Shown piece after piece: positions 1-42,298 of a DNA stretch of 42,298 nucleotides. The notes below the pieces were generated by a model, which saw nothing but the letters and a program-made list of their open reading frames with translations, made no database searches and was not told where the DNA came from. Position numbers and translations under genes: made by a program. The first letter of the stretch is position 1. Every line of letters starts with the position of its first letter. The stretch comes from Candidatus Poseidoniales archaeon (GTDB taxonomy: Archaea; Thermoplasmatota; Poseidoniia; Poseidoniales; Thalassarchaeaceae): NCBI GenBank assembly GCA_012959435.1, contig DUDF01000017.1:634-42931 (forward strand), read 5' to 3'.

Positions 1-241
1 CCCAGTCACCAACACTTAGCGAAAGGTCAGGGCTTACAACATCAAAATCTGCTGCTAAATCTAGAGTTGCAGGGTCGTCAATGTAGGTAAATCCGGCGGA
101 CCAGTCAGGTGGTCCGGTTGGATTGGCAGGGTTATCATCACCACCTAAGCAGCCGGCGAAAAGTTGAGTCAAAATAATCAGGCTGATGAGTACGCTACGG
201 CTGGATAGCCGTGACATGGATGCTACTTTTCCACGACTCAT
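1..241 (-). CDS. Putative lipoprotein, partial (C-terminus runs off the window edge)
   Basis: Reverse-strand reading frame from ATG at 241 (alternative 217): MSRLSSRSVLISLIILTQLFAGCLGGDDNPANPTGPPDWSAGF..., a signal peptide plus lipobox (FAGC). Confidence 0.7.
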   Translation of the reverse strand, partial: MSRGKVASMSRLSSRSVLISLIILTQLFAGCLGGDDNPANPTGPPDWSAGFTYIDDPATLDLAADFDVVSPDLSLSVGDW

Positions 242-394
242 CAAACAATCCGAGCCGCCCCGCCTATTTGTGACTGACGCGCGAATGCCTTTAGGCATTA
301 AATTACAAAATGTCTTATTTTCGTATAATAGCAGATGATTGCTGTTTACGGGTAGTAAGAGCGATTATGAAGTGGTGAGGATGGTGGTATAGAC

Positions 395-2866
395 ATGAGA
401 GGCCGACTACTACCACTTTTGCTCTGCGCGTTGATGCTAGTTGCCTTGACCCCACTCTCACCATCCAGTGTTGCTCACGTGTCTGAGGATGCAGTGCACG
501 ACCACATTATCATCTCTGAAATTTTGGTCAGCCCCAGTGGAGAGGATTACAACGGGACCGATTGGAACGGTGATGGGAAGTTTGGTTCATCTTCTGACCA
601 ATTCATTGAATTGTGGAATCCTACCTCTGAAACCGTCAACATTGGTGGTTGGTGGCTTGATGATGACCCTAATGGTGGCTCACCACCTTGCTCAATCGGC
701 TGGAATACGAACATTACACCAGACGAAAGAATAGTGTTTTACCGCGATAAAACCGGTATTGAATTCAGTTACTTTGATGGTGACACCATCCAACTCTCAA
801 ATCAATATGATGCGGTGATGGATAGTTATTCATTTGCTGAACTTGATTCAGATTACGATGTTTCATACGGCAGATTTTCTGACGGCACTTGGGGCAAAGT
901 AGGTAGCCCAACTCCTGGGTTAGCTAATGATCAAGAATGGCCTCAGGGAACTCACCGACAGGGCTCTTGTTACACGCCACGCGACCACATGCACGAAGGT
1001 TCGTATGTATTGACTGGAAGAGTAGTGACGATGACCTCGGAACAAGGTGTGCTAAACGATGGACATATCTACATTGTTGATGGCACAATTGTTGCGGTTT
1101 GGAGTGGCCCTACACCCTCTCATCTCAATCTTGAAGGAGTGCCGGTTTACGAAACCGAAGGAACCATTTTCCCCGGGTTACTTGACTTGCATAATCACTA
1201 CCATTACAACTACCTACCACTGTGGGATTACACGCCTCCAAACGGGCAATTCTACACCAATCGTTACCAGTGGAAAGATAATTCAAATTACAAACCAGAA
1301 GTATCTTGGCCGAAAGTTTTCATGTTGCAGGGTGACCGTTGGGGACTTTCGGATGAAGCAGTCAAGTATGCAGAGGTGAAGTCAATAGTTGGTGGGACAA
1401 CAGCCATTCAAGGTGGGCCATCAAGTTCAGGTGATTCTTGGGATAGCATCTTAGCGCGTAATGTTGAACACTACAATTTCGGTGAAGACAATATGAAAAC
1501 TTGTGCGGTATGTGATGCTGCATACGACCCGGATTACGACGGGTCTCATCTGATTGAAGACCACGAAGATGGCTCACTTGATGGATGGTTTGTACACGTT
1601 GCTGAAGGCGTGGACGGCTCATCTTTGAATGAATTTCAACTTCTCAAAGACCAAGGATTGTTGTTCAGAGAAACAGTCCTGATTCATGGCGTTCCTCTTC
1701 GTGAATCTGAGTTTGCCGACATGGCGGCAGTAGATGCAACGCTTGTATGGTCGCCGATGTCTAACATGTTGCTTTACGGCGACACCGCACACCCTGACTT
1801 AGCAAAAGATGCTGGTGTGCGAATTACATTAGCGCCTGACTGGGGTCCATCAGGCGCAAAGAATCCCCTTCATGAATTGAAGATGGCAGATTGGTGGAAT
1901 CAGAATAAAATGAGTGGTACATTCAGCGATTACGAACTTGTACAGATGGTTACAAGCAACCCTGCTGATGCAATTAAGTGGAACAATTATGTTGGCAGAA
2001 TCCAAAATGGATTAGAAGCTGATTTCCTAGTTGTTGACAATATTGCGGAAGACCCATATCGCACAATGATAGAAGCCATTGACCCAGACATTAGATTGGT
2101 TACAGTTGGTGGATTAGCAGTTTTCGGCGATGTTGACATGATGCAAGCCATCAATGGCCAAGACCACGAATTGGTCAATGGTGACGGCTTCCAAAAGGCC
2201 GTTGACATCACCTACGACAGTATGGAAGATGGTGCTCAGTCGTTCTCTTCACTTGAAGAAACTCTGACAAAAGCAATGCGTTATGACCGTCAAGAAATGT
2301 TTGACGAGTGGGGTCAAAACACCCGTACATGGGAAGAGTTCAACTCATGGCTTGACCAATCATATTCAACATTAGGTGAAATACCTCTTGACCCAATTTT
2401 CACCTATGGTGATGACCGCTATTTCGATGTGCTAAATCGCTCTACTCCATTCAACAGCAAAGGAACAATTGACCTTTACACACGCTATTACGATGTTGAT
2501 TTTGATGCCAATGGTAACCGCAGTGAGACATTTACTCCGCCTGACACAGATCCGGTTATCCCAGACCCGCCTGACAATGGTGACGGTGGTGACGGCGGTG
2601 ATGATGTGGTTGTAGCCCAGTGCAATGAGGGTGACACTAAACTGACAGACGAAGGGTGCAATACCTGTGTTTGTGTCGAAGAAGAGTGGGTGTGCACTGA
2701 GATGGCGTGCGTCCAAGATGATACTGGATTCACTGACCCAGATAGTGATCTCTTTTCTTCTCTTCTTGACCCAACTTCACCACTTTATTGGATAATGATG
2801 TTCGTTGCATTGACGGTGATACTAGGTTCTGCGGCTTCGCTTTGGATGCTGGTTAGAAAACGCTGA
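395..2866 (+). CDS. Surface-anchored amidohydrolase with N-terminal lamin-tail domain, Cys-rich pacifastin-like module and C-terminal TM helix
   Basis: Signal peptide; LTD-like HIIISEILVSPSG...FIELWNPTSETVNIGGWWLDD; amidohydrolase GTIFPGLLDLHNHYHYN, VLIHG, WSPMSNMLLYG, ITLAPDWGPSG; TM WIMMFVALTVILGSAASLWML followed by RKR. Confidence 0.8.
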   Translation: MRGRLLPLLLCALMLVALTPLSPSSVAHVSEDAVHDHIIISEILVSPSGEDYNGTDWNGDGKFGSSSDQFIELWNPTSETVNIGGWWLDDDPNGGSPPCSIGWNTNITPDERIVFYRDKTGIEFSYFDGDTIQLSNQYDAVMDSYSFAELDSDYDVSYGRFSDGTWGKVGSPTPGLANDQEWPQGTHRQGSCYTPRDHMHEGSYVLTGRVVTMTSEQGVLNDGHIYIVDGTIVAVWSGPTPSHLNLEGVPVYETEGTIFPGLLDLHNHYHYNYLPLWDYTPPNGQFYTNRYQWKDNSNYKPEVSWPKVFMLQGDRWGLSDEAVKYAEVKSIVGGTTAIQGGPSSSGDSWDSILARNVEHYNFGEDNMKTCAVCDAAYDPDYDGSHLIEDHEDGSLDGWFVHVAEGVDGSSLNEFQLLKDQGLLFRETVLIHGVPLRESEFADMAAVDATLVWSPMSNMLLYGDTAHPDLAKDAGVRITLAPDWGPSGAKNPLHELKMADWWNQNKMSGTFSDYELVQMVTSNPADAIKWNNYVGRIQNGLEADFLVVDNIAEDPYRTMIEAIDPDIRLVTVGGLAVFGDVDMMQAINGQDHELVNGDGFQKAVDITYDSMEDGAQSFSSLEETLTKAMRYDRQEMFDEWGQNTRTWEEFNSWLDQSYSTLGEIPLDPIFTYGDDRYFDVLNRSTPFNSKGTIDLYTRYYDVDFDANGNRSETFTPPDTDPVIPDPPDNGDGGDGGDDVVVAQCNEGDTKLTDEGCNTCVCVEEEWVCTEMACVQDDTGFTDPDSDLFSSLLDPTSPLYWIMMFVALTVILGSAASLWMLVRKR

Positions 2867-2902
2867 AAGCATTTAGCAGACTCTACATCAAATGTCTAGG
2901 AT

Positions 2903-4399
2903 TCAATCAGTAATTTTCCAAACAGGTCCATCTGCAGTATCTTGAACCGTGACTCCAAGCGCTGCTAATTCGTCACGGATTGCATCAGCGGCTGGCCAAT
3001 CCTTTGCTTCTCTAGCCGCTGCCCTCTTGATGAGAAGTTCTCCGACTTTAGGTGCCAATTCAGTCCTGCGTGGGTCATCAGGTGGACCCATCAATGCTTT
3101 CTCACGAGTTGGCAGAAGTCCAAGCGCTTTGCCTGCGAATTCTTCTAACCACTCAACTGCGTAATATCCGAATGCTACACGGTCATCATCTTGAAGCCCT
3201 GAGTTTAGCATCTTTGAAATCTCACGGATGGCGGCGTTAATCTTTGCAAGCGCTTCTCGGGTGTTGAAATCGTCGTCCATCGCCATCGCACATTCTTCAC
3301 CTAACTTTTCGAGCATCCCTAATGTGTGAGCCAATCCTTCTGTTCCAAGTTCAGGGCGTGGTAATTTGACAATTTGGTTATGCTTGACTCCATCCCATAC
3401 CGTTAATGCGTCATGATAAGCATCCTCAAGCCTAGCTTGACTACGCTTCCCATCCTCAAGAAGTTGCTCAGAGAAATCAATTGGATTGCGATAATGAGCA
3501 TTGAGGAGTGCATGACGCAACACCAATGGCTCAAAGTTTTGTAATGCATCTGTAATAGTCCAGAAATTGCCTAAAGATTTCGACATTTTCTCACCGTCTA
3601 CATTGACGAAACCGTTGTGCATCCAGTGGTGAACTAGAGGTGAGGTTCCAGTACAACATTCTGATTGGAATATTTCCGCTTCGTGGTGTGGGAACTGCAA
3701 ATCTTCTCCGCCGCCATGGATATCAAATTGTTCTCCGAAGAACTGCAAACTCATGGCACTGCATTCAATGTGCCACCCAGGTCTACCGGCTCCCCATGGG
3801 CTTTCCCACTGCGGTTCTCCCGGTTTAGCAAGTTTCCATAATGCGAAATCCTTGTGGTCACGCTTTCCACTTCCAGTGCCACCAACTCTACCACCTGCGC
3901 CAGCCCGTACAGCCTCAATGTTCTGTCCTGTCAAAAGTCCATACTTTTCAGGTGCTGACTCTACATGGAAGTAGACTCCATCATCACCGACGTAAGCGTG
4001 TTCCTTTTCTAAAAGGATTTCAACCATCGAGATGATCCCGTCTATGGTTTCAGTAACTCTAGGATAATGGTCAGCGCGTAGAACATTCATCGCATCCATT
4101 GCAGAAAAATAATCTTCAATATTGCGCTCAGCCACTTCAGTGAAGTCAATTCCTTCCTCGTTAGCGATATTGATTATTTTATCATCAACATCGGTGAAGT
4201 TCTGAACATAAGTCACATCATATCCTTTCGCTTCTAGCCAGCGATGAATAATGTCGAAGGAAACATAACAGCGTGCGTGACCGAGATGTGATGGTGAATA
4301 CGGAGTGATTCCACAGACATACATCCGAACTTTGCCCGGCTCAATAGTTGTGAAATCGACTTTCTTGCGGCGACGAGTATCGTGAACTCTCAATACCAT
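2903..4399 (-). CDS. cysS: Cysteinyl-tRNA synthetase
   Basis: [49 protein letters not shown] motifs. Confidence 0.97.
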
Positions 4400-4501
4400 C
4401 CTATCATTCTAGGCGGGTCACTCGCAACACATGGTTTTAACCCCCTCCGGCAGGCCATGTCCATGGTTAAAGGGTCCAACAGTGATGAGGGCGTTGTCAA
4501 C

Positions 4502-5356
4502 ATGCAAGGCAAAGTGGTGCTGATAACTGGCGCTACCCGAGGTATAGGCCGAAAAGTGGTTCATGGAATAGCGCCATCTGGCGCTACTATGATTGTGGTT
4601 GGCCGTGACCAATCAAGGATTGATGAAGTAATTTCAGAGGCCAAGGCCATTGATGGCTGTGGCCCGATTTCAGGTGAAGTCTGTAACCTATTAGAGCAAG
4701 ATGAAATCCACGCTCTTGCAGAGCGCATCAAGAATCAGCACTCACAACTTGACGTATTAGTCAATAATGCTGGAGCAATATTCACAAAGAAAATCAACAC
4801 ATCAGCAGGATTTGAGCGTACTTGGGCACTCAATCACAATGCCTACTTTTTGCTTACTAGCCTTCTCAAAGACCAATTAATTTCTTCCTCCGCAGCCAGA
4901 GTAATTTCTACTGCGAGTGAAGCACACAGGCCCGGCAAAATGAGGTGGGACGACTTACAATATGAAAAACGAGGAACTATGGGTGGTTGGTCTACTTATT
5001 GCCAATCAAAGTTGGCAAACATACTATTCACTAAGGAATTAGCACGTAAATTGGCTGGAACTGAAGTTACAGCAAATTGCATTCACCCGGGATTTGTTAA
5101 TACTGGTTTTTCTAGAAACAATGGCTTAATCGGCCGATTAGTGATGTTTTTGACTTGGCCGGTTCAGCGCCGTGACAGCAAAGGGGCTGAAACAATCGTC
5201 TGGCTCGCCACATCTGAGGTTGCTCGCAAGCATAACGGTGATTACCTATACAATTGCAAACTTGGTAAGTTGGCGAAGGCAGCAAAAAGTGACGAAGATG
5301 CTGCTAAACTTTGGGGGCTATCCGAACAAATGACTAACACGAGTGATTTGTGGTAA
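4502..5356 (+). CDS. Short-chain dehydrogenase/reductase (retinol-dehydrogenase-like); ORF open from 4382
   Basis: MQGKVVLITGATRGIGRKV, NNAGAIF, YCQSKLANILF (YxxxK). Start at 4502 (or 4457) preferred because the longer ORF overlaps the cysS start. Confidence 0.9.
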   Translation: MQGKVVLITGATRGIGRKVVHGIAPSGATMIVVGRDQSRIDEVISEAKAIDGCGPISGEVCNLLEQDEIHALAERIKNQHSQLDVLVNNAGAIFTKKINTSAGFERTWALNHNAYFLLTSLLKDQLISSSAARVISTASEAHRPGKMRWDDLQYEKRGTMGGWSTYCQSKLANILFTKELARKLAGTEVTANCIHPGFVNTGFSRNNGLIGRLVMFLTWPVQRRDSKGAETIVWLATSEVARKHNGDYLYNCKLGKLAKAAKSDEDAAKLWGLSEQMTNTSDLW

Positions 5357-5409
5357 TCATCACATTGCTTCATACCATCATTGAAAAGGCAGGTGCCGTA
5401 GCCTTGCTC

Positions 5410-5811
5410 ATGAGTGAAGAAGCAAGTGTAGATGCCAAGATGTTGGGTATGGCAGCGAAAGCAACTTTGGCAACAATGCTACTGGTATTGTGGCAAGGTG
5501 CAAGTGGAATTAGTGGATTAGGATATACTTTCGGAAATATGGATTTAGCAAGTTCACACGGGCATAGTGGAGAACTTGCTTTCGTAGTAGCAATCGTAAT
5601 CGCAGTTCTTGTTGTAAAGTCAAAAACAGATTCTTCTCAATTGAAAGGAATGGCTTTCGGACTAGCAGGTATGTTGTTTATCCAGATCGGCTTTGGTTAC
5701 ATGATGCCTTCAATGCCTTGGATGGGAATGTTTCACGCCATGATGGCACTGGGAATCATGTCTCATGCAACGATTCTTTGGTATCAACTTAGTAAAACAT
5801 CATCTCAATAA
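5410..5811 (+). CDS. Small multi-TM membrane protein, Met/His-rich
   Basis: Hydrophobic segments including FVVAIVIAVLVV and FGYMMPSMPWMGMFHAMMALGIM; ORF open from GTG 5350, ATG at 5410 preferred. Confidence 0.6.
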   Translation: MSEEASVDAKMLGMAAKATLATMLLVLWQGASGISGLGYTFGNMDLASSHGHSGELAFVVAIVIAVLVVKSKTDSSQLKGMAFGLAGMLFIQIGFGYMMPSMPWMGMFHAMMALGIMSHATILWYQLSKTSSQ

Positions 5812-6323
5812 AGTGATGCATGCTTTTCTCTAGCCTTAGCAACTTTAGGGCCTACCACTGCTAAGCAATAGGGATTATTCGAGTTATTAGCGTAGTAATC
5901 ATGATGATAATCTTCAGCAATGTAAAGATGTCCGAGCGGTGAAATTTCAGTCACAATTTCCTTGTCAAAATTCACTTGACATTGTTCAATCACTTCTTCT
6001 GCGGTGATTCTCTGCTGTTCATCTGCAGTGAATATGACACTTCGATATTGAGTGCCAATATCTGCTCCCTGACGGTTGAGTTGGGTTGGGTCGTGTAATG
6101 TGAAGAATACCTCAAGGAGGGTTTTGAGGGGGATGGTCTGTTCGTCAAATGTGACTATCACAACTTCAGCATGGCCAGTGTTTCCCGAGCAAACTTGTTG
6201 GTAGGTAGGGTCTTGAATTTCACCACCTGTGTATCCCGGGATGGCCTCAGAAACTCCTCTTAGGTTCTTGAGTCCACCTTCCACACACCAGAAGCAACCT
6301 CCGCCTACTACCAGTTGTGCCAT
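5805..6323 (-). CDS. msrA: Peptide-methionine (S)-S-oxide reductase
   Basis: VVGGGCFWCVEGGLKNLRGV and GHAEVV..FDE...FFTLHDPTQLNRQGADIGTQYRS. Confidence 0.97.
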   Translation of the reverse strand: MAQLVVGGGCFWCVEGGLKNLRGVSEAIPGYTGGEIQDPTYQQVCSGNTGHAEVVIVTFDEQTIPLKTLLEVFFTLHDPTQLNRQGADIGTQYRSVIFTADEQQRITAEEVIEQCQVNFDKEIVTEISPLGHLYIAEDYHHDYYANNSNNPYCLAVVGPKVAKAREKHASLY

Positions 6324-6404
6324 GTGGTTGGTTTGGGGAATTATGCTTTCAACTCATGCATTGGGGTTGATATCTGAAAGTTGGATGAAATTGTTTAATC
6401 AATT

Positions 6405-8405
6405 CTACTCGGCTACAGTCACAGTCGCTTGAATTTCCTTATCTTTCGCTTGCATCTGCTCCCACAGAAGTTCAGCGACATCCATCACTTCCATCTCTTT
6501 GCCAATTGCTTTCAGTCCATCTCCAACCATTACAGAACAGAAGGGGCATCCAACTGCTACAGTATCGCAGCCAGTAGCGGCGAGTTCCTTGGCGCGAATT
6601 TCGTTTACTCTCTTGTCAGGGTCTTCTTCTAGCCACATTTGAGCGCCACCCGCGCCGCAACAGAATGAATCTTGGCCGTGTCTCTCAACCTCTACATCTA
6701 CTCCTCCAATGAGTGAACGTGGTTCCTCAAGTACCCCACCAATACGCCCAAGGTAACAAGGGTCATGGTAGGTGATGTTGCGCTCACTTTCTTCCATTTG
6801 AGGTAACTTACCTTCCTTTTGCAGAAGTGCAAGGATCTCGCTGTGGTGCAGCACTTCTAAATCTTCAGCGCCGAAATCTTTGTACTCTTTTCCAAGCGTG
6901 TGGAAGCAGTGTGGGCATGAAGCAATAATTCTCTTGACACCCATTTCTTGGAATGTAGCGACATTCATTTCTGCCATCATTTGGAAAAGATATTCATTCC
7001 CCATACGACGAGCAGGGTCGCCTGAACAACCTTCTTGCATGCCAAGGATTCCAACATCTAATCCCGCTTCGTTGAGTAAGGAAATGGTGGCGCGGGCAAC
7101 TTTTTGGTTTCGTTCATCAAATGATGCAGCGCAGCCGACGAAGTAGATGTATTCCGCCTTTTCACCGATCTTGATATCTAATCCTTCAGCCCAATCGGCG
7201 CGCTCATGAGCACCAAACCCATACGGGTTAGAATTTGTTTCCATATTTCCAAGAGCGACATTGAATTGCTCAGGGTATTCCATTGCTTCCATCATCAGAT
7301 GACGGCGTGCTTCAGTTAATTTAGGCACGTGTTCAATGTAGACAGGGCAAGCATCAACACAGGCGTGACAAGTAGTACAAGCCCAAATTGCTTCAGGGGT
7401 GAAACGAGCAATAATACTCTCATTAGGTGTTTCACCTTTGAGAAGAATCGGTGCGTGCTCGTTAGCATAGTCTCTAACATTGTGAACAATTGTCATCGGG
7501 TTGAGAGATTTCCCTGATTCGTAAGCTGGACATACATCTTGACAGCGAACACAGGTGGTGCAAGCCCATCCATCTATCAGTTGGCGCCAAGTCAATTGGC
7601 TGTATTCACTAGCGCCAAAAGTTTCAATCTCAAGTTCCTCAAGTGGCACTGCTTTCCCATTTTCAGAAACCGCCATTGGTAGCATCTTAGCCATTGGTTC
7701 TGTGTCGTGGAAGAACACATTGGGGAAAGCCATTACAAGGTGCATATGTTTGGATAATGGTATGAGGATAAGGAATGAAGAGATTGCTAACATGTGAGCC
7801 CAGTAGGCTCCAATCACTACACTTGTGGAGAATCCTAATCCTGCTACCCAAGCGCCAATAGGCTCCCATGTTTGAGACGGTGATTCCATTGATTCAATGA
7901 TGAATGAGGTGCTCGTAATTGTGAAAATAAGGAATAAGATGAAATTCCCTTCAATTTGTGACTTCCCTTTCAATTTCTCAGGAGTGAATACCGCTCTGCG
8001 GAGGAATGCAGCGACACATCCAAGGAGTGCAATAAAATATCCAAATTCAACCATGCCATTCCATGGCCCAAGTAGGATTGCAGGTAGGATTTTTGTTGAG
8101 AATAAATTGGCTGTTGCAAGGTCAAACATGTCACTCCCTAGCATTAGGAATCCCCAGAACATCATTACGTGCATTGTACCTACAACTTTGTCACTAAGCA
8201 CCTTTTTCTGGCCAAGCCAGCCACTCAGCACTTCTTTGGAACGTACTCCCCATGAGTCGAAACGATTGTCGCTAGCACCAATCATTACCAATCGTGTAGC
8301 CTTTTGGACTTGATAGAGGAAAATACCCAGTGACCCTCCGCCAATGATTAGAAGAATCATCCAGCCAGGGATTCCAGAATAATTGAGCAATAGTGGATGT
8401 TCCAT
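6405..8405 (-). CDS. Membrane-anchored Fe-S oxidoreductase: b-heme NarI-like N-terminus, 4Fe-4S pair, CCG domains (HdrD / ETF:quinone-type)
   Basis: TM segments with His; CTTCVRCQDVCP and CTTCHACVDACP; CPHCFH, CCGAGGAQMW; ORF open to 8483, internal Met at 8405 preferred. Confidence 0.85.
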   Translation of the reverse strand: MEHPLLLNYSGIPGWMILLIIGGGSLGIFLYQVQKATRLVMIGASDNRFDSWGVRSKEVLSGWLGQKKVLSDKVVGTMHVMMFWGFLMLGSDMFDLATANLFSTKILPAILLGPWNGMVEFGYFIALLGCVAAFLRRAVFTPEKLKGKSQIEGNFILFLIFTITSTSFIIESMESPSQTWEPIGAWVAGLGFSTSVVIGAYWAHMLAISSFLILIPLSKHMHLVMAFPNVFFHDTEPMAKMLPMAVSENGKAVPLEELEIETFGASEYSQLTWRQLIDGWACTTCVRCQDVCPAYESGKSLNPMTIVHNVRDYANEHAPILLKGETPNESIIARFTPEAIWACTTCHACVDACPVYIEHVPKLTEARRHLMMEAMEYPEQFNVALGNMETNSNPYGFGAHERADWAEGLDIKIGEKAEYIYFVGCAASFDERNQKVARATISLLNEAGLDVGILGMQEGCSGDPARRMGNEYLFQMMAEMNVATFQEMGVKRIIASCPHCFHTLGKEYKDFGAEDLEVLHHSEILALLQKEGKLPQMEESERNITYHDPCYLGRIGGVLEEPRSLIGGVDVEVERHGQDSFCCGAGGAQMWLEEDPDKRVNEIRAKELAATGCDTVAVGCPFCSVMVGDGLKAIGKEMEVMDVAELLWEQMQAKDKEIQATVTVAE

Positions 8406-8515
8406 GTTCTCAACTCCGATTACCTGATGTTGGCTGCCTAGGACGAAGGGTAGTTTGGCCTTGAAACAACCGCCGTCACCCAATCGCTAATGGGCGTACC
8501 ACTCACCGGCCTATC

Positions 8516-9493
8516 ATGGTGACCGCTTCGGCCGCTGGTAAGGCGATACTATTCGGCGAGCATGCAGTTGTCTATGGCGAGCCAGCTCTCGCTGTGGCAA
8601 TCGATGCTCGGGTTAGCGTTTCATTAGAGCCATGTGATGGCGATTGGAAAATTGATGGATACCCGTTAGATAGCGGCCGTCATCCTCATGTGGTTTATTT
8701 GAGAAACGCTATTTTAGGCGAAGATTCACAACCTTACTCTATTCATGTCAATAGCGAATTATTTCCCGCTGCAGGACTTGGTTCATCGGCAGCCCTGTCA
8801 TCTGCTTGTAGTGCAGCAATGCTATCAACTATCGGCCAGCCGCTGGATCAAGAGAAAATAGCCACACTTTCTCATCTTGCTGAGGCAGCGGCGCAGTCAG
8901 GTAGAGCCTCTCCAACTGATACATCCACTGCTACACTTGGTGGTTGCGTATTTGTATCTGACAAAAAAGAAGAATCAAGTAAGTGGCGTTATACTAGAAG
9001 TTTGGATACACCAGAAGGTGAAAGAAACTGGGAAGTTCATTCAGTTAGCCTACCTCCTTCGGTTAGTGATTTATGGATTGTTGTGGGTTACACCGGGATC
9101 CACTCGCCTACTGGAGACATGGTCGCAGGGTTAGCAGAACTATTAGCAAAACATCCTGAAAAAATGACCGATATTTCTCGTATGGGCGAGGTGGCTAGAA
9201 ATGGTGTAGATGCACTTTCTAGAGGTGATTTCACACTGGTTGGTGAATTAATGGATGAAGCTCACCAACTACTCGCGGGTGTGGGGGTATCATGCCAAGA
9301 ACTTGATGTCATGGTTGAGGTTGCAAGGCGCTCATCCCTTGGAGCAAAGATGACTGGTGCTGGAGGTGGGGGATGCATGCTTGCATTAACGACAAATCCT
9401 GATGAGACTTCAGCCGCTCTTGAGATGCGCGGGGGGCGTGTATTAGTCACCCCGTTTGGCGCCCCGAGTGTTCGAATTGAAAATACCCCGTAA
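8516..9493 (+). CDS. mvk: Mevalonate kinase (GHMP family)
   Basis: AAGKAILFGEHAVVYGEPALAVAI, PAAGLGSSAALSSA, KMTGAGGGGCMLAL. Confidence 0.93.
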   Translation: MVTASAAGKAILFGEHAVVYGEPALAVAIDARVSVSLEPCDGDWKIDGYPLDSGRHPHVVYLRNAILGEDSQPYSIHVNSELFPAAGLGSSAALSSACSAAMLSTIGQPLDQEKIATLSHLAEAAAQSGRASPTDTSTATLGGCVFVSDKKEESSKWRYTRSLDTPEGERNWEVHSVSLPPSVSDLWIVVGYTGIHSPTGDMVAGLAELLAKHPEKMTDISRMGEVARNGVDALSRGDFTLVGELMDEAHQLLAGVGVSCQELDVMVEVARRSSLGAKMTGAGGGGCMLALTTNPDETSAALEMRGGRVLVTPFGAPSVRIENTP

Positions 9494-9494
9494 A

Positions 9495-9520
9495 ATCGAT
9501 TTTTCAATTGGAAAATTGAT
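9495..9520. terminator. 26-nt near-perfect palindrome directly after the mvk stop codon (possible terminator or protein-binding site)
   Basis: ATCGATTTTTCAATTGGAAAATTGAT; all position pairs complementary except two that would be G-U in RNA; stop TAA is 9491-9493. Confidence 0.4.
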
Positions 9521-9549
9521 GGTTACTTATGAAGTAGGCCGTCAACCCC

Positions 9550-9557
9550 TTTAAATA
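9550..9557 (+). promoter_or_regulatory. Archaeal TATA box upstream of tbp
   Basis: TTTAAATA about 25-30 nt upstream of ATG 9580, the spacing expected for a leaderless transcript. Confidence 0.5.
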
Positions 9558-9579
9558 GGGTTGGCAGGTGGCGGCGCTC

Positions 9580-10197
9580 ATGGTAAGTGATGAAGAACGC
9601 CTAACAGTCGTCAACGTAGTCGCCTCAACAAGGGTGGCAGAAGAATTGAATCTACCGGACATAGCAATTCAACTGAATTGTGAATATGAGCCGGAACAGT
9701 TTCCCGGTGTAGTATACCGTGTAGTAGATCCAAAGTTAGCGATTCTAATGTTCCGCTCTGGACGCGCAGTTTGTACTGGTGGAAAGAACAAGGCCAACAT
9801 TCACACAGGCATAGAGCGCATGATTAACGATCTTCGCGGTGCAGGTATTGAGACATGGGACAAAGAAGATGTTGAAATCGAAGTTCAAAACATGGTTGCA
9901 ACCTACGCCCTACACTACCCTGAAGATTACGATGGTTTTGACAAGTGGGAACCAGAAAAGGCACTCGCAGGAGAACCTCGCAAATTGAATCTAAACAATT
10001 TGACATTCCACCTTCCATTTGACAAGGTTGAGTACGAACCAGAACAATTCCCAGGTCTAATTTACCGACTTGATTACCCTAAGGTTGTCTGTTTGATTTT
10101 CGGTAGTGGCAAGATGGTGATTACCGGAGCCCGTCACAAGGACGAAATTCTTGAAGCAGTTCAAATTATTCAAGATGAACTGGCTGACCTACTTTGA
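9580..10197 (+). CDS. tbp: TATA-box-binding protein (TBP)
   Basis: Two saddle repeats: CEYEPEQFPGVVYRVVDPKLAILMFRSGRAVCTGGK and VEYEPEQFPGLIYRLDYPKVVCLIFGSGKMVITGA; ORF also open from GTG 9568. Confidence 0.97.
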   Translation: MVSDEERLTVVNVVASTRVAEELNLPDIAIQLNCEYEPEQFPGVVYRVVDPKLAILMFRSGRAVCTGGKNKANIHTGIERMINDLRGAGIETWDKEDVEIEVQNMVATYALHYPEDYDGFDKWEPEKALAGEPRKLNLNNLTFHLPFDKVEYEPEQFPGLIYRLDYPKVVCLIFGSGKMVITGARHKDEILEAVQIIQDELADLL

Positions 10198-10269
10198 GTT
10201 TCAAATTGGTTCAAGGTTCTGCGATGACACAAGGGTCTTGCTGATAACATAAAACCTACTCGGGTCTAT

Positions 10270-10671
10270 ATGGTGCAAACTTCTCTCTCTGATGCTCTCG
10301 GGGATATTGAAAACCCGAAAACCCACCTCGTTCTGGCGGAGTTTGTGAAATGGTTCCATAGTAGCATAGTCCTTTTCACAGCTATCGGTTGGATTCTACC
10401 TTGGTCACAGTCGTGGATACTCCTACTAATTTTGGTTCCAGTAATGAAATTTCATTGGGTTACCAATAACGGCATTTGTGCACTTACTACATTGGAACAT
10501 AAGTTACGAGGAAACCCCGGTGCAGGAACCACTGATCAAGTTGGATTTGTATTTCGTTTTGTATTTCTAATCTTAGGGAAATATACTCCCTCGCAAGAAA
10601 AAGTAAATAATTTTGCAGAATATTGTATGTACGTTGGATGGTTTATTGCAGCGTACCGACTATTCTTGTAA
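10270..10671 (+). CDS. Small membrane protein, possibly DUF2784-like (paralog 1)
   Basis: Hydrophobic segments; FHWVTNNGICALTTLEHKLRG resembles the Cys-P-L-T-x-x-E region of DUF2784; similar to the next ORF. Confidence 0.6.
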   Translation: MVQTSLSDALGDIENPKTHLVLAEFVKWFHSSIVLFTAIGWILPWSQSWILLLILVPVMKFHWVTNNGICALTTLEHKLRGNPGAGTTDQVGFVFRFVFLILGKYTPSQEKVNNFAEYCMYVGWFIAAYRLFL

Positions 10672-10684
10672 TGAAGTGATTTCG

Positions 10685-11041
10685 ATGAGGCCGATAGCGG
10701 CAAAGTTAGTGCGTATTCTTCATCTTCTAATTTTTATTTTCATAGCCATAGGATGGGCTCTTCCTTGGTGGCAAGTTTGGGTTATTCATGCCCCCTTCGT
10801 AATTTTCACTCGTATTCACTGGCGTCTAAATCAGCGCATCTGTATTTTCACTACTTGGGAGGTTCAACTCAAGGGTGAGGAACTTGTTGAGGAGCATGAG
10901 GAAGGATGGTTTGTCAAGGAGGTTTTTGAAAGTGTTACTGGCTGGCGCCCAAACACAATTTTCACTCGTCGGCTGATGGTGGTCTGGATGTACAGCGCAA
11001 TGGCGCTCAGTGTTGCAAGATTATGGCTATTTTCCGCCTAA
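10685..11041 (+). CDS. Small membrane protein, tandem paralog 2
   Basis: MRPIAAKLVRILHLLIFIFIAIGWALPWWQ...HWRLNQRICIFTTWEVQLKG aligns with the upstream protein; ORF open from 10613. Confidence 0.6.
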   Translation: MRPIAAKLVRILHLLIFIFIAIGWALPWWQVWVIHAPFVIFTRIHWRLNQRICIFTTWEVQLKGEELVEEHEEGWFVKEVFESVTGWRPNTIFTRRLMVVWMYSAMALSVARLWLFSA

Positions 11042-11108
11042 TAACTCATTTTTTCGCTGTATTGTTTGTATTCCGCATATTTCCAGTTGAACCCATCTGG
11101 GGGCATCA

Positions 11109-14100
11109 TTGATGAACACTAAACAGCCTGCCCATTACATGGGCAAAGAAAAGGTGCATGGTTTGCGGTTGAATTCTGCAATACTTTTAGTGCTGTTATT
11201 GTTGGCAAGTAATTTCACTAATTTCACCCAAAGTGAATCGCTACAGGATGATTTATCGCCCTCATCTTTCCTTGTATCTTCGAAATCCTCAGGAGGGGAT
11301 ATTGACGTTCCTTCATGGCGAGTTGGTGATAGTTGGGTATACGATGGATACTTCGATGTCGCTGCGTTAATTGCTAGTTCAGGTCAAAGTTCTAACATTC
11401 AGACCTTAACTGGTGACCTTGATATGTGGATTTCTGATATTGTCACTGTAACAACAGAAAACCAATCCACCCTAGCATACATCGTTCGCTCATCAGGACT
11501 TTTTGAGGCCAATGGTGTAAATCTTGGCGGATATAATGGAGATTTAGATGTCGACTATGATGGTACTGATTATGTCCGAGTTAGTGATCTTGCAACCATT
11601 TCAATGCAAATGAATTTGCTCGTAGAATTCTCTGCTTTTGCTGGTTTAATCAATATAGAGGTTGCAGATTTGCAGGTGGTTAATTCCTACAGCCCTCCAA
11701 GGGAAGATTATGATTTCCCACTAAGGGTTAGTGAGGCTTGGAGAAATAATTACACACAAACAACTGACTGGTCTGGCTCTTCGGATTATTTCACGCTCCC
11801 TGAAGATACATCATCCCACTCATCTAGCAATCATGCTGTTGTATCTCAAGGAAATCCAAATGTTGCTTATTCTGGATGTAGTAATTCATACAATGTCACA
11901 ACATTTGATGCATCAGGAATGAATGTGACATCATTCAGGTGGTGGTGTGCAAATGCGATGAATGATGCACATCGTCATTTCCAAGATGATATTGGGCTTG
12001 TAATTGATTTCAAGTTGAAATCATTCACCCCACAAACACGCCAAATAAATTTGGACGTAGAGTTGGAAACCCCTGCATGGATTTTAGATTCACCTCGTGG
12101 AGCGTGGGTGAATGTGACAAATCCCGCTGGTTTAGCAGTTTCAGGCCAAGCACTGCAGTGGAGATACGAAGCATCTGGCGTTACCCATTCTTTGACCACC
12201 GCAGCTAACGGCTCTGCTTTCATTGAATTCAATACGGGTAATGCAACTGACCCATCCCCCACTAATTTTGATTGGGCTAGCCACGGAATTATTGCTTGGG
12301 CCTCTGCTTCCAAGCAGGTGGGCGTGGATACTTTTACTCTAGATGATTCAATAATCACATTAGATTACAGGCCAAATGGCCAAGGAGTTTCTGTTGAGAG
12401 AACTAGAGATGGAACAACTGTAATTTTGAATCCAACGGTGGGTTACAACGCTGTACCAGGTGATTCAGTAATATTTTCAATACCGGTAGAAAATCTCGGT
12501 ATTTTAGCCGGTCCCGCTACAGAACTAATGGTGACGGGGCCTGACGGAACTACTAGCCGGTCATCAGTTTCCGAGATATCTGCTCTTGGTACTGTATGGG
12601 TACAGGCGTCTTGGATTGTCCCAGCCAATCAAGCGGTTGGAGTTGTGACGATTTCATTTGAAGTTGACCCAGATGGTTTGATGGTTGGTGACCAAAATCA
12701 ATCTAACAACATTGACACTTTTGATATGTTCATTGGTACTCTTCCAACAGCGGATTTAATTCAACCACCAGCAACAAAGACGTTGACAAACATCCACTTT
12801 GATGCAAGGAATAGTGTAGACCTAGATGGTGGTACCCCAGTATGTACTTTCGTGGTTGAAACATCAATAGCAACCAATGAAACATTCGAGGAAGAAGATT
12901 GTTTACTTGAGAACATGAGTTGGTCAGATGATGGTACATATCGTGTATGGCTCACGGTAACAGATGATGAGAATGATCAAGATTCAACTGTTGTTGATGT
13001 TGAAATCCTTAACCGTGCACCTTGGGTTAATGTCTCCACACAAAATAGTGTAATTTCAATTCCTGTTGAATCTTCGGTGATATTCTTTGCTACAGATTCA
13101 GGTGACCTTGATACTCTGAATAACGATGCACCGGTAGATTTCCTCTGGCAATTGCCTACACGTTCTGATGGCCAATCCTATGTTTGTGAAAGCGGAGTTC
13201 AAGTTTCACCTACCTGTGAGGTAACTCCTATGGAAGAAGGGATTTTCACAGCGGAAGTCATGGTTCAGGATGATGATGGTGCCGTTACAATGGCTGATTT
13301 CAATCTAGTTGTCACAAATATCGCTCCAACTGATGCAACAATGACCATGTGGGATGGGGATGTGGAAATGACTGATGATAGAATCCCTGCTATCTGGCAA
13401 GTAAATGAGGACCAAGTAGTCACTCTGAATGGAACAGTTCATGATTCCTTCAACGATATGGATAGTCTATCTTGGGGGTGGCAACCAGACCGCGACATTG
13501 ACCCAAATTGGTATGTTGAAACAATTGGAGAAACATCGGCCATTGATGTTAGTTGGAATGAAACAGGTACTCATGTAATCGCTATGGAAGTTCTAGATGA
13601 TGATGGCGAAAGCAGTAATGTTGTGAACGGTTGGGTTGAAGTGACAAATGTGCGCCCAGTAGTGCAGCAGTTCGGCAACCAAATGCCACTTGGCGAAGAC
13701 CGCGAGTTCTCATTGACGGGCACCTACAATGATACTCCATCAGATATTGATTCACTACAAGTTTGCTGGGATGTTGATTTTGAAATTGATTTAGATGACA
13801 ATGGAGATACAATGGATGATTGTGATTTTGTGGGGGCTGATATCACCTACCATTGGTCAACTGCTGGTGAGAAAATAATCCGTTTCCATGTTACTGATGA
13901 TAATGGTGATTCAGATAGTGCTTATGTCAATATTTCAGTAGTTAACTTGCGTCCTCAAGCAGCTGTATCAGTTGAGAAGGACAGCATCCTAGTTGGAGAG
14001 GAGTGGGTCGTTTGGACTAATGACACAACTGATTCAGTATCAGATATGGACCAATTAATTTACAGTTGGGATTTAGACATTTTTGTTGATGCAGATGACG

Positions 14101-14804
14101 ATGGCGACCCAACAAATGACTTAGACATGATTACTGCAAATGGAGAACCATTGCGTTATGCATTTGTAACTGAGGGTGTGAAGAACATTCGCCTCACCGT
14201 TTCTGACGAGAGTGCATCATCATCCGTTGATATTGTAGTGACCGTGGAACCCGACCCTGTTGGCGTATTGGGTTGGATTGATTCGAATACTGCCGGTGTA
14301 TCAAATGTGGTAGTTCTACTAGGATTAGTTCTCGTGGCTCTATTAGTAATTCTCGGTATTTCTATGACTAGGAAGAAAAGTGGAAGGTCAGATGAAGAAT
14401 GGCTTTTAGGTGGGCCAATTTATGATGAAACCTCCCCAACTACTGCACCACCGACTTATGCTTTTGAACCGGTACCAGAGGGCTCTCCTCCTGCTTTGAT
14501 GCAAGAAAGTCCGCCGGCCGTAGATGTTGGTGATACTGGTGCACAGGTTGGGCAGTTATTGACACCTGAACCTGTTTTGGAAGACCCACCAACCAAAACC
14601 GTGCAGGTTTTGGTCCCTGCCCTTTCTACAGACATTTCTGCGATAGACGATATTTTACTTGGTCAGACACAAACACCCCCAGTTCCTGCTACAGGGTTAC
14701 CGGAGGGATGGACAATGGAGCAGTGGAACCACTACGGTGCTCAATGGCTCATTGACAATGAAGCAACAACCGCCTCAACAGATACCTTAGATTGGGATTT
14801 ATGA
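11109..14804 (+). CDS. Large surface protein with PKD/CARDB-like repeats, C-terminal TM and Pro-rich cytoplasmic tail
   Basis: Signal peptide; repeated 'DDDG...' PKD-like modules; TM VVVLLGLVLVALLVILGISM; tail ends LPEGWTMEQWNHYGAQWLIDNE. Confidence 0.85.
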   Translation: MMNTKQPAHYMGKEKVHGLRLNSAILLVLLLLASNFTNFTQSESLQDDLSPSSFLVSSKSSGGDIDVPSWRVGDSWVYDGYFDVAALIASSGQSSNIQTLTGDLDMWISDIVTVTTENQSTLAYIVRSSGLFEANGVNLGGYNGDLDVDYDGTDYVRVSDLATISMQMNLLVEFSAFAGLINIEVADLQVVNSYSPPREDYDFPLRVSEAWRNNYTQTTDWSGSSDYFTLPEDTSSHSSSNHAVVSQGNPNVAYSGCSNSYNVTTFDASGMNVTSFRWWCANAMNDAHRHFQDDIGLVIDFKLKSFTPQTRQINLDVELETPAWILDSPRGAWVNVTNPAGLAVSGQALQWRYEASGVTHSLTTAANGSAFIEFNTGNATDPSPTNFDWASHGIIAWASASKQVGVDTFTLDDSIITLDYRPNGQGVSVERTRDGTTVILNPTVGYNAVPGDSVIFSIPVENLGILAGPATELMVTGPDGTTSRSSVSEISALGTVWVQASWIVPANQAVGVVTISFEVDPDGLMVGDQNQSNNIDTFDMFIGTLPTADLIQPPATKTLTNIHFDARNSVDLDGGTPVCTFVVETSIATNETFEEEDCLLENMSWSDDGTYRVWLTVTDDENDQDSTVVDVEILNRAPWVNVSTQNSVISIPVESSVIFFATDSGDLDTLNNDAPVDFLWQLPTRSDGQSYVCESGVQVSPTCEVTPMEEGIFTAEVMVQDDDGAVTMADFNLVVTNIAPTDATMTMWDGDVEMTDDRIPAIWQVNEDQVVTLNGTVHDSFNDMDSLSWGWQPDRDIDPNWYVETIGETSAIDVSWNETGTHVIAMEVLDDDGESSNVVNGWVEVTNVRPVVQQFGNQMPLGEDREFSLTGTYNDTPSDIDSLQVCWDVDFEIDLDDNGDTMDDCDFVGADITYHWSTAGEKIIRFHVTDDNGDSDSAYVNISVVNLRPQAAVSVEKDSILVGEEWVVWTNDTTDSVSDMDQLIYSWDLDIFVDADDDGDPTNDLDMITANGEPLRYAFVTEGVKNIRLTVSDESASSSVDIVVTVEPDPVGVLGWIDSNTAGVSNVVVLLGLVLVALLVILGISMTRKKSGRSDEEWLLGGPIYDETSPTTAPPTYAFEPVPEGSPPALMQESPPAVDVGDTGAQVGQLLTPEPVLEDPPTKTVQVLVPALSTDISAIDDILLGQTQTPPVPATGLPEGWTMEQWNHYGAQWLIDNEATTASTDTLDWDL

Positions 14805-14833
14805 GTTATTTATGCCCTTGATTCTTTAGCGCA

Positions 14834-17800
14834 TTGTTGATGAAGGCAGAGCAGTCTGCCCAATACATGAGCAATGCGCGAGTGGCCACCTATCGTCGGC
14901 CGGAATCCTTTGCAATGTCTTTGATAATGTGTTTCCTTATTGTTTTAGGAACTTGGTCAGTATCGTTAACTATTGAGCCAATAGCACCGATGTCAATTGA
15001 TCAAGAACAAACCTCATCAGCGAGCGAAAAGATGTCTGAAGGAGATGTCGATGTAGATATTTTACACGTGGGTGATAGATGGGTGTATGATGGCTTCTTT
15101 GATGTTGCAGAGATGATTACTAACGCTGGGGTTGAAACCGATGCTGAAGCACTAACAGGTGAATTAGAAATGTGGGTTGATGAAGTAAAATCTAACTTCG
15201 GTAGCAGTGATGGAATTAATCCCTCTAACGACCATTCTACAATTGGATATCGGATAAAATCTGCAGGTGCCTTCATTACAGAAAATGTGACTTTGACGGG
15301 AACCCTTGGTGATATCACGATTGATTACGATGCTACTGATTTAGTCCGTGCTAGTGATTTAGCCGTGTACGAGACTGTTACACACATGCATGTGAAATTT
15401 TGGATTACAGACACATCATTCATTGATGTGGCTGATGTGACGACTACTCATACATACTACGAACATGTAGAGGTCTACGATTTCCCCCTACGAGTTGGTG
15501 AAAGATGGACTAACGATTTTATTGATGTGGAAATGTGGGGGGGAAGTTCAAACTTTTTCACAATTCCAACTGATGAAACTCTGAACATTGAAACCAATCA
15601 TTCTGTAGTAAGTGTTGGAAACCCAAATGTGCCTTATTCAGGTTGTGATAATTCCTACAATGTATCGACTTTTGATGAGAATAATTCAGTTTCCGAATTC
15701 CGATGGTGGTGCCCTGCCGCCAAAGGAGATGCTTGGAGGCATTACAGAGATGGAATGGGAATTTATGTTGATTTTATTCTCAAAGACTTCCAGCCAGCAG
15801 GTTCGCCAATTGACATGGAAGTTGAGTTGGAATATCCAATATGGGCGCTAAATATGCAACTTGGCGTGTGGGTAAATATTACGGATTCAAGTGGCGCACC
15901 TGTTTCAGGTTATCCATTCGTTCTACGTTATGAATATGAAAATTTGTGGGTTGAACTCACAACAGATTCTAGCGGAGTCGCATATTATTCACTAAATACT
16001 AGCGACCCAGTCGACGATACCCCTTCAAATCACGATTACGCAAGTCATGGCATAGTTGCCTTTGACCCAGTAAATGAGTATGTGGGGGTTGACACACTCA
16101 CTTTAGACAATGAGTTGGTGGATTTGGATTATCGGCCGCGGCCAGGTGGTATCTCTGTTTCAAGAGACCGCGGAAATGATAGCATGACTCTGAATCCTGT
16201 GTATGGATTCAATGCTATTCCAGGCGATGTTTTACACTTCACAATTCCAATTGAGAATAAGGGTACCAATGGTGGGCCGGCAACTGAGTTGGAGATGGTC
16301 ACCCCGGATAGTACTACAGAACGTGGTACAATTGCTGCTCTACCCCCTGTGGGCGAGGATACACTCTCATTTTCTTGGACAGTCCCCATATCTCAAACAC
16401 TAGGAAATGTTGCTTTCACCTTTGAGGTAGATCCTGATAACCAAATGACAAATGACGTCAATCAGAGTAATGATATGGCAACTTTTGGAATTTTCATTGG
16501 TAGCATTCCTGTTGTTGGGTTGGCAGTTGTGGAGCCGACAACAACTTCCACAGAAGTTTTGTTAGATGGAACTGGCAGTACTGATGCAGATGGTGGTACA
16601 CTACATTGCACATTTAGGGTAGAAGTTAATGAAGATAAATTCAAGACTTTTGAGGAACCAGATTGTTTGATGCTGGTGAACTGGACAGATGACGGTATTT
16701 TCCAGATAGACCTAACTATCTCAGATGAAGAAAACGACAACGACCAAACTTCAATGACTATTGAAATCTTGAATCGGCCCGGATGGATTAATATCACATC
16801 CCCAGAAACTGGTATTCTCTCTGAAACTAGTATCACTTTCAACGCCTTTGACAGCGGTGACCAAGATACGCTTGAAGAAAGTGCACCTCTTACTTTGTTG
16901 TGGGACCCGCCTAAGCGTTCTGACGGGGTTGCTTACGCTTGTGATGAAGGGCCTATCACAATGCTTTGCACAGTTACTCCTGTAGAGGAGGGTGAGTTCA
17001 TAATGGAAGTACATGGGACTGATGATGATGGTGCTGTTACAACTGCTCAGTTTTCCCTTCAAGTTGGCAATATCGCACCGCGTGATCCTGTGATGTCATT
17101 ATCCGGCGGGTCTGCGGATAACACTGAACCAGCTCCAGCAATTTGGCAAGTTGATGAAGACCAACAGGTGACTTTGATTGGCAATGGTGTCGATACCATG
17201 AATGACCAAAGTGCCCTCACTTGGAATTGGAATCCAAGCAGTAACAATAATGCTACATGGGTTGAATCAACTGTAGGTAGTAATTCAGAGGTTGAAGTGC
17301 TTTGGACTGAATCAGGAAGTCACACAATCAATTTACAAATTGTAGATGATGATGGTTTGAGCAGTGACATGATTTTAGGTTATGTAATGGTAAACAATGT
17401 ACCGCCCACATCTGAGCCATTCAGCGCCCAATTCCCAGTAGGTGAAGACCGTTTGTTTGAACTAACAGGATTTTACTCTGATACTCCATCTGATGTTGAT
17501 AGCCTACAAGTTTGTTGGGATATCGACCTTGAAAATGATGCAGACGATAATCTAGTCAACTATGATGACTGTGATTACATTGGTGATACTATCATCCATT
17601 CATGGCCAGAAGCAGGCGTCTATACAATCAGATTCCATGTAACTGATGATGATGGTGATGTGGCTGAATCATTAGTTGATGTGAACGTGGTAAATCTGCG
17701 CCCTAAAGCAGCATTAGAGGCTGAGAAAACTACTGTTGTGGTTGGTGAGGAAGTAGTCATCTGGACTACGGAGACAAGCGACACAATATCTGATTTGAGC

Positions 17801-18208
17801 CTCCTGATGTTTAGTTGGGATTTGGATACTGATACTGATTCTAATGGCGATGGTGACCCAGCCAATGACATGGACACTTTCACTCCTAGGACAAGCCCAC
17901 TACGCCACACTTTTGATACTCCAGGAGAGAAGCACATACGCCTGACAGTTACTGATGAGGACCAAAGTTCAACAAAGGACATCACAATCTATGTGATTGA
18001 AGATAAGTCCGGATTCCTTGGTATGATGGGTGAAACTGCTGGGTTCAGTAATATGTTGATTGTATTAATCATCATAATTGGAGCAATAGTCGCTGTCGGT
18101 GTGACTATGGCGAAAAAAGGTGGCGGAGATGAAATGGGATTCTTTGAAGCAGATACATCGCTAGAAGATGCTACAGAAACAGATTCCGCAGAATTAGAAG
18201 AAGAATGA
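14834..18208 (+). CDS. Large surface protein, tandem paralog of the upstream gene, C-terminal TM and short acidic tail
   Basis: Co-linear similarity to 11109..14804 (e.g. VGDRWVYDGFFDVAEMI, CWDIDLENDADDN, RFHVTDDDGD); TM MLIVLIIIIGAIVAVGVTM. Confidence 0.85.
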   Translation: MLMKAEQSAQYMSNARVATYRRPESFAMSLIMCFLIVLGTWSVSLTIEPIAPMSIDQEQTSSASEKMSEGDVDVDILHVGDRWVYDGFFDVAEMITNAGVETDAEALTGELEMWVDEVKSNFGSSDGINPSNDHSTIGYRIKSAGAFITENVTLTGTLGDITIDYDATDLVRASDLAVYETVTHMHVKFWITDTSFIDVADVTTTHTYYEHVEVYDFPLRVGERWTNDFIDVEMWGGSSNFFTIPTDETLNIETNHSVVSVGNPNVPYSGCDNSYNVSTFDENNSVSEFRWWCPAAKGDAWRHYRDGMGIYVDFILKDFQPAGSPIDMEVELEYPIWALNMQLGVWVNITDSSGAPVSGYPFVLRYEYENLWVELTTDSSGVAYYSLNTSDPVDDTPSNHDYASHGIVAFDPVNEYVGVDTLTLDNELVDLDYRPRPGGISVSRDRGNDSMTLNPVYGFNAIPGDVLHFTIPIENKGTNGGPATELEMVTPDSTTERGTIAALPPVGEDTLSFSWTVPISQTLGNVAFTFEVDPDNQMTNDVNQSNDMATFGIFIGSIPVVGLAVVEPTTTSTEVLLDGTGSTDADGGTLHCTFRVEVNEDKFKTFEEPDCLMLVNWTDDGIFQIDLTISDEENDNDQTSMTIEILNRPGWINITSPETGILSETSITFNAFDSGDQDTLEESAPLTLLWDPPKRSDGVAYACDEGPITMLCTVTPVEEGEFIMEVHGTDDDGAVTTAQFSLQVGNIAPRDPVMSLSGGSADNTEPAPAIWQVDEDQQVTLIGNGVDTMNDQSALTWNWNPSSNNNATWVESTVGSNSEVEVLWTESGSHTINLQIVDDDGLSSDMILGYVMVNNVPPTSEPFSAQFPVGEDRLFELTGFYSDTPSDVDSLQVCWDIDLENDADDNLVNYDDCDYIGDTIIHSWPEAGVYTIRFHVTDDDGDVAESLVDVNVVNLRPKAALEAEKTTVVVGEEVVIWTTETSDTISDLSLLMFSWDLDTDTDSNGDGDPANDMDTFTPRTSPLRHTFDTPGEKHIRLTVTDEDQSSTKDITIYVIEDKSGFLGMMGETAGFSNMLIVLIIIIGAIVAVGVTMAKKGGGDEMGFFEADTSLEDATETDSAELEEE

Positions 18209-18238
18209 AAACCATTCTTCAACGCTATGATTTTGCAT

Positions 18239-18253
18239 CACCCTCAAAGGGTG
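18239..18253. other. Small hairpin between the surface protein gene and the sepF-like gene
   Basis: CACCCT-CAA-AGGGTG, 6-bp perfect stem. Confidence 0.35.
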
Positions 18254-18285
18254 TGAGTCTGGAGCGATAGGGGAAGCAACCGGAT

Positions 18286-18774
18286 TTGGTGATAGGATTG
18301 TCAAACATTTACTCATTTTTTGGCTTGCCCGACCCTAATGAGGGTGAGTCAGCTGCAAATGAAGCGACACATTCTGAAATTGAAGAAACATCGAGTATGA
18401 AGACATCTGAAGTTGAGGTTATCACGGGTGGAAAGTTTCACGATTTAGGTGAAAAAAAGTGGCAATTATGGACACATAGCAAATTACGAAGAGCCAATCG
18501 AGCGATTCGTTATATTCAGCCCGATGATTTACATCGCCTTCCTGTACACGGTATTTCTCAACGCTTGGTTTCAGGTGATATGGTTGTGGTAGATTTACGA
18601 GACCTCAAACACATGACTGCTCAACAAGATGCTTGCAGGCGAGAACTTGGGGGGATGTCAGAACGGCTTGGGGCTGCTGTGTTTGCCCTTGATAGCACTG
18701 AAACATTGCTGCTAGTGCCGGGTGCTGGCTCCATTGTTGACACTACTTCACATCACCTTGGCATCAATGATTGA
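18286..18774 (+). CDS. SepF-like cell division protein
   Basis: RAIRYIQPDDLHRLP..GISQRLVSGDMVVVDLRDLKHM...GMSERLGAAVFALDSTETLLLVPG fits the SepF core; N-terminal hydrophobic stretch LSNIYSFFGL. Confidence 0.7.
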   Translation: MVIGLSNIYSFFGLPDPNEGESAANEATHSEIEETSSMKTSEVEVITGGKFHDLGEKKWQLWTHSKLRRANRAIRYIQPDDLHRLPVHGISQRLVSGDMVVVDLRDLKHMTAQQDACRRELGGMSERLGAAVFALDSTETLLLVPGAGSIVDTTSHHLGIND

Positions 18775-18777
18775 TTA

Positions 18778-18996
18778 CTATTTTTGGTTGAACCAGTGGT
18801 TAAGGTCACCGGATTCAACTTCTTTCAGGGCATAATCGGTGTAATCTCTGTAAGCGAGCCACTTTGCTAGCCCCTCAGGGTCGTCAGCAGATTGAGTCTT
18901 TTTGGCAATGGTTTCATCAGCATATTCAATACAACGGCGGAGGAAATCTGCAACAGCATTTTTTTTCTGTTGTTCATTCAGTTCTTCATCACTCAT
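18778..18996 (-). CDS. Hypothetical small protein (72 aa), translationally coupled to the upstream acyltransferase
   Basis: Short ORF sharing a TAATG overlap with the acetyltransferase stop. Confidence 0.5.
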   Translation of the reverse strand: MSDEELNEQQKKNAVADFLRRCIEYADETIAKKTQSADDPEGLAKWLAYRDYTDYALKEVESGDLNHWFNQK

Positions 18997-19544
18997 TAAT
19001 TCTCATCTCCTTCAATTTTTATCCTACTTGCCTCGTATTCATCTCTATTCATCATGAAACGTGCAGGGTTTCCAGCCCAAACTTGACCGGATGGTACATC
19101 CTTTGTAGCAACTGATCCGGCGGCTATAACTGCTTTTTCACCGATTGTAATTCCTGGTAACAGGGTTGCCCCTCCACCAATAACTGCGCCATCTTTGACA
19201 ATTACTGGAAGCCACTTTCTGCGGTCTTGACTTGGCGGGTGTCGGTCGTTTAGAAGAGTTGCATTTGGGCCGACAAAAACATCATCACCCAATTCACAGA
19301 TGGATGCAACATATACCCCACCTTGAACTCTGACACGGTCACCAAGTATCGCATCACTTCCGACATGGGCTAGGGCACCAACTGAACAGTCAGAGCCTAT
19401 AACTGCTCCATTTCCAACATGGCAAGGACCCCATGCTACTGAACCGTTTCCTAGGTCATGCCGTTTACCGCTCAACTCCTCGTTGTCCAAACTCACACCA
19501 TCACCTAACTCGCTGCTCGCAGTTACTTGATTCAAGCATTGCAT
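18996..19544 (-). CDS. Left-handed beta-helix (hexapeptide repeat) acyltransferase
   Basis: Hexapeptide repeats: GNGAVIGSDCSVGALAHVGSDAILGDRVRVQGG, VKDGAVIGGGATLLPGITIGEKAVIAAGSVATKDVPSGQVWAGNPAR. Confidence 0.88.
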   Translation of the reverse strand: MQCLNQVTASSELGDGVSLDNEELSGKRHDLGNGSVAWGPCHVGNGAVIGSDCSVGALAHVGSDAILGDRVRVQGGVYVASICELGDDVFVGPNATLLNDRHPPSQDRRKWLPVIVKDGAVIGGGATLLPGITIGEKAVIAAGSVATKDVPSGQVWAGNPARFMMNRDEYEASRIKIEGDEN

Positions 19545-19598
19545 TTGAACAATTTGGATGAAGTCACCGTTTTGTAAGGTCTAATTCTAGAGACAACC

Positions 19599-20069
19599 TT
19601 AGGAATTTAGGTCGTTCATTACTCTCTCAACATGGCCCTTGGACTGTACTTTGTAGCCAACCCACGCTAGAGTTCCATCTTGATTGATAGCAAATGTAGA
19701 GCGAATACAACCGAGAAATGTTCGTCCGTAGAGTTTCTTTTCAGTCCATGTGCCGTATAGTTGATGCAATGCGGTTTCACTATCAACAATCAATTCGAAA
19801 GGTAGCCCATGTTTGTCAATGAATTTAGTGTGGCTTTTTGCTGAATCCTTTGACACGCCTATTACTCTCCAACCAGATTCCTTCAAAGAATCAAAATTGT
19901 CACGGAAATCACACGCTTGAGTAGTACAACCAGGTGTGTTATCACGTGGGTAGAAATACAGGATGACTCCACTATCTTTCAGCATCTCAGAAAGTGTTAC
20001 TTCACTCCCATCAGTCAATGTAGCCGTAAAATCTGGGGCGGTATCTCCCTCACTCAATACGTTTCTCAT
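19599..20069 (-). CDS. bcp: Thioredoxin-dependent peroxiredoxin (Bcp type)
   Basis: LSEGDTAPDFTATLTDGSEVTL..., FYPRDNTPGCTTQACDFRD. Confidence 0.94.
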   Translation of the reverse strand: MRNVLSEGDTAPDFTATLTDGSEVTLSEMLKDSGVILYFYPRDNTPGCTTQACDFRDNFDSLKESGWRVIGVSKDSAKSHTKFIDKHGLPFELIVDSETALHQLYGTWTEKKLYGRTFLGCIRSTFAINQDGTLAWVGYKVQSKGHVERVMNDLNS

Positions 20070-20123
20070 GGCTGGTGGTCGGGGGTGTCATACTAATACT
20101 GATGCATCAAATCTAAAATAATT

Positions 20124-20747
20124 TCAAATCAAAGAACAAATAGGGCACTCCTCTGGATTATGCCACCTTGCTGGGCAATATTCCCTACCAAAAAAGATGA
20201 TTTGTAAATGACGACGTTGCCATTCATCTTCCGGAAATATAGCTTTCAAGTCACGTTCAACTTGCACCACATTCCTACCTTCGCTTAAGCCCCAACGCTT
20301 CGCTAGTCTGTGTATATGGGTATCAACAGGAAATGCAGGGATTCCAAATGCCTGAACCATCACCACGCTTGCAGTTTTATGGCCAACTCCTGCTAATTCT
20401 TCAAGTTCCTCAAATGTGCGTGGGACCACGCCTGAGTGTACGTCAACCAGTTGTTCAGCCATTTTCTTGAGGTTTTTTGCCTTGGTTGGTGCTAGTCCAA
20501 TCTCACGAATAATTTCCCGTATCTCATCTATCTCTAGGTTAGACATTTTTTCGGGCGTGTCAGCCCTATCAAAGAGGGTTGGAGTAACTTGGTTGACCTT
20601 CTTATCGGTAGTTTGTGCTGAGAGCATCACGGCCACAAGGAAGGTGTAAGGGTCACGGTGGTCAAGAGGGATTGGTTGTTCAGGGTACAACTCATCAAGA
20701 ATGGTTCCGATGGCAGATACATTTTGACCTGTTTTCACCCGAATCAC
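20124..20747 (-). CDS. nth: Endonuclease III
   Basis: LSAQTTDKKVNQVTPTLF, ELAGVGHKTASVVM (HhH), FPVDTHIHRLAKRWGL, FFGREYCPARWHNPEECPIC. Confidence 0.92.
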   Translation of the reverse strand: MIRVKTGQNVSAIGTILDELYPEQPIPLDHRDPYTFLVAVMLSAQTTDKKVNQVTPTLFDRADTPEKMSNLEIDEIREIIREIGLAPTKAKNLKKMAEQLVDVHSGVVPRTFEELEELAGVGHKTASVVMVQAFGIPAFPVDTHIHRLAKRWGLSEGRNVVQVERDLKAIFPEDEWQRRHLQIIFFGREYCPARWHNPEECPICSLI

Positions 20748-20950
20748 TCCAGATCAACAGGGATGTCGGTTTTCCAGCCATAGATACTAGCGGCGAGGAT
20801 GATAGCGGTTGGAAGTATGTAACAAGGAAACCACATCCAATCTGCCCAATCTTCATTTGCTCCACCTAATATTAGGAATAGAACCACGCCAATCAGAAGA
20901 GCAGGGAGAATTACGACTCCGCCAAAGACCACCGCTCTTGCCGCTCCCAT
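20744..20950 (-). CDS. Small two-TM membrane protein
   Basis: 68-aa ORF with hydrophobic segments AVVFGGVVILPALLIGVVLFLIL and WFPCYILPTAIILAASIYGW; overlaps the nth start by 4 nt (ATGA). Confidence 0.5.
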   Translation of the reverse strand: MGAARAVVFGGVVILPALLIGVVLFLILGGANEDWADWMWFPCYILPTAIILAASIYGWKTDIPVDLE

Positions 20951-20995
20951 ATTCCTTGGGCGGTAGCCGGATTGAATGAACTTTAGGCTTGAGCA

Positions 20996-22942
20996 TCAAG
21001 ACAACAATGACTCAATTTCTTCACCAGTTTTACAGTTCAGTAAGTGTTGAGGCTCCAGCCATCCTTTGCGGGCGATTTGCACTCCAAACCACACATCTCT
21101 CAGACCAGATGTGTCGTGGGCATCAGGATTGATGCAGATTGGGACACCTTGGTCTCGTGCAAACCGCAAAAACCGCCAATCTAAATCAAGCCGATATGGG
21201 CTAGCATTGATTTCAACTGATTTCAGTTCCCCTTCAGCATTCAATTCACCCATACGCCGTAAAACCGCATGTAAATCGACATCAAATCCATCTCGTCCTT
21301 GTAAAATCCTACCCGTTGGATGCCCTAAAATTGTACAAGTAGGGTCCTCAATTGCTGTAATCAACGCCTCAGTATTTGTCACTTCATCTCGACTTTTCCA
21401 AGTTGATAACTGATGCACTGAGGCAACCACATGGCCAAGTTGTCGTCGAGTCTCTTCGTCGTAATCTAGTGACCCATCAGGAAGAATATCACACTCTGCG
21501 CCATGTAATAATCGGAAATCCTTACCCCCATCAGCCCACACCTCATTGAGGGCCCTCATTGCTTCACCTTGAGCCAACATATCTTCAGCATCAGCACCAA
21601 TCTGTCGCCCACCAATGTTGAGCATTTGCGAGTGGTCTGCAATTCCTAAGAATTCCCAGTCCATATCCATCGCTGCTCCAGCCATTTGCTCAAGAGTGGC
21701 AACTCCATCTGATAGAGTCGTATGGTTATGGAAACATCCCTTCAAGTCGGTAGGCATTACTAGTCTAGGAAGTGTATTCGTTTCAGCAGCATCAACTTCA
21801 CCCATGTCTTCGCGTAGTTCTGGTGGAACCCATGCAAGGCCCAAGTGTTGGTAAATCTCTTCTTCATTTGTTGCTGGTAGAGAGAATTGTGCTGCCTCCA
21901 AACCTTTCATATCACCTGCTTTTTCCTCAGGAATTAATCCGAATTCATTGAGTCGTAATCCCATATTGATTGCTCTTTGACGAAGAAGGATGTTGTGTTC
22001 TTTGCTTCCTGTAAAGTATGCTAGGGTGAATGCAAAAACTTCGGGTGGTACCATTCTAACTTGAGCGTCAATGGTTCCAGATGATTCCATACCTGAGTAA
22101 TCATCTCCACCAATTGCTGAAAATACTCCACTATCAAGTGTGCCAAGATCCATGTGTTGTTCAAGAATACTTGCTTCCAAAATAACACTCACTTTACTGT
22201 CACCTGCACCTTTGACTTCAGCAATGTTTGGCATGTTGAGAATTGCTTTAGCGACGGCATCAACATTTTCAGGCCGCACAGCGGCAACAATATCCAAGTC
22301 TCCAATTGTTTCACGGCGACGCCTAGCACTGCCTGCGAGTTGAGCATGCTCAACCCCTTCTATACGGGCAACTAGTGCCTCAAACGCTTCGCCGTAAAGT
22401 AGCCCGACATTAAGGCGGCGGCGGCCTTGGAAGCGAGCCAGCAAGTCAATACCATCGAGGATTTTTTGCTGGCTCTTTGCTCCAAATCCAACTAGTTTCT
22501 CAACTGCGCCTTCGTGGCAAACAGTAGAAAGTTCGGCGATGGAATCAATACTCAATTCATCATGAAGTTGTTTGATACGTTTTGGACCAAGCCCTGGGAT
22601 TGCTAGCATCTCTATCATTCCCGCAGGGGTGTCATCATACAATTTCTGAAGGTCACCCCAGGTTCCTTCACCAAGAGCTTCTCCAATCAGAGAGGCAATC
22701 CCTTTGCCAATTCCTTTGACAGCTGTCATTTTCCCAGATGTGTTTAATTCCCACAAATCTTGCTCAAGAGATGCAATCGTTCGGCTACCATTTTCGTATG
22801 CCCGTATTCGAAAAGGATTAGCGTCTGTTAATTTGAGTAAAGTGGCGACTTGTTCTAGCACAGTGGCAACTTGTGCTTTGGAATAATGCGGAGGTTCATC
22901 TCGCCTACTCTTTGGCAATGTCCACGACTTCATTGAAACCAT
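20996..22942 (-). CDS. polX: DNA polymerase X family protein with C-terminal PHP domain
   Basis: HhH region AIPGLGPKRIKQLHDEL; palm GSARRRRETIGDLDIVAAV; YFTGSKEHNILLRQRA; PHP GCFHNHTTLSDGVATLEQMA, GIADHSQ, NPDAHDTSGL. Confidence 0.93.
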   Translation of the reverse strand: MVSMKSWTLPKSRRDEPPHYSKAQVATVLEQVATLLKLTDANPFRIRAYENGSRTIASLEQDLWELNTSGKMTAVKGIGKGIASLIGEALGEGTWGDLQKLYDDTPAGMIEMLAIPGLGPKRIKQLHDELSIDSIAELSTVCHEGAVEKLVGFGAKSQQKILDGIDLLARFQGRRRLNVGLLYGEAFEALVARIEGVEHAQLAGSARRRRETIGDLDIVAAVRPENVDAVAKAILNMPNIAEVKGAGDSKVSVILEASILEQHMDLGTLDSGVFSAIGGDDYSGMESSGTIDAQVRMVPPEVFAFTLAYFTGSKEHNILLRQRAINMGLRLNEFGLIPEEKAGDMKGLEAAQFSLPATNEEEIYQHLGLAWVPPELREDMGEVDAAETNTLPRLVMPTDLKGCFHNHTTLSDGVATLEQMAGAAMDMDWEFLGIADHSQMLNIGGRQIGADAEDMLAQGEAMRALNEVWADGGKDFRLLHGAECDILPDGSLDYDEETRRQLGHVVASVHQLSTWKSRDEVTNTEALITAIEDPTCTILGHPTGRILQGRDGFDVDLHAVLRRMGELNAEGELKSVEINASPYRLDLDWRFLRFARDQGVPICINPDAHDTSGLRDVWFGVQIARKGWLEPQHLLNCKTGEEIESLLS

Positions 22943-23021
22943 GTTCTCCCCACTTCAGTTGGGCGGGTCACCATGCTTGAACCCTCGTGCGGTTGAAGTG
23001 CTACCCCGTCTTCGCCACAAC

Positions 23022-23363
23022 ATGGAGTTGGTCGGCCTTCTTGAGTCGCTGTCAGCATTGACTTGCTCAGGTTCATTCCTAATTTGGATGAGTATCGGCA
23101 CCCTTTCAAGGACAGATAAGTCAGAAGAAATTGCTCAAAAGGTTATGACAATTCTCTGTTTTGTGGCCGCCATATCACTTTTCGGACTCTACTTCGCAGG
23201 AGGTAACCTATTCGATTCTCCAAATTTTGCGAGGGTGCTAGCAGTAGTTTGTATTGCAGTAGGGATTAGCGCAGGCATGAATATCAAAGGAGAAGATGTT
23301 CAGGGTGAATCAAATCCACACGACTTGATGAAAATGCGCCGCGAGTCAGAAGAACAAGAGTAA
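23022..23363 (+). CDS. Small membrane protein
   Basis: MELVGLLESLSALTCSGSFLIWMSIGTLSR..., three hydrophobic segments; ORF open from 22941 but that overlaps the polX start. Confidence 0.5.
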   Translation: MELVGLLESLSALTCSGSFLIWMSIGTLSRTDKSEEIAQKVMTILCFVAAISLFGLYFAGGNLFDSPNFARVLAVVCIAVGISAGMNIKGEDVQGESNPHDLMKMRRESEEQE

Positions 23364-23368
23364 ATCTC

Positions 23369-24787
23369 TCACTTTAGGTCAACACCGGGCCCTCTTGTGT
23401 GGCCCACTTTTCCGGGAGGTCGTTTTTTACTTCCCTTCTTTTGTTTCTTTACTGATTTACTAACCCCTTTAGCAGGAGTGGAGGTGGTCTCTGTTTCAGC
23501 AGTACCCACTTGTTTTTTCTCAACTTTCTTGCTTTTTCTCTTAGCTGTTTTTGGCTCATCATCAACCTTATCATTCAACTCGGCTTTGCTAGCCTTGTGT
23601 TTTGAGGGGACTTTGAAATCTGTCTCGTCATCATCTTTTGATTCATCAAGAGATGAATCCCAATCATCCCCTTCAATATCAGATTCATCTAAGGTTTTAG
23701 TTAGCACATTGAATGCATCATTTGGTGCTGTTGGCATGTCGATATCTCCAACCATTACTTCCACCATTCCTTCAGCAAGGACTCTTCCTTCAGCCCCCTT
23801 AACACCACGTTTTGGCTTAGTCTCAGGGACGTTTGGGTCGGTTGCCATATCTTCCAAGGAGAGTTCTTCAGAATCAGGTTTGACCTCCTTTTCACGCTCC
23901 TCTTCATTGCTAGATTCTTGTTCTAATGCATCTCGCTCAAGTTTGCGATTTTGCAATGAAGATTGTGTTTTTCTACCAATTACAAACAAAATTAATGGTC
24001 CGATAACTAGCAATGCCAGTACTGTTTGAACGTTGAAATTGTAACCAGTTTTGGCACTCATCCATGAAGCTAGAGAGTTTGCTTTCTCCCGCATTGGGTC
24101 CAAAGTGGGAGTAGCATCAGAACTACTGGCTTTGGGCGTTGATGTCTCAACAAGAATCCCTAATGCAACTGAGAATATTGGTACGGGGTCACTGCTTTCA
24201 TTGAAGTACAATAACCCACCACTTACACCCGCTGATTCAGCAGTGAAATCTAGACGCAACTCGTTCTGGTCTCCACCCATCCCGTGTTCTTCTAAGTCAA
24301 TTTTTGCCGGTAAATCACCAATCGACACACCTTCTTTAGTATGCCATTTAGGGGTTAATCGGATTGGTACAAGCCCCTCATTTTTCACGGTGCACAAAAA
24401 ATAACTTGATTTGCCAATTGATAGAGTATGGTCTGGCGGATTGCATCCTACGGATAGGACGGCCCGGTGGAGATTCACATCATCAGGAAAATGGTCAATC
24501 AGAACAGCATCAAATGAACTAGTGTCACCAAAGCCATCACCGTCACGGTCAGCCCACTGGGTTTTTTCATTTGGAAAGGCGTCGGCTCCGTCAGTGGTAC
24601 TCCATTCCTCATCTGGATCGGACCAGCCATCCCCATCTGTATCTAGACATCCATTTCTATCATAGGTGGAATCTCCGTTTATACCAGGGCAGTCATCATC
24701 TTCAGCAGCAAGCGCAGGTGAAGTAAATGCGAGTAGAGAGATGAGCAACGCTGTCGTCATCAAAATGGTGACAGACCTGCTTCGCAT
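23369..24787 (-). CDS. Surface protein with TSP3-like Ca-binding segment, single TM and long acidic-then-Lys-rich cytoplasmic tail
   Basis: Signal peptide; DTDGDGWSDPDEEWSTTDGADAFPNEKTQWADRDGDGFGD; TM VLALLVIGPLILFVIG; tail KRKSKKVEKKQ...KSVKKQKKGSKKRPPGK. Confidence 0.75.
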   Translation of the reverse strand: MRSRSVTILMTTALLISLLAFTSPALAAEDDDCPGINGDSTYDRNGCLDTDGDGWSDPDEEWSTTDGADAFPNEKTQWADRDGDGFGDTSSFDAVLIDHFPDDVNLHRAVLSVGCNPPDHTLSIGKSSYFLCTVKNEGLVPIRLTPKWHTKEGVSIGDLPAKIDLEEHGMGGDQNELRLDFTAESAGVSGGLLYFNESSDPVPIFSVALGILVETSTPKASSSDATPTLDPMREKANSLASWMSAKTGYNFNVQTVLALLVIGPLILFVIGRKTQSSLQNRKLERDALEQESSNEEEREKEVKPDSEELSLEDMATDPNVPETKPKRGVKGAEGRVLAEGMVEVMVGDIDMPTAPNDAFNVLTKTLDESDIEGDDWDSSLDESKDDDETDFKVPSKHKASKAELNDKVDDEPKTAKRKSKKVEKKQVGTAETETTSTPAKGVSKSVKKQKKGSKKRPPGKVGHTRGPGVDLK

Positions 24788-24914
24788 ATTGCGAGGCTAG
24801 CCTGTTTCCTCTATCAATCCTCGCCGAAAATGAGTTTGACTTTCACTCAAGAATCTATCAATCAGTTGTGTGATTTAACAGTAAACCAACCACCTACGGA
24901 GGTGAAAGATAGAT

Positions 24915-25199
24915 TCAAGGTTCAATCTTTAATTTATCATCAATGAACGCTCGCATATATTCTGGTAACTCGCCATTGAGGAAAATGACATCATTAACAT
25001 CCTCAAGTTTCATCAGAGAGTAGTAAATTTGCATTGCGGTAGTAGGTGTTGCTGAACAACCAGTACATCCTCCTTCAAGTGAGATTGAGATAATTCCACC
25101 TTCTGTTGAAACAACATTTACCTCACCATCGTGGGCATCCAAAACTGCTTGAATAGGGCCCACCGATGCGAGAATTGTTTCTCGGTCAACTTCAGCCAT
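24915..25199 (-). CDS. NifU-like C-terminal domain Fe-S scaffold protein
   Basis: GGIISISLEGGCTGCSATPTTAM (CxxC). Confidence 0.85.
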   Translation of the reverse strand: MAEVDRETILASVGPIQAVLDAHDGEVNVVSTEGGIISISLEGGCTGCSATPTTAMQIYYSLMKLEDVNDVIFLNGELPEYMRAFIDDKLKIEP

Positions 25200-25341
25200 C
25201 TATCTTCCTCACTTAGTCCACAGGGCTCAACCTCTTTCAACCATCGCTAAGTTCTGACTTTCAAATGCCATCTACCGATTAGGTATGGTATTATGGTGGG
25301 TGGGATTCTTGGCAATCATTGATGGCATCTATGCCTTCCGA

Positions 25342-26256
25342 ATGGCTATGGTAAGAGGTCTTAGGGTTGCACTCCTTGACCTCCTTGTTGAACGGTCAGA
25401 GTTTGGACATGGAGGCAATGTGGAGATACTTTCCCCTCTTGCTAAAATGTTTTCAAATCTAGATGTCTTGTTACTCACTCCTCAATTCCAGTCTTCAGAT
25501 ATAGGAGTACGTGCAAAGCAGCATTCCGATTCCGAATTAATTCAACTGGTCAAAGAAGATGTTCCCACTTGGGACGAAGATTTCCCTTTCGTCGCCTTTC
25601 CGACAGATTCTGAACTTCAGCAGGTGTGTTCTGGCGAGATAACAATGCAGAGGGTTGCTTTACCGCCTGCTGATACCAGCACCCTCAAAAAATGGCTCAG
25701 AAGCAACTCAGTGGATGTTGTAATTTGTACCGGAAGCAGAAGCAACGTCTCGATGTGGGAGCCATGGATGGAAGGTGCAGCAAGTTTACTGCGGGCCGCA
25801 GTGTCTTTGAAATTGCCAACATTAGGGATCTGTTTTGGCCATCAACTTCTATGTCATGCACTTGGCGGGGATGTGGTTAGGAACAAATCTCGAACAGATT
25901 TGGTGGTTGAATTACAGTTGAATGAGGTTGGGCATAATGACGAGATTTTCGCTAACTTGAGTAGCCCTGTATGTCTTTTCACTCATCAAGACCACGTGGT
26001 CGGACTTCCTAAACAGGCGGCGGTGCTAGGTTCTACAGGGCACAATCCGTTGGCAAGTGTGAGGATTTTGGGTGAACAAAATGAGTTACTTCCCATATGG
26101 GGTCTACAATTTCACCCTGAGGCTGCAAAGAATCTCATAGAGCGTTCGGTTCATCTTGGGCATATTTCGGCTGAAGAATCAAAGGCGTTTGAACGAGAAC
26201 ATGATGGGGCAGCAATCCTTTCTAATTTTGCCGCTGTAGTGGCTAAAATCTACTGA
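25342..26256 (+). CDS. Class I glutamine amidotransferase-like protein
   Basis: LPTLGICFGHQLLCHALGGDVV and WGLQFHPEA; ORF open from 25285. Confidence 0.85.
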   Translation: MAMVRGLRVALLDLLVERSEFGHGGNVEILSPLAKMFSNLDVLLLTPQFQSSDIGVRAKQHSDSELIQLVKEDVPTWDEDFPFVAFPTDSELQQVCSGEITMQRVALPPADTSTLKKWLRSNSVDVVICTGSRSNVSMWEPWMEGAASLLRAAVSLKLPTLGICFGHQLLCHALGGDVVRNKSRTDLVVELQLNEVGHNDEIFANLSSPVCLFTHQDHVVGLPKQAAVLGSTGHNPLASVRILGEQNELLPIWGLQFHPEAAKNLIERSVHLGHISAEESKAFEREHDGAAILSNFAAVVAKIY

Positions 26257-26283
26257 TAGTTGTTGTAATTGGCTAAGTTTCCC

Positions 26284-26300
26284 CAGTCTCTAAGAGACTG
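26284..26300. other. Hairpin between the GATase gene and hppA
   Basis: CAGTCTC-TAA-GAGACTG, 7-bp perfect stem. Confidence 0.4.
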
Positions 26301-26366
26301 TAGTAGTTGAATCGGTTGGATATCGCTTATATGGTGACCTTAGGTCGGCGGGCCAATCAGGTGTTA

Positions 26367-28412
26367 ATGATGATGGAAAATATACCACTAATTGCAGCAG
26401 CAGCAGGCCTTTTAGGTCTTGTAATTGCTTTTGTACTGTACAAGAAAGTAACCGATGTAGAAATAACTGATAGCAAGGTTGCAGAAATAACTCAAGAAAT
26501 ACAAGATGGGGCAATGGCGTTCCTCTTTGCAGAATACAAAGTCATTACAGTCTTCGTAGTTGTAGTGGCCGCTCTTCTAGCATTCATCAACGATACCAAT
26601 ACCGCTATTGCATTCCTCGCAGGTGCGATTGCATCAGTACTAGCAGGATTCTCTGGCATGCGCTCGGCAACTGCTGCTAACGGTAGAACCGCAATGGCTG
26701 CTAAGAAGGGACAATCAGAAGCACTAGAGGTTTCATACAGAGGAGGCGCTGTCATGGGTCTTTCAGTTGGTGGTCTTGGGCTACTAGGTATCTCTCTAAT
26801 TGCATATTGGCTAGATGCAGGTTCAGCAACGGCTGACCTTTCTGCAGCAGCTGGATTCGGTATGGGTGCTTCATCCATTGCTCTCTTCGCTCGTGTTGGT
26901 GGCGGTATTTACACCAAGGCTGCTGATGTAGGTGCTGACCTAGTTGGTAAGGTTGAGGCTGGTATTCCAGAAGATGACCCACGTAACCCTGGAGTTATCG
27001 CAGATAACGTTGGTGACAATGTTGGCGATGTTGCTGGAATGGGTGCAGATATTTTTGAATCATTCGTTGGTTCAATCATTGCAGCAATGATTATTGCTTC
27101 AAGTTTTGATGATGCAATAAAGGCTGATTACATCCTATTGCCTATTCTTCTTGGTTTAATCGGATATGTTGCATCTATCATTGGTGTATTCTCCATGACC
27201 ATTCTAAAGAATGGAGCAGACCCCGCAGCAGCACTACGTAACACGACCTTCATTGCTGCAATTCTATTCGTAATCGGCGGCTATAGTTCCATCAAACAAG
27301 GATACATTGATGTTGAATATGGGGTGATGCACTCTGTAGTTCTTGGAAGTGTTGTAGGTATTCTAATCGGCCTAGTTACAGAATACTACACTGGTATTGA
27401 GCCAGTGTTTGGAATCAAAACAAAGGCAATTCCTCACATTGGTATGATGTCAAAAACCGGACCTGCTACAAATGCTATCGCTGGCCTTTCAGTTGGTATG
27501 ATGTCTACATTCATTCCAGTTCTTCTAATCGCAAGTGGTATTTACGGTGCTAATCACTTTGGAGGGGAAACCTTTGGGCTATATTCCATAGCAATGGCTG
27601 CTATGGGGATGCTTGCAACCGTTGGTGTCACAATGACTGTGGATGCATACGGGCCAGTTGCAGATAACGCAGGTGGGATTGCAGAGATGTGTGGTCTTGG
27701 TGAAGATGTCCGTAAGATTACAGATGAATTGGATGCAATTGGAAATACAACCGCTGCAGTTGGAAAAGGATTCGCAATCGGATCTGCTGCTCTAACTGCG
27801 CTCGCTCTTTTCGCAGCATATACTACTGCTGTTGGCGGCCTATCTCTAGAGTTGACAAATCCACTAGTCGTTATTGGACTTCTAATCGGCGGTTCTCTTC
27901 CGTTCGTAGTTGGTGCAATGACCATGACTTCTGTCGGAAAGGCTGCTGGTGAGATGGTAGATGAAATCCGCCGTCAATTCCGTGATATCGATGGTCTTCT
28001 TGAAGGAAGAGAAGGTGTAAAGCCTGATTCACAAAAGTGTATTGACATTTCAACTAAGGCTGCTCTGCGCGAAATGGTTGGACCTGGTGTTGTTGCGATA
28101 AGCGCTCCAGTCATAGTCGGATTAGTTCTTGGTTCTGAAGCACTGGGAGGTCTTTTGGCTGGTTCTCTAGTTACTGGTGTTCTAATGGCTCTATTCATGT
28201 CAAACGCTGGTGGTGCTTGGGATAACGCAAAGAAAGCGATTGAACAAGGACACATCAAAGGTGCAAAGAAAGGAGATGCTTCTCACGATGCGGCAATTAT
28301 CGGAGATACAATCGGTGACCCATTCAAGGACACCTCCGGTCCATCACTAAACATTCTAATCAAGTTGATGTCAATCGTTGCAGTAGTTCTTGCTGGAACT
28401 GGCCTACTTTGA
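26367..28412 (+). CDS. hppA: Membrane-bound ion-translocating pyrophosphatase
   Basis: [69 protein letters not shown] open from 26307. Confidence 0.96.
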
Positions 28413-28443
28413 AATTAATATTGGTTACTAATGCTGTTGACAT

Positions 28444-28463
28444 GCCACCGATTCATCGGTGGC
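28444..28463. terminator. Perfect hairpin downstream of hppA
   Basis: GCCACCGA-TTCA-TCGGTGGC, 8-bp perfect stem; no T-tract follows, so the terminator role is uncertain. Confidence 0.4.
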
Positions 28464-28500
28464 CTCTTGAGAGATGGTCGATGACGAAGGGGTGAAGGTG

Positions 28501-29490
28501 ATGGGTTTCAAGTCTGCATTCGTTCTCGCGCTTCTTCTGTTAGCAACTACAATGTCTGGTTGTCTAGGTGGGGGAAGTGACTCCTCTGACTTACCCGGGG
28601 AAGACGACCCATTCAATGTCCCAACTTGGGATATTGCAGATTGGTGGCTGTACACATTTTCAACACCTACATTCAGTGATGATACAACCCGGCTGGTTGT
28701 TGCAGAGGATGACGCCGAAGGCGACACTGCCTACATGTTGGCAATTTCTAATCAGGTTGAAGCCCGCCGTCACGCGGTTCTGAATCACAATCCGTTTCTT
28801 GGAAGAATAACTCATGATAATTTGAGTGCATTTGAGAATGGGGAGCCGCAACCGGTGTTTCAATTCCCTTTCCAAAAGGGAGATGGCTGGACATTCTCGC
28901 TGTTTGGGTTAGATTGGACTGCAAATGTGTTAGAAGTTCATATTGAAACTAATGGTGTGACTAGAAATCGAATTGCCGTCATTACAGCAAGTGCTGACGA
29001 CGGCTCAAGCCTCGCCTACATCTTTGATGAAAGCGCGGGTTTTCTGCGCACACTAATCTGGACAGACCCCAGTGGGGTTGAGCAACTCACCATTCAGTTA
29101 GCAACTTTTGGTGCTGGCCATGAAGGAGAGGTTTGGTTCATCCGAGCGGGTGACATATTTGACAAAGAATGGGATAACAATGGCGCCCCAAATGGCGAAA
29201 TTGAGGATTCTTTCTTTGTGTCAGGACATCCAAGTGCTGGAGATTATGATGAAATGATTTACTGGCTTGTTGGTGAGATGGGTGGTGGGCAGAGTTCAGG
29301 TTCCCTCACTCTTCGCGACCATGCAGATTTAACGCCTATATTCGAAGAATGGACTGCTGGTGACAAGACGTCCGAATTGGGCCAGGCTCCCTATCCCAGT
29401 GGCGAATACACACTAACTGGAACCCAGACTGGAGATTCATATATCCATCTCATCGTTGCCGGTGGCATTTCCTTTTCTTGGACACTATAG
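28501..29490 (+). CDS. Putative secreted lipoprotein
   Basis: MGFKSAFVLALLLLATTMSGCLGGGSDSSD lipobox; ORF open from 28474. Confidence 0.75.
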   Translation: MGFKSAFVLALLLLATTMSGCLGGGSDSSDLPGEDDPFNVPTWDIADWWLYTFSTPTFSDDTTRLVVAEDDAEGDTAYMLAISNQVEARRHAVLNHNPFLGRITHDNLSAFENGEPQPVFQFPFQKGDGWTFSLFGLDWTANVLEVHIETNGVTRNRIAVITASADDGSSLAYIFDESAGFLRTLIWTDPSGVEQLTIQLATFGAGHEGEVWFIRAGDIFDKEWDNNGAPNGEIEDSFFVSGHPSAGDYDEMIYWLVGEMGGGQSSGSLTLRDHADLTPIFEEWTAGDKTSELGQAPYPSGEYTLTGTQTGDSYIHLIVAGGISFSWTL

Positions 29491-29498
29491 GTGATTCC

Positions 29499-30083
29499 AT
29501 GGTTGGTCATTTCGTGATGTTGCATGGTATGACGGGTTCAGCAGAAAAGATGAGGCCACTTGCTGAAAAATTCTGCCCATCTGGTTGGGATGTTTTAGTT
29601 CTAGACGCTCCATTTTCACATCCACGTGGAGGTTTTGCATGGTGGGTTAGAGATGCTCCTGCTACAGAATATTTGGATGATGAGACGATTTCTCAGTTAC
29701 AGGATTCTGTCGATTTTGTTGCTGAAAACTTGCCTACGGATGGACCATTAATTGTTGGCGGTTTTTCACAGGGTGGTGCAGTCGCTCAAGAATTGTTATT
29801 GACTGAAGCTGCTGAAAGAATTGTTGGTGTAGTAGTGCTTGGGAGTAAGGCAGCAAGACCACTTATCCTACTTGAGAAATTATGCGAATTACCATCACAA
29901 AGAATGTTTTCAATGCATGGTGAGAGTGATGCAATAGTGCCCATAAATGAGGCTGATGAATACGCACTCCTCTACGAAGAAGCAGGTTGGGATGTCACAA
30001 AAGTAAGGCATCAAAAGGGCCACATGGTTGACCTTGCTAGCGAAGATAAACTTCACAATTGGTTGAGTAAAACAGTTGAGTGA
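29499..30083 (+). CDS. Alpha/beta hydrolase (phospholipase/carboxylesterase family)
   Basis: FVMLHGMTGSAEKMRPLAEKF, GGFSQGGAVAQELLL (GxSxG), MHGESDAIVPINEA, HMVD. Confidence 0.88.
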   Translation: MVGHFVMLHGMTGSAEKMRPLAEKFCPSGWDVLVLDAPFSHPRGGFAWWVRDAPATEYLDDETISQLQDSVDFVAENLPTDGPLIVGGFSQGGAVAQELLLTEAAERIVGVVVLGSKAARPLILLEKLCELPSQRMFSMHGESDAIVPINEADEYALLYEEAGWDVTKVRHQKGHMVDLASEDKLHNWLSKTVE

Positions 30084-30089
30084 ATTTTC

Positions 30090-30383
30090 TCAAAGGTATA
30101 CTTGGAGTTGATCTGCTCCGCCAACAAAAACTGGCTCATCACCACGGACATCCCATATTGCTGGTACTGTACGGTGGCCAGTCATTTGCACAACTGCCAT
30201 CTGTAGGTTTGGGTTATTTCCCACATTATGTTCTTCAAAAGAGAATTTTTTTGCTCCAAGCATATTCTTGGCTTTTGTGCAGTATGGGCACCAACTTGAG
30301 GTGAACATGACAAAATCTTTCTTGCTCCGCTTTAGTAATCGATTGACTGGCATAATCCCAAGCGAATGCCCGACCTTCATCAA
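30090..30383 (-). CDS. Glutaredoxin-like protein
   Basis: FVMFTSSWCPYCTKAKNMLG; TVPAIW; GGADQL. Confidence 0.88.
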   Translation of the reverse strand: MMKVGHSLGIMPVNRLLKRSKKDFVMFTSSWCPYCTKAKNMLGAKKFSFEEHNVGNNPNLQMAVVQMTGHRTVPAIWDVRGDEPVFVGGADQLQVYL

Positions 30384-30419
30384 TGCTTGTTTGAAAGTTC
30401 AAATAAAATTTCCAACACA

Positions 30420-33400
30420 TTACTCAATTTGACTAGAAGTCTCCTCTACTGGATTCGGGTTATCGGAATGCTCCAAATCTAGGTAGAATGACCCATCCTC
30501 TTGCATCCACCATCTACTGCCATCCTGAAGGAAATACCATGTTACTCCTGTTGAAGTGTCGTAGGTGCCTCCACTAGGGAGTTGTTCGTGGTTTTCAACA
30601 TAGGTGAGCGTAGGTGTTCCCCCTTCTTGGTCCAAGGTTTCAGTAGGTGGCGATATTTTGGAGTCATCTGAAGATATTTCTGAGGTGGCTTGGGCCCCAT
30701 CATCTTCATTTTCAAATTCATCATCTTCCCCTGGCACATTTACCTTGAACATCAAGTAGAGCCCTATTGCTGCTAAACCTGCAAGAAGTAGGGCGAGGAT
30801 GACAATTATTGCGACTCCACCAGTACTTGCTCCCCCTGAGTTAACCGAGGTATTAGATGTATTATCATCAACATGGGAATTTGGATTTGCAGGTGGATTA
30901 ATAGTTAGATTGCTAATGGTTTGTAGCCCAACATTATCAGTTACTCTGACATAGAGGTCAACATCGCTCCAGTTTGACCAAATAATTGCGCCGTTGGCTG
31001 GATATTCTTGCCAACTAACATTATCCCAAGACCATTCAATGATAGAAATCCCGCTACCTTCACCATCATTCAACTGTAAACTAACTTCCAGTACAGGTGG
31101 GCCCGCATATTGTGTACTCAATTGTGTAATTGAAAGGGCAGGTGTGGTCCTATCAATTTTCACCCACATTGCATCTGCATCAGATGGATTCCCTACTACG
31201 TCCACTGCTCTGACTTCAATGGAATGCCTCCCATCAGTGAGTGATGTGACATTCAAAGAAGTTGATGTGGTAATGACATCAGACCACAATCCTCCAGCCC
31301 AGCGGATTTGATAGTGAGAAAAGCCAGAACCGCCATTATCCGTGACTGTGCTCCAAGAGATTTCTACTTCTGGGCCTTCAACCCAATCAGTTAACTGGGT
31401 AAATGTTGGTTTTCCTGGTGGTTCTAAATCCGGGACTTCACTTGCGTTTACGGTGACTATTTTCAGTGTGTAAGGACCGCCTGTTTCAGTCTCTAACTTT
31501 GAGATACGAATGTGATATATTCGAGACGTATTACCTAAATCTTCATTTGTTAGTTGAAGATTAATCCATAAAATACCTGAATTTAGTGTACCATTGTCTA
31601 ATGAGTTTGTTCCGTTTAACAGTTCAATTGTTAAGGGGCTACCATCATTTTCAATTGAGACACCTAAGCGTTTACCGCCATGAAGCATGACTGCAAACCA
31701 ATCTTGATTATCACCATCCATCAGACAACCTTCAATCGTCATAGATTCTACATCGACTCCAAGTTGAGTTGCTGAAGCGCGAGCCGCTGCCGCATCTGAG
31801 GTGCCATTACCATCTGTCGTTGGGTTAATGCAACCACCAGTTGTTTCATCAACAGGGTCTGGTGCATCTTCACTCACCACTAAAGGATTTGCAGAGATGG
31901 CGATGTTGTTACTTTCTTCATCTTCTTGATGCTGTCCACTGGTATCGACCTTTACAATAGCCCACCATGTGCCCTTGTCATTTTCTGAAAGTTGGACTTG
32001 AGTATTATCTTGAGTAGAGTCGCCTGCACCAAGGCTGCTTACTGTATAAGATGTGATAAGTCGGTCATTGCTATCCCAAATATTGTTTTGTGAGATCCAT
32101 ACTTCAACATCAAAAGTTGCTTCTTCAACACCTAGATTTTGTATCTCCCATTGTAAGGTTACGGTTTGCCCGGGCTCAGCTGAAGTTGGACCAGTTATCC
32201 ATTTTGCCAACAAATCATTGGTGGGATTTGTTACTTGAAAAGAGGTTCCAAATCCTTCATTATCACTTTCATCTGACTCTGGAATAGCACTAGCATCATC
32301 TACTACTACAAAAATGCGATATGAGCCGGAAGGAGAGGTTGGAAGTTGTACAGTTCTAGTGATTTCAACATTGGACCCAGATGCAAGCGAAGTGATATTC
32401 AATGTTTCTAGCAAGTAATCTGGATGGCCAACAGGGTCAAGGATTTCAGCAAATATTGCTAACTGATGCCTCCCGGCATTTGCCCCACCAGCGTTCTCAA
32501 TCACCACAGATATTTCTACGGATTGTCCAAGCATGGATGGGCCAGGGCTACTAACCGAAACAACTCGTAAATTGGGCTGTAAAATACAAACTTGATTTGA
32601 GGCTGCAAGGGCATTGTCATTATCATTTAATTCAACAACAACATCATTCATGTCAATAATGATTCCATAATACCAACAACCAGAACCGATGTTTGAAGGA
32701 ATCGTGACGCTAAGAGTGTCGCTAATGGTTGAACTTGCCCCAATATTGCTGATAGTTGCAGCCCCAAGGTGGGTGTCAGATGTGTCAATTGTCGGATTTG
32801 AAGAGAGGAATAAATCAATTGGGAAATTATTCGCTTCGCCCATACCAGTATTCTCAAATGAATATGATAGAGTCACGGTTTGCCCGGGTAGTACTGATGT
32901 TGGTCCGCTTAGTGATGTTGGCATGAGGTCAGGAGTGCAGTCAAGCACAGTTAATTGTTGAGATGAGGTTTCGTAGACATTGTTGTTCTCATTAGATTCA
33001 GAAATTTGAGACATTGAGTCAACAAAAACCGCTGCAAAATAATTTCCAGCAGTCATGGATGCAGGAATAGTTCCACTAACTTGTAAGTTGTAAGATGACA
33101 CTCCGCTACTTCCGCTAGCATGGCCTATACTTATCCATGAATTGGAGGCACCAGTTTGTGAGAAAAGGGCTTCAAAATAATGTGAGCCAGCATTGACATT
33201 CCCTTGGTTTGAAACTGCAACATTGATTGTCACTAATTCTTCGGTACAAATTGTAGAGGTTGATGAATCAACCGACATAGAGTCCGCTTGTAGGTCCGGG
33301 GTGGCAACAGTAATTGAGATTGAGTTTCCTGAAATGGCATTGTTATTCTCATCTCCTTCTGTTACGTAATCTGAGGTATCAACAATAATTCCCCAGTAAT

Positions 33401-34952
33401 AACTTCGACTTGACATACTACTTGGGATTGTAACACTTAGTTGGCCAGTTCGGTAAGAACCTCCATTTATTGATGAAGCATAATTTGAAGAGCCAAGAAC
33501 GGTATCTGATGAAGTGATAGTTGAGTCAGTTGAAAGGTATGCTTTCCAATAGAACCAACCTGATGAATCATCACCATCATTATCAATTCTCCAGTTGAGA
33601 TTGACCGTATCCCCCGTGTATGCCGATGAAGGCCCACTTGGATTATCTGGGACTAAGTCCGCCTGCTCTTCGACGTCAAGGCGTCCGGTGTCGGCGACGA
33701 TATTGTTCGTCTCGTCGAGTTCGGTAACCGAGGTGCGGCTGTCAGCAATCATGCCGAGGTAGTAGTATCCTGGATTGATCCCAGTTGGAATCTGAACGCT
33801 GTACTGAGTCCCTGAAGCGTAGTAGCCGGGAGATATGCTGCTCCGACTGAATTCGTCGATGTAGATGTCGCTTGTGGTGATTGTGCGGTCTGTTGAGAGG
33901 TATAGTTCCCAGTAGAACGAGCCGCTGTAGTCGTTGCCGTCGTTTTCAATTCGGTAGGTTACCGAGATGGTATCACCCATTACAACAGAACTTGTTGATG
34001 TACCTACACTATCAGCAACCAAATCAGGCAAGTCATCTTCAATCGTAATCTGGTTACTGCATGTGTAAGCATTGTTTGTCTCACTCTGCTCATCAACATC
34101 CGTTCTCACATCGATTAAGAATCCCCAATAATATGTTCCGGGGTTCATTGAACTCGGAATACGATTAGAGGTGCTTAGAGTGTCAGTGCTGTAACTTCCA
34201 CCATAGATATTAGATTCATATTGGTCACTTCCAACCTGTTCATCATTATTGGTTATAGTGCTGTCAGTACTGAGATACATTGCCCAATAAAAAGTTCCAG
34301 AGTCGGCAATATAGTTTCCTCCCGGGTCATTATCAAAACCGACAGTTATTGTTGAGTCAAGTGTGTCACCCACCACCCCCGTAGTCGGAGCGCTGCAACT
34401 TCGACCGGTCAAGTCGGGCTGCTCGTCGATGGTGACTCGACCGGTATCGTGTTTGTCGTTGTTGTTCTCGTCTGACTCGCTGACTTGATTGTTGATGTCA
34501 GCGAGGGCGCCGACATAGTAGCGTCCTCCGGTGATAGTAGTTGGGATCTGGACGCTCTTTGAGCCACTTGAGTAACTGCTGCCAGCAGAGATTGACGACT
34601 TGTAATAGGTGTCGAGTTCTATGTCACTGGTCGTGATGGTGGTGTCTGTTGAGAGGTAGATTCCCCAATAGAACGAGCCAGAGGAGTCCGTGCCTTGATT
34701 TTCTATTCTGACACTCACATATTCTGTCTCACCGGCTTCAGATGTGCTCCAACTGGCTGATATGTAGTCAACAATTAGGTCAGAATTACCTCTGCCTGAG
34801 GTGGCCCCAAGTTCGGGTAATTTAGTTACAATAGATTCTATTTCAGAAGTTGATTCACTATTGTTTTGAATAGTTGGAGCAGGGATATTACTGAGCAACA
34901 TTAGGGTGAGGAAAAGCGTCCCAACGAGGGTTGCAATCCTGATACCTGACAC
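30420..34952 (-). CDS. Giant surface protein with multiple CARDB repeats, PPC-like domain, Ig/FN3-like domain, C-terminal TM and short cytoplasmic tail
   Basis: Repeated PDL...S...G..V..SV.IEN.G....G.F.W..YLS.D..I...D units ending in DENNN; PPC-like DNQDWFAVMLHGGKRLGVSI; TM GGVAIIVILALLLAGLAAIGLYLMF; GTG start with TATA-like element about 27 nt upstream. Confidence 0.85.
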   Translation of the reverse strand: MSGIRIATLVGTLFLTLMLLSNIPAPTIQNNSESTSEIESIVTKLPELGATSGRGNSDLIVDYISASWSTSEAGETEYVSVRIENQGTDSSGSFYWGIYLSTDTTITTSDIELDTYYKSSISAGSSYSSGSKSVQIPTTITGGRYYVGALADINNQVSESDENNNDKHDTGRVTIDEQPDLTGRSCSAPTTGVVGDTLDSTITVGFDNDPGGNYIADSGTFYWAMYLSTDSTITNNDEQVGSDQYESNIYGGSYSTDTLSTSNRIPSSMNPGTYYWGFLIDVRTDVDEQSETNNAYTCSNQITIEDDLPDLVADSVGTSTSSVVMGDTISVTYRIENDGNDYSGSFYWELYLSTDRTITTSDIYIDEFSRSSISPGYYASGTQYSVQIPTGINPGYYYLGMIADSRTSVTELDETNNIVADTGRLDVEEQADLVPDNPSGPSSAYTGDTVNLNWRIDNDGDDSSGWFYWKAYLSTDSTITSSDTVLGSSNYASSINGGSYRTGQLSVTIPSSMSSRSYYWGIIVDTSDYVTEGDENNNAISGNSISITVATPDLQADSMSVDSSTSTICTEELVTINVAVSNQGNVNAGSHYFEALFSQTGASNSWISIGHASGSSGVSSYNLQVSGTIPASMTAGNYFAAVFVDSMSQISESNENNNVYETSSQQLTVLDCTPDLMPTSLSGPTSVLPGQTVTLSYSFENTGMGEANNFPIDLFLSSNPTIDTSDTHLGAATISNIGASSTISDTLSVTIPSNIGSGCWYYGIIIDMNDVVVELNDNDNALAASNQVCILQPNLRVVSVSSPGPSMLGQSVEISVVIENAGGANAGRHQLAIFAEILDPVGHPDYLLETLNITSLASGSNVEITRTVQLPTSPSGSYRIFVVVDDASAIPESDESDNEGFGTSFQVTNPTNDLLAKWITGPTSAEPGQTVTLQWEIQNLGVEEATFDVEVWISQNNIWDSNDRLITSYTVSSLGAGDSTQDNTQVQLSENDKGTWWAIVKVDTSGQHQEDEESNNIAISANPLVVSEDAPDPVDETTGGCINPTTDGNGTSDAAAARASATQLGVDVESMTIEGCLMDGDNQDWFAVMLHGGKRLGVSIENDGSPLTIELLNGTNSLDNGTLNSGILWINLQLTNEDLGNTSRIYHIRISKLETETGGPYTLKIVTVNASEVPDLEPPGKPTFTQLTDWVEGPEVEISWSTVTDNGGSGFSHYQIRWAGGLWSDVITTSTSLNVTSLTDGRHSIEVRAVDVVGNPSDADAMWVKIDRTTPALSITQLSTQYAGPPVLEVSLQLNDGEGSGISIIEWSWDNVSWQEYPANGAIIWSNWSDVDLYVRVTDNVGLQTISNLTINPPANPNSHVDDNTSNTSVNSGGASTGGVAIIVILALLLAGLAAIGLYLMFKVNVPGEDDEFENEDDGAQATSEISSDDSKISPPTETLDQEGGTPTLTYVENHEQLPSGGTYDTSTGVTWYFLQDGSRWWMQEDGSFYLDLEHSDNPNPVEETSSQIE

Positions 34953-35060
34953 GGTCTCACCTCAAAAGTCGTCATCATATAGCGGTGATGAAGGTTGTTA
35001 TCAAAGTGAATAGGCCTATGGCCAATTCACCATTTACAAATCTCAATAACTAATATCCAA

Positions 35061-38000
35061 TTAAGGAGTAGTAAATTGGCGGGTAGAATCATCCCACCAG
35101 CGGCCATTTCCATTTTCTACTGTTAGCCGCCAGTAGTAATCGGTTGACGGGAATAACCCATTTAGTGGATGACTATTTCCACCTGTGCTCAAATTACTTC
35201 CAATGGAGTCACAGAAGTCCCAATTCCCCTGCACAACGCCACCATCCACTAGTCCCCAACACACCTTCCACGTGGTGTTTGTTCCATTGTCATAAACCAT
35301 CCATTCAACATCAGCCTTGGTAGTCGTAACATTACTTGCCACCTCAAATTTAGTTTCAGGGTTGTATTCATTTACCCATCCACGGAGAGGGTCGGTATTC
35401 CAAACTGGTAAGTGGTCAACAGCATTCTGGGTTGGTTCGGTAATTGGGAATCCCCAGGCGGCAAGGAATGAGGTCATGTTGTAACCGGTTTTTATCGAGA
35501 TCCATTTTGCATACTCATTGAATTCTGCTGAGTCCCCAGATGGCTGGGTTGTAAGGTTGTAATAGTACTCTTGATAGGCCGCAGTAATTGGTTCCCAACC
35601 GAATTCTTCTTGGATTTGGAGATAGGTTTCTAGTGCCGTCCAAACACTCCATTGGGAGATTTGTGAGCCTCCTGAAAAATAAGTTTCAACCCGGTTTATC
35701 ATACTCTGAGTGTTCAATGCACTATGTCCTGCTCTCAGGTCTTTTCCAACCAACTCAGTCATCAGTTTTACCGAATGAATATTGCATGTTGTTTCTGTAG
35801 TTCCGGGGAGGGTTGATGACATCCATTGGTGGTTATGTCCTAATTCATGGAACATCCCCCAATCCCCATTAGCTCGCATGTAACTTCCGTTCACCACGCC
35901 GCTGACACTTGCTGTGTGGGCCATGAAAGGGTATCCTGAATGCATCCAACCTGCCGAAATTTGCACATCAAATACTGCTCTTTCAACTCGAGGCCAAGGC
36001 GTGTATCCACTGAGATTATGTTCCATTTGCAGGGCCTCATCCCAGAAATCCATGGTTTCGTTGGGGTGGTCAAGATTTCTGATGTAAGATGATGGGACCG
36101 TTAGAATGAACCAATCAGATTCAAGTTCTGCGATTGGCGCCGGTGAATTTCTTAGCACCATGTTCCAATGTTGAACATTTGTTACTCCGTGAATATAGCG
36201 TGGCATGTCAACAGCATTTTCGATTGTGACATTGAAGTCTCCGAATGTTGAGCCTGCCGGGATAGTCACATAAATTGGTCCGCCAAAGGAGTTACCAACT
36301 TGCATTGATGTGTTCTTGACAGACCACCCACGAGTGATTTTTGGATGCCTGTCAAGGGTTGACTTACCCCATAGGGAATCAGAATGTGCGCCGATTAGAA
36401 TTGAGGCGCCCTGGCTCACCATAGATTGTGGGATTGTGATATTGATGACTTCTCCAGCAGGTGCATACATTCCGGTTGCCATTCTGCCCGAAGACCTTGC
36501 ATTTGCATAACCAAATTGACTTGGCAAACCTGCAAAAGTTCCGTTAATCAATACGGTCCTCAGAGGCCTAGGAGAGGTTGGGTTGACTGAACCTGGGAAC
36601 GAACTGTGTGAAGGATGAGGCTCAAGTTCCTCTGCTGGTAATTTGAGCATTAATTGCTCTTGGATATTGAGAATTAAATCATCAACTTCATCGGCATTCA
36701 TTGTGTATTGGTTGTTTGAGTCAATATGAATCCAGCCAGTATCGTTACTCATCTTGCGTAGGGAATTCCATACACCGGTGTAATCTAATGGTAGATTGGA
36801 GACACATAGTGAGACCGTTTTAGCACCGATAGTAGCATCATTTTGGGTCATCATTTGAGTACCACCCACATGGTCAACGATAAGAGGAAGTGCGCCATGC
36901 AATCTGTAAAGGTCACCCCATTCATTGGCATTCACTGCAAAGGTGGCAGAACCTGATGATGTAGATACAAATAGCCCGGTAGATTTAGCAATTTTATTTC
37001 CTGGATAATTGTGTGCAGCATCACTATTTGAGTACGACCAATACCATGCGTGACCACCCATGATTAATCCTCCACCATCTTCTAACCAAGCAGTTATGGC
37101 GAGGTTTTCGCTGTCAGAATATGAGTTCCAGAATTCAGTCACAAAACAATCCAAGTTTACTAGGTCTGCAGTCGTGGCACTCGTTACTACCGCGTAACCC
37201 TGTGAAAGCAGCGTATTCTGCCAGCCGTTGAAGGATGATTCTAGCCCAACAGTTTTTCCATTACCATCACAAACCCAATCAAGCGCATTGAGGCTTAGAT
37301 TGGCACGATTATCACTTCCAGTTCTTGCAACCATTGTTTCATGGCCATAGCCGACAATCCTACCTTTACCGGCGTGCGAAGCAGATGAAATAGGACGGTT
37401 ATCCCAGTCAATTCCAAGACTAAAAGACCATTCACCTATTGGGAGAATAAGTGAAGGCCAAGCCCCACCATAATCAACAGTACCGATTGGCCGCTTGGTT
37501 AATTCATTGTGATCTTGTGCTAAATCATGGATAGCGAAGGTCAGATTCAATTCTAATTCACCTCCTGAATTGTTAGCCCAAATGGTGTGGGTTGTCCAAG
37601 CGTGGCGAGATAAGTTAAGCCCATCTCTTCCTATTGGAGAACCAAAGATTGTACCATTGGTTGGAGATATGAATAGCCCGTCAGGTAGTGATGGCTCCAC
37701 TTCCCAAGTATCAATTGATGGTCCGTTGTTGATTGCTGAAATTGAAACCGAGTTATTCGCTTCTAGAATATGTTCTAATCCTCCATCCCAAGAGATATTA
37801 TTTGGTGTCATGTTGGCGATTCTGATGTCCAGCCAAGTTGAGAAAGAACCTCCTGTATTATTAGCCCAAATGGTGTGATTGACCCATGGTGTTATTTCGT
37901 CAGCACTACCTCCTAGTGTCCCGTTTTGGGTATCAAGTTGTAGTCCGGATGGAAGGGGTGGTTCAATACTCCACGAGACAGCTGTACCGCCACTTGTTGT

Positions 38001-39119
38001 TGGCGTAACATTCAGTGTTGATACGCCAAATACTAGGTCAAAATCTTGGCTACCGTAATCAATGGATTCAACTGGTTTATCATTGACTGTTATTTGTAAA
38101 ATTATTGCTGCGTATCCTCCTGAATTATTGGCATAAACAAAGTGTGCTGAGCGCTCGTAGAGGGCATCAGGGGTCCCATATATCCGTCCTGTAACATATG
38201 AAATGTTCAGCCCTGATGGTAGTGCTGGGTCAACTTCCCAACTCAATACATCTCCTCCATTGTGACTAGGGCTCATATCATTCATTTGCTCTCCAAGAGT
38301 GAGAAACAAATCTTCTTCAAGATAGGTGATTAAACTAGGTGTTTGGTCGTGCACAGTGATGGTTATCTCAGTTGAATCACTCCCTCCATCGTTACTACCT
38401 GTGATCGTGTAAGTTGTGGCTGGCATGAGGGTAGTAGGTGCGCCAATAATTGCCCCATCATCACGTAATTCAAGCCCTGGTGGCATCGGCGGACTGGATT
38501 CCCAAGAGGTCGGTTCGCCCTGTTCATAATCAGCGAAAATAGTGAACGGGTTGCCTTTGGTTAGAATGTGCGTTGATGGTAGGTAGTTCAAAGAAAAAGG
38601 TGCCATATCTACCACTATTACCTCCAATGAGAGGTTTGTTGAACCGCCTTTGTTGGTGACTTCTACATCGCATGTTGTTATGCCAATTTCATTGGCTATG
38701 ATGTCCCATGATGGTTCGTTATCACCTTGTCCTTGACGTAATTGGGCAGCAGAATCAGAGCAGTTGATGGCGAATACAAATGTAGGGTCACCTTCAATGC
38801 TCCAGTTTAGCCCAGTGATCGAGCCGAGATTAACTTGTATCGTATCCGATTCAAAAGATGCATTACTTGGTGGTATGATATTATCACATCTAATTACAAC
38901 AGACAAATCATCTCCAAAGATTTCACGCTGATTATCAGCGCAAATAATTGGCTGGGTTTTGTTTCCTTCATCAATGGGTATCGTGGGTGTATCATTTCCT
39001 TGGTCGGTTGGTGGTGAATCGGGGGTTCGATTAATCAAATAGAATCCAGCACCCCCCAAACTAACTAGCAAAAGCAGTGCTGAAACAGCAATTGCAAGCC
39101 CCGCATTTCCATCTGCCAT
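35061..39119 (-). CDS. Membrane-anchored M60-like metallopeptidase with Ig-like (He_PIG-type) repeats, GATase-like domain and C-terminal FN3-like domain
   Basis: N-terminal anchor MADGNAGLAIAVSALLLLVSLGGAGFYLI; repeats LPSGL...G.I.G.P...WANNSGG; zinc motif GMFHELGHNHQWMSSTLPGTTE; ORF open to 39338. Confidence 0.8.
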   Translation of the reverse strand: MADGNAGLAIAVSALLLLVSLGGAGFYLINRTPDSPPTDQGNDTPTIPIDEGNKTQPIICADNQREIFGDDLSVVIRCDNIIPPSNASFESDTIQVNLGSITGLNWSIEGDPTFVFAINCSDSAAQLRQGQGDNEPSWDIIANEIGITTCDVEVTNKGGSTNLSLEVIVVDMAPFSLNYLPSTHILTKGNPFTIFADYEQGEPTSWESSPPMPPGLELRDDGAIIGAPTTLMPATTYTITGSNDGGSDSTEITITVHDQTPSLITYLEEDLFLTLGEQMNDMSPSHNGGDVLSWEVDPALPSGLNISYVTGRIYGTPDALYERSAHFVYANNSGGYAAIILQITVNDKPVESIDYGSQDFDLVFGVSTLNVTPTTSGGTAVSWSIEPPLPSGLQLDTQNGTLGGSADEITPWVNHTIWANNTGGSFSTWLDIRIANMTPNNISWDGGLEHILEANNSVSISAINNGPSIDTWEVEPSLPDGLFISPTNGTIFGSPIGRDGLNLSRHAWTTHTIWANNSGGELELNLTFAIHDLAQDHNELTKRPIGTVDYGGAWPSLILPIGEWSFSLGIDWDNRPISSASHAGKGRIVGYGHETMVARTGSDNRANLSLNALDWVCDGNGKTVGLESSFNGWQNTLLSQGYAVVTSATTADLVNLDCFVTEFWNSYSDSENLAITAWLEDGGGLIMGGHAWYWSYSNSDAAHNYPGNKIAKSTGLFVSTSSGSATFAVNANEWGDLYRLHGALPLIVDHVGGTQMMTQNDATIGAKTVSLCVSNLPLDYTGVWNSLRKMSNDTGWIHIDSNNQYTMNADEVDDLILNIQEQLMLKLPAEELEPHPSHSSFPGSVNPTSPRPLRTVLINGTFAGLPSQFGYANARSSGRMATGMYAPAGEVINITIPQSMVSQGASILIGAHSDSLWGKSTLDRHPKITRGWSVKNTSMQVGNSFGGPIYVTIPAGSTFGDFNVTIENAVDMPRYIHGVTNVQHWNMVLRNSPAPIAELESDWFILTVPSSYIRNLDHPNETMDFWDEALQMEHNLSGYTPWPRVERAVFDVQISAGWMHSGYPFMAHTASVSGVVNGSYMRANGDWGMFHELGHNHQWMSSTLPGTTETTCNIHSVKLMTELVGKDLRAGHSALNTQSMINRVETYFSGGSQISQWSVWTALETYLQIQEEFGWEPITAAYQEYYYNLTTQPSGDSAEFNEYAKWISIKTGYNMTSFLAAWGFPITEPTQNAVDHLPVWNTDPLRGWVNEYNPETKFEVASNVTTTKADVEWMVYDNGTNTTWKVCWGLVDGGVVQGNWDFCDSIGSNLSTGGNSHPLNGLFPSTDYYWRLTVENGNGRWWDDSTRQFTTP
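35836..35850 (-). other. HExxH zinc-binding motif (HELGH) of the M60-like peptidase
   Basis: Translated reverse strand CAT GAA TTA GGA CAT. Confidence 0.85.
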
Positions 39120-39177
39120 TGTAAATGGCAGTAGCGAGTAGGTCAATATGATGCCGCCGTATCGGACATTGACGAAG

Positions 39178-40008
39178 ATGCGTGTGGCAGTGACGGGAGC
39201 AGCCGGATTAATCGGCGGAGTGGTCTTTGACAAGTTAGTCACAGACGGGCACGAAGTGATAGGAATTGACCGCCCACATGATGATTGGATGGAGGCGGGC
39301 AGGAATACCGATGATACAACTGCACCAAGCCGCGTCACCCATCATTTTGACTTAGCAGAAGCAACAGATTCAGATTGGCAGATGATGCTTGACGATTGTG
39401 AATTAGTAGTCCATTTAGCAGCAGATGCAAACCCCTCAAATAGCGATGAGAGTATGTTGAGAAACAACATTTTGGTTTCAACGAATTTAATGCGTAATGC
39501 TCAGGTTGCAGGTGTACGACGAGTGGTGTTATCCTCATCTGGTCTTACTCAGGTTGGACTTGAGAGTGAACTCTTGCCAGGAGGTTCTCTTGAGGGCCAA
39601 CTTATCGGGGTGGGCCACGGCACTTCTACGACTAGCACATACGGTGAATCCAAGGTGTTCGTTGAGAGACTAGGCCAGTATTACTCGAAAGGGCATGGGA
39701 TTGAATGTATTGTCGTGAGAATTGGAACTGTAATTCCCAATGAGTCTGAGCATTGGGAAAGAGGCGGTAGACTCCAAGCAACTGCATTTTTACAAGCAGA
39801 TGTCGCACACTTCTTTGCTGCCGCAGTGCAAGTTGATTTCTCTTCTTGGGATTCGCAATCTTGCGAGGGCCATCCAAATGTCCCAGGATTCCTTTTGACT
39901 GCTGCTCAATCCGATTCACCTGCCCGGTTCATCGACTTAGAACCGGGTATTACTGCTCTTGGTTGGACTCCGATAGAGTGGCCAAGTGGGCCGGAGAATC
40001 TACCATGA
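39178..40008 (+). CDS. NAD-dependent epimerase/dehydratase family protein (extended SDR)
   Basis: MRVAVTGAAGLIGGVVFDKL, VVHLAADANPS, STYGESKVFVE; ORF open from 39148. Confidence 0.88.
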   Translation: MRVAVTGAAGLIGGVVFDKLVTDGHEVIGIDRPHDDWMEAGRNTDDTTAPSRVTHHFDLAEATDSDWQMMLDDCELVVHLAADANPSNSDESMLRNNILVSTNLMRNAQVAGVRRVVLSSSGLTQVGLESELLPGGSLEGQLIGVGHGTSTTSTYGESKVFVERLGQYYSKGHGIECIVVRIGTVIPNESEHWERGGRLQATAFLQADVAHFFAAAVQVDFSSWDSQSCEGHPNVPGFLLTAAQSDSPARFIDLEPGITALGWTPIEWPSGPENLP

Positions 40009-40032
40009 ATTCGTGGCTTAATTGGTGAGATA

Positions 40033-42123
40033 ATGAAAGGCCCATTCACACTCGGAATTGATGTTGGTACTAGCGCCACAAAAGTGCTACTGCTAGATGA
40101 TTCAGGCGAATGGGAAATGGGCTCTTGGCCAACTTCTGAGAGTATCTGGGATAATCTCCAGCACTGGCTTTCGGGCCGGGGCGAATCTGTTGTAAGGGTC
40201 GGTATTACTGGACATGGCCCATCTGCTATTGTGATTCGAAATGGAGAGGTTATTGGATCCAATATATCATGGTTTGATGATTCCTTAGAAGGATGTGAAC
40301 GTGAGGTGACAAATGACCACATTTTGACTAGTAGCAGGGCATGGGTTCCATCCCGCTTAGCCCAATGGGAAAAGGAGAATGGCCCGATAGGTGATGGCGT
40401 TCCGGTACAACTCAAAGACCTGCTTAACTGGGAATTAACTGGAGCGGTGGGTCGTGATACACGCTCCATGCGGGGATATTCAGGTGAAGGAAATTTCTTC
40501 CATCCTGATGAGGTAATCGGCCTTGTCAATAACGCTGGCTCAAAGATTTCTGAAATTAGTATTGGCGCTGAGGTAATTTGTGGCTGTGACGATTTAACAG
40601 CAGGTGTATTGGGGCTAAATGCCAATCAAGGAGATTTGTTTAATCTCGCAAATACTAGTGAACATGTTGGCCTAGTTGGTGGCCAGCCGATGGAGGGATT
40701 GAGCTGGTTACCTCCAATTGGGACATTACCATCACTTTGCTATCTTTCAACATCAACAGGAGGTAAAACACTTGCAGAAAAGTTCAACGTTCAACCGAGT
40801 GCAGAAGCGGTGAAAAACTTCATTTCCCAATTGGAAAATGAAAAAAACACTGGAATTAGTAATGATGTTAAGGCCCCAGCATGGGCTGCAATTAGAGAAA
40901 TAAACCAGCCAATTGAGGAGGTTAGGGATATGTTCCAAAGTAGTGAGATGTTGATTGGCGGTGGCTTGGCATTAATTCCACAAATCGTTGAATCAAGGGG
41001 GGCGATACTTCGTGCTGGTCAAGAGGTCAGTGTTTTGGGTGTGGCCAAACTAGCCCAGCGCCCACTGGCAGTGATATTTGGTGCAGGTAAAGTAGGCAGA
41101 GGTTTCCTAGCCCAACTACTGTTACGAGCAGGTTGGCGAATTCACTTTGTAGACTCAAATTCAGAGTTGGTAAATGCGCTGAAGATTGGCAATTATGCAA
41201 TCAGCAATTTGGCTACTGGTGAAGTCGATATAATTTCAGAATATACGGTCTCTATTGATGAGTGGAGATTGGAAGAGGCATCACTCATTCTTACATCATT
41301 AGGTGCTAATGGTTTAGCAAATTGGGCGCAATCTGTTTGTGATATTGATAGAGAAATTGACATCATATTAGCTGAGAATCATCCTGCTCCTGCTAAACTA
41401 GTAAGGGAGCACATCATTAGTTCAAAAGTCGGAGTCGCTCAAGCACAGGTATTACGCTCCTGTATTGAGCCAACAGCACAACAGGTAGCAGATTTTGGTC
41501 CTCTAATTGTTCAAGTTCAAGATCATTGGACATTACCCCTTGACGCTGATGCACTTATTCACCCTGAATTAGTCTCAAGTGTTCCTGGATTTGAAGCCAA
41601 ACCTAACTTTTCAGTAGAGTTGACAAGAAAATTGTACACCTACAATGCAATCAATGCAGCAGTATGTTATCTTGGAGCAGAAAGAGGATATGTTTGGTTA
41701 AGTGATGCTGCAAATGATTCACAAATTGCCGAGTTAGCGACTCAAGTAGGAGTTGAATCATCGGCTGCTTTGGTTGCAGAATTTGGATTTGATGAGGGTG
41801 AACAGCGAGATTGGTCGGGCATGGCTTTGACCAAATATCAGGATGTAACCATTCGTGACCCGATTGAAAGAAATGCTCGAGACCCGATTAGGAAATTGGG
41901 TTTACATGACCGCATCTTAGGTCCACTACATTTGTGCATCAAACATGGTTTGCCGCATGATGCCTTAATTCAAACAATGAAGAGTGCTCTTAACTACAGA
42001 GAACCAAGCGATTCAGCAGCGATAAAATTGGGTGCATTTGTTGATGAATTTGGTGCTTGGGGCGCGCTACAAAAAGTTGCACGTGGTCTCGATGATTCTC
42101 TTGTGAATTACATTGGTTGGTGA
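40033..42123 (+). CDS. Fusion protein: FGGY-type carbohydrate kinase (N-terminal half) plus mannitol-1-phosphate 5-dehydrogenase-like domain (C-terminal half)
   Basis: FTLGIDVGTSATKVLLLDDSG, SNISWFDDSLEG, CGCDDLTAGVLG, MLIGGG; then LAVIFGAGKVGRGFLAQLLLRAGWRIHFVDSN and RKLYTYNAINAAVCYLGAERG. Confidence 0.85.
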   Translation: MKGPFTLGIDVGTSATKVLLLDDSGEWEMGSWPTSESIWDNLQHWLSGRGESVVRVGITGHGPSAIVIRNGEVIGSNISWFDDSLEGCEREVTNDHILTSSRAWVPSRLAQWEKENGPIGDGVPVQLKDLLNWELTGAVGRDTRSMRGYSGEGNFFHPDEVIGLVNNAGSKISEISIGAEVICGCDDLTAGVLGLNANQGDLFNLANTSEHVGLVGGQPMEGLSWLPPIGTLPSLCYLSTSTGGKTLAEKFNVQPSAEAVKNFISQLENEKNTGISNDVKAPAWAAIREINQPIEEVRDMFQSSEMLIGGGLALIPQIVESRGAILRAGQEVSVLGVAKLAQRPLAVIFGAGKVGRGFLAQLLLRAGWRIHFVDSNSELVNALKIGNYAISNLATGEVDIISEYTVSIDEWRLEEASLILTSLGANGLANWAQSVCDIDREIDIILAENHPAPAKLVREHIISSKVGVAQAQVLRSCIEPTAQQVADFGPLIVQVQDHWTLPLDADALIHPELVSSVPGFEAKPNFSVELTRKLYTYNAINAAVCYLGAERGYVWLSDAANDSQIAELATQVGVESSAALVAEFGFDEGEQRDWSGMALTKYQDVTIRDPIERNARDPIRKLGLHDRILGPLHLCIKHGLPHDALIQTMKSALNYREPSDSAAIKLGAFVDEFGAWGALQKVARGLDDSLVNYIGW

Positions 42124-42176
42124 TTTTTACAGATTTGCTCAATAGAATTGATAGGCAGACCGGTTAAACGAGGAAC

Positions 42177-42298
42177 ATGGCGCGGAAGAGGCGGGTGAAG
42201 AAGAGCGGGCCGGGCGGCCCTCCAAGTGGACCAGCATCGGGTCCTCCTAGTTCAAAATCTGGCCCACCTTCAAGAGGCCCTCCAAGTGGTTCTTCAAG
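42177..42298 (+). CDS. Low-complexity basic Gly/Pro/Ser-rich protein, partial (runs off the window edge)
   Basis: MARKRRVKKSGPGGPPSGPASGPPSSKSGPPSRGPPSGSSS; exact 14-nt DNA repeat GGCCCTCCAAGTGG at 42216 and 42276. Confidence 0.5.
   Translation, partial: MARKRRVKKSGPGGPPSGPASGPPSSKSGPPSRGPPSGSS

Follow-up and report, generated by a model that had tools for sequence, protein, structure and literature searches.

No cultured representative exists for the archaea of Marine Group II, which abound in the surface ocean, so the sugars that they eat are inferred from genomes. In the main text of Rinke et al. (2018, PMC6461757), mannitol-1-phosphate 5-dehydrogenase is a lineage-specific trait of Poseidoniales; this is very probably the same dehydrogenase as the one analysed here, and that text mentions neither a fusion to a kinase nor a gene cluster nor an altered signature. 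The known mannitol-1-phosphate dehydrogenases (MtlD; PDB 3h2z, 5jnm) have in common with our protein the fold, the NAD Rossmann motif, an Asn-Lys-Asn triad and an arginine phosphate pocket, but here a kinase is attached. In the bifunctional MtlD of Acinetobacter (PDB 7ocn), a phosphate-transfer domain is likewise fused ahead of a mannitol-type dehydrogenase; that partner, however, is a HAD phosphatase serving mannitol synthesis (PMC6291793), whereas a kinase has the opposite chemical sense. A survey of FGGY kinases covers the canonical two-domain architecture only and does not mention mannitol (PMC3245297), and the main text of an archaeal fusion survey mentions neither FGGY nor mannitol (PMC11237513). 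We found no description of the present fusion in the open-access literature, subscription papers and supplements apart.

The window, a 42,298-nucleotide stretch of a Poseidoniales MAG, carries at 40033..42123 (+) a reading frame of 696 aa with an ATG start and no internal stop, the end coordinate taking in the stop codon. The sequence-only reading had described this uninterrupted frame, and the motifs it quoted were present. The frame encodes a fusion of an FGGY-type kinase and a mannitol-dehydrogenase-superfamily domain and is single-copy in its genome. The in-frame fusion is genuine and conserved in Poseidoniales: homologues, fused or split into adjacent genes, were found in 36 of 319 genomes of this order (Marine Group II), across six genera in two families (g1, g2 and g9 in the family of the window; g19, g21 and g22 in the second). 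All genomes compared were MAGs, and the functional readings below come from sequence and models. With an alpha-mannosidase, a sugar dehydrogenase and this two-in-one kinase/dehydrogenase inherited together, the locus forms a compact testable unit.

The dehydrogenase half and its altered signature

The C-terminal half (41062..42120, +; residues 344-696) is an NAD-dependent mannitol-dehydrogenase-superfamily domain. Its Rossmann start, AVIFGAGKVGRGF, lies at residue ~345 (nt ~41065), right behind the last helix of the modelled kinase (residues 332-342) and close to the position of about 41050 given from the letters alone. Both Pfam domains of the superfamily scored above their gathering cut-offs (PF08125, 67.1 versus 30.7 bits; PF01232, 28.8 versus 27), and MtlD of Shigella (3h2z) was matched by sequence at E=1.4e-30, with MtlD structures also matched by fold. 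The original assignment of this half to the MtlD type was thus upheld. In contrast to MtlD, all NCBIfam cut-offs for mannitol-1-phosphate dehydrogenase (M1PDH) were missed, the best model scoring 131.3 bits against a cut-off of 356.

In the S. aureus enzyme, SaM1PDH, the catalytic triad is Asn119/Lys200/Asn205, the phosphate is bound by Arg283, Arg287 and Arg294, and His208 binds mannitol (PMC6623548). The triad corresponds to N449, K533 and N538 and the three arginines to R616, R620 and R627, all of them conserved in 27 of 27 aligned sequences; in the window protein the phosphate pocket comprises R613/R616/R620/K621/R627. The motif K-x4-N-x2-H is the signature of polyol-specific long-chain dehydrogenases (PMC4022671). 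Here, unlike in MtlD, it reads K-x4-N-x2-N in all 27 sequences, with the substrate-binding His208 replaced by N541 (41653-41655). A second difference from MtlD is an invariant EN-H-xxPA motif (residues 447-454; 41371-41394), which places a new histidine, H450, directly next to the catalytic N449. The gain of H450 together with the loss of histidine at 541 may represent a swap of active-site roles. Because the signature His is Asn in every aligned sequence, we do not file the domain as a mannitol-1-phosphate dehydrogenase, and its substrate may not be mannitol-1-phosphate. This one protein bears on the correctness of the 'mannitol' label published for these archaea.

By family resemblance, D374 suggests a preference for NAD. 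The earlier proposal that the product of the kinase serves as substrate of the dehydrogenase is plausible, since the phosphate pocket is intact; this is the best sequence argument for such a link. A model of the full fusion reached a pTM of 0.51, which says nothing on the packing of the two halves.

Gene neighbourhood and candidate pathways

Immediately upstream, an Azf-like SDR-family NAD(P) sugar dehydrogenase is encoded at 39178..40008 (+; the listed ORF opens at 39148, but 39178 is the likely start), ending 24 bases before the fusion starts. Of the 36 genomes that carry the fusion or the split genes, 34 have this SDR gene, against 0 of the 283 others (Fisher p=9e-44, shared ancestry ignored). 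The two genomes without it, G102 and G313, both have their homologue at a contig start. In profile searches the SDR resembled aldose and sugar-phosphate dehydrogenases; sequence searches against the PDB returned nothing for it at E<=1e-10.

Downstream, at 42177..42298 (+), a GH38 alpha-mannosidase gene begins, and the window ends within it. Another contig of the same genome, C20, opens with the remainder of a matching GH38 gene, and an orthologue lies at 8139-11861 of locus L031. GH38 genes were found in 33 of the 36 genomes versus 6 of 283 others, four of these six being weak matches in g4 (Fisher p=3e-35, shared ancestry ignored). The best PDB matches were family-38 hydrolases (5kbp/3lvt) and an alpha-mannosidase (2wyh); the protein also matched a mannosylglycerate hydrolase model, under its cut-off.

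The wider neighbourhood includes a galactonate-type dehydratase gene, which 20 of the 24 module-bearing genomes have, versus 1 of 40 that lack the module, the sole match among the latter having 32% identity. The G105 protein scored 315.9 bits, above the curated galactonate dehydratase cut-off of 311. This gene clusters with a PfkB kinase (KDG/KDGal type), a KDPG/KDPGal-type aldolase and then a putative transporter. The dehydratase-kinase-aldolase set adjoins SDR-fusion-GH38 in G086 (g9) and lies ~14 kb from the fusion in G105 and G103 (g1), while in the genome of the window the corresponding genes are on contigs C20 and C111. A lactonase-like gene occurs within the g1 locus. The SDR, GH38, dehydratase, KDG-type kinase and KDPG-type aldolase together point to alpha-mannoside/sugar-acid metabolism, and the locus looks like one that degrades glycans containing mannose and has an oxidative branch for sugar acids.

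On the other side of the SDR, a secreted-type Peptidase M60 (enhancin-like) with Ig-like repeats is encoded at 35061..39338 (-; PF13402, 192.6 bits). Its gene is a neighbour in eight loci, is divergent from the SDR in g1/g2, and its product might supply glycopeptides. The window also encodes, at 30420-34952 (-), a protein of 1510 aa with CARDB repeats and a DUF4832 domain. Between GH38 and the dehydratase, G105 encodes kinases of the GHMP type, one of which is fucokinase-like, as well as a nucleotidyltransferase (L088 2112-3011, 5491-6468 and 6530-7276); these may form a sugar-salvage branch. The same locus encodes an 878-aa protein (8258-10891) with an M28 peptidase domain ahead of a region like the putative membrane transporter of the locus. 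Beside the cluster in g19/g22 we observed CD36-family matches of ~840-900 aa (L050 2119-4821, L057 8314-11022 and L058 3463-5988), which are unexpected for archaea.

Our main reading, to which we give a probability of roughly 55%, is that the fusion is a bifunctional catabolic enzyme, kinase and NAD dehydrogenase in one, which acts on a mannose-related C6 compound as part of an alpha-mannoside-utilisation locus. The compact FGGY-type kinase would use ATP to place a phosphate onto an end carbon of the compound; the NAD-dependent domain would then grip the new phosphate with R616/R620/R627 and oxidise a hydroxyl close to the opposite end, giving a ketone. The enzyme would serve a locus with the GH38 mannosidase and SDR sugar dehydrogenase, to which the wider neighbourhood would add an aldonate dehydratase, a KDG-type kinase and a KDPG-type aldolase. 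The analysis establishes that the fusion exists and is conserved, which fold each half has, which catalytic and phosphate-binding residues are kept and which genes go with it; the order and direction of the reactions, the substrate, the cofactor preference and any channelling are inferred. Our leading guess for the substrate, which is tentative and somewhat short of an even chance, is D-mannitol, converted via mannitol-1-phosphate to fructose-6-phosphate. In 13 genomes with the module, searches for the 6-phosphogluconate dehydrogenase family came up empty, which mildly favours fructose-6-phosphate over 6-phosphogluconate as product; the PGI family was likewise not found in these 13 genomes, which tips the balance neither way. 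No mannose-to-mannitol reductase was identified, which we counted against mannitol.

The alternative that survives best is that the kinase and dehydrogenase act on mannonate made from mannose freed by GH38, which we consider unlikely but well worth keeping in view. The SDR would oxidise mannose to mannonolactone/mannonate, the kinase would form 6-phospho-D-mannonate, which is mannitol-1-phosphate with COO- in place of CH2OH, and the dehydrogenase would oxidise C2 to give 2-keto-6-phosphogluconate. The linkage of SDR and GH38 to the fusion is consistent with such a route, as is the change of the signature His to Asn. The likeness of the SDR to aldose and sugar-phosphate dehydrogenases, together with the lactonase-like gene, suggests sugar acids, and the KDPG-type aldolase of the locus fits as well. 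Furthermore, gluconate kinases are known among FGGY enzymes (PMC4880283), and one of them was the top, though weak, PDB profile match of our kinase half (E=0.006). However, use of the product would require a further reductase and dehydratase, the dehydratase of the locus is of the galactonate and not the mannonate type, and the lack of the 6-phosphogluconate dehydrogenase family in the 13 module genomes also argues against it. More broadly, there is a minor chance that the fusion phosphorylates and then oxidises a sugar acid derived from mannose (6-phospho-mannonate or a like compound), with the His-to-Asn change marking an undescribed dehydrogenase activity; if true, this would be a new way of using mannose.

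The sequence-only reading had also allowed for the reverse direction, towards polyol synthesis. In that case the kinase would act on fructose or another ketose, and the dehydrogenase would reduce the product to a polyol phosphate, with mannitol serving as a compatible solute or building block. Ketoses are frequent substrates of FGGY kinases (PMC3245297, PMC4880283) and M1PDHs operate in both directions (PMC6623548), but the neighbouring genes are catabolic and no phosphatase was found among the annotated neighbours, so we regard biosynthetic use as improbable. Taken as a whole, the earlier interpretation was partly supported, its polyol substrate and its channelling staying conjectural.

A compact FGGY-type kinase

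The N-terminal half (40033..41061, +; residues 1-343) diverges strongly from known kinases in sequence. It scored 13.9 bits against Pfam FGGY_N (PF00370; cut-off 28.8), no FGGY_C match was listed for it, and it stayed under every curated cut-off in Pfam and NCBIfam, whose profiles gave no substrate call; sequence searches against the PDB gave weak matches only. Nevertheless, 11 of 12 homologous kinase halves matched FGGY_N at E<=1 (best 8.3e-5).

An AlphaFold model of the kinase half, built with 25 homologous kinases, reached a pLDDT of 91 and a pTM of 0.89. Foldseek paired it with PDB structures of FGGY kinases at a probability of 1.00 and E-values as low as 1.7e-15; among them were LsrK, xylulokinase, glycerol kinase and SePSK, a sugar kinase of Synechococcus, and TM-scores normalised by query length reached 0.76. 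At the level of fold, the proposed FGGY assignment was therefore right: the model has the two-lobe ASKHA fold of these enzymes and, like them, a catalytic Asp and nucleotide motifs, although identity is ~15%. D187 aligned with the D of 'agttD' in 5htn, which is D221, the catalytic Asp of SePSK (PMC4880283), and together with D10/G12 of the N-terminal D-x-G phosphate loop it was invariant in 25 kinases. The nucleotide site includes T208/S209 and GGG309-311, of which T208 and GG310-311 were invariant in fused and split kinases alike.

The suspicion that the C-lobe is abbreviated was also correct. The matched FGGY chains in the PDB have ~420-500 aa, whereas the compact fused clade has 305-350 aa (305 aa in g9, where a whole fusion measures 659 aa); the kinase parts of g21 fusions reach ~412 aa and separately encoded kinases 466 aa. 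Judged from the model, the N-terminal half, its C-lobe trimmed, is a compact kinase of the FGGY type and is predicted to phosphorylate a sugar with ATP. The heavy trimming and the divergence from FGGY profiles could instead reflect an ASKHA domain that no longer catalyses and serves the dehydrogenase as a sensor or regulator. This is a rather poor prospect, as D187, T208 and GG310-311 are unchanged throughout and G001/G003 hold a full-length separate kinase gene at the same place. The protein would offer structural work a very small FGGY-type kinase.

Spread of the fused frame and apparent kinase replacement

The fused form was found in 32 of the 36 homologue-bearing genomes, some copies being truncated by contig ends, and the joined frame runs without stops in five genera of both families. 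Codons 300-365 cover the junction; when the window was compared with G104, they showed 24 synonymous and 6 non-synonymous changes. The junction is thus under purifying selection, and the joined protein is kept by selection, which bears out the claim of a real kinase-dehydrogenase fusion.

In the remaining four genomes (G001, G003, G279 and G280), kinase and dehydrogenase stand as adjacent separate genes; in G003 the stop codon of the kinase gene and the start codon of the dehydrogenase gene share bases (TGATG). Separate halves in close relatives, combined with a lost stop or frameshift here, had been named beforehand as a refutation. The first part is borne out, as such genes do occur in G001 and G003, of the same family as the window, but they form a distinct arrangement with a different, longer kinase, and a frameshift origin does not hold. 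That a missing stop or frameshift joined two genes during sequencing or assembly is practically ruled out, despite these four split pairs, by the 32 independent genomes with the same joined frame, the purifying selection across the junction and the position of the unfused kinases in another clade than that of the window.

In the tree analysis, which came with a long-branch warning, the split g2 genes grouped with the fused g2 gene (100/99) in the dehydrogenase tree, whereas in the kinase tree the split g2 kinases fell with those of g19 (94/87) and g21. At the DNA level, G002 (fused) and G003 (split) were 93% alike through the SDR and intergenic region until the kinase start and 86-90% alike across the dehydrogenase and beyond, while most of the kinase was unalignable. 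This fits a history in which the kinase part within g2 has apparently been swapped for a full-length separate kinase gene. This replacement suggests that compact fused and full-length separate kinases share one job. The loci compared within g2 were L012/L059 (G003) and L013/L060 (G001) versus L005 (G002).

Outside Poseidoniales, phylum-wide searches for relatives gave weak matches only. A viral or mobile source was rejected, as no relative was encoded among viral contigs; the best matches in phage records (e.g. Salmonella) covered the dehydrogenase half only, at ~28% identity. As a separate observation, G470 carries an unrelated stand-alone dehydrogenase that retains the signature His and adjoins a gene read as UxaA-like.
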